A DNA stretch of 64,000 bases from assembly GCF_004328625.1 (NCBI RefSeq), contig NZ_CP032229.1:4154001-4218000 (forward strand), given 5' to 3'. The notes under the pieces were generated by a model, which was given only the letters and a program-made list of their open reading frames with translations, was not told where the DNA came from and did not search any database. The stretch is from Streptomyces seoulensis (GTDB lineage: Bacteria > Actinomycetota > Actinomycetes > Streptomycetales > Streptomycetaceae). Shown piece by piece: positions 1 through 64,000 of the stretch. The first letter of the stretch is position 1, and each line of letters starts with the position of its first letter. A program made the position numbers and the translations under genes.

Positions 1-2
1 GC

Positions 3-692
3 GACTCGGTCCCGCCGTACTACCTGAGCATGAAGATGCCGGACCAGAAGCAGCAGGTCTTCTCGCTGACGACGACCTTCACGCCGAACGGCCGGGACAA
101 CCTGAGCGCGTTCATGGCCGTCGACTCCGATCCGCGCGCCAGCGACTACGGCAAGATCAGAATCCTGAAGCTGCCGACCAGCACCACGGTCGACGGCCCC
201 AAGCAGGTGCAGAGCCAGTTCAACTCCGAACCGTCCATCGCGGAGACGATCAGCCTGCTGAGCCGGGGCCACTCCCAGGTCGAGTACGGCAACCTGCTCA
301 CCGTCCCGCTGGACGGCGGCCTGCTGTACGCGGAGCCGGTGTACGTGCGCGGCGGCACGCTGAAGTACCCGCTGCTGCGCAAGGTGCTGGTGACCTACGA
401 GGGCCGGACCGCCTTCGAGGACACCCTGGACCAGGCGCTGGACAAGGTCTTCGGGGTCAAGGGCTCCGAGCCGCCGGAGTCCGGCACCACCGAACCGCCG
501 GCCTCCACCAACCCGACGGTCCGCCAGGCCCTGGAAGACGCCCAGAAGGCGTACGACGCGGGCCAGGAGGCGCTGAAGTCCGGTCCGGACTGGGACGCCT
601 ACGCCAAGGCGCAGAAGGACCTCCAGGACGCGCTGCGGCGGGCCGAGAACGCCCAGTCCTCGACGGACAAGCCCCGGACCAGCGGCGACTGA
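3..692 (+). CDS. UPF0182 family membrane protein (C-terminal part)
   Basis: Only the last 229 codons are present; the frame is open from base 3 and its start lies outside the window. The residues from about 5 onward (YYLSMKMP, then [20 protein letters not shown], later a [14 protein letters not shown] segment) are typical of the soluble C-terminal half of the large actinobacterial UPF0182 membrane proteins, which carry several N-terminal TM helices. The last ~70 residues form a Pro/Ser/Thr linker ([13 protein letters not shown]) and a charged helix rich in Ala, Lys, Asp and Glu. The biochemical role of the family is unknown. It is followed by an initiator tRNA gene. Confidence 0.9.
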
Positions 693-735
693 CCGGAGCT
701 GCCCCCGCGCCGTGCTAGAGTTGTACACACAACGG

Positions 736-809
736 CGCGGGGTGGAGCAGCTCGGTAGCTCGCTGGGCTCATAACCCAGAGGTCGCAGGTTCAAATCCTG
801 TCCCCGCTA
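736..809 (+). tRNA. Initiator tRNA-fMet (CAT), copy 1
   Basis: A 74-nt cloverleaf with a CAT anticodon in the loop CTCATAA. The anticodon stem is CTGGG/CCCAG, giving the three consecutive G:C pairs that mark initiator tRNAs. The first base of the acceptor stem is C facing T (C1:U72 mismatch), the other initiator hallmark; the rest of the stem is GCGGGG/CCCCGC. CCA is not encoded (A73 is followed by CTGA). It is identical to the copy at 2931-3004 and is followed by a strong hairpin. Confidence 0.97.
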
Positions 810-816
810 CTGAAAA

Positions 817-851
817 CGAAGGCCCGGATCTCATTGAGATCCGGGCCTTCG
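817..851 (+). terminator. Hairpin terminator after tRNA-fMet copy 1
   Basis: Perfect 16-bp inverted repeat (817-832 with 836-851) around a 3-nt ATT loop, 7 nt after the tRNA. No T-tract follows, which is normal for Streptomyces terminators. Confidence 0.85.
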
Positions 852-1014
852 TGATGTGCGAACCCATGTCGCGCGCGTTTCATCGGCCGCGCCGCCGCCC
901 GGAGTTGGGCCAACTGTGTTTGACTTGTCTCTCTGTGGGCATGTCGACAAAACGCTGAAGTGACCTCACGGGCTGCGGTACACCGGGTGTACCCAGGTTG
1001 CAGGTGGTGCGACG

Positions 1015-2847
1015 ATGGACGTTATGGGGGACAAGGCAACTCTGTTCGAGACAGGGCGATTTGTGCAGCCTTCGGGTGAAGGACCGTCCCGCGACGTGGA
1101 CGAGATGGGGGAGGACGCCGAGGAGGTGCGCCTCGGGATGGCGGCGCGCACCGGCGACGCCGAGGCCGCCAGCGTCCTCGGTGCCATGCTGCTGCGCCGC
1201 GGCGACCTCGACGCGGCCGAACCCCAGCTCCGTGCCGCCGCGTCCGCCGGTGACCGGCCCGCCGCCAACAACCTGGGCGTCCTGCTGCACCAGCGCGGGT
1301 ACGCCGACGAGGCCGCCGACTGGTGGCGGATCGCCGCAGTCGCCGGCTCGGCCGCCGCCGCGCACGCGCTCGGCCGCCACCACCGCGAGCGCGGCGACGA
1401 ACCCGCCGCCGAGTACTGGCTGCGCCAGTCCGCCGAGCAGGGCCATGTGCTCGGCGCCTACGCCCTCGCCGACCTGCTGGAGCACCGGGGCGACTCCCGC
1501 TCCGCGTACTGGATGCGCGCCGCCGCCGAGCGCGGCCACCGCGAGGCCGCCTACCGCCTCGCCCGCTCCCTGGACGGCGGCGACGCCGAGCCCGGCACGG
1601 GGCGCGAGGAGGAGCCCGGTGCGGCGAAGGCGTCCACCGAGGCCGAGCAGTGGTACCGGCAGGCCGCCGCGCGCGGCCACCGCCGGGCCGCGCTGCACCT
1701 CGGCGCCATCCTGGAGAAGCGCGGCGAGCTGAAGGAGGCCGGGCGCTGGTACCTCACCTCGGCCAAGGACGGCGAAGCGCGCGCCGCCTGCGCCCTCGGC
1801 TTCCTGCTGCGCGACGCCGGGGACACCGAGAGCGCGGCCGTGTGGTGGCTGCGCGCCGCCCAGGACGGCGACGGCAACGCGGCCAACGCGCTGGGCGCCC
1901 TGCACGCCGAGCGCGGCGAGACCCAGACCGCCGAGCGCTGGTACCGGGCCGCGCTGGACGCCGGGGACGACAACGGCGCCTACAACCTCGGGCTGCTCTG
2001 CGCCGAGCAGGGCCGCACCGCCCAGGCCGAGCAGTGGTACCGGCGCGCCGCCTACGCCGGGCACCGGGAGGCGGCGAACGCGCTGGCCATCCTGCTGCTG
2101 CGGGGCGGCGACACCAGCGGGGCCGAGCCCTGGTTCTCCAAGGCCGCCGAGGCCGGCAGCGTGGACGCCGCGTTCAACCTGGGCATCCTGCACGCCGGCC
2201 GCGACACCGCGGAGGACAGCGAGGCAGCGGTGCGCTGGTACGAGCGGGCGGCCGCCGCCGGGCACACCGAGGCCGCCCTCCAGGTCGGCATCGCCCGGCT
2301 GCGCGAGGGCGACGAGCAGACCGCCGAGCGCCACCTGCGGTGCGCGGCCGGCGGCGGCAGCGCGGAGGCCGCGTACCGGCTGGCCACCGTGCTGGACGCG
2401 CGCCGCCCGCCGGAGCCCGCGCACGAGCTGGGCGAGAACGTGCACGACAAGACCGAGTGCGAGGAGTGGTACGAGCGGGCGGCCGGCCAGGGCCACCGGC
2501 GCGCCCAGGTGCGGGTCGGCATGCTCGCGGCGGCGCGCGGTGACGTGGTCGAGGCGGCGCGCTGGTACCGGGCGGCCGCCGAGGCCGGCTCCCGCAACGG
2601 CGCCTTCAACCTGGGGCTGCTGCTGGCCCGCGAGGGCAGCGAGCCCGAGGCCGCCGTGTGGTGGACCCGGGCCGCCGACGCCGGACACGGCAGGGCCGCG
2701 CTGCGTCTGGCCCTGGTGTACGCGCGCCGGGGCGAGCTTGCCGAGGGGCAGCGCTGGGCGGCCCGCGCGATGGAGCTGGGCCCGAAGGAGGTCGGCGAGC
2801 GGGCGGCCCGGCTGGAGGGCGCGCTGCGCGAGGAACTGTCGGCCTGA
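1015..2847 (+). CDS. Tetratricopeptide/Sel1-like repeat protein
   Basis: A 610-aa soluble protein made almost wholly of helical repeats of about 35 residues with a recurring core of the type A-x-x-WY-RRAA-x-x-GH-xx-AA (blocks such as EQWYRRAAYAGHREAANALA). This is the TPR/Sel1-like pattern used for protein-protein contacts; there is no signal peptide, TM helix or enzyme motif. Start ATG at 1015 is chosen because the repeat-bearing frame begins a few tens of residues later and no earlier in-frame start looks better. It stands alone between two identical initiator tRNA genes, so genome context gives no function. A very long frame on the other strand is an artefact of the GC-rich repeats. Confidence 0.9.
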   Translation: MDVMGDKATLFETGRFVQPSGEGPSRDVDEMGEDAEEVRLGMAARTGDAEAASVLGAMLLRRGDLDAAEPQLRAAASAGDRPAANNLGVLLHQRGYADEAADWWRIAAVAGSAAAAHALGRHHRERGDEPAAEYWLRQSAEQGHVLGAYALADLLEHRGDSRSAYWMRAAAERGHREAAYRLARSLDGGDAEPGTGREEEPGAAKASTEAEQWYRQAAARGHRRAALHLGAILEKRGELKEAGRWYLTSAKDGEARAACALGFLLRDAGDTESAAVWWLRAAQDGDGNAANALGALHAERGETQTAERWYRAALDAGDDNGAYNLGLLCAEQGRTAQAEQWYRRAAYAGHREAANALAILLLRGGDTSGAEPWFSKAAEAGSVDAAFNLGILHAGRDTAEDSEAAVRWYERAAAAGHTEAALQVGIARLREGDEQTAERHLRCAAGGGSAEAAYRLATVLDARRPPEPAHELGENVHDKTECEEWYERAAGQGHRRAQVRVGMLAAARGDVVEAARWYRAAAEAGSRNGAFNLGLLLAREGSEPEAAVWWTRAADAGHGRAALRLALVYARRGELAEGQRWAARAMELGPKEVGERAARLEGALREELSA

Positions 2848-2930
2848 GCTGCGGGAACGGCGTGCGCGGGACTTCGTGGGGAATCGATTTGCCTTCGCGG
2901 CCAGCGGTCCCGTAGTGTCGTGTTCACCGA

Positions 2931-3004
2931 CGCGGGGTGGAGCAGCTCGGTAGCTCGCTGGGCTCATAACCCAGAGGTCGCAGGTTCAAATCCTGTCCCC
3001 GCTA
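2931..3004 (+). tRNA. Initiator tRNA-fMet (CAT), copy 2
   Basis: Sequence identical over all 74 nt to the copy at 736-809, with the same C1:U72 mismatch and GGG/CCC anticodon-stem pairs. The flanks differ, so this is a maintained second gene rather than a large recent duplication that includes neighbours. Confidence 0.97.
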
Positions 3005-3011
3005 CTGAAGG

Positions 3012-3047
3012 CCGAGGGCCGGAATCCATATGGATTCCGGCCCTCGG
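3012..3047. terminator. Palindromic terminator between tRNA-fMet copy 2 and the fur-type gene
   Basis: A perfect 36-nt palindrome (18-bp arms, 3012-3029 with 3030-3047) directly after the tRNA and 37 nt from the stop codon of the convergent Fur-family gene. Its symmetry lets it serve both strands. Confidence 0.8.
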
Positions 3048-3083
3048 TCGTGTGCGGGCTCCTGCCCGCCGGGGCGGGCGGGC

Positions 3084-3500
3084 TCAGGCGGACGCGCACT
3101 CCGGGCACAGGCCCCGGTAGGTCACCTCGACGTCCGAGACGGCGAAGCCGAAGCGCTCGGTGTCCGGGAGGTCGGTGAGCGGGTCGCCGGTGGGGTGCAC
3201 GTCACGGATCGCGCCGCAGTGGGAGCAGACCAGGTGATGGTGCGGGCGGTGCGCGTTCGGGTCGTACCGCTTGGCGCGGTGGTCCGTGCTGACCTCCAGC
3301 ACCTCGCCGAGCGAGACCAGCTCGCCCAGGGTGTTGTAGACGGTCGCGCGGGAGATCTCCGGCAGCTTCACCACGGCGCGCGCGTGGACCTCGTCGGCCG
3401 TGAGGTGGACGTGCTCGCCGTCCAGCACCTCGGCCACCACTCGGCGCTGCGAGGTCAGCCGCCATCCGCGTCCACGCAGCCGGTCCAGAAGGTCACTCAT
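3084..3500 (-). CDS. Fur/PerR-family metal-dependent repressor (CatR-like)
   Basis: A 138-aa winged-helix regulator of the Fur superfamily. Residues 1-80 hold the DNA-binding domain (recognition helix around RATVYNTLGEL, 51-61). Residues 84-100 carry the regulatory metal cluster with His84, His87-89 and the structural zinc pair Cys92/Cys95 (CSHC); the second zinc pair is Cys132/Cys135 near the C-terminus. Position in the conserved Streptomyces gene order and sequence suggest the CatR/PerR branch (peroxide sensing, catalase control), but Fur, Nur and PerR types cannot be separated securely by eye. The ATG at 3500 is preceded by TACGCT and 7 nt, the spacing expected for a leaderless mRNA; no Shine-Dalgarno is seen. 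Confidence 0.88.
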   Translation of the reverse strand: MSDLLDRLRGRGWRLTSQRRVVAEVLDGEHVHLTADEVHARAVVKLPEISRATVYNTLGELVSLGEVLEVSTDHRAKRYDPNAHRPHHHLVCSHCGAIRDVHPTGDPLTDLPDTERFGFAVSDVEVTYRGLCPECASA

Positions 3501-3507
3501 GGCAGCC

Positions 3508-3513
3508 AGCGTA
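3508..3513 (-). promoter_or_regulatory. -10 element of a probable leaderless promoter (fur-type gene)
   Basis: TACGCT on the minus strand, ending 7 nt before the ATG at 3500, with no ribosome binding site between. This geometry puts the transcript start at or next to the A of ATG. Confidence 0.5.
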
Positions 3514-3555
3514 ACAGCAGGCCGACCAGATCCCGAACAGGTGTGATTTTGGAAC

Positions 3556-3590
3556 CGGAGCAGGGTTGGACTCGGTCCAACCCGGCTCCG
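3556..3590 (-). terminator. Terminator downstream of the CBS-domain gene
   Basis: Inverted repeat with 15-nt arms and one mismatch around a 5-nt loop (3556-3570 with 3576-3590), 7 nt beyond the stop of the CBS gene and before the fur-type gene on the same strand. It separates the two as independent transcripts. Confidence 0.75.
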
Positions 3591-3597
3591 GGTGAGG

Positions 3598-4023
3598 TCA
3601 GAGGGCCGGTTCGGGGGCGCGGGCGGGGGCCCAGCAGCGGATGATGTCGCGGACCGAGACGATGCCTGCGGGCTCGCCCCGGTCCAGTACGACCAGGTGC
3701 CGGAAGCCGCCGTGGGTCATGGCGCTCGCGGCCTCGTGCAGGGTCCAGGCCGGGGCGGCGAAGACGACGGACGTGGTGGTGTGGGCCTGGGCGGACTCCG
3801 CGTCCGGGTCCTGGCCGAGGCCGACGGAGTTGAGGATGTCCCGCTCGGTGAGGATGCCGATGCCGCCCGCGTCCGGGTCGAGCACCACGGCGGCGCCGAC
3901 CCGGCGGGCGGACATCAGGGCGGCGGCCTGGCGGAGGGTGTGGGCGGGGCCGATGGTCAGGACCACCGTGCTCATGGCGTCTTTGACGAGCGTGGGGGGT
4001 GATGCGGGGGCGGGAACGAGCAT
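3598..4023 (-). CDS. Tandem CBS-domain protein
   Basis: A protein of 141 aa (from the chosen start) made of two CBS motifs, the first in the N-terminal half (DAMSTVVLTIGPAHTLRQAA), the second ending with SVRDIIRCWAP. Paired CBS domains bind adenine nucleotides and usually act as energy sensors; stand-alone pairs like this are common in Streptomyces and their targets are mostly unknown. Three starts are possible. ATG 4023 is preferred because AGGAGG lies 12 nt upstream; an upstream in-frame start at 4065 lacks one, and ATG 3975 would remove the first strand of the domain. Two direct GRATTCAC repeats (4066-4081) lie upstream in the promoter region. Confidence 0.82.
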   Translation of the reverse strand: MLVPAPASPPTLVKDAMSTVVLTIGPAHTLRQAAALMSARRVGAAVVLDPDAGGIGILTERDILNSVGLGQDPDAESAQAHTTTSVVFAAPAWTLHEAASAMTHGGFRHLVVLDRGEPAGIVSVRDIIRCWAPARAPEPAL

Positions 4024-4173
4024 GGGCTTCAGCCACCTCCTGCGGAACCCGCGCCGCACAAGCACGGATTCACGAATTCACAAACGAGGGAAGCCTCAGA
4101 GTGACAGGTAAAAGGGAGGTCAACAAGGGGGCGCGCGTGGCCTGTGGAGGGCGCGCGGGCCTCGCGGGTGCGC

Positions 4174-4968
4174 TCAGTCGCCGAGACGCTCCAGCAGCGC
4201 CTCGTGCAGCAGGCCGTTGGAGGCCGCCGCGTTGCCGCTGTGCGGGCCCGGACGGCCGTCCAGGCCGGTGAAGGTGCCGCCCGCCTCGGTGACGATGATC
4301 GCGTTGGCCGCCATGTCCCACAGCGACAGCTCCGGCTCCGCGCACATGTCCACCGAGCCCTCCGCCACCATCATGTAGGGCCAGAAGTCGCCGTACGCGC
4401 GCGTGCGCCACACCTCGCGGGACAGCTCCAGGAAGCCGCCGAGCCGGCCGAGCTCCTCCCAGCCGGTGAGCGAGGAGTACGCGAAGGACGCGTCGGACAG
4501 CCCGCTCACCCCGGAGGCGTGGATACGGCTCGCCGAGGTCAGGCTGCGCCCGGTGAAGGCGCCGTGGTCCTTCGCGGCCCACCAGCGGCGGCCCAGCGCG
4601 GGCGCCGAGACCAGCCCCACCACCGGGTGGAACCCGCCCGGACCCGCCTCCATCAGCGAGATCAGGGTCGCCCACACGGGGACCCCGCGCACATAGTTCT
4701 TGGTGCCGTCGATCGGGTCGATCACCCAGCGGCGCGGGCCCGAGCCCTCGGCGCCGAACTCCTCGCCGAGCACCGAGTCACGGGGGCGGGCGCGCTGGAG
4801 GTGGTTGCGGATCAGCTCCTCGGCGGCCTTGTCCGCCTCGCTGACCGGGGTCATGTCCGGTTTCGTCTCGACCTTCAGGTCGAGGGCCTTGAAGCGCTCC
4901 ATGGTCGTCGCGTCGGCGGCGTCGGCGAGGACATGGGCGAGGCGCAGATCGTCGAGATAGTCCGGCAT
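4174..4968 (-). CDS. hisN: Histidinol-phosphatase, inositol monophosphatase family
   Basis: A 264-aa member of the Mg2+-dependent inositol monophosphatase superfamily. Metal-binding motifs are visible in order: LGEEFG near residue 70, DPIDGTKN near 85-92, and the C-terminal SLWDMAA. In actinobacteria this subgroup (HisN) dephosphorylates L-histidinol phosphate in histidine biosynthesis; a general inositol or sugar phosphatase remains possible from sequence alone. The next gene on the strand (CBS protein) lies 150 nt downstream. TACGGT stands 6 nt before the ATG and there is no Shine-Dalgarno, which suggests a leaderless message. Confidence 0.88.
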   Translation of the reverse strand: MPDYLDDLRLAHVLADAADATTMERFKALDLKVETKPDMTPVSEADKAAEELIRNHLQRARPRDSVLGEEFGAEGSGPRRWVIDPIDGTKNYVRGVPVWATLISLMEAGPGGFHPVVGLVSAPALGRRWWAAKDHGAFTGRSLTSASRIHASGVSGLSDASFAYSSLTGWEELGRLGGFLELSREVWRTRAYGDFWPYMMVAEGSVDMCAEPELSLWDMAANAIIVTEAGGTFTGLDGRPGPHSGNAAASNGLLHEALLERLGD

Positions 4969-4974
4969 GTGACG

Positions 4975-4980
4975 ACCGTA
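4975..4980 (-). promoter_or_regulatory. -10 element of a probable leaderless promoter (hisN)
   Basis: TACGGT on the minus strand, 6 nt before the hisN ATG at 4968. No convincing -35 was seen. Confidence 0.45.
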
Positions 4981-5133
4981 TCGGCCGGGGGTGTCCGGAA
5001 GCCACCAGGGGGGAGCGCGGGCGCGGCGTGCGGCGCGCAGGCCGAACCACGCCCCCGGAACGCCCCTGGACCCTTGACAGGGCCGGTGGGCGAGTCAAAT
5101 CTAAGCGCCACAGCTCGCCCCAGGGAGGCGAAG

Positions 5134-5742
5134 ATGCCCGCAGCCCGCGAATCGCTGCTGGACGCCGCAGGCAGAGCGCTCGCCCACCGGCCGTGGTCGA
5201 CGGTACGGATGGTCGACGTGGCCGCGGCCGCCGGAGTGTCCCGGCAGACGCTCTACAACGAGTTCGGCAGCAAGGACGGCCTGGCCCGCGCCCTGATGCG
5301 GCGCGAGGCCGACGGCTACCTGGCCGGCGTCGAACGCGCCCTCACCGGCCACGCCGACCCTCGCGACCGGCTGGCCGCCACCGCCGAGTGGACCGCCACC
5401 GCCGCCCGCGGCAACGCGCTGGTACGGGCCATGCTCACCGGAAGCTGGACCGAACGGCTCCCCGAGCCCGCCCGCCCCGGCGTGCCCTCCACCTCCACCG
5501 TGCCCGCGCAGCGCCGGGCCGACGGGCCGCTGCCCGCGCCCGGAGACTTCCTGCGGATGGTGCGCGACCGGGCCGTGGCCGTCCTCGCCGCGCCCGGCAC
5601 CCCCACGTCCGACACCGCGAAGCTGGCCTTCGCCTGCGAACTCGCCCTCCGCCTCGGCCTGTCCTGCGTGGCGGCACCGGCGGGCGACGGCGGCACGGCG
5701 GCACTCGTCCACCACGCCCTGCACCGCGACTTCGAGGGCTAG
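5134..5742 (+). CDS. TetR-family transcriptional regulator
   Basis: A 202-aa protein with an N-terminal TetR helix-turn-helix (residues ~5-52: ARESLLDAAGRALA, then MVDVAAAAGVSRQTLYNEF) and a variable ligand-binding C-terminal domain with an Ala/Pro-rich loop. Start ATG 5134 follows GGGAGG at 5123-5128 with normal spacing; the frame is open far upstream, but that part is antisense to hisN and is not coding. The gene converges on an SMR-type exporter 78 nt away. TetR proteins often control efflux pumps, so this may regulate the exporter, but the pair is convergent rather than divergent, so this is only a guess. Confidence 0.9.
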   Translation: MPAARESLLDAAGRALAHRPWSTVRMVDVAAAAGVSRQTLYNEFGSKDGLARALMRREADGYLAGVERALTGHADPRDRLAATAEWTATAARGNALVRAMLTGSWTERLPEPARPGVPSTSTVPAQRRADGPLPAPGDFLRMVRDRAVAVLAAPGTPTSDTAKLAFACELALRLGLSCVAAPAGDGGTAALVHHALHRDFEG

Positions 5743-5819
5743 GGGGTGTCTTGTCGGTCAGGCCGGATGAGGGTGCGGTGCCAGACACCGCGAGCCAGGC
5801 GGGACTTTCCGGACACGGC

Positions 5820-6143
5820 CTAGTGCGCCGACCCCGACAACTGGAGCCCGATCACGCCGACGATCACCAGGGAGATGGAGACGATCTTCAGGACGGACAC
5901 CAGGTCACCGAGGAAGACCATGCCGTAGATCGCCGTCCCGGCCGCGCCGATGCCGGTCCACACCGCGTAGGCGGGACCGACGTCGAGCTTCTTCAGAGCC
6001 AGGGTGAGCAGGCCGAAGCTGCCGAGGGCGAAGGAGGCGAAGGCGATGGTCGGCCAGAGCCGGGTGAACCCGTGGGACAGCTTCAGGCACACGGCGAACC
6101 CGGTCTCCAGAAGCCCGGCGACGATGACCAGCAGCCACGCCAT
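5820..6143 (-). CDS. Small multidrug resistance (SMR) exporter, SugE/Gdx-like
   Basis: A 107-aa protein with four predicted TM helices, the full length of SMR transporters. The first helix carries the essential membrane glutamate in GLLETGFAVCLKLSHGFTRL, close to the SugE/Gdx subgroup whose members export guanidinium; helix 3 has PAYAVWTGIGAAG. SMR proteins work as antiparallel dimers driven by proton influx. The start has GAGAGGA upstream. It lies 85 nt after rsgA on the same strand, which leaves no room for a full guanidine-I riboswitch and none was recognised. Confidence 0.88.
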   Translation of the reverse strand: MAWLLVIVAGLLETGFAVCLKLSHGFTRLWPTIAFASFALGSFGLLTLALKKLDVGPAYAVWTGIGAAGTAIYGMVFLGDLVSVLKIVSISLVIVGVIGLQLSGSAH

Positions 6144-6228
6144 GCGCTGTCCTCTCGTGGGGTCCGGATCTCCGGCTCGGTGCGATTATGCACTTACCGA
6201 ACCCGCGCCCCGGCAAACCACACGCGCC

Positions 6229-7239
6229 TCAGTCGCCCTCCCGGCGCTCCCTGGTCGCCAGCAGCCGGCGCAGCGAGTAGAGGCGGGCCTGGCGGGCGTG
6301 GCCCTCGGCCACCCACGCGTCCAGCGCGCAGTCCGGCTCGTCGTGGCTGCACGCGCGCGGGCAGCCCTCCGTCCCCGGCACCAGGTCCGGGAAGGCGTTG
6401 ATCACCCGCGAGGGGTCGATGTGCGCCAGCCCGAAGGACCGTACGCCCGGTGTGTCGACCACCCAGCCGGTGCCGTCGCCGAGCGGGAGCGCCAGCGCGG
6501 AGGTGGTGGTGTGCCGGCCCCGGCCGGTCACCGCGTTGACGTGTCCCGTCGTGCGCCGGAGGTCCTCCGGGACCAGGGCGTTGACCAGGGTGGTCTTGCC
6601 GACGCCGGAGTGACCGACGAACGCCGTTATCTTTCCGTCCAGTTGCTCGCGGACCCGGTCGGCCGCGTCGCCGTTCTCCAGCTCCTCGCGGCTGGTCACC
6701 ACGTAGGGGATGTCCAGGTCGCCGTACAGCTCCAGGAGCTTGTCCGGGGAGGCCAGGTCCGACTTGGTCATCACCAGCAGGGGAGTGAGGCCGCCGTCGA
6801 AGGCCGCGACCAGGCAGCGGTCGATCAGCCGGGGGCGGGGCTCGGGGTCGGCGAGGGCGGTGACGATGGCGAGCTGGTCGGCGTTGGCCACCACGACCCG
6901 CTCATAGGGGTCGTCGTCGTCGGCGGTGCGGCGCAGCAGGGAGGAGCGCTCCCCGATGCGCACGATCCGCGCGAGGGTGTCCTTCTGGCCCGACAGGTCA
7001 CCGACGATCGAGACCCGGTCACCCACCACGGCCGCCTTGCGGCCCAGCTCGCGGGCCTTCATCGCGGTGATGGTCCGCCCCTCGACCAGGCAGGTCAGCC
7101 GGCCCCGGTCGACGGTGAGGACCATGCCCTCCGCCGCGTCCTCGTGCTTGGGCCGGATGTTGGTCCGCGGGCGGTTGCCCTTGCGGTTGGGACGGGTACG
7201 GATGTCGTCCTCGTCGGTGTGCTTGCCGTAGCGGCGCAT
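6229..7239 (-). CDS. rsgA: Ribosome small-subunit-dependent GTPase A
   Basis: A 336-aa circularly permuted GTPase that acts in late 30S maturation. An N-terminal OB-like domain (~35-110) is followed by the G domain in permuted order: the G4 motif TKSD (158-161) precedes the P-loop GHSGVGKTT (209-217) and the G3 motif DTPG (262-265). The C-terminal zinc knuckle is Cys293, Cys297, His299, Cys304. It starts 17 nt after aroA and is almost certainly co-transcribed with it. This aroA-rsgA pairing next to sigR is conserved in Streptomyces. Confidence 0.95.
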   Translation of the reverse strand: MRRYGKHTDEDDIRTRPNRKGNRPRTNIRPKHEDAAEGMVLTVDRGRLTCLVEGRTITAMKARELGRKAAVVGDRVSIVGDLSGQKDTLARIVRIGERSSLLRRTADDDDPYERVVVANADQLAIVTALADPEPRPRLIDRCLVAAFDGGLTPLLVMTKSDLASPDKLLELYGDLDIPYVVTSREELENGDAADRVREQLDGKITAFVGHSGVGKTTLVNALVPEDLRRTTGHVNAVTGRGRHTTTSALALPLGDGTGWVVDTPGVRSFGLAHIDPSRVINAFPDLVPGTEGCPRACSHDEPDCALDAWVAEGHARQARLYSLRRLLATRERREGD

Positions 7240-7256
7240 GATCTCGTCCCGCCCGT

Positions 7257-8573
7257 TCAGTTACCGAGCATCCCGGCCCACAGCTCGGGGAAGTCCGGGA
7301 GGGTCTTCGCCGTCGTCGCCACGTTCTCGATCTCCACTCCCGGCACCGCCAGGCCGATGATCGCGCCGGCCGTCGCCATCCGGTGGTCGTCGTAGGTGTG
7401 GAAGACACCGCCGTGCAGCGGGCGCGGCCGGATGTGCAGGCCGTCGGCGGTCTCGGTGACGTCACCGCCGAGTTCGTTGATCTCCTTGGTGAGCGCGGCC
7501 AGCCGGTCCGTCTCGTGCAGCCGCAGATGGGCCACGCCCCGCAGGGTGGAGGGGGAGTCGGCGAGGGCGGCGACCGCGGCGATGCCGGGGGTCAGCTCAC
7601 CCACGTCGCCCAGGTCCACGTCGATGCCGTGCACCGCGCCGGAACCGGAGAACACCAGCCCGTACTCGGTCAGCTCGCAGGAGCCACCCATCTCGGTGAA
7701 GATCTCCCGCAGCCGGTCACCCGGCTGGGTGGTGCGCTCCGGCCAGTCCGGGATCGTCACCTTGCCGCCGGTGACCAGGGCGGCCGCCAGGAACGGCTGG
7801 GCGTTGGACAGGTCCGGCTCGACCGTGAGGTCCCGGCCCAGCAGCGCGCCCGGCGTCACCCGCCACACGTTCGGCTCGCCGCCCGACTCCGGGGTGTCGA
7901 CCTGGGCGCCGACCGCGCGCAGCATGTCCACCGTCATCCGGATGTGGGGGAGCGAGGGCAGGGTCGCGCCGGTGTGGCGGACCTCCACGCCCTGGTTGAA
8001 ACGCGGGGCGGACAGCAGCAGCGCCGAGACGAACTGGGACGACGAGGACGCGTCCACCGCCACCGGGCCGCCCTCCAGCGCCCCGCCGCCGTGCACGGTC
8101 AGGGGCAGCGCGCCCCGGCCGTCGTCGTCGATCCGGGCGCCCAGGACCCGGAGCGCGTCGATCACGCCGTGCAGCGGGCGCTCGTAGGAGCGGGGGTCGC
8201 CGTCGAAGCGGACCGGGCCGTCGGCCAGCGCGGCGACCGGCGGCAGGAAGCGCATGACCGTGCCCGCGTTGCCGACGTCCACCGTGGCCGGACCGCGCAG
8301 CCCCGTCGGCAGCACCCGCCACGCCTCGCCGGAGCCGTCCGGGCCGACGCCCTCCTCGATCTCCACGCCCATCGCGCGCAGCGCCCCGGCCATCAGCAGG
8401 GTGTCCCGCGACCGCAGCGGACGGCGCAGCCAGCCCGGCTCGGAGGCGAGGGCGGCCAGCACCAGGGCCCGGTTGGTGACCGATTTGGAACCGGGCACGT
8501 GGACCGTCGCGTCGACGGCCCCGGTCGCGTGCGGGGCGGGCCAGAGGGCGGTGTGAGCGGGGTTCACGGTCAT
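7257..8573 (-). CDS. aroA: 3-phosphoshikimate 1-carboxyvinyltransferase (EPSP synthase)
   Basis: A 438-aa enzyme of the shikimate pathway that joins shikimate 3-phosphate and PEP. The N-terminal substrate motif [16 protein letters not shown], the NAGTVMRF segment, [12 protein letters not shown] and the C-terminal [16 protein letters not shown] are all typical. Start ATG 8573 is preferred over an upstream in-frame GTG at 8582; neither has a strong Shine-Dalgarno. The gene is the first of the aroA-rsgA operon and is divergent from nothing close: the M50 peptidase gene upstream is on the same strand, 61 nt away. Confidence 0.95.
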
Positions 8574-8634
8574 GCGCCCCACTTTAGTGGCTGGGACCGC
8601 ACCCAGATCTTGATCGAACCCGCCCGGCGGCGGC

Positions 8635-9357
8635 TCAGAGCCGCAGCAGCCACTGCCCGCCGCCGATCAGCGAGCACAGCGACACCGCGTGGAACAGGAA
8701 CAGCCACAGCCCGGCCGGCACATGGGTCAGCCGGGACAGCTGGTCCGCGTCCGAGTCCCCGGCGCCGCCCCGCCTGCGCTTGGCCTGGAGTTCGAAGGGC
8801 GGACGCACCCCGCCCAGCAGCAGGAACCACACCACCGCGTACGCGAACGCCGCCTGCACCTGCGGTCCCGCCAGCCACGACACCAGCAGGAACGTCCCGC
8901 CGGTCAGCACCACGGTCAGCACCCCGTAGGCGTTGCGGATCATCACCAGCATCGCCAGCAGCAGGGCGGTCGCCACCCACAGCAGCAGGGTGATGCGCCC
9001 GGCGGCCAGCAGCGCGGCCCCGCCGAGCCCGAGCAGCGAGGGCGCGGTGTAGCCCGCGGCGGCCGTCAGGATCATGCCGAGCCCGTACGGCTTGCCCCGG
9101 CTCACCGTGAGGCCGCTGGTGTCGGAGTGCAGGCGTATCGCGGTCAGCTTGCGGCCGGTGACGAGCGCGATCAGCCCGTGGCCGCCCTCGTGCGCGATGG
9201 TGATCGCGTTCCGGGCCACCCGCCACACCGGGTGCGGGGCGACCACGGCGAGCGCGGCGGCCAGGGTCGCGAGGACCACCCACAGGTCGGGACCGGACTG
9301 GGTGCCGCTGAGCCGGTCCCAGAGGTCGGGCAGCGCGGTGGTCGTGTTGCTGTCCAT
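8635..9357 (-). CDS. M50-family membrane metallopeptidase homologue
   Basis: A 240-aa integral membrane protein with about five hydrophobic segments. The zinc motif HEGGH (HExxH) sits in [18 protein letters not shown], inside a TM helix as in site-2-protease relatives, and is followed by a glycine-rich stretch where the third ligand is expected. This belongs to the M50B-like actinobacterial group. It has no PDZ domain. Substrate is unknown; its neighbourhood near sigR is conserved, but regulation of an anti-sigma factor is only a possibility. GGGAG lies upstream of the ATG. Confidence 0.85.
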
Positions 9358-9407
9358 GTCTGCGGGTGGCTCCCTGTCGTCGTACGGACTCTGGCACTGT
9401 GGCTGGT

Positions 9408-10262
9408 ATGTGCGGACGGTATGCGGCCAGTCGTGGTCCAGAGGATCTCGCGGGAGTCTTCGGTGTCGAGTTGGGGGTCCCCTCCGCCCCGGCGGACGGG
9501 GGCGACCGTACCCCGGAACCCGAGGAGGCCCTCGCGCCGGACTGGAACGTGGCCCCGACCAAGGAGGTCTACGCGGTCCTGGACCGTCCGCTGAAAGACG
9601 CCGCCGACCGGCGTCCGGTTCGCCAGCTGCGCCGGCTGAAGTGGGGACTGGTGCCGTCCTGGGCCAGGACGCCCGAGGGCGCCGCCCGGATGATCAACGC
9701 CCGCGCGGAGACCGTGCACGAGAAGCCGGCTTACCGCCGCGCCTTCGCCGCCCGCCGCTGCATCCTGCCCGCCGACGGCTACTACGAGTGGGTCACCGGC
9801 GAGCAGGAGCGCGACCTGGAGGTGGAGGGCAGGAAGAAGCGGGCGCGCAAGCAGCCGTACTTCGTGACCCCCGCCGACGGCTCGGTGTTCGCCATGGCCG
9901 GGCTGTACGAGTTCTGGCGCGACCGCACCCTGCCCGACGACCATCCCGGCGCCTGGTGGGCGACCTGCTCGGTGATCACCACCGAGGCCGAACAGGGTCC
10001 GCTGGCCGTCGCCCCCGCCGAGGGCCCCGGCTCGCTCGCCGACATCCACCCCCGGATGCCCCTGATGCTGACCCCGGACCGCTGGGACGCCTGGCTGGAC
10101 CCCGCCCGCACCGACCCCGAGGAGCTGCGGGAGCTGCTGGCCCCGCCGCCCGGCGGCCTGATGCGGGCCTACCCGGTGCCCACGGCCGTCAGCAACGTCC
10201 GCAACAACGGCCCGGAACTGCTGAAGGAGCTGGAGGGACCGGAGGAGGGCACACTCTTCTGA
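9408..10262 (+). CDS. SRAP/YedK-HMCES family abasic-site-processing protein
   Basis: A 284-aa SOS-response-associated peptidase family protein. These bind abasic sites in single-stranded DNA through Cys2, which forms a thiazolidine crosslink after removal of Met1. The start is fixed by this chemistry: ATG 9408 gives MCGRYA, whereas the open frame upstream would add 14 residues and bury Cys2. Other catalytic signatures are NARAET (Asn and Glu in the active site), the RRCILPADGYYEW segment, and the His of DIHPRMPLML. Divergent from the M50 gene; followed with a 1-nt gap by a hydrolase, so likely one transcript. Confidence 0.93.
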   Translation: MCGRYAASRGPEDLAGVFGVELGVPSAPADGGDRTPEPEEALAPDWNVAPTKEVYAVLDRPLKDAADRRPVRQLRRLKWGLVPSWARTPEGAARMINARAETVHEKPAYRRAFAARRCILPADGYYEWVTGEQERDLEVEGRKKRARKQPYFVTPADGSVFAMAGLYEFWRDRTLPDDHPGAWWATCSVITTEAEQGPLAVAPAEGPGSLADIHPRMPLMLTPDRWDAWLDPARTDPEELRELLAPPPGGLMRAYPVPTAVSNVRNNGPELLKELEGPEEGTLF

Positions 10263-10263
10263 C

Positions 10264-10902
10264 GTGACCTCCAGCATGATCGAGACCGTCGAGACCGACG
10301 CCGGGACCGCCCGCGTCACCTGGCACCACGCGCCCGAACCCCGCCTCGTCCTGGCCGTGAGCCATGGCGCCGGGGGCGGCATCGAGGCCCGCGACCTCCA
10401 GGCGCTCGCCGCCGCGCTGCCCGCGCACGGGGTGAGCGTCGCCCTGGTCGAACAGCCCTGGCGGGTGGCCGGGCGCAAGGTCGCCCCGGCGCCCAAGACG
10501 CTGGACACCGGCTGGCGGGGCCTGTGGCCCGCGCTCACCCGGCCCGGCCTGCCGGTGATCGCCGGCGGCCGCAGCGCGGGCGCCCGCGTCGCCTGCCGTA
10601 CCGCCGCGGAACTGGGCGCCCACGCGGTGCTCGCCCTGAGTTTCCCGCTGCACCCTCCGGGCAAGCCGGAGAAGTCCCGCGCCGACGAGCTGCTCGGCGC
10701 CGGGGTGCCCACGCTCGTCGTCCAGGGCGGGAACGACCCCTTCGGCCGCCCCGGGGAGTTCCCCGAGGGCGGATTCGAACTCGTCGAGGTGCCCTTCGGC
10801 GACCACTCCTTCGCGGTGCCCAAGCGGGCCCCCGTGACCCAGGAGGCAGCGCTGCGGACCGTGACGGACGCCGTCACCAGGTGGGTCGCGTCACTCGGGT
10901 GA
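10264..10902 (+). CDS. Alpha/beta-hydrolase (KANL3/Tex30-like)
   Basis: A 212-aa alpha/beta-hydrolase fold protein. The nucleophile elbow is [10 protein letters not shown] (Ser in GxSxG-like context), the acid is probably Asp in [10 protein letters not shown] and the base His in GDHSFAVP. It resembles the Tex30/KANL3-type hydrolases, whose substrates are unknown. Its GTG start lies 1 nt after the preceding stop, with GGAGGAGGG somewhat further upstream; an ATG at 10276 is an alternative. The SigR-type promoter of the next gene begins just beyond the stop codon. Confidence 0.8.
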
Positions 10903-10907
10903 CCCCC

Positions 10908-10934
10908 GGGAATGCCGGACGGGGCACCGCTGTT
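10908..10934 (+). promoter_or_regulatory. SigR-dependent promoter (sigRp2-like)
   Basis: GGGAAT at 10908-10913, exactly 18 nt, then GTT at 10932-10934. This is the published SigR consensus (GGGAAT-N18-GTT). It starts 6 nt after the preceding stop and would make SigR autoregulate, as in S. coelicolor. Confidence 0.85.
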
Positions 10935-11159
10935 GTGGCGGACAGAAGTACTGGAGCCCCGAGGGGCGTCGTCGCGGGAGAGGAAGTCAGCCGCATGGGT
11001 TCGACCGCATGTCCGAGTCGCAGCAGCCGTACTGACCTGGACTGGACGGTGCTGCACGCGGCCAAGACCGCTCCGATTCGAGCGGCGGCGGGTACGGGTC
11101 GTGTTCTATCCTCCGAAACGAGTGGGGCCGGTCCCGGCCTCGCGCGGGAACTTGAGGAG

Positions 11160-11855
11160 GTGGGTCCGGTCACCGGTACCGACGCAGGGGCCGGCAGCGG
11201 CCAGGCGGAGCAGCCCGAGGGCCAGGGCGTGAACGCGGGTACGGGCGCCGAGAGCAGCACGGAGCGCAGCGCGCGCTTCGAGCGGGACGCGCTCGAATTC
11301 CTCGACCAGATGTATTCGGCCGCCCTGCGCATGACGCGCAACCCGGCCGACGCCGAGGACCTGGTGCAGGAGACGTATGCCAAGGCGTACGCCTCGTTCC
11401 ACCAGTTCCGCGAAGGCACCAACCTCAAGGCGTGGCTGTACCGGATCCTCACCAACACCTTCATCAACTCGTACCGCAAGAAGCAGCGGGAACCGCAGCG
11501 CAGCGCGGCCGAGGAGATCGAGGACTGGCAGCTCGCGCGTGCCGAGTCGCACATGTCGACGGGGCTGCGCTCCGCCGAGTCCCAGGCGCTGGACCACCTG
11601 CCGGACTCGGACGTGAAGTCCGCGCTCCAGTCGATCCCCGAGGAGTTCCGCATCGCGGTCTACCTCGCGGACGTAGAGGGCTTTGCGTACAAGGAGATCG
11701 CGGACATCATGGGGACACCCATCGGTACGGTGATGTCCCGGCTGCACCGGGGCCGTCGCCAACTGCGCGGCATGCTGGAGGACTATGCGCGCGAGCGCGG
11801 CCTGGTCCCCGCGGGCGCCGGAGAGTCGAACGAAGCGAAAGGCTCGGGCTCATGA
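11160..11855 (+). CDS. sigR: RNA polymerase sigma factor SigR (thiol-oxidative stress)
   Basis: An ECF-type sigma factor of 231 aa from the GTG at 11160. Region 2 covers [19 protein letters not shown] to the [14 protein letters not shown] helix, and region 4 ends with [14 protein letters not shown]. It directs thioredoxin and mycothiol genes and is held inactive by reduced RsrA. An in-frame ATG at 10995 with GAGAGGAAG upstream adds exactly 55 residues; this matches the unstable longer isoform SigR' described in S. coelicolor, made from the SigR-driven transcript. GAGGAG abuts the GTG, so a GTG at 11229 cannot be excluded. The stop overlaps the rsrA start (ATGA). Confidence 0.95.
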
Positions 11856-12154
11856 GCTGCGGAGAGCCGCACGAGACGGACTGCAGTGAGGTCCTCGACC
11901 ACCTGTACGAGTTCCTCGACAGCGAGATGCCGGACGTCGACCGCGACAAGTTCCAGCACCACTTCGAGGAATGCCACCCGTGCCTGGAGAAGTACGGTCT
12001 GGAGCAGGCCGTCAAGAAGCTGGTCAAGCGGTGCTGCGGACACGACGACGTCCCCGCCGACCTGCGCGCCAAGGTCATGGGCCGGATCGAGCTGATCCGC
12101 TCCGGCGGCACCGTCCCCGAGCATGACGTGACCGCGGCCGCCCGCGAGAGCTGA
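11852..12154 (+). CDS. rsrA: Zinc-binding redox anti-sigma factor RsrA
   Basis: A 100-aa ZAS-family anti-sigma factor. The zinc site His37-x3-Cys41-x2-Cys44 plus Cys11 is intact; oxidation forms a trigger disulphide between Cys11 and one of Cys41/Cys44, zinc is lost and SigR is released. Cys3 and the pair Cys61/Cys62 are also present. Position 31, a cysteine in S. coelicolor RsrA as I recall it, is Arg here; that cysteine is not needed for redox control. The start overlaps the sigR stop by 4 nt, so the two are translationally coupled. Confidence 0.95.
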
Positions 12155-12261
12155 CCGCCGCTTCTGTCACCCGAACGTGCTAATCCCACCGGGCTAGCCC
12201 CCATCCTCCCCCTGCCCCGTCCTACGCTCCACCCGGACGGGGCACGGTCGGGGAGGGCGTC

Positions 12262-13572
12262 ATGGAGGCGGTTCCGGCAAGAGCACGGGTCTGTGCGGCC
12301 GCTGCCGCCCTGCTCGCCGCCCTCTGCGCACTGCCCGCCCTCACCGGCCCCACGAACTGGGGCGCCCTCGGACTCCTCGCCGCGCTCTACGCGCTCTGCG
12401 ACCAGGTCGTCCGGCGCCGGTTCGGCGGCACCTTCTACCCCGTGCTGCTCGCCGGGGCCTTCCTGCTGACCCCGGCCGCCGCCGCGCTCGTCCCGCTGCC
12501 CGCCGCCCTGCTCTCCCCGGTCGAGCACGCGCCGGCCCTCCCGCGCCGCGTCTGGCGCGCCGCCCGTCCCGCGCTCGCCGTCTGGGCCGCCGCCCAGACC
12601 CACCACGCGCTGGACGGCAGTGCCGCCGTCGCCCGCTCCGTCTTCCCGTACGCGCTGCTGCCCGCCGGGGCCGCGGTGGTCGCCTTCTGCCTGGTGCTCA
12701 CCCTGCTCGACGGCGCCATGCACGCCGCCGCCGACCGGGTGCCGCCGCGCCGGGCCTGGCGCGGGCTGTTCACCCGCTCCCTCGCCCCCGTCGCCGTGCA
12801 CGGCCTGGCCGGACTGATGACCGCCGTGCTGTGGCGCAGCCCCTACGGGCCGGTCGCCGCCCTGCTGGTGCTGCTGCCGATGGGCGTCTCCTGCTGGGTG
12901 TTCGCCCAGTACCACCGCGAACGCGCCGCCCACCAGGCCACCATCCGCGCCCTCGTCCAGGCCGTCGACATCAAGGACGGCTACACCCGCGGCCACAGCG
13001 AGCGCGTCGGCCGGGCGTCGGTGATGATCGCCCGCCAGCTCGGCCTGGACGACGAACGCGTGGAGGTGCTGCGCTTCGCGGGCATCCTGCACGACGTCGG
13101 CAAGCTCGGCGTCCCCACCCGGCTGCTGCGCAAGGACGGCCCGCTCACCTCCGAGGAACGCCGGATCATCGAACTCCACCCGGAGTACGGCCACGAGATG
13201 ACCCGCGGCATCTCCTTCCTCGGGGAGGCCCGCGCGGCGATCCTGCACCACCACGAACGGCTCGACGGCAGCGGCTACCCCTACGGCCTCACCGGTACCC
13301 AGATCCCCGAGTGCGCCCGTGTGGTCGCCGTCGCCGACGCCTTCGACGCCATGACCTCCAACCGTTCCTACAGCCGGGCCCGCCCGGTCGAGGTCGCCGT
13401 CGCCGAGCTGGAGCGGTGCGCGGGCGCCCAGTTCGACCCCCGGATGGTCGGCGCGCTCGCCGCCGCCCTGCGCCGCCACGGCTGGCGCCCCGAGGTCACC
13501 GCCGACGAACCCGCCCCCGGCATGCCGCCTCGCCAGCGCACCCACGGCCGGACCACCGGGGCCCACCGGTGA
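12262..13572 (+). CDS. Membrane HD-GYP domain phosphohydrolase
   Basis: A 436-aa protein. The first ~225 residues contain several Ala/Leu-rich TM helices. The C-terminal half is a complete HD-GYP domain: HSERVG, His277-Asp278 in GILHDVGKLG, paired histidines in ILHHHERLDGSGYP (Gly-Tyr-Pro at 338-340) and the ADAFDAMTSNR motif. HD-GYP proteins are typically cyclic-di-GMP phosphodiesterases; activity is inferred from intact motifs only. A GGGGAGG ribosome site precedes the ATG. The stop overlaps the start of a second, related HD protein by 4 nt (GTGA), so they form an operon. Confidence 0.88.
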   Translation: MEAVPARARVCAAAAALLAALCALPALTGPTNWGALGLLAALYALCDQVVRRRFGGTFYPVLLAGAFLLTPAAAALVPLPAALLSPVEHAPALPRRVWRAARPALAVWAAAQTHHALDGSAAVARSVFPYALLPAGAAVVAFCLVLTLLDGAMHAAADRVPPRRAWRGLFTRSLAPVAVHGLAGLMTAVLWRSPYGPVAALLVLLPMGVSCWVFAQYHRERAAHQATIRALVQAVDIKDGYTRGHSERVGRASVMIARQLGLDDERVEVLRFAGILHDVGKLGVPTRLLRKDGPLTSEERRIIELHPEYGHEMTRGISFLGEARAAILHHHERLDGSGYPYGLTGTQIPECARVVAVADAFDAMTSNRSYSRARPVEVAVAELERCAGAQFDPRMVGALAAALRRHGWRPEVTADEPAPGMPPRQRTHGRTTGAHR

Positions 13573-14810
13573 CGGCCCGCCTGACCGCCCGCCGGCTGAT
13601 CCACGGCGCCGCCGCCCTCCTCGCCGCCATCGCGTTCGGCGCCACCCTGTGGTCCGGCGTCGACGACGGAGGCACCGCGCTCGCCTTCGGTGTCCTCATA
13701 GCCGTCGGCGAACTCACCCGCTGGAAGGGCGGCGGCTCCCGCCGCGCCGCACCGCTCGGCACCGCCGGCTCCCTCTCGTACGCCCTGCTCGGCGCCGAGG
13801 CCGGGCACCCCGCGCAGCACGACGCCGGTCAGATCCTCACCGTGGTGCTCGTCGCCACGCTGCTCGGTGGCGTGCCGCACATCTGGCGTGGAAGCAGCCC
13901 GACCCTGGACCATCTGGCCCGCCGGGTCCTCAAGGTGGGTTTCGCCGCCATCTGCTTCCAACCCCTGTACAGCCGTGGGGTGTTCGAGCACTGGGACGGC
14001 TCCGCCTACGCCCTGACGCTCGTCGCGCTGCTCGTCCTGACCGCGCTGTGCGACGCCGTACTGGCCGCCGCGCTCGCCCGCTCCCGCACCGGCTGGCCCT
14101 TCGGCCCGCTGCTGCGCGAGGAGCTGCGCGGGCTGCTCGGCATCGGGTCCGCCGTCTGCGCCACCGGCGCGGTGATGGCGCTCGCGGTCGCCGTCGCCGG
14201 ACTCTGGGCGCTGCCGGTGTTCTGCCTCCCGCTGCTGCTCACCCAGTTGTCGTTGCGCCGGTACGCGGCCGTGCGCGCCACCTACCGGCAGACCATCACC
14301 TCGCTGGCCCGCGCCACCGAGATCGCCGGGTACACCCCGGCCGGGCACGCCCGCCGGGTCGCCGCCCTCAGCCTCGCGGTCGGCCGGGACCTCGGCCTCA
14401 CCGGCACCGAGCTGACCGTGCTGGAGCACGCGGCGCTGATGCACGACATCGGCCAGCTCAGCCTGGTCGACCCGGTCCCCGCGGGTGCCACCGCCGCCCT
14501 GCCCGGCGCGGAGCAGCGCCGGATCGCCCTGCTCGGCGGGGCCGTGGTCCGGCAGACCGGGGTGGCCGCCGCCGTCGCCGTCGTCGTGGAGCGGCAGGCC
14601 GACCCCTACCGGGACCAGCCGGTCGCCGCCCGCATCGTCCGCGCGGTCAACGCCTACGAGGAGAAGTCCCGCGACGCCGGGGTGGAGGGCCCCCTGCGCG
14701 CACTGGAGGAACTGCGGCTGGCCACCGCCGGGGACTACGCCCCCGAGGTGGTGGAATCACTGGCGCGGGTCCTGTCCCGCGACTGTCTGACCCTGCCGGT
14801 TGCTGGGTAA
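13569..14810 (+). CDS. Membrane protein with degenerate HD domain, partner of the HD-GYP gene
   Basis: A 413-aa protein with the same plan as its upstream neighbour: N-terminal multi-pass membrane region (~1-230) and a C-terminal HD-type domain. The HD pair is present (His292-Asp293 in LMHDIGQL), but the double-histidine and GYP motifs are absent, so it probably lacks HD-GYP catalysis and may be a regulatory or binding partner. Start GTG 13569 overlaps the previous stop in GTGA; the frame is open far upstream but there it is only a shadow of the first gene. The pair looks like a tandem duplication followed by decay of one copy. Confidence 0.85.
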   Translation: MTARLTARRLIHGAAALLAAIAFGATLWSGVDDGGTALAFGVLIAVGELTRWKGGGSRRAAPLGTAGSLSYALLGAEAGHPAQHDAGQILTVVLVATLLGGVPHIWRGSSPTLDHLARRVLKVGFAAICFQPLYSRGVFEHWDGSAYALTLVALLVLTALCDAVLAAALARSRTGWPFGPLLREELRGLLGIGSAVCATGAVMALAVAVAGLWALPVFCLPLLLTQLSLRRYAAVRATYRQTITSLARATEIAGYTPAGHARRVAALSLAVGRDLGLTGTELTVLEHAALMHDIGQLSLVDPVPAGATAALPGAEQRRIALLGGAVVRQTGVAAAVAVVVERQADPYRDQPVAARIVRAVNAYEEKSRDAGVEGPLRALEELRLATAGDYAPEVVESLARVLSRDCLTLPVAG

Positions 14811-14921
14811 CCGATGGGTAATGAGCGCCTCTCCCGCGTGACGTGGTTGGATGCGAGGGAGAGGCAAGTCCGGGGGCACAAGCCAGCCCACTGAGCGGAA
14901 CGGAACTGGCAGGCGGGAATC

Positions 14922-15902
14922 GTGAGGATCTTCGGCAAGGTACGGAACCGGCCCTCCGCGTCCTGGCGGCAGGCCACCGACCGGGCGTTCACGCTCATCG
15001 GCGACGGCCGCTACGAGGACGCGGGTGAACTGCTGACCCGCGCCGCCGATCTGGAGCCCTGGCTCGCCGAGTCCTGGTTCAACCTGGCCCTGCTGCACAA
15101 GTTCCGGCACGACTGGGAGCAGGCCCGCGCCGCCGGGCTGCGCGCGGTCGCCCTGCTGGACCGGGAGACCGGCGCGCCCGACTGGTGGAACGTCGGCATC
15201 GCCGCCACCGCGCTCCAGGACTGGCCGCTGGCCCGCCGCGCCTGGCAGGCGTACGGCCTGAAGGTGCCCGGCGGTGCCACCGCGCTGGGCGAGCCGCTCG
15301 GCATGGAGCTGGGCAGCGCGGCCGTACGGCTCTCCCCGGAGGGTGAGGCCGAGGTGGTCTGGGGACGCCGGCTGGACCCCGCGCGGATCGAGGTGCTGTC
15401 CATCCCGCTGCCGTCCTCGGGGCGGCGCTGGGGCGAGGTCGTGCTGCACGACGGCGTCCCGCACGGCGAGCGCACCACGTCCACCGGGCACTCCTATCCG
15501 GTCTTCGACGAGATCGAGCTGTGGGCGCCCTCGCCCGTGCCGACCTGGGTGGTGCTGCTGGAGGCGGCGACCGAGGCGGACCGGGACGCGCTGGAGCAGC
15601 TGGCAGCGGACGCCGGTTTCGCGGCGGAGGACTGGTCGTCCTCGGTGCGGTTGCTGTGCCGGATGTGCTCGGAGTCGCGGATGCCTTCCGACGAGGGGGA
15701 GGGTGTGCACCTCGATCCCCACGACCACAGTGAGCCGGGTCATCCCGGTCCGCTGGGACACCGGACGGACGGGCAGCTGTGGGTGCCGGAGCGGGAGTGT
15801 GGCGTGGCCGCCCCGCCTTCCCTCGTACGGGGGTTGCTGGACGGCTGGGTCGCCGACAGTCCGGACTCCCGGGACTGGCGGGATCTCGAAGAGGTCTGCT
15901 GA
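14922..15902 (+). CDS. Tetratricopeptide repeat protein
   Basis: A 326-aa soluble protein. Residues ~15-110 carry three TPR-like helical repeats (AFTLIGDGRYEDAGELLTRA, SWFNLALLHKFRHDWEQARA, WWNVGIAATALQDWPLARRA). The remainder, with a YPVFDEIELW segment and a Cys pair in LLCRMC, does not match a family I recognise. Start GTG 14922 is taken because the conserved sequence begins there (VRIFGKVRNR); the Shine-Dalgarno is weak. It precedes the peptide deformylase gene by about 125 nt, with a dispersed Streptomyces repeat between, so they are probably separate transcripts. Confidence 0.82.
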   Translation: MRIFGKVRNRPSASWRQATDRAFTLIGDGRYEDAGELLTRAADLEPWLAESWFNLALLHKFRHDWEQARAAGLRAVALLDRETGAPDWWNVGIAATALQDWPLARRAWQAYGLKVPGGATALGEPLGMELGSAAVRLSPEGEAEVVWGRRLDPARIEVLSIPLPSSGRRWGEVVLHDGVPHGERTTSTGHSYPVFDEIELWAPSPVPTWVVLLEAATEADRDALEQLAADAGFAAEDWSSSVRLLCRMCSESRMPSDEGEGVHLDPHDHSEPGHPGPLGHRTDGQLWVPERECGVAAPPSLVRGLLDGWVADSPDSRDWRDLEEVC

Positions 15903-15925
15903 GCGGCTCTGCCGGGTGCGGGTCC

Positions 15926-15968
15926 GTCGTGGCTGGTCGCGCAGTTCCCCGCGCCCCTGACAGGGCGC
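15926..15968. repeat. Dispersed Streptomyces intergenic repeat
   Basis: The stretch around GGTCGCGCAGTTCCCCGCGC (15935-15954) is a sequence I recognise as recurring between genes in many Streptomyces genomes. It ends in a short hairpin (GCGCCC at 15951-15956 with GGGCGC at 15963-15968). Only one copy occurs in this window, so its repeat status rests on recognition. Confidence 0.55.
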
Positions 15969-16029
15969 TACCCGTACTCTGTATCAGCATTCACCCCCCA
16001 GTTTTTGTGCAGGAAGGCGTCACTCGGTC

Positions 16030-16680
16030 ATGGCTCAGCAGGACACCGATCAGCAGCAGGCGGGCGTGCTCCCCGTCGATGACGAGGGCTATGTCGTCGA
16101 CACGGAGGACTGCGAGGAGCGCGAGACCGGCTGGCGCGAGCGCGGGACCTCGCGGCCGATCACGGTCGTCGGGAACCCGGTGCTGCACAAGGAGTGCGCG
16201 GACGTCACCGAGTTCGGCCCCGAGCTGGAGGCACTGGTCGCGGACATGTTCGCCAGCCAGCGCACCGCCGAGGGCGTGGGCCTGGCCGCCAACCAGATCG
16301 GCGTGAGCCAGAAGGTCTTCGTCTACGACTGCCCGGACGACGACGGCGTGCGCCACACCGGTGTGGTCGTCAACCCCAAGCTGGTCGAACTCCCCGCCGC
16401 CGCCCGGCGCCTGGACGACAGCAACGAGGGCTGCCTCTCCGTGCCCACCGCGTACGCGCCGCTCGCGCGCCCCGACTACGCCGAGGTGACCGGGCAGGAC
16501 GAGAAGGGCAACCCCGTCAAGGTACGCGGCACCGGCTACTTCGCCCGCTGCCTCCAGCACGAGACCGACCACCTGTACGGCTACCTGTACATCGACCGCC
16601 TGTCCAAGCGGGACCGCAAGGACGCCCTGCGGCAGATGGCCGAGAACGAACCGCGTTACGACGTGGTCGCCAACGACTGA
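16030..16680 (+). CDS. def: Peptide deformylase
   Basis: A 216-aa Fe2+/Zn2+ hydrolase that removes the formyl group from nascent proteins. All three motifs are present: [10 protein letters not shown] (motif 1), EGCLSVP (motif 2, Cys ligand) and the metal-binding HETDH (motif 3, in [11 protein letters not shown]). It has an acidic N-terminal extension of ~40 residues ([14 protein letters not shown]) compared with the minimal enzyme, as is common in actinobacterial type I forms. Streptomycetes usually carry several deformylases, so this may not be the only one. A strong terminator follows 31 nt downstream. Confidence 0.95.
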
Positions 16681-16710
16681 CGGGAGCGCGCGGAACCAGC
16701 GCCACCGCAC

Positions 16711-16766
16711 CGAACAGCCACGACGCCCGGCCGGAGACCATTCCGGCCGGGCGTCGTGGCTGTTCG
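16711..16766 (+). terminator. Terminator after def
   Basis: Perfect 24-bp inverted repeat (16711-16734 with 16743-16766) around an 8-nt loop, the strongest hairpin in the window, followed by TTCATCTGTT. It isolates def from the terpene operon. Confidence 0.9.
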
Positions 16767-16936
16767 TTCATCTGTTCGCCGAAAGAATCCCGGCGACTTG
16801 GGGTAGTGAAAGGAGCAAATCCGTTCCCCAGACGGTCAGTTGTAGTGCTGAATAGGGGTGCGGGGATACGCAACGGCGCGCGCCCGGCACGGCAGGGAGG
16901 GGCGTGTTGCTCCTGGCGGTCGAGAGGGGACTGTTC

Positions 16937-18019
16937 GTGCATGCTTTCTCACGCGGCACCACATCGGCGACAGCGGTCGCGGTACCACCGTCCCTCGCGC
17001 TCCCGGTGATCGAGGACGCCTTTCCCCGGCGGCTGCACCCGTATTGGCCGAGGCTCCAGGAGAACACCCGGCGGTGGCTGCTGGAAAAACGGCTGATGCC
17101 CCCGGACAAGGTCCGCGAGTACGCCGACAACCTGTGCTACACGGACCTGATGGCCGGCTACTACCTGGGCGCCCCCGACGACGTCCTCCAGGCCATCGCC
17201 GACTACAGCGCGTGGTTCTTCGTCTGGGACGACCGGCACGACCGTGACATCGTGCACGGCCGGTCCGAGGACTGGCGGCGGCTGCGGCAGCGGCTCCATA
17301 CGGCGCTCGACGCACCCGGGGACCATCTGCACCACCAGGACGCGCTGGTAGCCGCTTTCGCGGACAGCGTCCTGCGGCTCTACGCGTTCCTGCCGCCCAC
17401 CTGGAACCAGCGGTTCGCCCGGCACTTCCACGAGGTGATCGAGGCGTACGACCGCGAGTTCGGCAACCGGGTCGCGGGCCGGGTGCCCGGCGTCGAGGAG
17501 TACCTCGCGCTCAGGCGGCTCACCTTCGCGCACTGGATATGGACCGACCTCCTGGAAGCGAGCGCCCGCTGCCAGCTCCCGGACGCGGTACGGAAGAACC
17601 CCGCCTTTCGGCGTGCGGCCCTGCTGAGCCAGGAATTCGCCGCCTGGTACAACGACCTCTGCTCGCTGCCCAAGGAGATAGCGGGCGACGAGGTGCACAA
17701 TCTCGGAATCAGCCTCATCACCCATTCCGGGCTCACCCTCGAAGAAGCAGTCGCAGAACTCCGGCGGCGCATCGAGAACTGCATCGCCGAATTCATCGAG
17801 GCCGAGCGAGAGGCGATGGAATTCGCCCGGGAACTCGACGACGGCACCATGCGCGGAAAGGAACTGAGCGCCGCCGTGCGGACCTGCGTCGGCAATATGC
17901 GGAACTGGTTCAGCACCGTCTACTGGTTCCACCACGAGTCCGGCCGCTACATGGTCGACACCTGGGAGGACCGGTCCACACCCCCGTACGTCAACAACGA
18001 AGCGGCAGGTGAGAAATGA
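16937..18019 (+). CDS. cyc1: Epi-isozizaene synthase (sesquiterpene cyclase)
   Basis: A 360-aa class I terpene synthase that cyclises farnesyl diphosphate to (+)-epi-isozizaene, precursor of the antibiotic albaflavenone. The aspartate-rich motif DDRHD is at 98-102 and the NSE/DTE Mg2+ triad is Asn239-Ser243-Glu247 (NDLCSLPKE). The C-terminal metal-pyrophosphate contact RY is in [10 protein letters not shown]. Start GTG 16937 (VHAFSRGTT) gives the known length of the S. coelicolor enzyme and follows GAGAGGGGA; an upstream ATG at 16904 in the same frame would add 11 unconserved residues. The stop overlaps the P450 start by 4 nt. Confidence 0.95.
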
Positions 18020-19386
18020 CCGTCGACGCCATCGATCCCGGGACGCGGGAAGTGGCCGAACTCAAGGACCCGCCCCTCGCCGGGGGCGCCGTCCCGGTGC
18101 TCGGGCACGGCCTGAAACTGGCCCGCGACCCGCTCGCGTTCATGTCCCAGCTGCGCGACCACGGCGAGGTGGTGCGCCTGAGGCTCGGCCCCAAGACGGT
18201 GTACGCCGTCACCGCGCCGGCGCTCACCGGCGCACTCGCGCTGAGCCCCGACTACAAGATCGACGGACCGGTGTGGGAGTCGCTGGAGGGGCTCCTCGGC
18301 AAGCAGGGGGTGGCCACGGCCAACGGCCCGCTGCACCGGCGGCAGCGGCGCACCATCCAGCCCGCCTTCCGGCTCGCCGCGATCCCCGCCTACGGGCCGA
18401 TCATGGAGGAGGAGGCGCACGCCCTCACCGAGCGCTGGCGGCCCGGCGTACCCGTCGACGCCACCTCCGAGTCGTTCCGGGTCGCGGTGCGCGTCGCGGC
18501 CCGCTGCCTGCTGCGCGGCCAGTACATGGACGAGCGCGCGGAGCGGCTCAGCACCGACCTCGGCGCCGTCTTCCGGGGCATGTACCGGCGCATGGTGCTG
18601 CCGCTGGGACCGCTGTACCGGCTGCCGTTCCCGTCCAACCGCGAATTCAACCGGGCACTGGCCGATCTGCATCTGCTGGTGGACGAGATCATCACCGAGC
18701 GGAGGGCGTCCGGTCAAAAGCCGGACGATTTGCTGACGGCTTTGCTGGAGGCGAAGGACGACAATGGCGACCCCATCAGCGAACAGGAGATCCACGACCA
18801 GGTCGTCGCCATACTCACGCCCGGAAGCGAGACAATCGCCTCCACGATCATGTGGCTGTTGCAGATCCTCGCGGACCATCCCGGGCACGCGGAGAAGGTG
18901 CGCGCGGAAGTTGAATCGGTAACCGGTGGTGCGCCGGTCGGATTCGAGCACGTACGCAGGCTGAGCCACACCAACAATGTCGTCGTCGAGGCCCTCCGAC
19001 TGCGGCCCGCCGTATGGATATTGACGCGTCGCGCACTCACCGACACGGCACTCGGTGCCTATCGCATTCCGGCCGGGGCGGACATCATCTACAGCCCCTA
19101 CGCGATTCAGCGCGACGCCCGTTCCTACGCCCGCCACCTCGACTTCGACCCCGACCGGTGGCTGCCGGAGCGGGCCGAGGAGGTGCCGAAGTACGCCATG
19201 GCGCCCTTCAGCGTCGGCAACCGCAAGTGTCCCAGCGACCACTTCTCGATGGCCCAACTGAGCCTGATCGTCGCGGCGATCTCGGCGAAGTACCGGTTCC
19301 GTCAGGTCGAGGACTCGGACGCCAGTACCCGTGTGGGCATCACCCTGCGCCCGCACCGGCTGCTGGTCGAACCCCGGGAGTGGTGA
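18016..19386 (+). CDS. Cytochrome P450 CYP170A-type, albaflavenone monooxygenase
   Basis: A 456-aa P450 coupled to the synthase by an ATGA overlap. Motifs: I-helix [12 protein letters not shown] (~266-277), ExxR as Glu325-Arg328, and heme loop [13 protein letters not shown] with Cys405. The heme loop has Pro-Ser where most P450s have x-Gly, a CYP170 trait. In S. coelicolor CYP170A1 oxidises epi-isozizaene twice to albaflavenone and has a second, farnesene synthase activity. The acidic motif for that activity, DDNGD, is present at 248-252. Electron donors are not encoded nearby. Confidence 0.93.
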
Positions 19387-19414
19387 GGGGCGAAGCGCCC
19401 GGACCGGCGCGCGT

Positions 19415-20377
19415 TCAGGCGGCCTGCGGGCCCCGGAACGTGCGCCGGTAGGCGTTCGGGGTGGTGCCGAGCGCCCGGACGAACTGGTGGCGCAGCGCGG
19501 CCGCGTTGCCGAACCCGGCCCGCCAGGCGATCGAGTCCACCGTCTCGTCCGTCCCCTCCAGCAACCGCTGCGCCAGCAGCACCCGTTGGCGCAGAATCCA
19601 GCGGTAGGGGGTGGTGCCCGTCTCCTGCTGGAAGCGGCGGGCGAAGGTGCGCGGGGACATGTGGGCGCGGGCCGCGAGCTGCTCGACGGTGACCTCCCGG
19701 TCGAGGTGCTCCGCCATCCACACCAGCACCTCGCCCACCGTGTCGCAGGGGCCCTTGGGCAGCGGGCGCTCGATGTACTGGGCCTGGCCGCCGTCCCGGT
19801 GCGGGGGCACCACCATCCGGCGGGCGATCTTGTTGGCGACCTCGGGACCCTGCTCCTTGCGGACCAGATGCAGGCAGGCGTCGATACCGGCCGCCGTCCC
19901 GGCGGAGGTGATCACCGGGTCCTCGTCGACGTAGAGCACGTCCGGCTCGACCGTGACGCCCGGGTGGCGCCGGCTCAGCTCCTCGGCGTTGTGCCAGTGC
20001 ACCGCGCACCGGCGGCCGTCCAGCAGCCCGGCCTCGGCCAGCACGAAAACTCCCGTGCACACGCTGAGCACCCGCGCGCCCCGGGCCACGGCCCGGCGCA
20101 GGGCGTCCAGCAGGGCAGGGGGATAGTCGCGGGAGGCGTAGGACTCGCCGGCCGGTACGGCGATCAGATCGGCCTCCTCCAGCCGCTCCAGACCGTGCGG
20201 GGTGGAGACGGTGAAGCCGCAGTGGGTGCGCAGGGTGGGACCCTCCGCCGAGACCACGGCGAAGTCGTACACCGGGAGTCCGTCCTCGCTGCGGTCGATG
20301 CCGAACACCTCGCACACCACCCCCAGCTCGAAGGGGTGCACCCCGTCCAGCAGGACCGCGACCACGTTCTTCAGCAT
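19415..20377 (-). CDS. nrdS: GlxA/AraC-family regulator, third gene of nrdABS
   Basis: A 320-aa protein with an N-terminal DJ-1/PfpI-type domain (residues ~3-180; VLSVCTGVFVLAEAGLLDGR holds the nucleophile-elbow Cys) and a C-terminal AraC helix-turn-helix pair (~220-315; HMSPRTFARRFQQETGTTP and RAGFGNAAALRHQF). It lies 254 nt behind nrdB on the same strand. In S. coelicolor the third gene of the class Ia RNR operon, nrdS, encodes an AraC-like protein and this matches. Several TGGCAG elements just upstream could be its own binding sites. The gap to nrdB and the antisense small ORF within it leave room for a private promoter. Confidence 0.85.
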   Translation of the reverse strand: MLKNVVAVLLDGVHPFELGVVCEVFGIDRSEDGLPVYDFAVVSAEGPTLRTHCGFTVSTPHGLERLEEADLIAVPAGESYASRDYPPALLDALRRAVARGARVLSVCTGVFVLAEAGLLDGRRCAVHWHNAEELSRRHPGVTVEPDVLYVDEDPVITSAGTAAGIDACLHLVRKEQGPEVANKIARRMVVPPHRDGGQAQYIERPLPKGPCDTVGEVLVWMAEHLDREVTVEQLAARAHMSPRTFARRFQQETGTTPYRWILRQRVLLAQRLLEGTDETVDSIAWRAGFGNAAALRHQFVRALGTTPNAYRRTFRGPQAA

Positions 20378-20378
20378 G

Positions 20379-20434
20379 CTGCCAGTGTGCCTCGACGCTG
20401 GCAGGAATTCGAGGGCCTACGGCAGTCCTGCCAG
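20379..20434. promoter_or_regulatory. Cluster of TGGCAG elements upstream of nrdS
   Basis: Four-way set: CTGCCAG at 20379-20385 facing CTGGCAG at 20398-20404 (inverted repeat), and a further CTGCCA at 20428-20433 within GGCAGTCCTGCC. AraC/GlxA/AdpA-family regulators often bind TGGC-G sites, so these could be an autoregulatory operator. Inference only. Confidence 0.4.
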
Positions 20435-20469
20435 TGTTGGACAGGAGCGTTCAGCGCGAGGCTGATGAC

Positions 20470-20718
20470 ATGAACGGAAACCAGATCGAAGGTCTCATCG
20501 GAATGGCCGCCACGCTCGGCATCCTGGTCCTCCTGGTCCTGCCCTCGGTGATCGGCATCGTGCGCGACCGGCGCGTCGACCGACAGCTCGGGCAGGCCCA
20601 GAAGGACCGAGGAAGGGAGACTCAGACTGCTCAGAAGTCCTCGTCCAGGTCCACGGTGCCCTCCACCGCGACCTGGTACGCCGACGGACGGCGCTCGAAG
20701 AAGTTCGTCAGCTCCTGA
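20470..20718 (+). CDS. Possible small membrane protein, antisense inside nrdABS
   Basis: An 82-aa frame with a plausible N-terminal half: MNGNQIEGLIGMAATLGILV, one strong TM helix, then a basic amphipathic stretch (RDRRVDRQLGQAQKDRGR). Codon third positions in that half are GC-rich as expected for coding DNA, and GAGG lies upstream. The last ~30 codons run antisense into the 3' end of nrdB, which is unusual and suggests that either the true end is earlier in relatives or the tail is not constrained. It is divergent from nrdS and convergent with nrdB. No function is known; treat as a candidate. Confidence 0.45.
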   Translation: MNGNQIEGLIGMAATLGILVLLVLPSVIGIVRDRRVDRQLGQAQKDRGRETQTAQKSSSRSTVPSTATWYADGRRSKKFVSS

Positions 20719-21644
20719 ACACCCTGCAGCTCCATGAAGGAGAACGGGTTCTCCGAGCCGTACACCGGGGCGAAGCCGAGGCGCGTGAGGCGCTGGTCGG
20801 CGACGCACTCCAGGTACTGCCGCATCGACTCGGTGTTCATGCCGGGCAGGCCCTCACCGCACAGGTCGCGGCCGAACTGCAGCTCGGCCGCGACGGCCTC
20901 CCGGATCATGTCCGTGACCTGCTGCTCCAGCTGGTCGTCGAACAGCTCCGGCTCCTCCTTGCGGACGGTGTCGACCACGTCGAAGGCGAAGGACATGTGC
21001 ATCGTCTCGTCGCGGAACACCCAGTTGGTGCCGGTGGCGAGGCCGTGCAGCAGACCCCGGCTGCGGAACCAGTAGACGTACGCGAAGGCGCCGTAGAAGA
21101 ACAGACCCTCGATGCACGCGGCGAAGCAGATCAGGTTCAGCAGGAACTTGCGGCGGTCCGCCTTGGACTCCAGCCGGTCCAGCTTGTCGACCGAGTCGAT
21201 CCACTTGAAGCAGAACTCGGCCTTCTCCCGGATGGAGGGGATGTTCTCCACCGCCGCGAACGCGTCCGCGCGGTCCTCCGGGTTGGGCAGGTAGGTGTCG
21301 AGCAGCGTCAGATAGAACTGGACGTGCACGGCCTCCTCGAACAGCTGCCGGCTCAGGTAGAGCCGCGCCTCGGGGGAGTTGATGTGCTTGTAGAGCGTCA
21401 GCACGAGGTTGTTGGCGACGATCGAGTCACCCGTGGCGAAGAACGCCACCAGACGGCCGATCAGGTGCTGCTCCTCGGGGGAGAGCTTCGCCAGGTCGGC
21501 GACGTCCGAGTGGAGGTCGACCTCCTCGACGGTCCAGGTGTTCTTGATCGCGTCCCGGTAGCGCTCGTAGAAGTCCGGGTAGCGCATGGGGCGGAGAGTC
21601 AGCTCGAAGCCCGGGTCGAGCAGGTTCTTGTTTTCGCTGGACAT
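20631..21644 (-). CDS. nrdB: Class Ia ribonucleotide reductase, beta subunit
   Basis: A 337-aa di-iron protein that houses the radical cofactor for NrdA. Metal ligand motifs are visible: FEEAVHVQFY (ExxH of the first set) and RDETMHMSFAFDVV (second set), and GLFFYGAFAYVYWF lies in the helix between them. The acidic C-terminus (EGTVDLDEDF) is the tail that docks on the alpha subunit. The start codon overlaps the nrdA stop by one base (TAATG), so it is translationally coupled to nrdA. Confidence 0.95.
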   Translation of the reverse strand: MSSENKNLLDPGFELTLRPMRYPDFYERYRDAIKNTWTVEEVDLHSDVADLAKLSPEEQHLIGRLVAFFATGDSIVANNLVLTLYKHINSPEARLYLSRQLFEEAVHVQFYLTLLDTYLPNPEDRADAFAAVENIPSIREKAEFCFKWIDSVDKLDRLESKADRRKFLLNLICFAACIEGLFFYGAFAYVYWFRSRGLLHGLATGTNWVFRDETMHMSFAFDVVDTVRKEEPELFDDQLEQQVTDMIREAVAAELQFGRDLCGEGLPGMNTESMRQYLECVADQRLTRLGFAPVYGSENPFSFMELQGVQELTNFFERRPSAYQVAVEGTVDLDEDF

Positions 21645-24025
21645 TACTGGCAGGCCTCGCAGGACTCGGGGTTCTCAAGGGAGCAGGCGACGGCGTCGGG
21701 GTCGGCCGCCTGCTGGACGGGGATGGTCTTGGTCTCCTGGGCACGGCCGGCCGCGCGGGCGATCCGGGTCGCCGGGCGCGAACGCAGGTAGTACGTGGTC
21801 TTCAGACCCGACTTCCAGGCGTAGGAGTACATCGAGGAGAGCTTGCCGATGGTCGGCGTCTCCAGGAACAGGTTCAGCGACTGCGCCTGGTCGAGGAACG
21901 GGGTACGGGCCGCGGCCATGTCGATCAGACCGCGCTGCGGGATCTCCCACGCCGTGCGGTACAGGTTCCGCACGTCCTCGGGAATCCACGCGAAGCCCTG
22001 CACCGAGCCGTTGGCCTCGCGCAGCTCCTCGCGGGTGCGGGCGTCCCACACGCCGAGGTTCTTCAGCTCCTGCACCAGATACGCGTTGACCTGGAGGAAC
22101 TCGCCCGACAGCGTCTCGCGCTTGAACAGGTTGGACACCTGCGGCTCGATGCACTCGTACACGCCCGCGATGGAGGCGATGGTGGCCGTCGGCGCGATCG
22201 CCAGCAGCAGCGAGTTGCGCATGCCGGTCTCGGCGATCCGGGCGCGCAGCGCGTCCCAGCGCTCCGGCCAGGTCAGCTCGACGCCGTAGTGGTCGGGGTG
22301 CAGCACGCCCTGGGCGGTACGGGTCTGCTCCCACGCGGGGAGCGGGCCGTTGCGCTCGGCGAGGTCGGCGGACGCCTCGTAGGAGGCCAGCATGATGCGC
22401 TCGGCGATCCTCGTGGACAGCGCCTTCGCCTCGGGGGAGTCGAAGGGGATGCGCAGCTTGAAGAAGACGTCCTGGAGGCCCATCGCGCCGAGGCCTACCG
22501 GGCGCCACTTGGCGTTGGAACGGCCCGCCTGCTCGGTCGGGTAGAAGTTGATGTCCACGACCCGGTCGAGGAAGGTCACGGCCGTGCGGACCGTCTCGTC
22601 CAGCCGCTCCCAGTCGATGTCGCCGTCCGCCACGAAGGCGCCCAGGTTCACCGAGCCGAGGTTGCAGACCGCGGTCTCCCCGTCGTCGGTGACCTCAAGG
22701 ATCTCCGTGCACAGGTTGGAGGAGTGGACCACGTTGCCCGGCAGCGCCGTCTGGTTGGCGGTGCGGTTGGCGGCGTCCTTGAACGTCATCCAGCCGTTGC
22801 CGGTCTGCGCGAGGGTGCGCATCATGCGGCCGTACAGCTCGCGGGCCGGCATGGACTTCTTCGCCAGGCCAGCCTGCTCGGCCTTGCGGTAGGCCGCGTC
22901 GAACTCCGGGCCCCACAGGTCGACCAGCTCGGGCACGTCGGCCGGCGAGAACAGCGACCACTGCTCGTCGGCGTTGACCCGGCGCATGAACTCGTCCGGG
23001 ACCCAGTGCGCGAGGTTCAGGTTGTGCGTACGGCGCGCGTCCTCACCGGTGTTGTCGCGCAGCTCCAGGAACTCCTCGATGTCGGAGTGCCAGGTCTCCA
23101 GGTACACCGCCGCCGCGCCCTTGCGCCGGCCGCCCTGGTTCACCGCGGCCACCGAGGCGTCCAGCGTCTTCAGGAACGGCACGATGCCGTTGGAGTGCCC
23201 GTTGGTGCCCCGGATCAGCGAACCCCGGCTGCGGATGCGGGAGTACGAGAGGCCGATGCCGCCGGCGTGCTTGGAGAGGCGGGCGACCTGGTGGTAGCGG
23301 TCGTAGATCGAGTCCAGCTCGTCCAGCGGGGAGTCCAGCAGGTAGCAGGACGACATCTGGGGGTGCCGCGTACCGGAGTTGAACAGGGTGGGCGAGGAGG
23401 GCAGGTAGTCCAGGCGGCTCATCAGGCCGTACAGGGCGGCGACCTCGTCCACGGCGGGGGCGCTGTCGTTCTCCGCCAGGCCGCTGGCCACGCGCAGCAT
23501 GAAGTGCTGGGGGGTCTCGATCACCTTGCGGGTGATCGGGTGGCGCAGCAGGTAGCGGCTGTGCAGGGTGCGCAGGCCGAAGTAGCCGAACCGGTCGTCG
23601 GCGCCGGTGTCGATCAGGGCGTCGAGGCGGGCGGCGTGCAGCGCCACGAAGTCGGCGGTGCGGTCGGCGACCAGGCCCTCGCGGTGGCCCACGGTCACCG
23701 ACTCGGTGAACCGGGTCACGCCCTGCGAGGCGGCCTCGGCGCGGATGGAGAGCGTGAGCAGCCTGGCCGCCAGCCGGGAGTACGCGGGGTCCTCCGAGAT
23801 CAGACCGGCGGCGGCCTCGGTGGCCAGCTCGCGCAGCTCCGCCTCGTCGGCACGCGCCGACCGGCCGCGCAGCGCGGCGGCCGCGACCCGGCCGGGGTCC
23901 GCGTCGGGAAGGTCGGCGGTCAGCTCGGTCAGGGTCCGCAGCAGCGCGGCGCCGGGGCCGTCGTTCTCCACAGGGGCCTCGGTCGCCGGGGTGGCTGAAG
24001 CCGGGTCGGCAGGCGCGATGGTCAC
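21644..24025 (-). CDS. nrdA: Class Ia ribonucleotide reductase, alpha subunit
   Basis: A 793-aa catalytic subunit that reduces ribonucleoside diphosphates. Family signatures include NLCTEILEV, CNLGSVNLGAF, APTATIASIAGVYE and the redox-active C-terminal CEAC pair that passes electrons from thioredoxin/glutaredoxin-type donors. Start GTG 24025 (VTIAPADPAS) follows GAGGGAGAG; the longer open frame upstream is riboswitch RNA. The N-terminus shows no recognisable ATP-cone, so overall activity may lack the usual ATP/dATP switch. Transcription is expected to be shut down by adenosylcobalamin through the riboswitch upstream, when the B12-dependent class II enzyme can take over, and by NrdR. Confidence 0.95.
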   Translation of the reverse strand: MTIAPADPASATPATEAPVENDGPGAALLRTLTELTADLPDADPGRVAAAALRGRSARADEAELRELATEAAAGLISEDPAYSRLAARLLTLSIRAEAASQGVTRFTESVTVGHREGLVADRTADFVALHAARLDALIDTGADDRFGYFGLRTLHSRYLLRHPITRKVIETPQHFMLRVASGLAENDSAPAVDEVAALYGLMSRLDYLPSSPTLFNSGTRHPQMSSCYLLDSPLDELDSIYDRYHQVARLSKHAGGIGLSYSRIRSRGSLIRGTNGHSNGIVPFLKTLDASVAAVNQGGRRKGAAAVYLETWHSDIEEFLELRDNTGEDARRTHNLNLAHWVPDEFMRRVNADEQWSLFSPADVPELVDLWGPEFDAAYRKAEQAGLAKKSMPARELYGRMMRTLAQTGNGWMTFKDAANRTANQTALPGNVVHSSNLCTEILEVTDDGETAVCNLGSVNLGAFVADGDIDWERLDETVRTAVTFLDRVVDINFYPTEQAGRSNAKWRPVGLGAMGLQDVFFKLRIPFDSPEAKALSTRIAERIMLASYEASADLAERNGPLPAWEQTRTAQGVLHPDHYGVELTWPERWDALRARIAETGMRNSLLLAIAPTATIASIAGVYECIEPQVSNLFKRETLSGEFLQVNAYLVQELKNLGVWDARTREELREANGSVQGFAWIPEDVRNLYRTAWEIPQRGLIDMAAARTPFLDQAQSLNLFLETPTIGKLSSMYSYAWKSGLKTTYYLRSRPATRIARAAGRAQETKTIPVQQAADPDAVACSLENPESCEACQ

Positions 24026-24161
24026 GTGGGGCTCTCCCTCGCTGGGCACGGGGACCTGGCGGAGGGTATGAGGAGGCACGAGCGCACACGGCGTCGCGTC
24101 CACCGGCCCACTCCACGAGGCCCGGACGTCTTCGAGCACCCGGACCGGACGGCCGGGCGCC

Positions 24162-24264
24162 GCTGTCGACAGGTCCTCGGACTGACGCTGGCGTGCACGA
24201 AGCACGCAAGTACACCGTTGCGGGACAGTTCCGGATTCGCACCGGATTCCCCTGCGACGACAGC
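24162..24264 (-). ncRNA. Cobalamin (B12) riboswitch of nrdABS
   Basis: On the minus strand the conserved core reads GGGGAATCCGGTGCGAATCC followed by GGAACTGTCCCGCAACGG, then the B12 box AGTCCGAGGACCTG (24170-24183). The closing P1 helix is GCTGTCG (24258-24264) with CGACAGC (24162-24168). This is the adenosylcobalamin aptamer known to control nrdABS in S. coelicolor. Its 3' end is 137 nt before the nrdA start; a GCGCCCGG/CCGGGTGC hairpin (24153-24160 with 24136-24143) follows and may belong to the expression platform. Confidence 0.93.
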
Positions 24265-24271
24265 GAGCACG

Positions 24272-24287
24272 AGCATACATCTAGTGC
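24272..24287 (-). promoter_or_regulatory. Putative NrdR box 2 (nrdA-proximal)
   Basis: Minus-strand GCACTAGATGTATGCT, similar to the NrdR consensus ACACwATATwTwGTGT at the CAC-TA-AT-TA core. It lies just upstream of the riboswitch and is separated by exactly 15 bp from the second box. Confidence 0.5.
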
Positions 24288-24302
24288 CGGGCTGTCGTGT
24301 CA

Positions 24303-24318
24303 CCCCCAGATGTTGTGT
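24303..24318 (-). promoter_or_regulatory. Putative NrdR box 1
   Basis: Minus-strand ACACAACATCTGGGGG, with the left half of the NrdR consensus well kept. Its start is 31 bp from the start of the other box, three helical turns, the usual NrdR arrangement. Confidence 0.5.
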
Positions 24319-24339
24319 CTGTTGTGTGTCGCGGCGGCT

Positions 24340-24846
24340 TCAGAGGGTCAACTCGTAGGTGAGCAGGGCGAGGTCCAGCAGGTCCGGCAAGGGGTTCCAG
24401 TCGCGGTGTGGGGTGCGGTGGAAACCGAGGCGTTCGTAGATGCGGTGGGCGGCGTGCATGGTGGGCTGGGTGGAGAGGACGAGGCCGTGGCAGCCCGCGA
24501 GGGCCCGTGCCCGGTCCGCACAGGTCCGTACGAGCGCCTCCCCGGCTCCCTGGCCCCGGCCGGCGCGGGCGACCGCCAGCATCCGGATCTCGGCCTCGCC
24601 CGGGCCCGCGATGTCGGCCATGGGGCCGCCGGCCGGGACGAAGGTGACTCCGCCCAGCAGGACGTCCCCGCGCACGGCCACCAGGATCTCCGCGTGCGCC
24701 GCCCGCCGGGCCACGTCCCGCAGCTCACCCAGGTACGCGTCGTTCTCACCGAAGTCCAGCAGGCCGTCCTGGAGATACGCCTGCGCGGTGATCTCGCCCA
24801 GCGCGGTGTACTCGGCCGGGTCGGCGGGTCTGATGACGAGGTCCAT
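24340..24846 (-). CDS. GNAT-family N-acetyltransferase
   Basis: A 168-aa GNAT protein. Motif A, which binds acetyl-CoA pyrophosphate, is RMLAVARAGRGQGAGEALVR; motif B covers GLVLSTQPTMHAAHRIYERL with the catalytic-type Tyr in RIYERLGFH. Substrate is unknown. ATG 24846 starts directly at the conserved MDLVIRPADP; a TTG further upstream is less likely. No Shine-Dalgarno precedes the ATG. It lies upstream of the nrd promoter region on the same strand, and behind a strong terminator that separates it from the symporter operon. Confidence 0.85.
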   Translation of the reverse strand: MDLVIRPADPAEYTALGEITAQAYLQDGLLDFGENDAYLGELRDVARRAAHAEILVAVRGDVLLGGVTFVPAGGPMADIAGPGEAEIRMLAVARAGRGQGAGEALVRTCADRARALAGCHGLVLSTQPTMHAAHRIYERLGFHRTPHRDWNPLPDLLDLALLTYELTL

Positions 24847-24868
24847 GCCCGGCAGTGTGTACGACAAC

Positions 24869-24912
24869 GGCCACGGGCCGCCGTCGCATTCGCGGGACGG
24901 CGGCCCGTGGCC
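24869..24912 (-). terminator. Terminator after the symporter gene
   Basis: Perfect 17-bp inverted repeat (24869-24885 with 24896-24912) with a 10-nt loop, 16 nt beyond the stop codon of the sodium:solute symporter. Confidence 0.85.
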
Positions 24913-24927
24913 GGAGGGCGGGGACGG

Positions 24928-26538
24928 CTAGTGGGTGCTGCCCGCCGTCGCCGGGGGGAGTTCGACCTCCACGCCGGGGTCGCCCGCGTCGGCCGTGTAG
25001 TCGGCGGGGCTGGTCTCGTCGATGCCGTCGGGGGCCTTGAGGGCCTTGAGGGCGAAGGTGAGGATCACGGTGACGACGACGTTCAGCACGAAGGCCGTGA
25101 GGCCGATGTAGCCGATCTCGCCGATGCCGGGGATCTCCTTGGCGGAGCCGCCGAAGTGTTTCTGGGTGGGGGAGGCGACGCCGTAGGCGGCGAGCGTGCC
25201 GTAGAGCATGCCGACCGCCCAGCCCGCCAGCAGCGCCCAGCGGTGGAACCAGCGGGTGAAGAGGCCGCCGACCAGGGCCGGGAAGGTCTGCAGGATCCAG
25301 ATGCCGCCCAGCAGCTGGAAGTTGATCGCCACCGTCTTGTCCATGGTGAGGACGAAGACCAGCGCGCCCACCTTCACCAGCAGCGAGACCAGCTTGGAGA
25401 CCTTGGTCTCCTGCTCGGGGGTGGCGTCGGGCTTGATGAAGTCCTTGTAGATGTTGCGGGTGAAGAGGTTCGCGGCAGCGATCGACATGATGGCCGCCGG
25501 GACGAGCGCGCCGATCCCGATGGCGGCGAAGGCGACGCCCGCGAACCAGTCCGGGAACATGTCCTCGAACAACTGCGGGATCGCGAGCTGTCCGTTGGTG
25601 ACCTTCACCCCGGCCGCGATCGCCATGAACCCCAGCAGCGCCAGCAGACCCAGCATCAGGGAGTACAGCGGCAGGATCGTGGTGTTGCGCCGGATCACGT
25701 CGCGGCTCTTGGAGGAGAGCGTCGCGGTGATCGAGTGCGGGTACATGAACAGCGCGAGCGCCGATCCCAGCGCCAGCGTGGCGTACGTCCACTGGCCCGC
25801 CGGGGCCGGGACGATACCGCCCGCTCCGGCGGCCGTGTACTTCTCGCCCGCCTTGGCGAAGATCTCGTCGAACCCGCCCAGCTTGATCGGGATGTAGATG
25901 ATCGCCACCGCGATGACGAGGTAGATCAGCGTGTCCTTCACGAACGCGATCATCGCCGGCGCCCGCAGACCCGAGGAGTACGTGTAGGCCGCGAGCACGC
26001 CGAAGGCGATCAGCAGCGGCAGGTCCTTCACGAACCAGTTGGTGTCCTCACCGCCGCCCACGCCCATCACGTCCAGCACTGCCTGGATTCCCACCAGTTG
26101 GAGCGCGATGTACGGCATCGTCGCCAGGATGCCGGTGACCGCCACCGCCAGCGAGAGCCCCTTGGAGCCGAACCGCCCGCGCACGAAGTCGGAGGTCGTG
26201 ACGTACCCGTGCCGGTGCGAGACCGACCACAGCCGGGGCAGGAAGGTGAAGATCAGCGGGTACACCAGGATCGTGTACGGCACCGCGAAGAACCCGGAGG
26301 CACCGGCCGCGTAGATCGCCGCGGGCACCGCGACGAAGGTGTACGCCGTGTACAGGTCGCCGCCGAGCAGGAACCAGGTGATCCAGGTGCCGAACGACCG
26401 GCCGCCCAGGCCCCATTCGTCCAGCGAGTGCTCGTTCTCGGCCTTGCGCCAGCGCGAGGCGAGGAAGCCCAGGACCGTGACCGCGAGGAAGAAGAAGACG
26501 AAGACGCCGAGCGCCACGCCGTTGACGCCGTCCTTCAC
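24928..26538 (-). CDS. Sodium:solute symporter (monocarboxylate/MctP-like)
   Basis: A 536-aa SSS-family permease with about 13 TM helices, starting with VALGVFVFFFLAVTVLGFLA. The SSS signatures are present: GLGGRSFGTWITWFLLGGDL in TM2 region, and ATMPYIALQLVGIQAVLDVM. It is close to MctP-type uptake systems for pyruvate, lactate or short organic acids; the exact substrate is not clear. The C-terminal ~30 residues are acidic and cytoplasmic. Its start overlaps the stop of a DUF3311 gene by 4 nt; such DUF3311 + symporter pairs are a standard two-gene unit, analogous to small accessory subunits of other SSS carriers. Confidence 0.9.
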   Translation of the reverse strand: MKDGVNGVALGVFVFFFLAVTVLGFLASRWRKAENEHSLDEWGLGGRSFGTWITWFLLGGDLYTAYTFVAVPAAIYAAGASGFFAVPYTILVYPLIFTFLPRLWSVSHRHGYVTTSDFVRGRFGSKGLSLAVAVTGILATMPYIALQLVGIQAVLDVMGVGGGEDTNWFVKDLPLLIAFGVLAAYTYSSGLRAPAMIAFVKDTLIYLVIAVAIIYIPIKLGGFDEIFAKAGEKYTAAGAGGIVPAPAGQWTYATLALGSALALFMYPHSITATLSSKSRDVIRRNTTILPLYSLMLGLLALLGFMAIAAGVKVTNGQLAIPQLFEDMFPDWFAGVAFAAIGIGALVPAAIMSIAAANLFTRNIYKDFIKPDATPEQETKVSKLVSLLVKVGALVFVLTMDKTVAINFQLLGGIWILQTFPALVGGLFTRWFHRWALLAGWAVGMLYGTLAAYGVASPTQKHFGGSAKEIPGIGEIGYIGLTAFVLNVVVTVILTFALKALKAPDGIDETSPADYTADAGDPGVEVELPPATAGSTH

Positions 26539-26798
26539 TTGGAGACACCCCCGCTCCGGGTCCCGCGGGAGCGCTGGTCACGCTGCCAGAGCTGGTACGC
26601 GGTCATGGTGAGCGAGGTGGAGACCAGCACCCAGAGCATCTGGTACCAGTAGAAGAACGGGATGCCGATGAAGGTCGGGTCCACCTTGGAGAACGAGCCC
26701 ACCCACAGCATCGCCACGAACGGCGCCACGAGACACAGCCCGATGACCACTCGGACCGGTGTCACCACCGGTTGCCTCACCTCAGAATCTTCGGGCAT
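26535..26798 (-). CDS. DUF3311 membrane protein, symporter partner
   Basis: An 87-aa protein with two TM helices (VRVVIGLCLVAPFVAMLWVG and FFYWYQMLWVLVSTSLTMTA) joined by the conserved KVDPTFIGIPFFYWYQ loop of DUF3311. Start ATG 26798 (MPEDSEVRQ) is taken with GGACGGAG upstream; a longer start at 26858 adds a poorly conserved segment. It is translationally coupled to the symporter that follows. A plausible promoter (TTCCGC, 17 nt, TAGATT) lies upstream on the minus strand around 26850-26880. Confidence 0.85.
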   Translation of the reverse strand: MPEDSEVRQPVVTPVRVVIGLCLVAPFVAMLWVGSFSKVDPTFIGIPFFYWYQMLWVLVSTSLTMTAYQLWQRDQRSRGTRSGGVSK

Positions 26799-26940
26799 GC
26801 CGGACTCCGTCCCCTCGTTGATCACTGCGTAATGCGCACGCAATCTAGGTGACGGCACGCCCGAGCGGAAGCCCTCGTCCGGGTATCGATATGGCGATGT
26901 GAGCTGGTGGGGCCGCGAGAAGCGGGATAAGCGGAACCTG

Positions 26941-27753
<813 letters not shown>

Positions 27754-27836
27754 TCACGGCTCACATCGTGGCACGGTCGCGCGCGGCCGGTTCACCCGCA
27801 CGCTCCGTGATCTCCCTGTATACCGCTGCACCTTCG

Positions 27837-27852
27837 GTTGGTCTAGTCCACC
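27837..27852. promoter_or_regulatory. dre-like DasR site between dasR and dasA
   Basis: GTTGGTCTAGTCCACC matches 12 of 16 positions of the dre consensus ACTGGTCTAGACCACT. It is the site nearest to dasR (132 nt from its start). Confidence 0.6.
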
Positions 27853-27970
27853 CGTGCCCGGCGGGCCAGTGGTCCACCGGAACTGGTCCGTCCGAACTGT
27901 CGGTTGCGCAATGAAAGGTCCCTGCATATCTCGGTCGCGTCACGGACGCCCGGAGCCCACCTGAACACCC

Positions 27971-27999
27971 TTGACAGCCCTTTTGGTCTGGGCCAAGCT
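27971..27999 (+). promoter_or_regulatory. Probable dasA promoter
   Basis: TTGACA at 27971-27976, 17 nt, then CAAGCT at 27994-27999. A weak dre-like sequence (27982-27997, 10/16) overlaps the -10 and a strong dre lies just downstream, as expected for repression by blocking polymerase. Confidence 0.55.
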
Positions 28000-28005
28000 C
28001 CCGGT

Positions 28006-28021
28006 GCTGGTCTACACCATT
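28006..28021 (+). promoter_or_regulatory. dre site of dasA
   Basis: GCTGGTCTACACCATT, 13 of 16 matches to the dre consensus, the best in the window. A second, weaker half-site (28019-28034) overlaps its right end. Confidence 0.75.
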
Positions 28022-28111
28022 GGTCCAGTCCCGGCTCCGAGGGCGGTACGACGCGCAAGTGTGACACCGCGGGGAGGCAGGGGGGTTGTGGGCATCCCTG
28101 AGGAGGATGGC

Positions 28112-29386
28112 GTGAAGCGCAGACTGATAGCCGCGATCGGCGTCGCGGGCATGATCGTCTCCATCGCCGCGTGCGGCAGCGACGACGGCAAGGGCAAGGG
28201 GGGCGACAACGACGCGCTGACCGTCTGGCTGACCGTCGACGCGCAGAACAACTGGCCGAACCTGGTCAAGGCCGCCGACGCCGCCGTGGTGAAGAAGCAC
28301 CCGGGCCTGAAGATCAAGCACGAGTACTACGGCTGGCCGGACAAGAACACCAAGCTGGACGCCGTCCTCGCCACCGACAAGGCCCCCGACGTGGTCGAGA
28401 TGGGCAACACCGAGATGCTCGGCTACATGGTGAAGGGCGCCTTCGCCCCCCTGGAGCCCGGCAAGTTCGAGGGCTCGGACGCCTGGCTCGACGGTCTGAA
28501 GGCGTCGGTCACCTACGACGGCAAGACCTACGGCGTGCCGTACTACGCCGGTGGCCGGGTCGCCAACTGGCGCAAGGACGTGGCCGCTTCGGTCGGCGTC
28601 AAGACCCCGCCGAAGACGTATGCCGAGCTGACCTCCGCGCTGGACAAGATCCAGAAGAAGGAGGGGAACAAGTTCAACGCCTGGTACCAGCCCACCCGTG
28701 ACTGGTACGCGGCCATGTCCTTCGTCTACGACGCGGGCGGCGCCATCGCCAAGCAGGAGGGCGGCCAGTGGAAGGCGACCCTCTCCTCCCCGGAGTCGGT
28801 CAAGGGCCTGACCGCCTTCAGGCAGGTCGTCGACAAGTACATGCACGGCGACAAGACCAAGGACGAGTCCGACCGTTACCTCGTGTACGGCCAGGGCAAG
28901 TCGGCCATGATCTTCGGTGCGGCCTGGGAGGGCGCGACCTCCGCCGACCCGAAGAACGACAAGACCGGCAAGCTCAAGGACAACCTCGAGAACTTCGTGA
29001 TGCCCGGTCCGTCCGGCAAGAACATGCCGGTGTTCCTGGGCGGTTCCGACCTCGCCGTGCCGGTGAAGTCCCACAACCAGGACATCGCCGCCGAGTGGAT
29101 CAACGCCTTCACCGGTCCCGAGGGCCAGAAGGGTCTGATCGCCAAGGGCAACCTGCCCAACAACAAGACCGACCTCGCCACCCTGAAGAACGACCCGGCG
29201 ACCGCCGTGCCGGCCACCGCGGCCGAGTCCAACTGGTTCGTGCCGATGGCGCCCGGCTGGGGCCAGGTGGAGAAGGCGCAGGTCCTGCAGACCATGCTGC
29301 AGCAGATCGGCACCGGCAAGAAGTCGGTCCAGGACGCGGCCAAGGAAGCGGACGCCGCGATCGACAAGGTCATCAACACCAAGTGA
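28112..29386 (+). CDS. dasA: Chitobiose/GlcNAc ABC transporter, substrate-binding lipoprotein
   Basis: A 424-aa family 1 (CUT1) sugar-binding protein. The N-terminus is a lipoprotein signal (MKRRLIAAIGVAG-type, here with a GTG start) with Cys21 in SIAACGSDD as the lipidated residue. It captures N,N'-diacetylchitobiose for import by DasB and DasC and the shared ATPase MsiK, which is encoded elsewhere. The start follows GAGGAGG at normal distance; the frame is open further upstream through the dre region, which is not coding. A 10-bp hairpin separates it from dasB, which would let dasA mRNA accumulate above dasBC. Confidence 0.95.
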   Translation: MKRRLIAAIGVAGMIVSIAACGSDDGKGKGGDNDALTVWLTVDAQNNWPNLVKAADAAVVKKHPGLKIKHEYYGWPDKNTKLDAVLATDKAPDVVEMGNTEMLGYMVKGAFAPLEPGKFEGSDAWLDGLKASVTYDGKTYGVPYYAGGRVANWRKDVAASVGVKTPPKTYAELTSALDKIQKKEGNKFNAWYQPTRDWYAAMSFVYDAGGAIAKQEGGQWKATLSSPESVKGLTAFRQVVDKYMHGDKTKDESDRYLVYGQGKSAMIFGAAWEGATSADPKNDKTGKLKDNLENFVMPGPSGKNMPVFLGGSDLAVPVKSHNQDIAAEWINAFTGPEGQKGLIAKGNLPNNKTDLATLKNDPATAVPATAAESNWFVPMAPGWGQVEKAQVLQTMLQQIGTGKKSVQDAAKEADAAIDKVINTK

Positions 29387-29393
29387 CCCCGGT

Positions 29394-29425
29394 GCGCCGC
29401 GCGGGCCCCAGCGACCGCGCGGCGC
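29394..29425 (+). terminator. Intercistronic hairpin between dasA and dasB
   Basis: GCGCCGCGCG (29394-29403) pairs perfectly with CGCGCGGCGC (29416-29425). Without a T-tract this is more likely an attenuating or mRNA-stabilising stem-loop than a full stop, as between binding-protein and permease genes of other sugar transporters. Confidence 0.6.
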
Positions 29426-29471
29426 CCGCCGTACCGCTCGCACAGGTTTCACGGGATCGCCGAGGAGCGCG

Positions 29472-30461
29472 ATGAGTGCCGCAGACACGACCACGCCTGC
29501 AAAGGTGCCGCCGCCGCGGCAGGCACCCCCGCCCGGCCCGCCGCCCCGGCCCCGCCGCCCGGCCTCCGCCAAGGGCGGCACCGCCACTCCCTGGCTGCTG
29601 CTCGCGCCCTGTCTGCTGATCCTCGCCGGTGTCATGGGCTACCCCCTGGTCCGGCTGGTCACCCTGTCGTTCCAGAAGTTCGGCCAGTCCCAGCTCTGGG
29701 GCTTCCAGGAGCCGGAGTCGGTCGGCTTCGCCAACTTCTCCAAGGTGCTGAGCGACGGCGACTTCTGGCAGGTCGTGCTGCGCACCATCGGCTTCACCGT
29801 GGGCGCCGTCGTCTTCACGATGGTCCTCGGCATGCTGATCGCCCTGCTGCTCCAGCGGGTCTCCGGCTGGGTGAAGACGCTCATCAACATCGCGCTGGTG
29901 GCGAGCTGGGGCATGCCCGTCATCGTCGCCACCACCGTCTTCAAGTGGCTGTTCGACGCCGACTACGGCATCCTCAACGCCCTCGTCAGCAAGCTGCCCG
30001 GCGTCGACCTGATCGGCCACAACTGGTTCGCCAGCGGTCCCGAGGGGCTCGCGGTGATCATGCTGCTGGTGGTCTGGGGCGCGGTGCCCTTCGTGGTCAT
30101 CACCCTCAGCGCCGGACTCACCCAGGTCCCCGCCGAACTGGAGGAGGCCGCCCGGCTGGACGGCGCCGGCTCCTGGGGCGTCTTCCGGTACGTCACGCTG
30201 CCGGTGCTCAAGCCGGTGATCGTCATGCTGACGACCCTCTCGGTCATCTGGGACATGGGTGTCTTCCCGCAGGTCTTCGTGATGCGCAACGGCCACCCCG
30301 AGGCCCAGTTCCAGCTCCTCACCACCTACTCCTACGACCGCGCCTTCGTGGTCAACGACTACGCCCAGGGCTCCGCCATCGCCCTCATCACCGTGGTGCT
30401 GCTGCTCGGCGTCGTCGCCGTCTACATGCGCCAGATGCTCAAGATCGGAGAGGTCGAGTGA
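29472..30461 (+). CDS. dasB: Chitobiose ABC transporter permease
   Basis: A 329-aa inner-membrane permease of the CUT1 family. A Pro-rich cytoplasmic N-terminus (~40 residues) is followed by six TM helices. The EAA loop that contacts the ATPase is VPAELEEAARLDGAGSWGVF. It ends with KIGEVE and overlaps the dasC start by 4 nt (GTGA). No ATPase gene is present in the cluster, consistent with use of the shared MsiK. Confidence 0.95.
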   Translation: MSAADTTTPAKVPPPRQAPPPGPPPRPRRPASAKGGTATPWLLLAPCLLILAGVMGYPLVRLVTLSFQKFGQSQLWGFQEPESVGFANFSKVLSDGDFWQVVLRTIGFTVGAVVFTMVLGMLIALLLQRVSGWVKTLINIALVASWGMPVIVATTVFKWLFDADYGILNALVSKLPGVDLIGHNWFASGPEGLAVIMLLVVWGAVPFVVITLSAGLTQVPAELEEAARLDGAGSWGVFRYVTLPVLKPVIVMLTTLSVIWDMGVFPQVFVMRNGHPEAQFQLLTTYSYDRAFVVNDYAQGSAIALITVVLLLGVVAVYMRQMLKIGEVE

Positions 30462-31300
30462 CCAGCACGGCTTCCCCCGCCCGCCGGACCTCCAAGGCCG
30501 GCTGGAACATCCTCGGCCTCCTCGTCTTCGCCACCGCGGGCTTCCCCGTCTACTGGATGCTCGACACCGCGATCAAGCCGGCCAAGGACGCCATCGACCC
30601 CGACCCGAGCCTGCTGCCCACCGGGTTCACCCTGGACAACTTCAGCCGGGCCTTCGACATCGCCGACTTCTGGGGGCCGGTCGGCCGCAGCCTCATCGTC
30701 TCGCTGTCCGTGGTCCTCATCGGCGTCGTCGTCGGCATGCTCGCCGCGCTCGCCATCTCCCGGTTCGCCTTCCGGGGCCGGAAGATCGTGATCGTCGGCA
30801 TCCTCGCGGTGCAGATGGTCCCGCTCGTCGCCATGATCATTCCGGTCTTCCTGCTGCTGAACGACCTGCATCAGTACGACAAGCTCACCGGCCTGATCAT
30901 CACCTATCTGACCTTCATCCTGCCGTTCACGGTGTGGACCCTGCGCGGCTTCATCGTCAACATCCCGCGCGAGCTGGAGGAGGCGGCCATGGTCGACGGC
31001 TGCTCCCGCACCGGCGCCTTCATCCGCGTGGTCTTCCCGCTGCTCGCCCCCGGCATGGTCGCCACCTCGGTCTACGGCTTCATCCAGGCGTGGAACGAGT
31101 ACCTCTACGCCCTGATGCTGCTCAGCCAGGAGAACCAGACGGCCACCGTCTGGCTCGGCAACTTCACCACCAAGCACGGCACCGAGTACGCCCCGATGAT
31201 GGCCGGCGCCACCATGATGGCCGTGCCGATCGTCGTGCTGTTCCTCCTCGTCCAGCGCAAGATGGCCGCGGGGCTGACCGCGGGCGCCGTGAAGGGATAA
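30458..31300 (+). CDS. dasC: Chitobiose ABC transporter permease
   Basis: A 280-aa CUT1 permease with six TM helices; EAA loop IPRELEEAAMVDGCSRTGAF. The GTG start at 30458 overlaps the dasB stop and gives VTSTASPARR; the longer open frame is a shadow of dasB. It pairs with DasB to form the membrane channel. The hexosaminidase gene follows after 9 nt and is clearly in the same operon. Confidence 0.95.
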   Translation: MTSTASPARRTSKAGWNILGLLVFATAGFPVYWMLDTAIKPAKDAIDPDPSLLPTGFTLDNFSRAFDIADFWGPVGRSLIVSLSVVLIGVVVGMLAALAISRFAFRGRKIVIVGILAVQMVPLVAMIIPVFLLLNDLHQYDKLTGLIITYLTFILPFTVWTLRGFIVNIPRELEEAAMVDGCSRTGAFIRVVFPLLAPGMVATSVYGFIQAWNEYLYALMLLSQENQTATVWLGNFTTKHGTEYAPMMAGATMMAVPIVVLFLLVQRKMAAGLTAGAVKG

Positions 31301-31309
31301 CGCCACCCG

Positions 31310-32791
31310 ATGACGACAATCGCCCGCGGTACGGACACCCTGACGCGCGACGCGCTCACCGTCCTCCAGCCCGGCTTCACCGGCACCACCGCCCCCGACT
31401 GGCTGCTGCGCCGGCTCGGCGAGGGCCTCGCCTCGGTCGGCCTGTTCGGCCGCAACATCGTCTCGCCCGAGCAACTGGCCGCGCTGACAGCCCAGTTGCG
31501 TACCGAGCGGCCCGACGTGCTGGTGGCCATCGACGAGGAGGGCGGCGACGTCACCCGGCTGGAGGCCCGTACCGGCTCCTCCTTCCCCGGCAACCACGCC
31601 CTCGGCGCGGTGGACGACGTGGAGCTGACCCACGCCGTCGCCCGCGAACTCGGCCGCCGGCTCGCCGCCTGCGGGGTGCACCTCAACTGGGCGCCCTCCG
31701 CCGACATCAACTCCAACCCCGACAACCCGGTCATCGGCGTCCGCTCCTTCGGCGCCGACACCAATCTGGTCGCCCGGCACACCGCCGCCTATGTCACCGG
31801 CCTCCAGTCCGCGGGCGTCGCGGCGTGCACCAAGCACTTCCCGGGCCACGGCGACACCGCCGTCGACTCCCACCACGCGCTGCCCCGCATCGACGTGGCC
31901 GCCGACGTGCTCCAGGACCGCGAACTCGCGCCCTTCCGCGCCGCCCTCGCGGCCGGCACCCGCGCGGTGATGAGCGCCCATATCCTGGTCCCCGCGCTGG
32001 ACCCGGACCGCCCCGCGACCCTCTCCCGGCCGGTCCTCACCGACCTGCTGCGCGGCGAACTCGGCTACCAGGGGCTGATCGTCACCGACGGCATGGAGAT
32101 GCGCGCCGTCTCCGGCACCTACGGCATCGAGCACGGCAGCGTCCTCGCCGTAGCGGCCGGCGCCGACGCCATCTGCGTGGGCGGCGGCCTCGCCGACGAC
32201 GAGACGGTACGGCGGCTGCGCGACGCCCTGGTGGGCGCCGTGCGCTCCGGCGAACTCCCCGAGGAACGCCTCGCGGACGCGGCCCGCCGGGTGCGCGAAC
32301 TGGCCGCCTGGACGGCGAACGGCACAACCGGGGACACCGCCCCCGACCCCGAGGCCGGACTGCGCGCCGCTCGCCGGGCCCTGACGGTGACCGGCGGCGA
32401 GGCGTTCACGCCGCTCACCGAGGCGCCCTATGTCGCCGCCTTCACCCCGGTCGCCAACATCGCGGTGGGCGACGAGACCCCCTGGGGCGTCGCCGCCGAG
32501 CTGTCCGCGCTGCTGCCGGGCACCCTCACCGGAAGCTTCACCGGCGACTCGGCCGGCCCCGACGCCCTCGCGGCGGCGGGGGAGCGCAGGCTGGTCGCGG
32601 TGGTCCGGGACGAACACCGGCACCCCTGGATGGCGAAGGCCCTGACCACGCTCCTGACCGCCCGCCCCGACACCGTGGTGGTCGAGATGGGCGTCCCCCA
32701 GTCCCCGCCCCGGGGCCACCTCCACCTCGCCACCCACGGCGCGGCCCGCGTCTGCGGCCGGGCCGCGGCGGAGGTCATCGCGGGGGTGTGA
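31310..32791 (+). CDS. dasD: GH3 beta-N-acetylhexosaminidase, DasD-type
   Basis: A 493-aa glycoside hydrolase family 3 enzyme without signal peptide, so cytoplasmic. The NagZ-like signature CTKHFPGHGDTAVDSHHALP carries the His/Asp acid-base dyad, and the nucleophile Asp is in LIVTDGMEMR. It would cleave imported chitobiose to GlcNAc. A C-terminal domain (~350-490) is GH3-typical and less conserved. It is the last gene of dasABCD and ends at a strong bidirectional terminator shared with nagB. Confidence 0.92.
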   Translation: MTTIARGTDTLTRDALTVLQPGFTGTTAPDWLLRRLGEGLASVGLFGRNIVSPEQLAALTAQLRTERPDVLVAIDEEGGDVTRLEARTGSSFPGNHALGAVDDVELTHAVARELGRRLAACGVHLNWAPSADINSNPDNPVIGVRSFGADTNLVARHTAAYVTGLQSAGVAACTKHFPGHGDTAVDSHHALPRIDVAADVLQDRELAPFRAALAAGTRAVMSAHILVPALDPDRPATLSRPVLTDLLRGELGYQGLIVTDGMEMRAVSGTYGIEHGSVLAVAAGADAICVGGGLADDETVRRLRDALVGAVRSGELPEERLADAARRVRELAAWTANGTTGDTAPDPEAGLRAARRALTVTGGEAFTPLTEAPYVAAFTPVANIAVGDETPWGVAAELSALLPGTLTGSFTGDSAGPDALAAAGERRLVAVVRDEHRHPWMAKALTTLLTARPDTVVVEMGVPQSPPRGHLHLATHGAARVCGRAAAEVIAGV

Positions 32792-32800
32792 GAGTCCGCG

Positions 32801-32833
32801 CTCGGTCCCCGTGGTGCGCCCACGGGGACCGAG
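32801..32833. terminator. Bidirectional terminator between dasD and nagB
   Basis: Perfect 14-bp inverted repeat (32801-32814 with 32820-32833) around a 5-nt loop in the 56-nt gap between the two convergent genes. Confidence 0.9.
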
Positions 32834-32847
32834 ACGTTTCTACGGCT

Positions 32848-33633
32848 CTACAGGCCCTGCCACTCCGGCTTGTGGGCGTAGGTGTTGCGGAAGTAGTCCG
32901 CGAGCTTCAGCTTGGAGGCGGCGGCCTCGTCGGCGACCACCGTGGCGTGCGGGTGCAGCTGGAGGGCGGAGGCGGGGCAGATCGCCGCGACCGGGCCCTC
33001 GACGGTGGCCGCGACCGCGTCCGCCTTGCCCTCGCCGGTGGCGAGCAGCACCAGGTGCCGGGCCTCCAGGATGGTGCCGATGCCCTGGGTGATCACGTGA
33101 TGCGGGACCTGGGCGATGTCGCCGTCGAAGAAGCGGGCGTTGTCGATCCGGGTCTGCTCGGTCAGCGTCTTGATCCGGGTGCGCGAGGCGAGCGAGGAGC
33201 ACGGCTCGTTGAACCCGATGTGCCCGTCCGTGCCGATGCCGAGGAGCTGGAGGTCCACGCCCCCGGCCGCGGCGAGCGCCCGGTCGTACTCCTCGCACGC
33301 CGCCTGCACGTCGTCGGCGGTGCCGTCCGGGCCGGTGAACGCGTCCATGGGGATGCCGAGCGGCTCCAGCACCTCGCGGCGCAGCACCGAGCGGTAGGAC
33401 TCGGGGTGGTCGGCGGGCAGCCCCACGTACTCGTCGAGCTGGGCGATCCTGGCCCGGTGGGTGTCCACCGCGCCCGCGCGCACCCTGGCCGCGAGGGCCT
33501 GGTAGACGGGCAGCGGGGTGGAGCCGGTGGCCACCCCGAGCAGGGCGTCGGGCTTGCGGCGGAGCAGCTGGGCCATGGATTCGGCTATCAGCTCGCCGCC
33601 CGCCGCGGCGTCCGGGACGATGACAACTTCCAC
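32848..33633 (-). CDS. nagB: Glucosamine-6-phosphate deaminase
   Basis: A 261-aa enzyme that converts glucosamine-6-phosphate to fructose-6-phosphate and ammonia, the last step that brings GlcNAc carbon into glycolysis and also removes the DasR effector. The family motif LLGIGTDGHIGFNEPCSSL includes the active-site Asp and Glu, and GVATGSTPLPVYQAL near the N-terminus binds the phosphate. A dre-like site lies 62 nt upstream, so DasR repression closes a feedback loop. Confidence 0.95.
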   Translation of the reverse strand: MEVVIVPDAAAGGELIAESMAQLLRRKPDALLGVATGSTPLPVYQALAARVRAGAVDTHRARIAQLDEYVGLPADHPESYRSVLRREVLEPLGIPMDAFTGPDGTADDVQAACEEYDRALAAAGGVDLQLLGIGTDGHIGFNEPCSSLASRTRIKTLTEQTRIDNARFFDGDIAQVPHHVITQGIGTILEARHLVLLATGEGKADAVAATVEGPVAAICPASALQLHPHATVVADEAAASKLKLADYFRNTYAHKPEWQGL

Positions 33634-33694
33634 GCTGGGCCTGCCGATCTGGAAGAGGGCCGACGGTCGCAGGGGACCGGGGGAGCGCTGGCTA

Positions 33695-33710
33695 TGTGGT
33701 TTAGACCAAT
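33695..33710 (-). promoter_or_regulatory. dre-like site upstream of nagB
   Basis: TGTGGTTTAGACCAAT, 12 of 16 matches to dre, with a perfect right half (TAGACCA). Located 62 nt before the nagB start. Confidence 0.65.
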
Positions 33711-33850
33711 CTAGCAGAGCGGCCCCCGCCGTACGTGGCGGAAATCGCCAGGCCGACGACCCCCCACGCCCCCGTCGGCCGGGCTAGGCTGCCGGTACGG
33801 CGAGGCCCCGGCGCCCATGGGTTCGGGCCTCCTGGCCATGGACACGCCCG

Positions 33851-33866
33851 CGTGGTCTAGTCCAGA
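33851..33866. promoter_or_regulatory. dre-like site upstream of the sRNA locus
   Basis: CGTGGTCTAGTCCAGA, 11 of 16 matches to dre with an intact TGGTCTAG-CCA core. It lies about 40-55 nt before the 5' end proposed for the noncoding RNA that follows. Confidence 0.55.
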
Positions 33867-33904
33867 ATGCGGGAGAGGCTCCACGCAGGACGACAAGCTG
33901 ACAA

Positions 33905-34069
33905 GCCTCCGTCTTCCCCGCACAGGAAGGCGGATCGAGGAACCGGCGCTCTCTGCCCTGACTGCTCCGGCTCCTCGGCCTTCGGCCGACCGGGACCGCA
34001 CACCCCACGGCCGATGATGCTCCGGGCTGCGGCGCGGAGAGGGCTGAGGGTCCCTCTCAGGCGCCGCGG
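33905..34069 (+). ncRNA. Structured small RNA, probable scr5239 homologue
   Basis: The 485-nt gap between nagB and the sensor kinase has no convincing gene but holds a run of RNA structure on the plus strand: a 10-bp stem (33908-33917 with 33925-33934), a TCGGCC-TTC-GGCCGA hairpin (33975-33989), and a long 3' hairpin (34029-34043 with 34052-34067) that can serve as terminator and is followed by TGTCTTT. CAAGCT at 33894-33899 would fit as -10. The S. coelicolor sRNA scr5239, about 160 nt, lies directly upstream of the same kinase gene and is controlled by DasR; position, size and dre site fit. The ends given are estimates. Confidence 0.65.
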
Positions 34070-34106
34070 CCCGCGGGTGTCTTTCCGGCCGGTGAGGCGC
34101 CCCCGG

Positions 34107-34112
34107 TACGCT
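34107..34112 (+). promoter_or_regulatory. -10 element of a probable leaderless promoter (sensor kinase)
   Basis: TACGCT, 6 nt before the GTG at 34119, no Shine-Dalgarno; a weak -35 (TTCCGG, 34083-34088) is 18 nt upstream. Confidence 0.5.
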
Positions 34113-34118
34113 CGCAGC

Positions 34119-35594
34119 GTGCCCTCCATGAACGAACTCGTCCGCCAGCACACCGCCCTCGGGGACACCGACCTCGAGTGGCTCCATCTGCTGGTCTCGG
34201 AGTGGCAGCTGCTCTCCGACCTCTCCTTCGCCGACCTCGTCCTGTGGGTCCCCACCAGTGACGGCACCCGGTACGTCTCGGTCGCCCAGATGCGCCCGAA
34301 CACCGGCCCGACCTCCTACCAGGACGACATGGTCGGCCACCTCGTCCCGCGCGGACGCCGCCCCATGCTGGACGCGGCCCTGGACGAGGGCCGGATCGTC
34401 CGCGAGGGCGACCCGGAGTGGCGCGAAGAGGTCCCCGTACGGGTCGAGTCCATCCCGGTACGGCGTGAGGGCCGGGTCCTCGGGGTGATCGCCCGCAACA
34501 CCAACCTGCTGACCGTGCGCACCCCGAGCCGGCTGGAACTCACCTACCTCCAGAGCGCCTCGGACCTCGCGCAGATGATCGCGGCCGGTTCCTTCCCGTT
34601 CCCCGACCAGCAGGTCGACATGGACGCCTCCCCGCGCGCGGGCGACGGCCTGATCCGGGTGGACGCCGACGGCATCGTCCAGTACGCCTCCCCGAACGCG
34701 CTCTCCGCCTACCACCGGCTCGGCCTCGCCGCCGACCTCGTCGGCCACCACCTCGGCCGCACCACCGCCGAACTCGCCCCGACCAGGGGCCCGGTGGACG
34801 AGGCGCTCGCCAAGGCGGCCAGCGGCTACGCGCCCCGCGAGTTCGAGATCGAGGCGCACGACGGGGTCATCCAGTTCCGGTCCATCCCGCTCAAGCCCAA
34901 GGGCACGCGCATCGGTTCCCTGGTGCTCTGCCGGGACGTCACCGAACTCCGGCGCCGCGAACGTGAGTTGATCACCAAGGACGCCACCATCCGGGAGATC
35001 CACCACCGGGTGAAGAACAACCTCCAGACGGTCGCCGCCCTGCTGCGGCTCCAGGCCCGCCGGATCGACTCCGAGCGCGGCCGGGAGGCGCTGGAGGAGG
35101 CCGTGCGCCGGGTCGGCTCCATCGCCATCGTGCACGAGACGCTGTCTCAGAACCTGGACGAGCGGGTGGAGTTCGACGACATCGCCGACCGGGTGCTGGC
35201 GATGGTCGCGGAGATCTCGCCGGGCAAGGTGACCGGCCGGCGCAGCGGCCGCTTCGGCTGGCTGGACGCCGAGGTCGCCACCCCGCTGTCGATGGTGCTG
35301 ACCGAGGTGCTGCAGAACGCCCTGGAACACGGCTTCCGCGAGGGCGACACCGGCACGGTCGAGGTCTCGGCGGTGCGCGGCGGCACCACCAAGGAGGCCC
35401 GGCTCCTGGTCACCGTCCAGGACGACGGGGTCGGTCTGCCCGAGGGGTTCGACCCGCACACCGCGGGCAACCTCGGCCTCCAGATCGTGCGGACCCTGGT
35501 GGAGGGCGAGCTGGGCGGCACCTTCGACATGGTCCCGGCGCCGGAGCGCGGCACCCGGGTCGTCCTCGACATCCCGGTGCGCCCGCAGAAGTGA
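34119..35594 (+). CDS. PdtaS-type sensor histidine kinase
   Basis: A 491-aa cytoplasmic kinase without TM helices. Residues ~5-165 form a GAF-like domain, ~190-290 a PAS domain (GLIRVDADGIVQYASPNALS), then the HisKA_2 phosphoacceptor motif REIHHRVKNNLQTVAALLRL and a HATPase domain (QNALEHGF N-box, DDGVGLPEGF G1 box, GNLGLQIV G2 box). This is the layout of M. tuberculosis PdtaS, which pairs with an RNA-binding ANTAR response regulator encoded elsewhere. GTG 34119 is chosen from the leaderless -10; ATG 34128 is an alternative. Confidence 0.9.
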   Translation: MPSMNELVRQHTALGDTDLEWLHLLVSEWQLLSDLSFADLVLWVPTSDGTRYVSVAQMRPNTGPTSYQDDMVGHLVPRGRRPMLDAALDEGRIVREGDPEWREEVPVRVESIPVRREGRVLGVIARNTNLLTVRTPSRLELTYLQSASDLAQMIAAGSFPFPDQQVDMDASPRAGDGLIRVDADGIVQYASPNALSAYHRLGLAADLVGHHLGRTTAELAPTRGPVDEALAKAASGYAPREFEIEAHDGVIQFRSIPLKPKGTRIGSLVLCRDVTELRRRERELITKDATIREIHHRVKNNLQTVAALLRLQARRIDSERGREALEEAVRRVGSIAIVHETLSQNLDERVEFDDIADRVLAMVAEISPGKVTGRRSGRFGWLDAEVATPLSMVLTEVLQNALEHGFREGDTGTVEVSAVRGGTTKEARLLVTVQDDGVGLPEGFDPHTAGNLGLQIVRTLVEGELGGTFDMVPAPERGTRVVLDIPVRPQK

Positions 35595-35625
35595 CGCGCC
35601 GAGAGGCGGGCTCGGGCAAGCGAAA

Positions 35626-35653
35626 AGCCCCGGACCGGTGATGGTCCGAGGCT
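35626..35653 (+). terminator. Terminator after the sensor kinase
   Basis: AGCCCCGGACC (35626-35636) with GGTCCGAGGCT (35643-35653), 11-nt arms with one mismatch, 32 nt after the stop. Confidence 0.6.
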
Positions 35654-35838
35654 GGTGCTCGTTGCTGAGCTGCTCCGCCGGGGCGGAGCCCCCCTGGTCC
35701 GGCGGAGCCGGGACCCGGGGAAAGCATCGGGGGTACTGCGCGCTGCGGCTCGGGGCGGGAGAAGCGTGGTGCCCGGTACGGGAGTTACCCGTCGGGCCCA
35801 CGCGCCGCCAAGCTCAGGCTGTCAGCAGGGGTGACTCG

Positions 35839-36096
35839 TCAGGCAGAAGCCTGGCGAGCACGGTTGCGGGCGGCGCGGCGCTTCATCGCGCGACGCTCGT
35901 CCTCGCTCAGACCACCCCAGACGCCGGAGTCCTGACCGGACTCGAGCGCCCACTGCAGGCACTGCTCCATGACGGGGCAGCGACGGCAGACGGCCTTGGC
36001 TTCCTCGATCTGCAGCAGCGCGGGACCGGTGTTGCCGATGGGGAAGAACAGCTCGGGGTCTTCCTCGCGGCAAACGGCGTTGTGACGCCAGTCCAT
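35839..36096 (-). CDS. wblE: WhiB-family [4Fe-4S] transcription factor WblE
   Basis: An 85-aa Wbl protein. The four cluster ligands are Cys9, Cys37, Cys40 and Cys46; the G(V/I)WGG turn that contacts sigma factor is at 58-62, followed by a basic DNA-binding tail (RRAMKRRAARNRARQ). Length, sequence and position beside the kinase fit WblE, the orthologue of M. tuberculosis WhiB1, which is essential and senses NO. A strong AAGGAGAGG ribosome site precedes the ATG. A 14-nt GTGAA-TTCAC palindrome lies about 45 nt upstream. Confidence 0.95.
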   Translation of the reverse strand: MDWRHNAVCREEDPELFFPIGNTGPALLQIEEAKAVCRRCPVMEQCLQWALESGQDSGVWGGLSEDERRAMKRRAARNRARQASA

Positions 36097-36416
36097 GGCT
36101 GCTACCTCTCCTTGGTATTACATGCAGATTGCTTGTGAATGTGAACGCTTTCACGAGTCCCTCAACAAGTGAAGGGCCGATCACCGGGTCTCCCCGGCGT
36201 GGACCTGTGTTTTGAAGAGGGGTTCTGGCGACCACTGGAAGCCGGTCTTGCGGGCCGTCCCGATCGCCATGTAGAGACTCGCAAACCTCGGCGACGGATA
36301 CAACCCCTTCCGGAAGATTTTTTTTGATTCCTCGGTGTCGACTAGGTCACAGCCGTACTTCCATGGGGTGGACGGTGGCCTAAACGTTCGAGTGAAAGGA
36401 CTTTAGCCCGTTCCGC
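36097..36416. other. Gene-free region upstream of wblE
   Basis: About 320 nt without a credible gene. It should hold the wblE promoter (minus strand; TAATAC at 36115-36120 is a possible -10). Notable elements are the palindrome GTGAACGCTTTCAC (36141-36154) and an eight-T tract (36318-36325) that is striking in DNA this GC-rich. Base composition is clearly lower in GC than the flanking genes. Confidence 0.6.
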
Positions 36417-37385
36417 TCACACAATCACACGCAGTGCACGGCGAACGCCTGTGAACGTCACGCTCCTCCGCAGCCCCAGGTGGTCACCGTCCATCTGAAG
36501 GGGCAGGGGGACCTTCGAATGCAAGGTGAAGCGGTCCAGGTCGTGCAGCGAGACAGCGTGTCTTCCATGGGGTCCCCGCTCGGGGGACGAAGTGAGCAAC
36601 TGGGTCGCATACCGGGCAACCGCGGCCGTGGAGAGCCGCTTCAGACCGAGTACGTCGACGCCTTTATCGAACGACGCCTTAGGCGATGTGTACATCGGGC
36701 GATTGCCGAGATACGTCCACGGCGACGTGTTCGAGACTATGGCGACGGCGAGATCCGACACCGGTTCCGCCCCCGGACGTTCCAGGGTGATCGTGCCGTG
36801 TCTGCGATTCGGTTCACCCATGAACTGCCTTGCCACTTGGCGGACATAGAGCGCGTGCGTCGACTTCTTGCCGCGCTCCCGTTCCCTTTCGACCCTGCCC
36901 ACAACTCCGGCGTCGAAGCCGAGTCCGGCATTGAAAGTGAACCAGCGCTCCGGCACCGCCTCGTCCGCCGTGCCCGGGGTGCCCGAGGTGAGGCCGAGGC
37001 CCACCACGCGTTCCCGGCGCTCGCGCAGGGCGTCCAGCAGGGCGCCGGTCGCCTCGACGGGGTCGTTGGGCAGGCCGAGCGCGCGGGCGAAGACATTGGT
37101 CGAGCCGCCGGGGACCACCGCGAGACCGGGCAGCCGCTCGGGGTCGGGGCCGGCGTGCAGCAGGCCGTTGACCACCTCGTTCACGGTGCCGTCGCCGCCG
37201 AGGGCCACCACCATGTCGATGTCGTCACTCTCCGCAGCCGACCGCCCCAGATCACGCGCGTGACCCCGGTACTCGGTGTTGACGACCTCCAGCTTCATCT
37301 CGCTGGCGAGCGCGTGGATGAGTACGTCGCGTCTGCGGGCGCTTGTGGTGGTTGCCGCCGGATTGACCACGAGAAGTGCACGCAT
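36417..37385 (-). CDS. Diacylglycerol kinase-family lipid kinase
   Basis: A 322-aa protein of the DAGK/YegS/sphingosine-kinase fold. The ATP-binding signature ALGGDGTVNEVVNGLL has GGDGT at 63-67, and VVPGGSTNVFARALGLP completes the catalytic domain. The C-terminal half is the beta-sandwich lid (FTFNAGLGFDAGVVG, LPLQMDGDHLG). Bacterial members phosphorylate diacylglycerol or related lipids; the substrate here is not determined. It is divergent from a small membrane protein gene 124 nt away. Confidence 0.9.
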   Translation of the reverse strand: MRALLVVNPAATTTSARRRDVLIHALASEMKLEVVNTEYRGHARDLGRSAAESDDIDMVVALGGDGTVNEVVNGLLHAGPDPERLPGLAVVPGGSTNVFARALGLPNDPVEATGALLDALRERRERVVGLGLTSGTPGTADEAVPERWFTFNAGLGFDAGVVGRVERERERGKKSTHALYVRQVARQFMGEPNRRHGTITLERPGAEPVSDLAVAIVSNTSPWTYLGNRPMYTSPKASFDKGVDVLGLKRLSTAAVARYATQLLTSSPERGPHGRHAVSLHDLDRFTLHSKVPLPLQMDGDHLGLRRSVTFTGVRRALRVIV

Positions 37386-37497
37386 GCATGGCAGCGTACC
37401 TACTGGGGGGTATCCGGCCCAGGGAGAGCCGGAGATCCACGGACGAAGAGGGCGTGAGCCTCACCACGCACCCTCCGGGGCCCGTCGCACACGGGGC

Positions 37498-37503
37498 TAC
37501 CCT
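37498..37503 (+). promoter_or_regulatory. -10 element of a probable leaderless promoter
   Basis: TACCCT, 6 nt before the GTG at 37510, with no Shine-Dalgarno. Confidence 0.5.
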
Positions 37504-37509
37504 TCTCGG

Positions 37510-38001
37510 GTGAGCAGTGAGCAGACCCCCGCGCAGACCCCCGCGCAGAGTGCAGTGCAGAGTTCCGTGCCGGAGAGCGGCACCGGCACCGCGCCGGCCG
37601 CCGGAGAGCGCCCGCGCCGGCTGACGTACGCCGCCGCGCTGGCCGCGCTGGAGGGGATCGCCCTCGTCGTGGCGGGCGGCTGGATTCTCGCGCTCGGTCT
37701 CGCCGGCAGTCCCGACGACCGTCAGCAGGCCGTCACCGGGGGGATCACCCTGCTGGTGCTCGCGCTGCTGCCGCTGCTCGCGGCGCGCGGGCTGTGGCAG
37801 GTGCGCCGCTGGAGCCGGGGCCCCGCCGTCATCACCCAGATCCTCGCGCTGCCGGTCGCCTACAACCTGCTCCAGGCCGAGAGCGTCGCCATCGGGGCGG
37901 GCATCGCCCTCGCGGTCGTCTCGGTGACGGCACTGGTGCTGCTGGTCAACCCGGCCACGACCCGCGCCCTCGGGATCACCGGGCCGGGCCGCGCCGAATA
38001 G
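37510..38001 (+). CDS. Small integral membrane protein, unknown function
   Basis: A 163-aa protein with a Gln/Pro/Ser/Thr-rich N-terminus (~40 residues, several SSEQTPAQTPAQ-type repeats) and four TM helices: an Ala-rich first helix (LAALEGIALVVAGGWILALG), then GGITLLVLALLPLLAARGLW, VITQILALPVAYNLLQA and GIALAVVSVTALVLLV. It has no recognised domain. The GTG start is set by TACCCT 6 nt upstream (leaderless). It converges with sigH, 26 nt from its stop. Confidence 0.85.
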   Translation: MSSEQTPAQTPAQSAVQSSVPESGTGTAPAAGERPRRLTYAAALAALEGIALVVAGGWILALGLAGSPDDRQQAVTGGITLLVLALLPLLAARGLWQVRRWSRGPAVITQILALPVAYNLLQAESVAIGAGIALAVVSVTALVLLVNPATTRALGITGPGRAE

Positions 38002-38027
38002 CGCCAATAACGCCCCCTCGGGGGTCT

Positions 38028-39137
38028 CTACTCCTCCACCAGGAGCTTCTCCCGCAGCTGGGCCAGGGTGCGGGCCAGCAGCCGGGAGACGTGCATCTGC
38101 GAGATGCCGACCTCCTGCGCGATCTGCGACTGGGTCATGTTGCCGAAGAACCGCAGCAGCAGGATGCGCTTCTCACGCGGCGGGAGGTCCTCCAGCAGCG
38201 GCTTGAGCGACTCCCGGTACTCCACCCCCTCCAGCGCCTCGTCCTCCGCGCCGAGGGTGTCGGCGACCGCCGGGGACTCGTCGTCGGTGTCGGGGACGTC
38301 CAGCGACAGCGTCGAGTACGCGTTCGCCGACTCCAGCCCCTCCAGCACCTCCTCCTCGGAGATCGCCAGCTTCTGGGCCAGCTCGTGCACCGTGGGGGAG
38401 CGGCCGTGCAGCTGCGACAGCTCGGCCGTCGCCGTGGTCAGCGCGAGCCGCAGCTCCTGGAGCCGGCGCGGCACCCGGACCGCCCAGCCCTTGTCGCGGA
38501 AGTGCCGCTTGATCTCCCCGACGACCGTGGGAGTGGCGTACGTGGAGAACTCCACGCCCCGCTCCGGGTCGAACCGGTCCACCGACTTGATCAGGCCGAT
38601 GGTGGCGACCTGGGTCAGGTCGTCCAGCGGCTCGCCCCGGTTGCGGAAGCGGCGCGCCAGATGCTCCACGAGCGGCAGATGCATCCGGACCAGCCGGTTG
38701 CGCAGCTCCGCGTACTCCGGGCTGCCGTCCTTCATGCCGCGCAGCTCCACGAAGAGCGCCCGCGCCCCGCTGCGGTCGTGCGGGTCGTGCCGTGCCGCCC
38801 GGACGGTCTCCGCGCCCGGCGCGGTGTCCCCGGCGTATCGCTCGTGCTCGCTCATCGTCCCGCCCGTAGCCCTTCCCCGAGCCCTCGCCTCCGCGCGGTC
38901 GGCGGGCTGTTCCCCGCCGCGCTCCCCCGGAGGCGCGCTCCGTGCGGCACCCTCGCCGCCGGCCCGCGCGGAGTCGTCCTCCGGGTGGGGCCGGGCCTGC
39001 TCGGGGATGCCGTCGACGCCGTCGGCCATGTGCCGGGGGCCGTCCTGGGGGACCGCCCGCAGGCTCTCGGCCTTATTGGCCGGCAGTTCTCGCGCGCCGC
39101 GCTCTTCGTCCCGCACCGGACCGTCCCCGTTCCTCAC
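38028..39137 (-). CDS. sigH: SigB-like stress/development sigma factor SigH
   Basis: A sigma-70 factor of the SigB/F/G group. Regions 2, 3 and 4 fill the last ~250 residues: VATIGLIKSVDRFDPERGVE (region 2), GEIKRHFRDKGWAVRVPRRL, and MTQSQIAQEVGISQMHVSRL (region 4). The reading frame extends to GTG 39137, which overlaps the rshA stop as GTGA and gives 369 aa with an acidic, Pro-rich N-terminal extension of high-GC3 coding character. An internal ATG at 38855 would give 275 aa. Several SigH isoforms are known in S. coelicolor. It governs osmotic stress and septation and is held by the anti-sigma factor encoded just upstream. Confidence 0.92.
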   Translation of the reverse strand: MRNGDGPVRDEERGARELPANKAESLRAVPQDGPRHMADGVDGIPEQARPHPEDDSARAGGEGAARSAPPGERGGEQPADRAEARARGRATGGTMSEHERYAGDTAPGAETVRAARHDPHDRSGARALFVELRGMKDGSPEYAELRNRLVRMHLPLVEHLARRFRNRGEPLDDLTQVATIGLIKSVDRFDPERGVEFSTYATPTVVGEIKRHFRDKGWAVRVPRRLQELRLALTTATAELSQLHGRSPTVHELAQKLAISEEEVLEGLESANAYSTLSLDVPDTDDESPAVADTLGAEDEALEGVEYRESLKPLLEDLPPREKRILLLRFFGNMTQSQIAQEVGISQMHVSRLLARTLAQLREKLLVEE

Positions 39138-39562
39138 GCCGGGCCGGGGCCCGCGCCGCGCTGTTTGTAGAGACTGATCGACACGGTCCGGTCCTCGTCG
39201 ACGGCGGAGGACACCTTGCCCGCCAGGGCCGACAGCACGGTCCAGGCGAACGTGTCGCGCGACGGGGCGTGGCCGTCGGTGGTCGGAGCAGACACCGTGA
39301 CCTCCAGCGAGTCGTCGACGAGGCGGAAGACGCAGCTCAGTACCGAGCCCGGCACGGCCTGCTGGAGCAGGATCGCGCAAGCCTCGTCGACCGCGATGCG
39401 CAGGTCCTCGATCTCGTCCAGGGTGAAGTCCAAGCGGGCCGCCAGACCGGCCGTGGCCGTCCGCAGCACCGACAGGTAGGCACCCGCGGCCGGAAGCCGG
39501 ACTTCCACGAAGTCCTGGTTCGCCGTGGGCTCGCCTGCGATCTGGGACACCCTCACCTCCAT
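39134..39562 (-). CDS. rshA: RsbW-like anti-sigma factor (RshA/UshX)
   Basis: A 142-aa GHKL-type protein of the RsbW/SpoIIAB family. The N-box helix is DLRIAVDEACAILLQQAVPG; the G1-type region that follows is degenerate (VSAPTTDGHAPSRDT), so kinase activity against an anti-anti-sigma factor is doubtful. It binds SigH, whose gene starts within its own stop codon. Known in S. coelicolor as RshA/PrsH/UshX. No Shine-Dalgarno is obvious before the ATG. A perfect BldD box lies 117 nt upstream. Confidence 0.9.
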   Translation of the reverse strand: MEVRVSQIAGEPTANQDFVEVRLPAAGAYLSVLRTATAGLAARLDFTLDEIEDLRIAVDEACAILLQQAVPGSVLSCVFRLVDDSLEVTVSAPTTDGHAPSRDTFAWTVLSALAGKVSSAVDEDRTVSISLYKQRGAGPGPA

Positions 39563-39678
39563 GGTGGTACAAGCTTCACGGGGCCGAGGGTCGCCCCCCG
39601 GGGTAACGCGTACGTGGTTCCGCGGTGACGCTATCGCGCCCGGAACGTTCCTGTCCCCGCGCCCCCGGCCCCCTGGCG

Positions 39679-39691
39679 TTACTCACAGTAA
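39679..39691. promoter_or_regulatory. BldD box upstream of rshA-sigH
   Basis: TTACTCACAGTAA fits the BldD consensus TNAC-N5-GTNA exactly, with both halves symmetric. BldD, the c-di-GMP-dependent developmental repressor, is known to bind the sigH promoter region. Confidence 0.75.
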
Positions 39692-39814
39692 AGCTCCGTA
39701 TACGCTCCGTGTCTAGGGGGTGGGGCGGATTCAAATGGGAAGAGCGCGCGCCGGGTTGACGTACCCAGGCATCGGGCGCCCGAACCACCCGGAACACCGC
39801 CGTGCCGTCCACTT

Positions 39815-40075
39815 TCACACGAGTACGTGGTCCACGAAACACCACCGCCAGTCGTCTCCGGGTTCGAACGTCCGCATCACCGGATGACCCGAGTCCGCGT
39901 GGTGCTTCGTGGCGTGCCGGTTCGGCGAGGAGTCGCAGCAGGCGACATGGCCACAGGTGAGGCAGAGCCGCAGCTGCACCGGGTCGGTCCCTTCCGCGAG
40001 ACACTCCAGGCACGTCTCGCTCAGCGGGCCGGGTTCCGGAAGCGGCAGCGCGGCGACGTGCGTGCACTGTTTCAT
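39815..40075 (-). CDS. UBP-type zinc-finger protein
   Basis: An 86-aa protein that is essentially one ZnF-UBP domain. Cys4, His5, the pair Cys22/Cys25, then CLTCGHVACCDSSPNRHATKH supply the usual Cys/His ligands for zinc. In eukaryotes this fold binds the free C-terminus of ubiquitin; the bacterial role is unknown. Start ATG 40075 (MKQCTHVAAL) begins at the domain; TAATCT lies 7 nt upstream, which suggests a leaderless message. Divergent from the Na+/H+ antiporter gene with only 61 nt between starts. Confidence 0.88.
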   Translation of the reverse strand: MKQCTHVAALPLPEPGPLSETCLECLAEGTDPVQLRLCLTCGHVACCDSSPNRHATKHHADSGHPVMRTFEPGDDWRWCFVDHVLV

Positions 40076-40082
40076 GATTGCC

Positions 40083-40088
40083 AGATTA
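40083..40088 (-). promoter_or_regulatory. -10 element of a probable leaderless promoter (UBP zinc finger)
   Basis: Minus-strand TAATCT, 7 nt before the ATG at 40075; no -35 is obvious. Confidence 0.45.
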
Positions 40089-40136
40089 CGTCGGGAGCGC
40101 GGGGACCCGCGCGGAGAACGAGGATGGGCGAAGAAC

Positions 40137-41732
40137 ATGGACGTCATGCCGCTCCTGCTGCTGATCGCGGGGAGCGCGGCCGTCGCGGGCGCCGCCCGGC
40201 GCGGGCCGGTGCCCGCACCGCTGTTGCTGGTCGGTGTCGGCCTCGCCGCCTCCTATCTGCCGGGCGTGCCGGACTACACCCTCGACCCCGAGGTGGTCCT
40301 CCCGCTTCTGCTGCCCCCGCTGCTCTACACCTCGGCGAGCGACAGCTCCTACCTGGACCTGCGCGCCCAGGTGCGGCCGGTGGCGCTGCTGTCGGTGGGC
40401 TACGTCCTCTTCGCCACCGTCGCCGTCGGCTGGGTCGCGCATCTGATCGTGCCCGGTCTGCCGCTGACCGCCGCGCTGGTGCTGGGCGCGGTGGTGGCGC
40501 CGCCCGACGCGGTCGCGGCCACCGCGGTCGCCCGCCGGCTCGGGCTGCCGTCGCGGATCACCACGATCCTCCAGGGCGAGTCCCTGCTGAACGACGCCAC
40601 CGCCATCACCGCGTACAAGGTGGCCCTCGCCGCCGCCATCGGGGAGGGCGCCACCTGGACGGGCGGGCTGGTCGAGTTTCTGATCGCGGCGGTCGGCGGT
40701 GTGGGCGTCGGGCTGGTGCTGATGGCGCCGCTGCACTGGCTGCGCACGCATCTGCGCGAGCCGCTGCTGCAGAACACCCTGTCGCTGCTGATCCCGTTCG
40801 TCGCCTACAGCGTCGCCGAGCAGTTCCACGCCTCCGGGGTGCTCGCGGTCGTGGTCGTCGCGCTCTACCTCGGGCACCGCGCGTGGGAGGTCGACTTCGC
40901 CACCCGGCTCCAGGAGGAGGCGGTGTGGAAGATGGTCGCCTTCATCCTGGAGTCCGCCGTCTTCGCGCTGATCGGGCTCCAGCTGCGCATCGTCGTCGAG
41001 GGACTGGGGGCGAACGAGGGCATGCGGGCGGTCCTGTACGCGGCTGTCCTCTTCGTGGTCGTCGTCCTGGCCCGGCTCGCCTGGGTCTACCCGGCCGCCT
41101 TCCTGCCCCGCCTGCTCTCCGCACGCATCCGGGAGCGTGAGGAGAACCCCACCTGGCGGGGCGCCCTGGTCACCGGCTGGGCCGGGATGCGCGGCGTGGT
41201 CTCGCTCGCCATCGCCTTCTCCATCCCGCTGACCGTGCACGGCGGGCACCCCTTCCCGCAGCGCAACCTGATCCTCTTCCTGACCTTCACCACCGTCATC
41301 GGCACCCTGGTCATCCAGGGCCTCAGCCTGCCCCCGCTGATCCGCGCCCTGCGCTTCCCCGGCCGCGACCCGCGCGCGGACACCCTCGCCGAGGCCAACG
41401 CCCAGGCCCAGGCGTCGCGCGCGGCCGAGAACCGGCTCGACGAACTCCTCACCGACGAGCGCAACACCCTGCCCGCGCCGCTGGCCGACCGGCTCCGCGC
41501 GGTCATGGAGCGCCGCCGGGACGCCGTCTGGGAGCGCCTCGGGCAGGCCAACCCGGTCACCGGCGAGTCCGTGGACGACACCTACCGCCGGCTGTCCCGC
41601 GAGATGATCAGCGCCGAGCGCGATGTCTTCGTACGCCTGCGCGATCACCGCTACATCGACGACGAGATGCTCCGGGCCCTGCTGCGCCGGCTCGACCTGG
41701 AGGAGGCCGCCGCGTACCGGGAAGTGGCCTAA
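40137..41732 (+). CDS. Na+/H+ antiporter, CPA1 (NhaP/YjcE) family
   Basis: A 531-aa membrane protein with ~12 TM helices and a C-terminal cytoplasmic tail of ~120 residues. The CPA1 transport site is visible in GAVVAPPDAVAATAVARRLG and GESLLNDATAITAYKVAL (the ND pair), with GWAGMRGVVSLAIAFSIPL in a later helix. Exchanges Na+ or K+ for protons in pH and salt homeostasis. GAGGATGGG precedes the ATG. Its stop overlaps the stop of the convergent PLP-enzyme gene. Confidence 0.92.
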   Translation: MDVMPLLLLIAGSAAVAGAARRGPVPAPLLLVGVGLAASYLPGVPDYTLDPEVVLPLLLPPLLYTSASDSSYLDLRAQVRPVALLSVGYVLFATVAVGWVAHLIVPGLPLTAALVLGAVVAPPDAVAATAVARRLGLPSRITTILQGESLLNDATAITAYKVALAAAIGEGATWTGGLVEFLIAAVGGVGVGLVLMAPLHWLRTHLREPLLQNTLSLLIPFVAYSVAEQFHASGVLAVVVVALYLGHRAWEVDFATRLQEEAVWKMVAFILESAVFALIGLQLRIVVEGLGANEGMRAVLYAAVLFVVVVLARLAWVYPAAFLPRLLSARIREREENPTWRGALVTGWAGMRGVVSLAIAFSIPLTVHGGHPFPQRNLILFLTFTTVIGTLVIQGLSLPPLIRALRFPGRDPRADTLAEANAQAQASRAAENRLDELLTDERNTLPAPLADRLRAVMERRRDAVWERLGQANPVTGESVDDTYRRLSREMISAERDVFVRLRDHRYIDDEMLRALLRRLDLEEAAAYREVA

Positions 41733-42634
41733 AACGTACTGTCCGGGAAGGGGTGGCCGGTGATCACCGCGGCCACGGCGGTCCCGCGCGGGAAGGCGCC
41801 CTCCCCGGCCAGCGTGGTGAGCGCGAACAGCAGCTTGGCGACGTACAGCCGCTCCACGGGCACCCCGTGCCGCTCCTCGAAGTCGGCCGCGAAGGCGTCC
41901 AGCTCGGGGGTGGTCCGGGCGTAGCCGCCGAAGTGGAAGCGCTCCTCCAGGTGCCAGTCGCCGGTGCGGGCGCCGAAGGCCCGCTCCTGGAGCGCGCTCA
42001 CCTCGGCCGCCAGGAAGCCGCCCTTGAGCACGGGCACGCCGATGGCGCGCTGTCCGGGGGCGAGCCCGGCGGCCAGTCCGGCGAGCGTGCCGCCGGTGCC
42101 GCAGGCCACCGCGACGACCTCCGCGCAGCCCGCCAGTTCCTCGCCCAGCGCCACGCAGCCGCGCACCGCTTCGGCGTTGCTGCCGCCCTCCGGGACGACG
42201 TACGCGCCCTCCGCGCGGGCCGCGCGCAGCAGGGCGGCCATGGTCTCCGGCTCGCTCTTGCGCCGGTAGGTGGCCCGGTCGGTGAAGTGCAGCCGCATGC
42301 CGTCGGCCGCGCACCTGGCCAGGGAGGGGTTCAGCGGGCGGCCGGCCAGTTCGTCGCCCCGGACCACGCCGATGGTGGGCAGTCCGAGCAGCCGGCCGGC
42401 GGCCGCGGTGGCGCGCAGATGGTTCGAGTACGCGCCACCGAAGGTGACCAGCGTCCGGCCCCGCGCCGCCTCGATGTTCGGCACGAGTTTGCGCCACTTG
42501 TTGCCGATCAGCTCCGGGTGGATCAGATCGTCCCGCTTCAGCAGCAGCCGCACGCCCTGTCGGGAGAAACGGTTGTCCCGTAGCTCGGCGAGGGGCGAGG
42601 GGAGTGCCGGGGCGAGGGGGTCGGCGCTGGTCAT
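41729..42634 (-). CDS. PLP-dependent ACC deaminase / D-cysteine desulfhydrase family enzyme
   Basis: A 301-aa fold-type II PLP enzyme. The PLP lysine is in GNKWRKL (residues 44-50), TFGGAYSNHLRATAAAGRLL carries the Ser-Asn-His substrate contact, and the phosphate loop is VACGTGGTLAGLAAGL. This group includes ACC deaminase and D-cysteine desulfhydrase; most bacterial members annotated as ACC deaminase are in fact the desulfhydrase, and the two cannot be told apart here. Start ATG 42634; the longer open frame overlaps the amidase gene upstream. Its stop codon overlaps that of the antiporter by 3 nt. Confidence 0.87.
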   Translation of the reverse strand: MTSADPLAPALPSPLAELRDNRFSRQGVRLLLKRDDLIHPELIGNKWRKLVPNIEAARGRTLVTFGGAYSNHLRATAAAGRLLGLPTIGVVRGDELAGRPLNPSLARCAADGMRLHFTDRATYRRKSEPETMAALLRAARAEGAYVVPEGGSNAEAVRGCVALGEELAGCAEVVAVACGTGGTLAGLAAGLAPGQRAIGVPVLKGGFLAAEVSALQERAFGARTGDWHLEERFHFGGYARTTPELDAFAADFEERHGVPVERLYVAKLLFALTTLAGEGAFPRGTAVAAVITGHPFPDSTF

Positions 42635-42663
42635 CCAGCCATTGTCGCCCCTGTGGGCGGGCC

Positions 42664-43257
42664 TCAGCCCTTCAGCTGGGCCTTGATCCGGGAGCGGAGC
42701 GAGGCCATGGTGAAGCCGCGCGGGTCGATCTTGCCGGGCTGCCATTCGAGGTGGCCGATGACCGAGCGTTCCGTCCAGCCGTGGTGGCGGCAGATCGCGG
42801 CGGCGGCCCGCACGATCGCCTCCATCTGGGCGTCGGGCCAGGGGTCCTTGCCGTCGCCGAGGTTCTCGCACTCGAAGCCGTAGAAGTACCGGTTGCCGTC
42901 GGTGTTGGACTCGTTGTCCGGCGGCAGGCCCTTCTCGGCGATGACCGCGCGCAGCACTTCGTCGTCACCGAGTCCGGCGTGGTTGGCGCGGCCGTAGCCG
43001 ACCAGGTGGACCTTGCCGTCCTTGGTGATCACGCCATGGCAGAGCGGGCCGGGAAGCTCGTCATAGCCCTCGCGGCACATTTCCACGGTGCGGGCGCTGC
43101 CGCTGGTCACCGTGTGGTGGATCATGACGCCGTGCATCGGGCCCCAGGGGCCCTTGTGGTTGCGGTTGTGGGTCCGCCAGCTGCCGACCTCCACGACCTT
43201 GACGCCCTCGGCCTTCAGCGCGCTGAGAAAACCGCTTGCGGACATGGGTGGGGACAT
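42664..43257 (-). CDS. N-acetylmuramoyl-L-alanine amidase (amidase_2/PGRP-type)
   Basis: A 197-aa zinc amidase. Zinc ligands lie in VMIHHTVTSG and in IGHLEWQPGKIDPRGF, whose PGKIDP is the usual ending of the catalytic loop; YGFECENLGDG is the mid-domain motif. There is no signal peptide, so export is not obvious; relatives are often phage-like or cytoplasmic recycling enzymes. Start ATG 43257 (MSPPMSASGF) is clearly set by AAGGAGG at ideal spacing. No cell-wall-binding domain is attached. Confidence 0.88.
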   Translation of the reverse strand: MSPPMSASGFLSALKAEGVKVVEVGSWRTHNRNHKGPWGPMHGVMIHHTVTSGSARTVEMCREGYDELPGPLCHGVITKDGKVHLVGYGRANHAGLGDDEVLRAVIAEKGLPPDNESNTDGNRYFYGFECENLGDGKDPWPDAQMEAIVRAAAAICRHHGWTERSVIGHLEWQPGKIDPRGFTMASLRSRIKAQLKG

Positions 43258-43553
43258 GGCCGCCTCCTTCGTGCTCTTCGGGAAGTTTTGGACGGACCGG
43301 CCGTCGCGACCCATCCGTCACGGTGCTTGTACCGACGTACGGGGGCGGGAATCACATCGTTCGCTCGCTGTGCGAGCCGATCCGGCCAATTCCGGGTCGG
43401 GGTCGACGGAGTCCCCCAGTCTGCCCAGTAGTCCGATGATCCATTCCCCTTCTTTCGGGTAATGGTGCGAGCACGTTCCGTGATGGAAAGCTCAGTCGTG
43501 AGACCGGTGCCAGGCGAGATTCGGCACGGGCAAACATGGGAGGGCAATTCCTT

Positions 43554-44960
43554 ATGTCGGTAGGCGAAGAGGTCCGCACGGAACAGGGCAAGCCGCAGCA
43601 GTCCCTGGGCACGGCGGCCGCGCGGAACCTGGCCACCACCACCAAGTCCGCACCCCAGATGCAGGAGATCAGCTCCCGCTGGCTGCTGCGCAACCTGCCC
43701 TGGGTGGACGTCCAGGGCGGCGCGTACCGGGTGAACCGGAGGCTGACGTACACCGTGGGGGACGGTCGCATCACCTTCGTGAAGACCGGGGACCAGGTCG
43801 AGGTCATCCCGGCCGAGCTGGGCGAACTGCCCGCGCTGCGCTCGTACGAGGACGAAGAGGTACTGACCGAGCTGGCCCGGCGCTGCCGGCAGCGCGACAT
43901 CGCGGCGGGCGAGGTGATCAGCTCCTTCGGCACCCGCACCGAGGAGGTGTACCTGCTCGCCCACGGCCGCGTGGAGAAGGTCGGCACGGGCCCGTACGGC
44001 GACGACGCGGTGCTCGAAGTCCTGGCCGACGGCGCCTACTTCGGCGAGGCGGCGCTGATCGACCCCGACGCCATCTGGGAGTACACCGCCCGCGCCGCCA
44101 CCGCGTGCGTGGTGCTCGTGCTCAGCCGCTCCGACTTCGAGCAGGTCGCCGAGCGCTCCGACTCCCTGAGCGAACACGTCGGCCGGCTGCGCGCGCTCCC
44201 GGACCAGCGGACCAACAAGTACGGCGAGAAGGAGGTCGAGCTGGCGGCGGGCCACTCCGGCGAGCCCGACATCCCGCACACCTTCGTCGACTACGAGGCG
44301 CGTCCGCGCGAGTACGAACTCAGCATCGCCCAGACCGTGCTGCGCATCCACTCCCGCGTGGCCGACCTCTACAACCAGCCGATGAACCAGACCGAGCAGC
44401 AGCTGCGGCTCACGGTCGAGGCGCTGAAGGAGCGCCAGGAACACGAGCTGGTCAACAACCGCGAGTTCGGCCTCCTGAACAACTGCGAGTACGACCAGCG
44501 GCTCCAGCCGCACGACGGCGTCCCCGGCCCGGACGACCTGGACGAGCTGCTCAGCCGCCGCCGGGGCACCAAGTTCCTGCTCGCCCACCCGCGCGCCATC
44601 GCGGCGATTGGGCGCGAGCTGAACAAGCGCGGACTGGTCCCGGAGACCATCGACGTGGGCGGCAACCGCATCCCCACCTGGCGCGGGGTGCCGATCTACC
44701 CGTGCAACAAGATCCCGGTCAGCGAGGCCCGGACCACCTCGATCATCGCGCTGCGCACCGGCGAGGCCGAGCAGGGCGTGATCGGCCTGCGCCAGTCCGG
44801 CCTCCCGGACGAGATCGAGCCCAGCCTGTCGGTGCGCTTCATGGGCATCAACGAACAGGCCGTCATCAACTACCTGGTGACCGCCTACTACTCGGCCGCC
44901 GTCCTGGTGCCGGACGCGCTGGGCGTGCTGGAGAACGTGGAGATCGGCCGGTGGCGGTGA
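43554..44960 (+). CDS. Family 2B encapsulin shell protein with cyclic-nucleotide-binding insert (EshA-like)
   Basis: A 468-aa protein. It has an encapsulin (HK97-fold) shell split by a cNMP-binding domain: an N-terminal arm and start of the shell fold at ~1-90, the cNMP barrel at ~95-215 with cassette [20 protein letters not shown] (it lacks the Arg that classical cAMP-binding proteins use), and the remaining HK97 fold to the end. This is the layout of family 2B encapsulins, including the EshA proteins of S. griseus and S. coelicolor that influence development and ppGpp. GGGAGGG precedes ATG 43554. The next gene, a polyprenyl synthase, is a typical cargo partner. Confidence 0.9.
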
Positions 44961-45036
44961 CACGGCCGCCCGCTTCCCGTCCCGGCGGCCGGCGCCGGGG
45001 CGGGGGTCCCACCGTGCTCGTCGGCGAGGGAGGGCC

Positions 45037-46158
45037 ATGAGCGAATCCATCGTGGAGACCGGGGAGTGCCCCGCGCCGGTCTCGTCGGACGGGGTGCCCC
45101 GGCCACGCCGGGCGGCGGACGACTCGCCGGGGCACGAGGCGGTCGTCCTGCTGGAGCGCACCCGGGGTGTCGTGGACCCCGAACTACGCGCCGCGGTCGA
45201 GTCGTTGCCGGGTCAGCTGCGCCGGGTCGCGCTCTACCACTTCGGCTGGAGCCACGCGGACGGCACCCCGGCCGCGGGCAACGCGGGCAAGGCGATCCGT
45301 CCGGCCCTCGTCCTCGCCGCGGCGTCCGCGCTGGGCGGCGCGGAGGCGCGGACGGCGGCCGTACGGGCCGCGGCGGCGGTCGAACTGGTCCACAACTTCA
45401 CGCTGTTGCACGACGACGTGATGGACCGCGACACCACCCGCCGGCACCGGCCCACGGCCTGGACCGTGTTCGGCGACCCCGACGCGATCCTGGCCGGGGA
45501 CGCCCTGCAAGCCCTGGCGCTGCGCCTGCTCGCCGACGATCCGCACCCGGCGTCCGGCCGGGCGGCGGCCCGGCTCGCGGAGTGCGTGATCGAACTGTGC
45601 GCCGGACAGCAGACCGACACCGCCCTGGAACAGCGCGCACCCGGCGAGGTCGGCCTCGACGAGGTGCTCGCCATGGCCGAGGCGAAGACCGGTGCCCTGC
45701 TCGGCTGCGCCTGCGCCCTGGGCGCGCTGTACGCGGGCGCGGAGGACGAGGTGGTGGCGGCGCTGGACACCTTCGGCCGGCAGGCCGGGCTGGCGTTCCA
45801 GCTCATCGACGATGTGATCGGCATATGGGGCGACCCCCGGCGTACCGGCAAGCCGGCCGGTGCCGACCTCGCCGTCCGCAAGAAGTCGTTGCCCGTGGTC
45901 GCCGCGCTGACCTCCGGTACCCCGGCGGGGACCGAACTGGCCGCGCTGTACGCCCGCCCGCACACGGCAGGGGACAGCGGCGACATCGCCCGTGCGACGG
46001 TCGCGGTGGAGCAGGCGGGCGGCCGGGACTGGGCCCAGGCGGAGGCGGCGGACCGGATGGCGCGCGCGGTCCAGGAACTGGCGCGGGCGGTCCCGGCTCC
46101 GGAGGCGGCGGGGGGTCTGCTGGCCCTGGCGGAGTTCGTGACCCGGCGCAGTAGCTGA
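45037..46158 (+). CDS. Polyprenyl diphosphate synthase, likely encapsulin cargo
   Basis: A 373-aa trans-isoprenyl diphosphate synthase. The first Asp-rich motif is LLHDDVMDRDTTRRHRPT and the second is QLIDDVIGIWGD, both intact. Chain length (GGPP, FPP or other) cannot be told from sequence alone. Compared with free synthases it has an N-terminal extension of ~45 residues, rich in Ser, Pro, Asp and Glu (PAPVSSDGVPRPRRAADDSP) and probably disordered, like the targeting segments of family 2 encapsulin cargo. The start ATG is 76 nt after the shell gene with GGGAGGG upstream. A strong terminator ends the operon. Confidence 0.9.
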   Translation: MSESIVETGECPAPVSSDGVPRPRRAADDSPGHEAVVLLERTRGVVDPELRAAVESLPGQLRRVALYHFGWSHADGTPAAGNAGKAIRPALVLAAASALGGAEARTAAVRAAAAVELVHNFTLLHDDVMDRDTTRRHRPTAWTVFGDPDAILAGDALQALALRLLADDPHPASGRAAARLAECVIELCAGQQTDTALEQRAPGEVGLDEVLAMAEAKTGALLGCACALGALYAGAEDEVVAALDTFGRQAGLAFQLIDDVIGIWGDPRRTGKPAGADLAVRKKSLPVVAALTSGTPAGTELAALYARPHTAGDSGDIARATVAVEQAGGRDWAQAEAADRMARAVQELARAVPAPEAAGGLLALAEFVTRRSS

Positions 46159-46169
46159 GCGTCCTCACC

Positions 46170-46202
46170 GGGCCCCGCGCATCCCCACGGTGCGCGGGGC
46201 CC
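46170..46202 (+). terminator. Terminator after the encapsulin operon
   Basis: Perfect 12-bp inverted repeat (46170-46181 with 46191-46202), 11 nt after the synthase stop. Confidence 0.85.
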
Positions 46203-46210
46203 ACCCGTTC

Positions 46211-46216
46211 TACCCT
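46211..46216 (+). promoter_or_regulatory. -10 element of a probable leaderless promoter (zinc-ribbon/DUF952 gene)
   Basis: TACCCT, 6 nt before ATG 46223, directly behind the preceding terminator. Confidence 0.5.
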
Positions 46217-46222
46217 GGTCTC

Positions 46223-46729
46223 ATGGACAGGGAAGCCCACGTCTGTCCCGCCTGTGGCGAGTCCGTCGACATGGTCGCCGGGCGCCGCAAGACGCTGGGC
46301 GCGTGGGTCCCGGTGTGGAGACCGGGACCGTGCCGCAACCCGGACTGCGCGTCGGCCCGTAGCGTGGCCTCCATGACCCAGCAGCCCGAGGCCCGGCAGC
46401 CCGAGATCCTCCACCTCACCGAACGCGCCCTCTGGGAGGCGGCCCGCGAGCAGGGCTCGTACGAGGTCTCCACCCGGGGCCGCACCCTGGAGGAGGTCGG
46501 CTACATTCACTTCTCCACCCGCGCCCAACTCCCGCGCGTGGCCGCCTTCCTGTACGGCGAGGAGCCCGGCCGGGACGACCTCGTGGTCCTGGTGGTCGAC
46601 CCGGCCCTGCTGGACGCCCCGCTGAGGTACGAGCCGATGCCACCGGCGGGGGAGGAGTTCCCGCACGTGTACGGGGCGCTGCCGGTGTCGGCGGTGGTGG
46701 ACGTGGAGCCGTGGAAGGCGGCCGAGTAG
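46223..46729 (+). CDS. DUF952 protein with N-terminal zinc-ribbon-like segment
   Basis: A 168-aa frame with two parts. Residues 1-50 contain CPACGESVD, KTLGAWVPVWRPGPC and a CRNPDC pair, a small four-Cys segment that I recognise as a free-standing protein in other streptomycetes. Residues 51-168 are a DUF952 domain (EILHLTERALWEAAREQGSY, YIHFSTRAQLPRVA), a fold related to ADP-ribosyl-type or glutathione-transferase-like proteins of unknown function. ATG 46373 at the DUF952 start has its own leaderless-type -10 (TAGCGT at 46360). So both a fusion and a separate shorter protein of 118 aa may be made. Confidence 0.75.
   Translation: MDREAHVCPACGESVDMVAGRRKTLGAWVPVWRPGPCRNPDCASARSVASMTQQPEARQPEILHLTERALWEAAREQGSYEVSTRGRTLEEVGYIHFSTRAQLPRVAAFLYGEEPGRDDLVVLVVDPALLDAPLRYEPMPPAGEEFPHVYGALPVSAVVDVEPWKAAE
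46360..46365 (+). promoter_or_regulatory. Internal -10 element before the DUF952 domain
   Basis: TAGCGT, 7 nt before the in-frame ATG at 46373; no Shine-Dalgarno. Confidence 0.4.
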
Positions 46730-46739
46730 GCCCTTCGGG

Positions 46740-47783
46740 TCAGGACTCCAGGCGCCGGCGGTCCTCCTCGTCCCAGGTGCGGGTGTCGCGGGGCTCGACG
46801 TAGGGCTCCTCGTCGGCCGGGTGACCGCCGGCGATGGCGCGGTGGCGGCTCATCTCCGCGTCGAACTCCAGGCCGAGCAGGATCGCCAGGTTGGTGAGCC
46901 ACAGCCACACCAGGAAGACGATCACGCCCGCGATGGCGCCGTAGGTCTTGTTGTAGGAGGAGAAGTTCGCGACGTACAGCGCGAAGGCGGCCGAGGCGAC
47001 CAGCCAGACCAGCAGGGCGAGGAAGCTGCCCGGGGTGATCCAGCGGATGCTGCGGATCTTGGCGTTCGGGGTCGCCCAGAACAGGATCGCGATCATGAGC
47101 GTGACCAGGACGGCGAGCACGGGCCACTTGGCGATCGACCACACCGTCAGGAACGAGTCGCCGACGCCCAGCGTGGTGCCCACCCGGCGGGCCACGCTGC
47201 CGGTGAGGACGACGATCAGCGCGCTGATCACGGCGATGACCATGAGCACCACGGTCACCCCGAGCCGCACGGGCAGCAGCTTCCACACCGGGCGGCCCTC
47301 GGGCACGTCGTACACCGCGTTGGCGCTGCGGATGAAGGCGGCCACATAGCCGGAGGCCGACCACACCGCGAGCGCCAGGCCCACGACCGCCATGACCGAG
47401 CCGACGCCGCCCTTGCCCTGCATCTGCTGCACGGCGGCGCGCAGGACGTCGCGGGCGGGGCCGGGGGCCATCTGCTGGATGTTGTCCAGCACCTTCTGGG
47501 TCGTCGACCGGCCGACGAGCCCCAGCATCGAGACCAGCGCCAGCAGCGCCGGGAACAGCGCGAGGACGCCGTAGTAGGTCAGCGACGCCGCCCGGTCGAC
47601 GAGGTCGTCCTTCTGGAACTCCTTCAGGGTGCCCTTGAGCACCGCACCCCACGAGTGCGCGGGCAGATCCGTCAGCGAGTCCGGCGCCCGCCGCTCCACC
47701 TGCTCCGTCGGCCCGACCCGCGTCTCCTGCCCGGCCGACGCGTCCTCGTCGCGCGCCCCGAATCCACTCAGCGATTTCTCCAT
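46740..47783 (-). CDS. YihY/BrkB-family inner membrane protein
   Basis: A 347-aa protein with six TM helices and soluble, charged ends. Family landmarks are DRAASLTYYGVLALFPALLALVSM in the first helix and WKLLPVRLGVTVVLMVIAVI after it. Once annotated as ribonuclease BN, the family is not a nuclease; its function is unknown. The C-terminus carries an acidic-basic tail (EPRDTRTWDEEDRRR). It converges with the DUF952 gene (10 nt between stops). Confidence 0.88.
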   Translation of the reverse strand: MEKSLSGFGARDEDASAGQETRVGPTEQVERRAPDSLTDLPAHSWGAVLKGTLKEFQKDDLVDRAASLTYYGVLALFPALLALVSMLGLVGRSTTQKVLDNIQQMAPGPARDVLRAAVQQMQGKGGVGSVMAVVGLALAVWSASGYVAAFIRSANAVYDVPEGRPVWKLLPVRLGVTVVLMVIAVISALIVVLTGSVARRVGTTLGVGDSFLTVWSIAKWPVLAVLVTLMIAILFWATPNAKIRSIRWITPGSFLALLVWLVASAAFALYVANFSSYNKTYGAIAGVIVFLVWLWLTNLAILLGLEFDAEMSRHRAIAGGHPADEEPYVEPRDTRTWDEEDRRRLES

Positions 47784-47864
47784 GCCTGGCGGATGTCCCG
47801 AGAGCGGCGGCGTATGTCGGCGGGGTTCGTCTCAGCGGCCGGCACACCCGGGGCCACCAAAAAA

Positions 47865-47897
47865 CCGCACCCGGCGCCTCAAATGCGCCGGGTGCGG
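47865..47897 (-). terminator. Rho-independent terminator after sodN
   Basis: CCGCACCCGGCGC (47865-47877) pairs with GCGCCGGGTGCGG (47885-47897); on the minus strand a run of six or more T follows (A-tract at 47858-47864 on plus). This is the clearest intrinsic terminator in the window. Confidence 0.92.
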
Positions 47898-47952
47898 TCG
47901 GGGACACTGCAAAATCAGACACGTTGCAGGCCGGAAGGGGTGACCCGGAGGA

Positions 47953-48348
47953 TCAAGCCTTCTTCGTCTCCCAGAAGATCTTGTCGATCTGGGCGATGTA
48001 GTCCAGGGCCTTCTGGCCCGTCGCCGGGTCCGTGGAGGCCTTGGCGGCGGAGAGGGCCTTGACAGCCTCGTTGACGAGGGTGTGCAGCTCGGGGTAGCTC
48101 TCGAAGTGCGGCGGCTTGAAGTAGTCGCTCCAGAGCACGTCCAGGTGGTGCTTGGCCAGCTCGGCGCGCTGCTCCTTGATCACCGTGGCACGGATCTGGA
48201 AGTGCAGGTCGTCGTTGGCGGCCATCTTCTCCTGGATGGCCTTCACCGACTCCGCCTCGATGCGGGCCTGGGCGGGGTCGTACACACCGCAGGGCAGGTC
48301 GCAGTGGGCGCTGACCTTGACCTTGGGGGCAAACAGGCGGGAAAGCAT
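47953..48348 (-). CDS. sodN: Nickel superoxide dismutase
   Basis: A 131-aa precursor of Ni-SOD. A 14-residue leader (MLSRLFAPKVKVSA) precedes the nickel hook HCDLPCG; after cleavage His1, Cys2 and Cys6 bind nickel in a homohexamer. The cleaving protease, SodX, is encoded divergently next door. AAGGAGG-like AGGAAGG precedes the ATG. In S. coelicolor sodN mRNA is destabilised by the sodF-derived RNA s-SodF when nickel is scarce. Upstream lies a small GGACAAAAGTCC inverted repeat (48434-48445). Confidence 0.97.
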   Translation of the reverse strand: MLSRLFAPKVKVSAHCDLPCGVYDPAQARIEAESVKAIQEKMAANDDLHFQIRATVIKEQRAELAKHHLDVLWSDYFKPPHFESYPELHTLVNEAVKALSAAKASTDPATGQKALDYIAQIDKIFWETKKA

Positions 48349-48492
48349 GGAGCGTTCCTTCCTCGTGATCGTCTTCTCAGGTGGGACATTACTCCCTGAG
48401 GGACTGGTTTTCCCGAGTGCCCCCCAGGGCTTAGGACAAAAGTCCGGGGTCACACTGAGACTGTGGAGGAACGGACCGGGGAGGTGCCGGGG

Positions 48493-48924
48493 ATGCCGGA
48501 GCTGTCGCAGGAGACCGAGCGGGGCAGGGCGCTCCCGCCCTTCGGGCTCGCCGAGGTCACGGGCCCCTCCATGGTGCCCACCCTTCACCACGGGGACCGT
48601 CTGCTGCTGCGGTACGGCGTCCCCGTCCGGCCGGGCCGGATCGTCGTCCTGCGCCATCCGTTCCAGCAGGATCTGCTGGTCGTCAAGCGTGCGGTGGAGC
48701 GGCGCGAGGGCGGCTGGTGGGTGCTTGGCGACAACCCGTACGCCGGCGGCGACAGCACCGACTACGGGGTGGTGCCCGAGGAGCTGATCCTCGGGCGGGC
48801 CGTGCTGCGCTACCGTCCGCCGGCCGGGCGCCGCTCGCCGCTGGCGCTCGTGCGCTGGGTGCTCTCCGCGGCCAGACCGCTGCTCTCGGACCGGTCGGCG
48901 GCCAGGCGCTTGCGGGCGCGGTAG
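48493..48924 (+). CDS. sodX: Nickel-SOD maturation protease SodX (S26 family)
   Basis: A 143-aa signal-peptidase-like protease with no TM anchor at the N-terminus. The catalytic dyad is Ser26 in GPSMVPTL and Lys65 in VVKRAVER; GDNP is the box E-type motif (VLGDNPYAGGDSTDYG). It trims the SodN leader. ATG 48493 is preferred because GGGGAGG precedes it; an upstream GTG at 48463 also keeps the frame. Divergent from sodN by 144 nt. The last 115 nt overlap the convergent CGNR gene. Confidence 0.92.
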   Translation: MPELSQETERGRALPPFGLAEVTGPSMVPTLHHGDRLLLRYGVPVRPGRIVVLRHPFQQDLLVVKRAVERREGGWWVLGDNPYAGGDSTDYGVVPEELILGRAVLRYRPPAGRRSPLALVRWVLSAARPLLSDRSAARRLRAR

Positions 48925-49457
48925 GCGGCGACGTTGGCGCGGGTCGCGCAGCGGTCGGAGCAGTAGCGGCGGGAACGGTTGGTGGAGGTGTCCAGGTAGG
49001 CGTTCCGGCAGGGGGCCGCCTCGCACAGGCCCAGCCGGTCGACGCCGTACTCGGTCAGATGGAAGGCCAGGCCCATCGCGGCGATGGCCGCGTAGCCCGC
49101 GGTCGCGTTCGACGGGTGATCGGCCAGGTGCATGTGCCACAGCGGGCTTCCGTCGTCGTCGCGGACGTCGTGGCCGGAGATCTGCGGACTGACCGGGAAC
49201 TCCAGGAGCAGGGAGTTCAGCATGTCCACGGCGAGCGTCTCGTCCCCCTCGTCCGCCGCCTCGAACACCGCGCGCAGCCTGCCGCGGACCGAACGGAAGC
49301 GGGTGACGTCGGCGTCGGTGGCGCGGCGGGCCGCGGACGCGTTCACGCCGAAGAGGTCGCGTACGGCCTCCACCGAGGTCAGGGAGTCCTTGCCCTGGCC
49401 CGGCTCCTCGCTGTTGACGAGGCGTACGGCGTAGTCCGAGTAATGGGCCAGTTCCAC
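48810..49457 (-). CDS. CGNR zinc-finger transcriptional regulator
   Basis: A 215-aa protein with an N-terminal ABATE-type domain (~1-140, stress-induced fold) and a C-terminal CGNR zinc finger: CEAAPCRNAYLDTSTNRSRR, then YCSDRCATRANVAAYRARKR. Such proteins are probable DNA-binding regulators, otherwise uncharacterised. The C-terminal ~30 residues (basic, Ser-rich) overlap the 3' end of sodX on the other strand, an unusually long 115-nt convergent overlap; both frames look genuine. Confidence 0.85.
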   Translation of the reverse strand: MELAHYSDYAVRLVNSEEPGQGKDSLTSVEAVRDLFGVNASAARRATDADVTRFRSVRGRLRAVFEAADEGDETLAVDMLNSLLLEFPVSPQISGHDVRDDDGSPLWHMHLADHPSNATAGYAAIAAMGLAFHLTEYGVDRLGLCEAAPCRNAYLDTSTNRSRRYCSDRCATRANVAAYRARKRLAADRSESSGLAAESTQRTSASGERRPAGGR

Positions 49458-49558
49458 TTGTAGTCCTTACGGGGGCGCTCTATGGTCGTGTCTGCGGTCG
49501 GGTAATGGCCGGGCGCACTTCCAGGGTATTACGCGGGTGCGGAAGGGGACGGGGAAAC

Positions 49559-50320
49559 GTGACCACCATAGGGACGGGAACGGACTGGGCCGCCTGGCAG
49601 GAGAGCTGGGACCGGCAGCAGGAGTGGTACATGCCCGACCGCGAGGAGCGGTTCCGGGTCATGCTCGACATGGTGGAGGCGTTCGCCGGTACCGCTCCGC
49701 GCGTGCTCGACCTCGCGTGCGGTACGGGCACGATCACCGCGCGGCTGCTGGCCCGGTTCCCGGAGGCGACCAGCACCGGGGTGGACCTCGATCCGGCCCT
49801 GCTCGCGATCGCGCGCGGCACCTTCGCGGGGGACGACCGGGTGGGGTTCGTCGAGGCCGACCTCAAGGACGCCGACTGGACCGCGGCGCTGCCGTACGAC
49901 TCCTACGACGCGGTACTCACGGCCACGGCCCTCCACTGGCTGCACACCGGCCCGCTCACCGCGTTGTACGGGCAGCTCGCGGGGCTGGTGCGGGAGGGCG
50001 GGGTGTTCATGAACGCCGACCACATGACCGACGAGTCCACCCCCCGGATCAACGCCGCGGAACGCGCCCAGCGGCACGCGCAGATGGACCGCGCCAAGCG
50101 GGCCGGCGCCCTCGACTGGGCCGACTGGTGGCAGCTCGCCGCCCAGGACCCCGCCCTCGCCGCCCCCACGGCCCGCCGCTTCGAGATCTACGGCGAACAC
50201 GCCGACGGCGACACCCCCTCCGCCACCTGGCACGCCTCCACCCTCCGCGACCAGGGCTTCGCCGAGGCGCGGGCGGTGTGGTGCTCACCTTCTGACACGT
50301 TGCTGCTGGCGTTGAGGTGA
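49559..50320 (+). CDS. Class I SAM-dependent methyltransferase
   Basis: A 253-aa methyltransferase. The SAM-binding motif I is VLDLACGTGTITARLLARFP, acidic loop GVDLDPALLA, motif post-II ADLKDADW and the LTATALHWLHTGPL segment are in order. Substrate unknown; the C-terminal part contains aromatic residues typical of small-molecule methyltransferases. Start GTG 49559 follows GGAAGGGGACGGGG; the 18 extra upstream codons of the open frame are not conserved-looking. Divergent from the CGNR gene. Confidence 0.87.
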   Translation: MTTIGTGTDWAAWQESWDRQQEWYMPDREERFRVMLDMVEAFAGTAPRVLDLACGTGTITARLLARFPEATSTGVDLDPALLAIARGTFAGDDRVGFVEADLKDADWTAALPYDSYDAVLTATALHWLHTGPLTALYGQLAGLVREGGVFMNADHMTDESTPRINAAERAQRHAQMDRAKRAGALDWADWWQLAAQDPALAAPTARRFEIYGEHADGDTPSATWHASTLRDQGFAEARAVWCSPSDTLLLALR

Positions 50321-50329
50321 CGCACGGCT

Positions 50330-50363
50330 GAGGGGCGGTACGGGCTGACCCGTACCGCCCCTC
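50330..50363. terminator. Bidirectional terminator between methyltransferase and ABC ATPase genes
   Basis: Perfect 15-bp inverted repeat (50330-50344 with 50349-50363) with a 4-nt CTGA loop between convergent genes. Confidence 0.9.
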
Positions 50364-50379
50364 GGTGTATCCGCGACTG

Positions 50380-51183
50380 CTACAGCACCTTCGACAGGAA
50401 CGACTGGGTGCGTTCGTGTTGGGGGTTGGTGAGGACGTCTCGGGGGTGGCCGGATTCGACGACGACTCCGCCGTCCATGAAGACCAGGCTGTCGCCGACC
50501 TCGCGGGCGAAGCCCATCTCGTGGGTGACGACGACCATGGTCATGCCGGACTCGGCGAGGTCGCGCATGACGTCGAGGACGTCACCGACCAGCTCCGGGT
50601 CGAGCGCCGAGGTGGGCTCGTCGAAGAGCATCAGCTTGGGCTCCATGGCGAGCGCACGGGCGATCGCCACGCGCTGCTGCTGGCCGCCGGAGAGCTGCGA
50701 GGGGTAGTTGCCGGCCTTGTCGCCGAGGCCCACCCGCTCCAGGAGCTGCATCGCCTGCTCCTGAGCCGCCCGCTTGGAGACGCCCTTGACCTGCACGGGT
50801 GCCTCGGCGACGTTCTCCGCGGCCGTCATGTGCGGGAAGAGGTTGAAGCGCTGGAAGACCATGCCGATGTCCCGGCGCTTCAGCGCGACCTCGCTGTCCC
50901 GCAGCTCGTACAGCTTGTCGCCCTTCTGGCGGTAGCCGACCAGCTCGCCGTCGACGTACAGGCGGCCCGCGTTGACCTTCTCCAGGTGGTTGATGCACCT
51001 GAGGAACGTCGACTTGCCGGAGCCGGAGGGGCCGATGAGGCAGAACACCTCGCCCGGCTTCACCTCCAGGTCGATGCCCTTGAGGACCTCCACCGCGCCG
51101 AAGGACTTGTGCACGCCCTCGGACTTCACCATCGGCACGGCCACCTTCGGCGGGGTGTCGTTCTTGCTCGGCTTGTCGCTCAT
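50380..51183 (-). CDS. Polar amino-acid ABC transporter, ATPase
   Basis: A 267-aa ATPase of the GlnQ/HisP group. Walker [11 protein letters not shown]-loop [10 protein letters not shown], signature [16 protein letters not shown], Walker [15 protein letters not shown] and H-loop VTHEMGF are all intact. It powers the permease whose gene overlaps its start by 4 nt. The start ATG 51183 gives [12 protein letters not shown], a short charged lead before the domain; the longer open frame is a shadow of the permease gene. Confidence 0.93.
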
Positions 51184-52115
51184 GCCGCGCCTCCCTTCGG
51201 ACGGCCCAGGGAGAACATGTTCGCCTTCACCTTCTGCCAGGGGGTGTCCGGCAGTTGTCGGCTGGAGCCTCGGGCGTAGTAGCGCTCGATGTAGTACTGG
51301 CCGACGCTCAGGATCGAGGTCATGATCAGGTACCAGGCGGCGGCGAGGAAGTACATCTCCACCGGTGCGCCGGAGTTCTGGCCGATGTCCTGGGCGTAGC
51401 GGAAGAGTTCGGGATACTGGACGGCCGCCACGAGCGAGGTCGTCTTCAGCATGTTGATCACTTCGTTGCCCGTGGGTGGCACGATCACGCGCATCGCCTG
51501 CGGGATCACGACCCGGCGCAGCGTCTTGGCGTGGCTCATGCCCAGCGCGTGGGACGCCTCGGTCTGGCCCTCGTCCACCGCGAGCAGACCGGCGCGGCAG
51601 ATCTCCGCCATGTACGCGGCCTCGTTGAGGCCCAGGCCGAGCAGCGCCGTCAGCAGCGGCGTCATGAAGTCCGACCAGTAGTTCTTGTAGATCGGGCCCA
51701 GGTTGATGTACTCGAAGACGAGGCCCAGGTTGAACCACAGGAACAGCTGCACCAGCACCGGGGTGCCCCGGAAGAACCAGATGTAGAACCAGGCGATCGA
51801 CGACGTCACCGGGTTCTTCGACAGCCGCATCACCGCGAGGACGATGCCGCCCACGATGCCGATCACCATCGACAGGACCGTCAGCAGCAGGGTCTTGCCG
51901 ACGCCGGTCAGGATGCGGTCGTCGAAGAAGTAGTCGGGGATCGCATGCCAGTTGATCTTGCCCTGGCTGAAGGCGTACACGATCGCCGCGAGCAGCGCGA
52001 TGGCGACGACGGCGGACACGTAGCGTCCGTAGTGCTTGACCGGGATGGCCTTGATGGCCTCCGGCGCGGCCGGGGGAGCGCCCTTGCCCCCGGCCGTCTT
52101 CTCGATGTCAGTCAC
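51180..52115 (-). CDS. Polar amino-acid ABC transporter, permease
   Basis: A 311-aa HisM/GlnP-type permease with a soluble N-terminus and five TM helices. The EAA loop is [20 protein letters not shown] and the family segment [19 protein letters not shown] is present. The GTG start at 52115 follows GAGAGG. The SBP gene lies 37 nt upstream. A single permease gene suggests a homodimeric channel. Confidence 0.92.
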
Positions 52116-52152
52116 AGGTATTGCCTCTCGGTGGCCGCTGAGGTTCCGCGGA

Positions 52153-53100
52153 TCACTTGCCGCCGTTGATCGCGGCTTCCTTGACGGCGCCGTCCTGCGC
52201 GCCCCACTTCTGGAGGATCTTCGCGTACTCGCCGTTCTTGATGATCGCGTTCAGCGCGGCCTTGAGGGCGTCACGCAGCTGCGTGTCCTTCTTGGCGACG
52301 GCGATGCCGTACGGGGCCGCCTCGACCTGGTCGCCCACGACCTCGAAGTCCTTGCCGCCGCCCGAGGTCTTCACCGCGTAGGCGGCGACCGGGAAGTCGG
52401 AGGAGGCGGCGTCCACGCCGCCGGAGCGCAGCCGGGTCTGGGACTGCTGGTCGTCGTCGAACGGCTCGATGCTGATCTTCTTGCCGGCCGGACACTTCTT
52501 CGTCTCCTGCTTGGCCAGGTCCTCGGAGACCGTGCCGCGCTGGACGGCGAGCTTCTTGCCGCACAGGTCCGACCAGTCGGTGATGCCCTTGGTCTCGCCC
52601 TTGCGCGTGTAGATGGAGACGCCGGCCGTCAGGTAGTCGACGAAGTCGACGCCCTCGCCGACCTTCTTGCCCGTGTCGGGGTCGACGCCCTCCTGACGGT
52701 TCTTGTTGTCCGTCATCGCGGACATGGCCATGTTGAACCGGCCGGAGCGCAGACCGGTGAGCAGGCCGTCGAACGTGCCGTCCTCGAAACTGAACTTCAC
52801 ACCGAGCTGGTCGCCGAGGGCGGTGGCGAGGTCCGGGTCGATGCCGACTACCTTGCCGGAGGAGTCCTTGAACTCGACCGGGGCGTAGTGGATGTCGGAA
52901 CCGACCTTGATCTCGCCCTTGCTCCGGAGGTCGGAGGGAAGCAGATCGGCGAGGGGCGCGGTGGAGGAGGCGCTGCCGGAGTCCTTGCCCTTGGTCTGGT
53001 CGCCGCAGCCGGTGAGGAGCAGGGTGCCGGCGACCGCGATCGCACCGGCCGCTGCGATCCGGGACCGTGCGGTCGTACGACGGGTGGAGCTTGCGGTCAT
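52153..53100 (-). CDS. Amino-acid ABC transporter, substrate-binding lipoprotein
   Basis: A 315-aa family 3 binding protein. The N-terminal Arg-rich signal ends in the lipobox LLTGC with Cys32. The amino-acid clamp region ADLLPSDLRSKGEIKVGSDI and the VVGIDPDLATALGDQL motif are typical; the ligand is a polar or charged amino acid that I cannot specify. Start ATG 53100 is set by GGAGGAACC. First gene of a three-gene operon with permease and ATPase. Confidence 0.92.
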   Translation of the reverse strand: MTASSTRRTTARSRIAAAGAIAVAGTLLLTGCGDQTKGKDSGSASSTAPLADLLPSDLRSKGEIKVGSDIHYAPVEFKDSSGKVVGIDPDLATALGDQLGVKFSFEDGTFDGLLTGLRSGRFNMAMSAMTDNKNRQEGVDPDTGKKVGEGVDFVDYLTAGVSIYTRKGETKGITDWSDLCGKKLAVQRGTVSEDLAKQETKKCPAGKKISIEPFDDDQQSQTRLRSGGVDAASSDFPVAAYAVKTSGGGKDFEVVGDQVEAAPYGIAVAKKDTQLRDALKAALNAIIKNGEYAKILQKWGAQDGAVKEAAINGGK

Positions 53101-53698
53101 CGTGGTTCCTCCGGCGGATGGGAAGAGAAGACGTACCGATGGGGTCGACGAGAACACACACCTTCGGGTGCCGCGACCTCGTGGGTTTACGGCATCCTGC
53201 CATTCGGACTACGCCATTCAGGGGCGTCACAATGTCAAAATCGGATAACGGGTGACCGAGAACCGCATCAGGTCGGTACATCCGCGCTCCATTCAGACCG
53301 GATGATCTGCGGAAATACGCTGTTCACACCGGAAGATCCGCAGTGGGTCTCACAATCCGGACGGCCGGTGTGCGGCGATTCGGGGGATTCGCGGGGCGGT
53401 TGAGGTTCCCCTGAGGTGCGCCCGCGGGCGCCGTGTGCGAGGGGTGCGGGGAGGACCGGGAGGGCTCGGGGGCATGCCGGGACGACATGTGACCTTGCGC
53501 CTAATGGACTCGTGGTCCGCCCCTCCGTCCGGTATGAAGGTTCTTTACACCCCTCATCCGGGGCTCAGGGCGCGTGTGCGGCGCGCCCGTCGCGTATGTG
53601 CTCGTACGTATCCGTCAATCGAGCCGTGCGCGGTGCCCGCCCACTCCTCACCCGGAGTGGTCGACCCTCAACCATGCATACCTAAGGGGTAAGACAAA
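53101..53698. other. Gene-free region between the ABC transporter and malic enzyme
   Basis: About 600 nt with no convincing gene. It should hold two divergent promoters. Visible elements are TTGACA on the minus strand (53234-53239) without a well-spaced -10, and an inverted repeat CTGCGGA/TCCGCAG (53308-53314 with 53337-53343). Short frames on plus between 53416 and 53692 have no ribosome site or coding-like composition. Confidence 0.55.
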
Positions 53699-54922
53699 GT
53701 GGCAGCGGAGATCGTCAATCCTCGCAGCGACAGCGGTGCCGGACCGGAGGGCGGGGCCGAGCCCCTGGACTCCTTCGACCCCGCTTTCGCGCTGCACCGC
53801 GGCGGCAAGATGGCCGTGCGGGCCACCGTGCCGATCCGGGACACGGAAGACCTTTCCCTCGCGTACACCCCCGGCGTCGCGCGCGTGTGCACCGCGATCG
53901 CGGAAACGCCGGAGCTGGTCAACGACTACACCTGGAAGTCCTCGGTCGTCGCCGTCGTCACCGACGGCACGGCCGTGCTCGGTCTCGGGGACATCGGTCC
54001 CGAGGCGTCCCTCCCCGTGATGGAGGGCAAGGCGATCCTGTTCAAGCAGTTCGGCGGGGTCGACGCGGTGCCGATCGCCCTCGACTGCACCGGCGTCGAC
54101 GAGATCGTGGAGACCGTCGTCCGGCTCGCCCCCTCCTTCGGCGGGGTGAACCTGGAGGACATCTCCGCGCCGCGCTGCTTCGAGATCGAGCGGCGCCTCC
54201 AGGAGCGGCTGGACATCCCGGTCTTCCACGACGACCAGCACGGCACCGCCGTCGTCACGCTGGCCGCGCTGCGCAACGCGGCCCGGCTCAGCGGACGCGA
54301 GATCGGGCAGCTCCGGGTCGTCATCTCCGGGGCGGGGGCGGCCGGCGTCGCCATCGCCCGGATGCTGATCGAGGCCGGCATCGGGGACGTCGCGGTCGCG
54401 GACCGCAAGGGCGTCGTCTCCGCCGACCGGACCGACCTGACCGACGTCAAGCGGGAGTTGGCCTCCTTCACCAACAAGGCGAAGCTCACCGGCACGCTGG
54501 AGGACGCGCTGGCCGGCGCCGACGTGTTCGTCGGCGTCTCCGGTGGCACCGTCTCCGAGGAGGCGGTCGCCTCCATGGCGAAGGGCGCCTTCGTCTTCGC
54601 CATGGCCAACCCGAACCCCGAGGTGCACCCGGAGGTCGCGCACAAGTACGCGGCCGTCGTCGCCACCGGGCGCTCGGACTTCCCCAACCAGATCAACAAC
54701 GTGCTCGCCTTCCCCGGCATCTTCGCCGGTGCGCTCCAGGTGCGGGCCTCCCGGATCACCGAGGGTATGAAGATCGCCGCCGCCGAGGCGCTCGCCGCCG
54801 TCGTCGGCGACGACCTCTCCGCCGACTACGTGATCCCCTCGCCGTTCGACGAGCGCGTCGCCCCTGCGGTCACGGCCGCCGTCGCGGCCGCGGCCCGAGC
54901 GGAGGGCGTCGCCCGGCGCTGA
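53699..54922 (+). CDS. NADP-type malic enzyme (malate oxidoreductase, decarboxylating)
   Basis: A 407-aa short-form malic enzyme without the phosphotransacetylase-like extension. Motifs: [12 protein letters not shown] with the substrate Tyr, [11 protein letters not shown] (metal and active site), and the nucleotide loop [15 protein letters not shown]. The first residue of the dinucleotide-binding strand end after the Gly loop (VADRKGV) fits NADP or NAD use; preference is not settled by eye. The GTG start follows AAGGGG. It makes pyruvate and NADPH from malate and is often linked to lipid and polyketide supply in Streptomyces. Confidence 0.92.
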
Positions 54923-54955
54923 GCCTGCGCGCAGGCGGTCGACGGGATTCGACGG

Positions 54956-54988
54956 GAACGGCCTCGCCCCTTGGGGGCGGGGCCGTTC
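54956..54988 (+). terminator. Terminator after the malic enzyme gene
   Basis: 15-nt arms (54956-54970 with 54974-54988) with one G-U pair and a 3-nt loop, 33 nt after the stop. Confidence 0.8.
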
Positions 54989-55114
54989 GTGCTGTCGGGG
55001 CTCGTCGTCGTTTTGCGCCGGGCCGGTGGGTCGTCGCCGGGTCCCCGTGAGGGGCTGCGCGCAAGAGGGGGTGTGTCACACCGTCGGATGGTTCCGTCCG
55101 GGCGGGGCGGAATC

Positions 55115-55120
55115 TATCGT
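55115..55120 (+). promoter_or_regulatory. -10 element of a probable leaderless promoter (oxidoreductase)
   Basis: TATCGT, 7 nt before ATG 55128; TTCCGT (55092-55097) at 17 nt may be the -35. Confidence 0.5.
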
Positions 55121-55127
55121 CGACGGC

Positions 55128-56093
55128 ATGTTCGCCGCCTATGCCACCCGGATCGACCGTGATCAGCCGCTCTCCGGCCTGGAGTTGGGGGAGCGTCCGG
55201 CCCCCGAGGCCCGGCCGGGCTGGAGCACCGTCGACGTCCGCGCCGCCTCCCTCAACCACCATGACCTCTGGTCCCTGCGGGGCGTCGGCCTGCCCGAGGA
55301 ACGGCTGCCGATGATCCTCGGCTGTGACGCCGCCGGGATCGACGAGGACGGCAACGAGGTCGTCCTGCACTCCGTCATCGGCCAGAGCGGTCACGGGGTC
55401 GGCCCCCGCGAACCCCGCTCCATCCTCACCGAGCGCTACCAGGGCACCTTCGCCGAGCAGGTCGCCGTCCCCACCTGGAACGTGCTGCCCAAGCCGAAGG
55501 AACTCTCCTTCGCCGAGGCCGCCTGTCTGCCCACCGCCTGGCTGACCGCGTACCGGATGCTGTTCACCAACGCCGGGGTACGGCCCGGTGACTCGGTGCT
55601 GGTGCAGGGTGCGGGCGGAGGTGTCGCCACGGCCGCGATCGTGCTCGGCCGGGCGGCAGGGCTGCGGGTCTTCGCGACCAGCCGGGACGAGGCCAAGCGG
55701 AAGCGGGCGCTGGAACTGGGCGCCGTCGAGGCCCTGGAGCCGGGGGCGCGGCTGCCGCAGCGGGTGGACGCCGTCATCGAGACCGTGGGCGCCGCGACCT
55801 GGTCGCACTCCATCAAGTCCCTGCGTCCCGGCGGCACCGTGGTGATCTCCGGCGCCACCAGCGGCGACCGGCCCTCGCACGCCGAACTGACCCGGATCTT
55901 CTTCCTCGAACTCAAGGTCGTCGGCTCGACCATGGGCACCAAGGACGAGCTGGAGGACCTGCTCGCCTTCTGCGCCACGACCGGCGTACGTCCCGTCATC
56001 GACGAGATCCTCCCGCTGGACCGCGCCCGCGAGGGCTTCGAACGGCTGGAGTCCGGCGAGCAGTTCGGGAAGATCGTGCTCAGCAACTCCTGA
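55128..56093 (+). CDS. MDR-family alcohol dehydrogenase / quinone oxidoreductase
   Basis: A 321-aa medium-chain dehydrogenase. The N-terminal GroES-like domain contains SLNHHDLWSLRGVGLP and LGCDAAGIDEDG; the Rossmann loop is VLVQGAGGGVATAAIVLGRA. It lacks the structural-zinc Cys set, so it belongs to the zinc-independent or weakly zinc-dependent quinone-oxidoreductase branch. Substrate unknown. Start ATG 55128 is set by the leaderless -10; upstream codons of the open frame are not coding-like. An intrinsic terminator follows. Confidence 0.87.
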   Translation: MFAAYATRIDRDQPLSGLELGERPAPEARPGWSTVDVRAASLNHHDLWSLRGVGLPEERLPMILGCDAAGIDEDGNEVVLHSVIGQSGHGVGPREPRSILTERYQGTFAEQVAVPTWNVLPKPKELSFAEAACLPTAWLTAYRMLFTNAGVRPGDSVLVQGAGGGVATAAIVLGRAAGLRVFATSRDEAKRKRALELGAVEALEPGARLPQRVDAVIETVGAATWSHSIKSLRPGGTVVISGATSGDRPSHAELTRIFFLELKVVGSTMGTKDELEDLLAFCATTGVRPVIDEILPLDRAREGFERLESGEQFGKIVLSNS

Positions 56094-56109
56094 ACCGCTC
56101 GGCGGAGGA

Positions 56110-56139
56110 GGCGGGTCCGGTGTGCCGGGCCCGCCTTTT
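56110..56139 (+). terminator. Rho-independent terminator after the oxidoreductase gene
   Basis: GGCGGGTCCGG (56110-56120) pairs with CCGGGCCCGCC (56125-56135), one wobble, followed by TTTT. Confidence 0.85.
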
Positions 56140-56152
56140 CGCGCACCTCCTT

Positions 56153-56168
56153 GTCAACGTGGGTTGAC
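56153..56168. promoter_or_regulatory. Palindromic operator 1 of the HTH/Clp-N operon
   Basis: GTCAACGTGGGTTGAC: perfect GTCAAC-N4-GTTGAC arms. It covers the -35 region of the promoter (TTGACA 56164-56169). Confidence 0.75.
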
Positions 56169-56193
56169 ATTCCCGATCCTGTCAACCTAGGTT
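56164..56193 (+). promoter_or_regulatory. Leaderless promoter of the HTH/Clp-N operon
   Basis: TTGACA (56164-56169), 18 nt, TAGGTT (56188-56193), then 6 nt to ATG 56200. Both elements are embedded in the palindromic operators. Confidence 0.75.
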
Positions 56194-56196
56194 GAC
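56181..56196. promoter_or_regulatory. Palindromic operator 2 of the HTH/Clp-N operon
   Basis: GTCAACCTAGGTTGAC: a perfect 16-bp palindrome that contains the -10 hexamer and ends 3 nt before the start codon. It shares its arms with operator 1, 28 bp centre to centre. Confidence 0.8.
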
Positions 56197-56199
56197 ATC

Positions 56200-56409
56200 A
56201 TGACGGATGCAACGGATCTCGCCCAGCGGGCCGGTGACCGCGATCCGCGGGTCGGGCTGCGGGCCGTGGCCGCACTGCGCAGGCTGCTGGAGCAGCTGGA
56301 GGCGGTGCAGGTGCGCGGGGCGCGCAATCAGGGCTGGTCGTGGCAGGAGATCGCCGCCGAGCTGGGTGTCAGCAGGCAGGCCGTGCACAAGAAATACGGG
56401 AGGCAGTGA
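56200..56409 (+). CDS. Small HTH DNA-binding protein
   Basis: A 69-aa protein. The C-terminal half is a homeodomain-like HTH (GWSWQEIAAELGVSRQAVHK), preceded by an Arg-rich helix. Its promoter is covered by two GTCAAC-N4-GTTGAC palindromes, which makes it very likely an autorepressor. Start ATG 56200 is leaderless. The stop overlaps the next start (TGATG), so a Clp-N-domain protein is co-produced. This HTH plus Clp-N pair recurs in actinobacteria. Confidence 0.9.
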   Translation: MTDATDLAQRAGDRDPRVGLRAVAALRRLLEQLEAVQVRGARNQGWSWQEIAAELGVSRQAVHKKYGRQ

Positions 56410-56972
56410 TGTTCGAACGCTTCACCAAGGACGCCCGTGACGTCGTCCAGGGCGCGGTCGCCCACGCGGAACGGGCGGGCGTACGGTCCATCGGCGCCGA
56501 ACACCTGCTGCTCGCCCTCCTCGACCGTGAGGGCAGCCGGGCCTCTTTCGCCTTCGCCGCCCTCGGCCTCGCCGAACGCAAGGACTCCGTGCGCGAGGCG
56601 CTGGCCGAGACGCGGCGCCGGGCGGGGCTGACCCGCGCGGACACGGACGCCCTCGCCGGACTCGGCATCGACGTCACGGAGATCGTCGCCAGGGTCGAGG
56701 AGGCCCACGGCGCCGGTGCCCTGTCCGGCGACCGCCGGGACACGGGCGGCTGGCCGGGCCGCCGGACCTTCGAGCAGGACGCCAAGGACGTGCTGGAGGG
56801 GGCGCTGCGCGCCGCCGTCGGCCGCCGTGACCGGCGCATCGGCGACGAGCACCTCCTGCTCGCCCTCACCGTGCGGCCCGGGGTCCCCGCCGAGGTGCTC
56901 GCCGACCACGGCGTGACCCAGGAGTCGCTGCTGCGGGTCCTGTACGGCGAGGGGACCGCCCAGGCGGGCTGA
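56409..56972 (+). CDS. Clp N-terminal repeat-domain protein
   Basis: A 187-aa protein with two Clp-N repeats: MFERFTKDARDVVQGAVAHA with IGAEHLLLALLDREG, and RTFEQDAKDVLEGALRAAVG with RIGDEHLLLALTVRPG. Clp-N domains are the adaptor- and substrate-binding part of ClpA/ClpC; here no ATPase follows, so this may be a stand-alone adaptor or decoy that modulates Clp proteolysis. ATG overlaps the HTH stop codon. Target unknown. Confidence 0.88.
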   Translation: MFERFTKDARDVVQGAVAHAERAGVRSIGAEHLLLALLDREGSRASFAFAALGLAERKDSVREALAETRRRAGLTRADTDALAGLGIDVTEIVARVEEAHGAGALSGDRRDTGGWPGRRTFEQDAKDVLEGALRAAVGRRDRRIGDEHLLLALTVRPGVPAEVLADHGVTQESLLRVLYGEGTAQAG

Positions 56973-56997
56973 CCCGAGTCCACCTGCCGGGGGGGGC

Positions 56998-58044
56998 TCA
57001 GACCTTCGGGCCGTTGAGTATCGCTCCGATGTGGGCCGCCGCCGTCGACAGATGGCGGCGGACGTCCGCGAGCTGGGTCTCGGTGACGCCGTGGTCGCGG
57101 GCCGCGTCCCGGACGTCGTCCCGGAAGCGGTCCAGCAGGCGGTCCAGGTCGCGGGCCGGTTCGCCGGTGGGGGGCTCGTGGGTCCAGGCCGGCGTGTACT
57201 CCATCGGGAAGTCCGGCGGGGTCTCGGAGTACTCCGGGCCGGGCTCGGCCTTGGCGCCTCCGGCACCCGTCGTGCCGCTCCGCCGGGTGTGCTCCTTGCC
57301 GAAGTCGCCGAAGTTGCCGAACTCCCGCGCCAGTTCGGTCAGGCCCTCGCGGACCCCGGTCGGCCAGTCGCCCCGGGTGAAGTGGTCCTGCACCCGCTCC
57401 TGGACCCGGCCCGCCAGGCGCCGCATCTCCTCCTGGGCCTGGGCGTTGGCCCGCGACTGCGCCTCCTGGGCCTGGCGCCGGGCCGCTTGCGCCTCCTCGC
57501 GGGCGCGGCGGCTCTCGTCCTTGGCGCGCCGAGCCTGCTCCTTCCACTCCTGCTTGGCGCGGCGCATCTCCTCCTTGGCGGTCCGCCACGCCTCGGAGTC
57601 GCCCCGGGCGCCCGGCTCGTCGTGAGTGCCCGGACCGGTGCTGCCCGCCTTGCCGGAGCCGGTACGGGAGGCGGCCGCGCGCATCTCGCGCCGGAGGTCT
57701 CCCGCCGCGCCCCGGACGTCGGCCTTGATCTCGGCGGCGAGTTCCGCGACGGACTCGCCGATCTCCATCTCCAGGTCGGCCAGTTCACCGCTGCGGTCGG
57801 CCAGTTCGGCCCGGCCCGCGTCGGTGATCGAGTAGACCTTGCGGCCGCCCTCGGTGGTGTGGGTGACCAGGCCCTCGGCCTCCAGCTTGGCCAGGCGCGG
57901 GTAGACCGTGCCGGCCGAGGGGGCGTACAGGCCCTGGAAGCGCTCCTCCAGGAGCCGGATCACCTCGTAGCCGTGGCGCGGGGCCTCGTCGAGGAGCTTG
58001 AGGAGGTACAGGCGGAGGCGGCCGTGGGCGAAGACGGGGGGCAT
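56998..58044 (-). CDS. PadR-family transcriptional regulator with long helical C-terminus
   Basis: A 348-aa regulator. Residues 1-85 are a PadR winged helix (LRLYLLKLLDEAPRHGYEVI, SAGTVYPRLAKLEAEGLVTH). After a Vir_C-like segment comes a very charged Ala/Arg/Glu-rich stretch (~165-225, REEAQAARRQAQEAQSRANA) that is likely coiled coil, then a Pro-rich linker and a C-terminal helical domain. It is 1 nt downstream of a DUF4097 gene and so in one operon with it. A CACGATATATCGTG palindrome at the operon promoter is a probable operator. Confidence 0.9.
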   Translation of the reverse strand: MPPVFAHGRLRLYLLKLLDEAPRHGYEVIRLLEERFQGLYAPSAGTVYPRLAKLEAEGLVTHTTEGGRKVYSITDAGRAELADRSGELADLEMEIGESVAELAAEIKADVRGAAGDLRREMRAAASRTGSGKAGSTGPGTHDEPGARGDSEAWRTAKEEMRRAKQEWKEQARRAKDESRRAREEAQAARRQAQEAQSRANAQAQEEMRRLAGRVQERVQDHFTRGDWPTGVREGLTELAREFGNFGDFGKEHTRRSGTTGAGGAKAEPGPEYSETPPDFPMEYTPAWTHEPPTGEPARDLDRLLDRFRDDVRDAARDHGVTETQLADVRRHLSTAAAHIGAILNGPKV

Positions 58045-58045
58045 G

Positions 58046-58930
58046 TCAGAGCACCTTCTTGTCGGTCGTGCCGTCCGTGGGGGAGGCGGAGGCGGGGCCG
58101 GACTCCCAGGCGCTGTCGTCGTCCTCCTCGGCCGGGCGGCGCAGCAGGGCGATCGAGCCGGAGACGGTGGTGGCCCGGAGCTTGCCGCTGCCCGAGCCGA
58201 GGCGGCCGGTGATCTTGTGGGCGCCCCACTGGCCCTGGACGCGCAGGCCGTCGAAGGCGTTGGAGATCGAGCCGCTCGCGGTGTTCGCCTCCACGTCGGT
58301 GTCGCCCGGGTGCGGGAGCCGTATGGCGATCTCGCCGGAGACGCTGGTCAGCCGTACGTCGGTGGGGCCCTCCGGGTCCAGGTCGATGATCATGGAGCCG
58401 CTGACCGAGTCGGCGCGCACCGAGGGGCCCGTGCCCTCGACCACCGTCAGGTCGCCGGAGACCGACTTGAACCGCAGGTCGCCGCTGACGGCCTGGGCCT
58501 CCACGCTGCCCGAGACGGTGTCCGCGCGGACCGGGCCGGAGACGCCGACCAGGGTGGTGTCGCCGGTGACCCCCTTCACCACGGACGGACCCCGCACCCC
58601 GGAGACCACCGCGGCGGCGCCCACGACGCCCACCTCGACGTGGGTGCTCGCGGGGACGGCCAGCGTGACCACCGCGCTGCGGCGCCAGCCGTCACGGTCC
58701 AGCCACTTCAGGAAGCCCTTCCAGGGCAGGTCCTCGTACGCCACCGTCAGGGTGCCGTGCCGGTGCGTGACGATCAGGGGTGGGCCCTCGATGTCCGAGA
58801 TCTCCAGCCGGGCGGAACTCTCCTCGGTGCCCACGACGTTCACCGTGCCGTTGACCACGCGGACGTGCAGCTCGGTCACGGGGGCGTCGAAGCTCAGCTT
58901 CTGGGGTTCGGCGACGGTCCACTCGGACAC
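58046..58930 (-). CDS. DUF4097 beta-repeat protein
   Basis: A 294-aa protein dominated by repeating strands of the type VSGSVEAQAVSGDLRFKSVS and VRADSVSGSMIIDLDPEG, the right-handed beta-helix pattern of DUF4097 (adhesin-like). No signal peptide. It is encoded with a PadR regulator, a frequent pairing; the biochemical role is unknown. Start GTG 58930 (VSEWTVAEPQ) is preferred over the longer frame because GAGGAGGACC precedes it and the upstream part includes an 11-bp tandem repeat that is not protein-like. Confidence 0.88.
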   Translation of the reverse strand: MSEWTVAEPQKLSFDAPVTELHVRVVNGTVNVVGTEESSARLEISDIEGPPLIVTHRHGTLTVAYEDLPWKGFLKWLDRDGWRRSAVVTLAVPASTHVEVGVVGAAAVVSGVRGPSVVKGVTGDTTLVGVSGPVRADTVSGSVEAQAVSGDLRFKSVSGDLTVVEGTGPSVRADSVSGSMIIDLDPEGPTDVRLTSVSGEIAIRLPHPGDTDVEANTASGSISNAFDGLRVQGQWGAHKITGRLGSGSGKLRATTVSGSIALLRRPAEEDDDSAWESGPASASPTDGTTDKKVL

Positions 58931-58954
58931 GGGTCCTCCTCGGGCGAGACGCAG

Positions 58955-58987
58955 ACAGGCAGCGGACAGACAGCGGACAGGCAGCGG
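58955..58987. repeat. Three tandem 11-bp repeats upstream of the DUF4097 gene
   Basis: Units ACAGGCAGCGG, ACAGACAGCGG and ACAGGCAGCGG (58955-58965, 58966-58976, 58977-58987), the second with one change, and a partial fourth at 58988. They lie in the 5' leader between operator and start codon. Confidence 0.8.
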
Positions 58988-59074
58988 ACAAGCGGGTGAC
59001 AAGCGGGCGGAGCGGGGCGATGCGCGGTGGGCGAGCGCACCCACCCGTCACGCCATATCGCGTCTCCTGTCATT

Positions 59075-59088
59075 CACGATATATCGTG
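59075..59088. promoter_or_regulatory. Probable PadR operator
   Basis: CACGATATATCGTG, a perfect 14-bp palindrome with an AT-rich centre. PadR-family operators are usually AT-centred palindromes of this kind. A half-site (CCATATCGCG) lies at 59053-59062. Confidence 0.7.
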
Positions 59089-59230
59089 GCTGCCGGAAGT
59101 CAAGACACCCTTTCGGGGGACGTGGGCCCGGCGCTCTCCGGGCATGGCTGTGCGGACCCTGCCCCTTCGGGCGGGCCCGCAGGCAATGTGGGCGGCGGCG
59201 GCCGGCGCCCCCGGTGAGTGCCCCGAGCGG

Positions 59231-59410
59231 CTACTCGTCGTCCTCGTCGTCCAGCCGCGCCAGCCAGGTGGCCAGGCGCTCCACCGGGACCTCGAAGTCG
59301 GGGTTCAGGTCGACGAACGTACGCAGCTGCTCGGCGAGCCACTCGAAGGTGACCTCTTCCTCGCCGCGCCGCTTCTCCAGTTCTTCGATGCCTCGGTCGG
59401 TGAAGTACAT
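59231..59410 (-). CDS. Conserved 59-aa acidic protein (DUF6104-type)
   Basis: A short gene that starts MYFTDRGIEELEKRRGEEEV and ends with LARLDDEDDE and a TAG stop. It is mainly charged helix with a Trp-Leu pair (TFEWLAEQLRTFVDLNPDFE). I recognise it as a widely conserved streptomycete small protein (DUF6104 family); function unknown. GGAG precedes the ATG. It is divergent from the Trypco1 cluster that starts 230 nt away, so a link to that system is possible but unproven. Confidence 0.85.
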   Translation of the reverse strand: MYFTDRGIEELEKRRGEEEVTFEWLAEQLRTFVDLNPDFEVPVERLATWLARLDDEDDE

Positions 59411-59637
59411 GGATGACGCTCCGTCGGTTTCTGCAGGGGTAGGGCCGGTCCCGGGCGGGAAGAACCCTCACTCGCGGATGTGACCGCGAGGGGAGAGGGC
59501 GCCGCCTGTTCCGGCTGGGGAGCCGGGAGAGGACAGGAAAAGCATAGGCAGCCGCCGGGCGCGATGGGCAGTCGGTGCCGAGGGGGCGCCGGTCACGGCC
59601 GGCCACGGGGGACGAGCGGGGAGAGGACGGGGGTCCG

Positions 59638-60375
59638 ATGGACGGGGACTCGACGCGGGTGGCGCGGATCGAGCTGCCGGACGGCACACCGGTGTGGGCG
59701 CGGATCTCGGGCGCCGGGGAGCCGGCGTACACCGAGGAGCTGTCGTACACCGACACCGGTTTCCACGAGCGGGTGGAGGCGAGCGTGGAGAGCCTGCACT
59801 CGCTGATCACCGGGGTCGCGCGCTCGCTCGCCGGCCCGCTGAGCGCGGTACGGCCCGACGAGGTCAGCGTGGAGTTCGGCATCGAGCTGACCGCGAAGGC
59901 CGGCAAGGTCGTCGGCCTCCTCGCGGACGGCGAGGCCAAGGCGGCGCTCACGGTCACCCTGACATGGAACGGCGGGCCGCCCGAGCCGGGGACCGCGCCG
60001 GGCGGAGGTGGTCCGGTGCCCCCCGGTGGAGCCGGGCCGGGAGCGGGGCCCACGGACACCGGGCCCAGGCCGGACGGCCCCCCGCCGGGAACCGGCCCCG
60101 CGCCCGCAGCGCCCGGAGCCGGGTCCGGGTCCGGGCCCGCGTCACGCGCGCCGAGCCCCGGCCCGCAGCTCGCCTGGGCACCGGATGCGGAGCCGGTACG
60201 CCGCGACCTCGCGCCCGTACGCCGTACCCCCGGGACGGAACCGTCGGCCGCCGACCCCGCTCGCACCCCCGCGCCGAGTGCTCACCCGGCACCCGCTCCC
60301 CCCGCATCCGCCCCCCAACCCTCCCCACCCCACCGACCCGAAGCGTTGTCCGGTGTGTGGGGGCATCCGGGATGA
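59638..60375 (+). CDS. Trypco1 (CU044_2847-family) domain protein
   Basis: A 245-aa protein. Residues 1-110 are a trypsin-co-occurring domain 1: RIELPDGTPVWARI, a helical middle (HERVEASVESLHSLITGVAR) and the signature PDEVSVEFGIELTAKAGKVV. The rest (~135 residues) is Gly/Pro-rich and disordered (PPEPGTAPGGGGPVPPGGAG). Trypco domains accompany trypsin-like effectors in predicted conflict systems; here the next gene is exactly such a trypsin protein and overlaps the stop (ATGA). GGGGAGAGGACGGGG precedes the ATG. Confidence 0.87.
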   Translation: MDGDSTRVARIELPDGTPVWARISGAGEPAYTEELSYTDTGFHERVEASVESLHSLITGVARSLAGPLSAVRPDEVSVEFGIELTAKAGKVVGLLADGEAKAALTVTLTWNGGPPEPGTAPGGGGPVPPGGAGPGAGPTDTGPRPDGPPPGTGPAPAAPGAGSGSGPASRAPSPGPQLAWAPDAEPVRRDLAPVRRTPGTEPSAADPARTPAPSAHPAPAPPASAPQPSPPHRPEALSGVWGHPG

Positions 60376-62471
60376 GCGCGGGGTACGGCGGGGGCGCACC
60401 GGAGGGGGACGGTGCTGCGGAGCTTGCGCTGCGTGACCTCGTTCTGGGGGCCACCGTGCGCATTCATCGCGCGGGGGCCGGGTATGCCCACGACGAGCCC
60501 GTCAGCTTCCTCGGCAGCGGTTTCTTCGTCGCGCCGAACTGGGTTCTGACCTGCGCACACGTGGTTCACGCCGGGGAGGGGGGCGAGGTCACCGTGGTGT
60601 ACCGGAACAGCCCCTACGACGAGCCGCGCCCGGTGTCCGGACGAGTCGCCGCGATGCTCCCCGAGCAGACCGGGCGCCCGGTGCCGGGCAGCTGGCCCGC
60701 CCCCGACCTCGCCCTGGTCCGGTTGCGGGAACCGGTGGGCCACACCTGTGTGTACATCTCCGAGCGCCCCAACCCGCACTTCGGCGGCACCCAGGTGTTC
60801 TACGCGGGCTGGACCGCCCCCAGGGGCAGACTCCAGATCCTGGACGGCCGGCTCACCGTGCAGGGCACCATCAGTGCCTGGTCGCCCGAGGAACAGGTCC
60901 GGCTCGGGCAGAACGACCTGCCGTCCGGCGTCTCCGGCGGCCCGGTGGTCGATCCCGTGCGCGGGGAGGTCGTCGGCGTGCTCAAGTCCCGCGCGGACCA
61001 CGGGGGCGGCGGCACCTCCATCGGCGTGGAGCGGCTGCGCACGCTGCGGCTGCCCGCCGAGGGCGAGGACGTCTACCAGTCCGTCTTCCACGCCCACGAC
61101 CGCTACCACCGCGACCGCCAGCAGAGCGCCGACTCACCCGACCCCACCTGGGCCGACATCCAGGGCGAACTCGGCGCCCGCCCCGGCCGCACCCTCACCC
61201 CGCAGCAGCGCGGCGAGCTGCTCGGACTGCTCGCCGACCTGCCCCCGCCGGTCAGCACCCGAGGGCTGCTCGACGTCCTGCGGGCGCTGCCCGACTTCCG
61301 CGTACCGGCGCTGGTGCCCGCCCCGCGCGGCTGGCGGGACGGGCTCGGGCTGCTCTACGAACACGCCCGGCAGGACGGCGCCCTGAAGCTGGTCCTCGAC
61401 TACGCGATGGGCGTGCTGTCCGCCGAACGCCCGTCCACACCCAGCGCGTTGGCCGCCGAGCGCGCCCTGTGGGAGTGGGTGCGGCACACCGCGACCGCCC
61501 TGGACAGTGGTTACCGGCACACCCTGGCCCAGCGGCGCACCGAGCTGCTCGGCCGGGCCCAAGTGGCGCACCGGCAGGCCGCGTCCAGGAGCACGGGCCG
61601 GGACACGGCGGTACGGGAACCGGTGCGCCCGCAGCTCACCGCGTACCCCGAGCCCTCCGTACTGCTGGTGGTGCTGCGCCGGGGCTGGGAGCCGGACCAC
61701 TGCGACTGGTCGGTCTCCGTCGGCGGTGGCCCCGACCAGGAGCCGGCCCGGCTGTACGAGGGTGAACGCGCCCCGCTGGACGGCCTGGCCGCCCATGTGG
61801 CCGCGCCCCTCGCCGAGGCGTTCCGGCACTGCGACGAACCAGGGCGGCCCGCCACCCTGTACGCGGCCCTGCCGCACCTGCACCTCAGCCTGCCCGTGGA
61901 CGACTGGCGGCTCGCGCCCGACGCCCTCCCGCTCGGCGCCGAACGCCCGGTCCTGGTCCGCTGCTCGGACCGCGACCAGCTCCCCGACGAGGCCCCGGCC
62001 TGGGAGGTGTACGAGGACCCGGACGCCGAACGCCGGGACCGCTGGCGGCGGTTGCGTCCGCGTACGGCGCACGCCGAGGTGCTGGACTGCGACGACGGCG
62101 TGCGCCGGCCCGTACCGGAGACGGCGGTGCTGCGCGGGCTCGGGCCGCAGAGCGTGCCGGTGCTGTGCCGTCCCGGCGATCCGCGCTCGGCGGACGGTCC
62201 GGCCGCGCTCGGCCGCGTGCTGCGGGCCGGGTTCGGGGTGGTGCTGTGGCGACGGCGGCCGGACGGCGTGTGCGGGGAGTTCCACCGGGGCGTGAAGACG
62301 GCCGTGGACGACGGCGAGGGCGCCCTGACCCTGCCCGGCGTGCTGCACCGGCTGCGCGAGCAGGTGTACGCCGGGCTCACCGAGGCGTACTGGGCGCACG
62401 GCACGACCCTGCTGTACGACGACCCGCACCGCCCCCTGCCCGGCACCGGAGACCTGCTGGAGGCCCCGTGA
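60372..62471 (+). CDS. Trypsin-like protease fused to effector-associated and VMAP-C domains
   Basis: A 699-aa protein. Residues ~20-235 are a chymotrypsin-fold protease with triad His63 (LTCAHVV), Asp112 (PAPDLALVRL) and Ser188 (GVSGGPVVD). Residues ~255-340 form a helical effector-associated-type domain (RGELLGLLADLPPPVSTRGL), then a linker. Residues ~425-699 resemble VMAP-C, the C-terminal domain of vWA-MoxR-associated proteins (SVLLVVLRRGW, WEVYEDPDAERRDRW, GFGVVLWRR). No signal peptide: a cytoplasmic protease. It is coupled to the Trypco1 gene and followed by a MoxR ATPase, a predicted ternary conflict system. Confidence 0.88.
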   Translation: MSAGYGGGAPEGDGAAELALRDLVLGATVRIHRAGAGYAHDEPVSFLGSGFFVAPNWVLTCAHVVHAGEGGEVTVVYRNSPYDEPRPVSGRVAAMLPEQTGRPVPGSWPAPDLALVRLREPVGHTCVYISERPNPHFGGTQVFYAGWTAPRGRLQILDGRLTVQGTISAWSPEEQVRLGQNDLPSGVSGGPVVDPVRGEVVGVLKSRADHGGGGTSIGVERLRTLRLPAEGEDVYQSVFHAHDRYHRDRQQSADSPDPTWADIQGELGARPGRTLTPQQRGELLGLLADLPPPVSTRGLLDVLRALPDFRVPALVPAPRGWRDGLGLLYEHARQDGALKLVLDYAMGVLSAERPSTPSALAAERALWEWVRHTATALDSGYRHTLAQRRTELLGRAQVAHRQAASRSTGRDTAVREPVRPQLTAYPEPSVLLVVLRRGWEPDHCDWSVSVGGGPDQEPARLYEGERAPLDGLAAHVAAPLAEAFRHCDEPGRPATLYAALPHLHLSLPVDDWRLAPDALPLGAERPVLVRCSDRDQLPDEAPAWEVYEDPDAERRDRWRRLRPRTAHAEVLDCDDGVRRPVPETAVLRGLGPQSVPVLCRPGDPRSADGPAALGRVLRAGFGVVLWRRRPDGVCGEFHRGVKTAVDDGEGALTLPGVLHRLREQVYAGLTEAYWAHGTTLLYDDPHRPLPGTGDLLEAP

Positions 62472-62571
62472 TCCGGGGCCCCGGTTCCTCCCTGATCCCC
62501 TTACCAGGCGTCCGGCGGCTCGATACCGTGAGGGACGCCCCGCCCCCGGCGACGAGCGACGAGGACCGGAC

Positions 62572-63612
62572 ATGACCGAATCCAGCGAGTGGCTCATCTA
62601 CCGAGGCGCCGGGGAACCCCACGACGGGATGAGCCGGCTGCCCCCGCCCCCGCCCTGGCGCGACTTCTCCGCGCGCGGCGCCGAGACCTCCGCCGAGCCG
62701 GGCGAGGACGGTGACGGCTCCCGCGACCGCAGGCTCGGCGCGCACCGGCACCTGGCCGAGCTGCACCGGCCCGGCGCCGAGGAACTGGACATGATCAACG
62801 CGGCGCTGTACCTGCGCCGCCCGCTGCTGGTCACCGGCAGCCCCGGCGCGGGCAAGAGCACCCTCGCGCACTCGGTGGCGTACGAACTGGGGCTCGGCGA
62901 CGTGCTGCGCTGGTCCGTCGTCAGCCGCTCCACCCTCCAGGACGGGCTCTACCACTACGACGCCATCGCCCGCCTCCAGGACGTGCAGATCGCCGCGCAG
63001 GGCGGGTACGGCAGCGCGGCCGGGAGCCCCGGTTCCGTGGAGGCGATCGGCGGCTACATCCGGCTCGGCCCGCTCGGCACCGCCCTGCTGCCCTCGGACA
63101 CCCCGCGCGTGCTGCTCATCGACGAACTCGACAAGAGCGACATCGACCTGCCCAACGACCTGCTGAACGTGCTGGAGGAGGGCGAGTTCGAGATACCCGA
63201 GCTGCGCCGCCTGGCCGACCGGCTGCCCGACGGCGAGGCCGAGGTGCTCACCGCCGACGGCACCAAGGTCCGGGTGCGCGACGGCCGGGTGCGCTGCACC
63301 TCGTTCCCCTTCGTGGTGCTCACCAGCAACGGCGAACGGGACTTCCCCGCACCGCTGATGCGCCGCTGCGTCCACCTGGAGCTGGGCCGCCCCGACCACA
63401 ACCGGCTCGCTACCTTCGTCCGCGCCCACCTCGGGGACGAGGCCGCGCGGGCCGGTGACGATCTCATCGCCCGCTTCCTGGAGCGCTCGCACAGTGAACT
63501 CCTCGCCACCGACCAGCTGTTGAACGCCCTCTACCTCACCGACGCGGCCGCCCCGCCGAGCCGGGAGCGCCTGGCCGACCTGCTCATCCAGCGACTCGAC
63601 CGCCCGAGGTGA
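62572..63612 (+). CDS. MoxR-type AAA+ ATPase
   Basis: A 346-aa AAA+ ATPase. Walker A is GSPGAGKS (89-96), Walker B is LLIDELDKSD (Asp184-Glu185), and sensor 1 is VVLTSNGERDFPAPLMRRC. A Pro-rich, presumably flexible lead of ~60 residues precedes the domain. MoxR ATPases usually remodel a partner through a vWA protein; the next gene is the expected partner. Start ATG 62572, 100 nt after the trypsin gene, with GAGGACCGG upstream. Confidence 0.9.
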   Translation: MTESSEWLIYRGAGEPHDGMSRLPPPPPWRDFSARGAETSAEPGEDGDGSRDRRLGAHRHLAELHRPGAEELDMINAALYLRRPLLVTGSPGAGKSTLAHSVAYELGLGDVLRWSVVSRSTLQDGLYHYDAIARLQDVQIAAQGGYGSAAGSPGSVEAIGGYIRLGPLGTALLPSDTPRVLLIDELDKSDIDLPNDLLNVLEEGEFEIPELRRLADRLPDGEAEVLTADGTKVRVRDGRVRCTSFPFVVLTSNGERDFPAPLMRRCVHLELGRPDHNRLATFVRAHLGDEAARAGDDLIARFLERSHSELLATDQLLNALYLTDAAAPPSRERLADLLIQRLDRPR

Positions 63613-63619
63613 GGAGCCG

Positions 63620-64000
63620 ATGCCCGACGCACCGGCACGACACGGCCCCGACACCCCCGACCCGTTCGCCGAACTCGTGCTCCGGCTGCGAGGAGCCGGT
63701 CTCCAGCCGGACGTGGAGGGGCTGAGCGACGCCCTGTGGCTGGCCCGGTGGACGGGCGAACGCGAGCCGGCCGGTGAGGTCGAGCGCGCCCGCGAGGTGC
63801 CCCCGCCCCCGCCCGTGTCCCCACCCGAGCCCCAACTCCCGCCGCCGCCCAGGGAACCCGGGGTCCTGACGCCCGGACCCGACCGCAGCGTCCCGCTGTA
63901 CCCGTCGCCCCGTGACGGCCAGGTCCGCGTAGGGCCCGGCACCCGGCTCACCGCACTCCCGGTCGGCGCCCCGGCCGCCCCCGTCCTGCCCTCCACCCTC
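63620..64000 (+). CDS. SAV_2336-type protein, probable vWA partner of the MoxR ATPase (5' part)
   Basis: The first 127 codons of a gene that runs off the window. An N-terminal helical segment (DPFAELVLRLRGAGLQPDVE, then LSDALWLARWTG) matches the start of SAV_2336 N-terminal-domain proteins, followed by a long Pro-rich linker (PPPPPVSPPEPQLPPPPREP). In related clusters the missing part carries catalytic or vWA domains. GAGGAG precedes the ATG, which is 7 nt after the ATPase stop. Function is inferred only from context. Confidence 0.75.
   Translation, partial: MPDAPARHGPDTPDPFAELVLRLRGAGLQPDVEGLSDALWLARWTGEREPAGEVERAREVPPPPPVSPPEPQLPPPPREPGVLTPGPDRSVPLYPSPRDGQVRVGPGTRLTALPVGAPAAPVLPSTL

Follow-up and report, generated by a model that had tools for sequence, protein, structure and literature searches.

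Gene content of the locus

The window, a 64,000-nucleotide stretch of the Streptomyces seoulensis chromosome, carried an encapsulin shell gene followed on the same strand by a prenyl diphosphate synthase gene, at the position and in the order given by the original prediction. The features of the pair and its immediate flanks were:

42664..43314, minus strand: N-acetylmuramoyl-L-alanine amidase (PF01510), a neighbour outside the unit, in upstream synteny that is often kept
43554..44960, plus strand: family 2B encapsulin shell protein of 468 aa, HK97-type with a cNMP-binding-like domain, EshA/EshB family
43602..43637, plus strand: shell N-arm, residues 17-28, near-invariant across 73 synthase-linked and 18 other shell rows
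43893..44156, plus strand: cNMP-binding-like domain of the shell, residues 114-201 (PF00027), with Trp175 in the canonical position of the phosphate-binding Arg
44961..45036, plus strand: intergenic gap of 76 bases, its 3' end formed by the purine-rich GAGGGAGGG and CC before the synthase start
45037..46158, plus strand: trans-prenyl diphosphate synthase of 373 aa, family 2 encapsulin cargo type (NF041169, PF00348; model pLDDT 89.9)
45037..45123, plus strand: disordered N-terminal tail of the synthase, residues 1-29 (pLDDT <50)
45130..45165, plus strand: GHEAVVLLERTR, residues 32-43, the start of the first helix and a conserved N-terminal part of shell-linked synthases
45412..45426, plus strand: first Asp-rich motif DDVMD, residues 126-130, with Phe121 at position -5
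45808..45822, plus strand: second Asp-rich motif DDVIG (DDxxG), residues 258-262
46170..46202, plus strand: 14-bp hairpin 3' of the synthase, the likely transcript end (fold z -5.13, without a T-run)
46223..46729, plus strand: DUF952 protein, a neighbour that elsewhere is not consistently beside the pair

The shell start codon at 43554 was preceded by GGGAGGG and nine bases, and the RNA of the gap (from 44958) folded no better than shuffles (z -0.37). The terminator predicted to end the pair corresponds to this strong hairpin, which lacks a T-run; the terminator scan, like the promoter scan, reported nothing in 43300-46800, the hairpin included. Upstream of the pair, the best 80 of 550 relatives (the named loci) had a PALP match in 73 cases and an amidase match in 61, and since these upstream genes are often conserved too, the adjacency of shell and synthase is partly general synteny.

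The shell protein and its cNMP-like domain

The shell scored 761.7 bits against the NCBIfam model for family 2B shells (NF041163, cut-off 400), matched both the SrpI-like family PF19307 (449 bits, residues 216-466) and cNMP_binding PF00027, and had PDB 9bhu as its nearest solved chain (672.7 bits over residues 8-467), which together confirmed its identity as an encapsulin shell. The best structural matches of the predicted fold were 9bhu, 9bix, and 9bje; the model, built with 15 close sequences, was poor (pLDDT 51.6, TMq 0.30) and the fold search adds little beyond the sequence matches. The 9bhu chain is the S. griseus 2B shell, of the same shell family over the matched residues, and we take its own cargo to be 2-methylisoborneol synthase. 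In the EshA/2-methylisoborneol synthase system the neighbour of the shell is that enzyme, as in the S. venezuelae eshA-mib operon where the two genes adjoin (PMC6428758), whereas in the window it is a prenyl synthase.

Trp175 occupies what we take, from a hand alignment to CRP, to be the canonical Arg position of the cNMP domain. Trp was found at this position in 72 of 73 synthase-linked shell rows and in 17 of 18 other shell rows, in agreement with the prediction of a cassette lacking the classical Arg, and the window shell thus has no phosphate-binding Arg of the kind expected in a functional cyclic nucleotide-binding domain. A 2025 paper states, second-hand, that a family 2B cNMP domain had proved unable to bind cyclic nucleotides (PMC12407261).

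Judging by synteny, S. coelicolor EshB (SCO5249) is the probable orthologue of the window shell. A sigma factor gene and a likely anti-sigma gene lie at 38.0-39.6 kb of the window and presumably correspond to sigH SCO5243/SCO5244. The literature presents EshB as a paralogue of EshA with putative cyclic nucleotide binding and an eshB promoter that rises in development (PMC3878966), and SCO5249 is listed with log2 abundances of 2.9, 3.2, and 2.4 in a mycelia comparison table (PMC3610822). The window shell is in this way linked, by inference, to a gene with known developmental expression.

The prenyl diphosphate synthase

The synthase exceeded the cut-off of NCBIfam NF041169 for family 2 encapsulin cargo polyprenyl transferases (490.2 bits, cut-off 450), no difference from that family being found, and matched PF00348. 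It shares fold and motifs with the IdsB-type GGPP synthases, although its score against their model (NF045549) was 363 bits, under the cut-off of 475, and with PDB 3nf2, the nearest solved synthase; unlike the window enzyme, the 40 IdsB-related paralogues examined had no adjoining shell. Both Asp-rich motifs had been predicted as intact DDxxD, which was correct for the first (DDVMD) and incorrect for the second, DDVIG. The Asp residues of both motifs and Gly262 were fixed in 128 of 128 rows and, as the Gly occurs in all 88 shell-linked synthases (window included) and all 40 paralogues, DDxxG is the normal form here.

The product is predicted to be a short chain of C15-C20. The residue five positions before the first Asp motif bears on product length in this enzyme type, and GGPP would be favoured because this residue is Phe, as in the IdsB-related paralogues. 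The genome encodes three further PF00348 synthases, so the window enzyme need not serve housekeeping. Comparison of the 88 linked synthases (leaving out L065 and L074, where no shell was shown, and L117, which contains N) with the 40 paralogues identified 24 alignment columns at least 95% fixed in the former and at most 10% in the latter, and the linked enzymes had in common the GxEA of the first helix together with residues throughout the core; the 24 columns may reflect subfamily divergence instead of shell contact.

Conservation of the pairing

A synthase over the NF041169 cut-off was present in 91 of 121 Streptomyces genomes, and in 89 of the 91 it came immediately after a co-directional 2B shell gene, a count that is partly circular because the model was presumably built from shell-linked proteins. 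None of the 40 lower-scoring paralogues had a shell in the fetched stretches, and among the named loci (best 80 of 550 confirmed relatives) the shell was directly upstream of the synthase in 79. Phylogenetic analysis grouped the 71 synthase-linked genus rows (64 distinct sequences) in one shell clade with support of 100/100, and all 18 shells with no synthase in their 1.5 kb flanks fell outside this clade, which includes the window shell. The linked rows comprised 58 drawn from the 89 linked loci, 12 from the 30 best-scoring shells, and the window, and the others these 18 shells plus two from outside the genus; one shell (L260) was dropped as too short, and 9bhu was absent from the tree.

In two genomes the pair was not shown. 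Genome G076 kept the synthase at the same place with the shell gene absent; a single 2B shell of this genome exceeded the cut-off, lay elsewhere, and most resembled shells that have no synthase behind them. The enzyme can thus be retained unshelled. In G112 a linked-type shell lay on a separate short contig, the remainder of which gave no synthase match. Outside Streptomyces, seven synthases exceeded the cut-off, of which four had no shell in 16-18 kb and three followed 2B shells, with IspH/LytB nearby in one and two-domain terpene synthases in two. A synthase tree (26 of the 91 genus rows, 17 of the 40 paralogues, 17 extra-genus rows, and two other synthases of the same genome) placed these three in a supported clade apart from the Streptomyces shell-linked enzymes, and for this reason the pairing is regarded as recurrent.

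The pair is an ordinary member of a kind that was catalogued in 2021 and is little tested. The view that 2B shells are best known with terpene cyclases held unevenly, in that the survey of Andreas and Giessen counted 904 operons with a terpene cyclase and 900 with a polyprenyl transferase (PMC8346489), placing the latter among the commonest of family 2B, and 2b shells are said to have this enzyme as their most frequent neighbour (PMC8049743). The surveyed polyprenyl transferase operons show no basic difference from the window pair, having a shell with an internal cNMP-like domain, an adjacent synthase with a disordered N-terminus, and an origin in Actinobacteria (PMC8346489). That the synthase is the likely cargo accords with the same pairing as proposed in these two sources and as named in NF041169, and it stands as a prediction; no report of an isolated, loaded 2B shell-prenyl synthase pair was found in the literature searched.

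The N-terminal tail and cargo loading

The synthase had been credited with a Pro/Ser/acidic extension of about 45 residues as its cargo mark, a length that did not hold: about 30 residues were disordered by pLDDT, the helical part began at residue 31 (first helix 31-55), and 37 residues preceded LLERTR. A deletion of residues 2-45 would consequently give no clean loading test, as it includes 15 residues of the first helix. Cargo tails of 50-100 residues are given in the survey (PMC8346489), compared to about 30 in the window and at most 16-19 before the first helix in 8 of the 89 linked Streptomyces synthases. Several starts were mis-set when chosen automatically by ribosome-binding score, and tail lengths are therefore used as bounds only; the apparent value of about 180 residues for the named relative L197 comes from such an automatic choice. 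The short-tail bound was an in-frame stop in four of the eight cases and the shell gene's own stop in the other four, the latter on the assumption that no synthase start lies within the shell gene; in other linked synthases of the set of 89 the frame ahead of the helix was open for up to 151 residues. In many shell-less paralogues an ATG lay 23-41 residues ahead of this helix, which gives them tails like that of the window. The extension is consequently not supported as a cargo mark, and a long Pro/Ser tail cannot be a common loading requirement.

Two candidate motifs were rejected. Of 96 loci whose shells were at least 80% identical to that of the window, 49 had a start resembling MxExxTET (e.g., MAEFMTET), compared to none in the other two frames and a mean of 0.27 (maximum 2) in 200 shuffles. 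As a common tag it was weakened by the 47 relatives without the pattern, by the mismatched MSESIVET of the window, and further by codons nearly as fixed as the residues (Thr6 being ACG in 46 of the 49); no shared N-terminal tag was found among the linked synthases of these 96 loci, which agrees with the survey (PMC8346489). GLGTSAAR, present in two-domain terpene synthases beside shells, is similar to SLGT[SA]AARNL of the shell N-arm, and the LGT motif was absent from the prenyl synthases (0/91 cores, 0/89 shell-to-helix regions, and 0/80 named loci, the best of 550). Mimicry of the N-arm was weakened by the SGPGTSAA present in the same linker of the genome's unlinked two-domain synthase.

The disordered tail could itself be the loading signal through its composition instead of a fixed motif, an explanation that we consider possible with the balance of judgement against it, its probability overlapping that of the cargo interpretation. 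It is in keeping with the disordered residues 1-29, with the MAEFMTET-like starts, and with the survey, which noted disordered N-termini in family 2 cargos and suggested that they mediate loading (PMC8346489). The short-tailed linked synthases, the similarly tailed shell-less paralogues, the near-fixed codons, and the off-pattern window start argue against it. We more tentatively propose, as a joint reading that is rather unlikely to hold in all its parts, that EshB-type shells load the stand-alone synthase via its folded body, using GxEAaxLL of the first helix and the C-terminal helix of the linked type, in contrast to the disordered tag proposed for terpene-cyclase cargos, and would form a cyclase-free, developmentally timed store or source of C15-C20 diphosphate whose gate responds to a ligand other than a classical cyclic nucleotide. 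The comparison narrows the loading question and points to residues worth mutating.

Proposed function and alternatives

The shell and enzyme identities, their genus-wide co-directional adjacency, and the single enzyme-tied shell clade were observed, and the locus probably encodes a single-shell family 2B encapsulin, of a type found in most Streptomyces genomes, with a dedicated prenyl diphosphate synthase as cargo. Solved relatives form T=1 shells of about 60 subunits. The two genes are probably co-transcribed and, by analogy, about 60 shell subunits would close into a T=1 shell around the synthase, which would be retained through conserved surfaces on its first helix and folded part; the variable disordered tail may serve as a spacer or help weakly. 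The substrates, IPP and an allylic diphosphate, would pass through the wide two-fold pore, which lies beneath the cNMP-like domains and measures 14 x 60 Å in one solved 2B shell (PMC12407261); these domains may act as its gate, responding to a ligand other than a classical cyclic nucleotide. The shell could thereby provide a separate, developmentally timed supply of short-chain diphosphate, and the most likely picture is of a shell that is induced in development and contains a C15-C20 synthase, with loading and product both predicted.

Alternatively, the neighbours may be co-expressed with the enzyme cytoplasmic or docked outside and the shell serving another role, such as an EshA-like developmental or ppGpp-linked one, EshA being described as stimulating ppGpp accumulation (PMC9739823). 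The retained synthase of G076, the lack of a common tag, and the synteny reaching upstream of the pair are compatible with this, yet we judge it unlikely given the co-directional adjacency of 89 of 91 synthases, the synthase-specific shell clade, the recurrence of the pairing in another family, and the cysteine desulfurases and terpene cyclases, both family 2 cargo types, among studied encapsulin cargo enzymes (PMC12407261).

Finally, feeding by the encapsulated synthase of a terpene cyclase also drawn into the shell, here the epi-isozizaene-type or the two-domain (geosmin-type) synthase, was considered very improbable, despite 165 surveyed operons with both enzymes (PMC8346489), two extra-genus loci combining shell, synthase, and two-domain terpene synthase, and the presence in this genome of a terpene synthase and P450 (16904-19386 of the window) and a two-domain synthase elsewhere, as the ORF list for 38-52 kb showed no cyclase next to the pair, all three PF19086 matches of the genome lay elsewhere, and [GS]LGT[SAG]A and GP[TS]GLG were absent from both genome cyclase loci, the two-domain one having the weaker SGPGTSAA.

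The shell and synthase gene pair

The pair and the hairpin behind it were annotated as follows:

43554-44960, + strand: family 2B encapsulin shell, 468 residues (NF041163, 761.7 bits, cut-off 400)
45037-46158, + strand: prenyl diphosphate synthase, 373 residues (NF041169, 490.2 bits, cut-off 450)
46170-46202: 14-bp hairpin 3' of the synthase (z -5.13)

The pair is real and typifies a known class on which experiments are few, and its synthase is probably the cargo of the 2B shell. The shell identity given in the original prediction was upheld by the NF041163 score; the protein also matches the Pfam SrpI-like and cNMP_binding domains, and its nearest solved chains by sequence search (9bhu, 9bix, and 9bje) are titled as family 2B shells from Streptomyces griseus and S. 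lydicus. It is the single 2B shell above the cut-off in its genome, two other matches reaching only 38 and 23 bits. The synthase follows after a gap of 76 bases and passes a model titled "family 2 encapsulin nanocompartment cargo protein polyprenyl transferase" (NF041169), did not pass the IdsB GGPP synthase model (363 vs. a cut-off of 475), and has Streptomyces bauhiniae as closest named match among those listed (97% over the synthase core). Three additional PF00348 synthases are encoded in the genome. The terminator proposed to close the pair was recovered as a hairpin lacking a T-run. In the available excerpts, family 2b shells most often adjoin a polyprenyl diphosphate synthase gene (PMC8049743) and 900 shell/polyprenyl transferase (PT) operons were counted, including 888 in Actinobacteria (PMC8346489). 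By title and abstract opening, the open-licence matches listed contained no report of an isolated loaded shell of this kind, which may exist elsewhere.

Conservation of the pair in Streptomyces

Among 121 evenly drawn Streptomyces genomes, a 2B shell above cut-off was identified in 118 and a synthase above the NF041169 cut-off in 91. The one such synthase of each of these genomes was examined, and the shell lay directly upstream on the same strand in 89/91, a count to be read with the relatedness of the genomes and with NF041169 presumably having been built from shell-linked proteins. The exceptions were G076, where the shell is absent at the locus, and G112, where the contig ends. None of 40 paralogues, picked from the match list below the NF041169 cut-off, had a shell within ~2.6 kb upstream and 1.5 kb downstream. 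The best 80 of 550 relatives (named loci) had the shell directly upstream in 79 cases, the exception (L225) being apparently the same stretch as in G076. As a further caution on the adjacency, upstream genes were often retained, with a PALP enzyme match in 73/80 and an amidase match in 61/80.

A shell tree of 91 rows placed all 71 genus rows followed by a synthase (64 distinct sequences), including the shell of the window, in one clade (100/100). All 18 shell rows without a synthase in the 1.5 kb flanks fell outside it, although in 10 of these the flank contains another shell, and a synthase further off is possible there. L251 and L259, linked shells of non-Streptomyces genomes, were likewise placed outside this clade. 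In a tree of 62 selected synthases, the Streptomyces linked enzymes likewise formed one clade (100/100) that included the G076 synthase, and the shell was therefore probably lost secondarily in G076, whose single over-cut-off 2B shell most resembles the non-synthase type. Three linked synthases of another family were mixed with unlinked ones in a different supported clade, which implies either repeated origins of the pairing or several losses of it.

The G076 locus (L225/L278) naturally lacks the shell gene and retains the synthase in the same place beside the amidase. In the draft assembly of G112, a shell of the synthase-linked type (L284, G112:C492) has no synthase match in 1.6 kb downstream on a short contig, and the synthase starts a different contig.

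Conserved residues and the N-terminal region

The cNMP cassette of the shell had been predicted to lack the classical Arg, and Trp175 indeed occupies the cyclic phosphate Arg position. Trp was found there in 72/73 linked and 17/18 other shell rows, which makes the substitution characteristic of the family rather than peculiar to this gene. In the excerpt of PMC12407261, which is not the primary report, a 2B cNMP domain is stated not to bind cyclic nucleotides, and the domains are stated to sit above the two-fold pore.

Both DDxxD motifs of the synthase had been called intact, which holds for the first (DDVMD) and not for the second (DDVIG); as this Gly is invariant in 88/88 shell-linked rows and 40/40 paralogues, the form is normal here. 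Phe121, five residues ahead of the first motif, was present in 88/88 linked rows and 38/40 paralogues. By the chain-length rule, a Phe at this position would favor a C20 product.

The predicted structure of the synthase (mean pLDDT 89.9) has disordered residues 1-29 and a first helix at 31-55, such that the N-terminal extension is shorter than the ~45 residues proposed and deleting residues 2-45, as suggested, would also take away 15 helix residues. The Pro/Ser/acidic extension also failed as a cargo mark. At most 16-19 residues precede the LLERTR landmark of the helix in 8/89 linked Streptomyces synthases (bounded by an in-frame stop in four loci and the stop of the shell gene in four), and the open frame before the helix reaches up to 151 residues in others of the genus and up to 246 in the named loci. 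The nearest ATG in the 40 paralogues, which may not be the true start, lay 23-41 residues before the helix in 23, nearer in eight, and further in three, with none within the stretch in six. Tail presence, length, and Pro/Ser richness thus do not mark shell-linked enzymes.

Candidate marks were identified elsewhere, including a GxEA that opens the helix in linked synthases (G32 85%, E34 83%, A35 99%; paralogues 3%, 0%, and 25%) and 24 core positions, including six in the 334-370 region, fixed in at least 95% of linked synthases and at most 10% of paralogues. These results are in line with, and go beyond, the excerpt of PMC8346489, in which PT cargo is stated to have yielded no common targeting motif.

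Tails lengthened by repeats were observed in two loci, L197 (upstream of 5001, PETPPLHGPAPR-like, the best-scoring start lying 180 residues upstream) and L084 (ESDP/GTDT-like), which suggests a spacer under little sequence constraint.

Genomic neighborhood

The window (G000:C1:4154001-4218000, in a 6.43 Mb genome) contains further genes upstream of the pair:

16904-18019, + strand: terpene synthase (PF19086), overlapping the P450-like gene
18016-19386, + strand: gene reading like a cytochrome P450, overlapping the terpene synthase
38028-39572, - strand: SigB-type sigma factor and likely anti-sigma gene (ORF translations), ~4 kb upstream of the shell

The genes at 16904-19386, ~24 kb upstream of the pair, are presumably epi-isozizaene synthase with CYP170A1, which we take to correspond to SCO5222/5223; no shell-type motif was found in the terpene synthase locus (16904-18019). 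Because these genes and the sigma/anti-sigma genes fit SCO5222/5223 and SCO5243/SCO5244, respectively, the shell would be the orthologue of SCO5249 (eshB). The sigma/anti-sigma match follows the sigH synteny listed in the excerpt of PMC9739823, and S. coelicolor eshB is described in that of PMC3878966 as an eshA paralogue whose promoter activity increases during development.

Loci outside Streptomyces

In a class-wide sample, 17/148 genomes passed the synthase cut-off, seven of them outside the genus, with the shell directly upstream in three of the seven and no shell within 16-18 kb in four. Of these three loci with a shell, L285 encodes an IspH (LytB) domain downstream of the synthase, and L286 and L287 a two-domain terpene synthase near the shell and synthase, resembling the terpene cyclase/PT operons described in the excerpt of PMC12407261. 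Two shell genes are present in L285 and L286, and L287 is cut within the shell by the contig end.

The cyclases carry a GLGTSAAR motif (- strand; 4886 and 3719 in L286, 4789 and 3634 in L287) resembling the N-arm SLGT[SA]AARNL of the shells themselves (43602-43637 in the window), a likeness for which no statement was found in the passages matched within two papers. A weaker form of the motif occurs in an unlinked two-domain synthase (L166) of the genome of the window.
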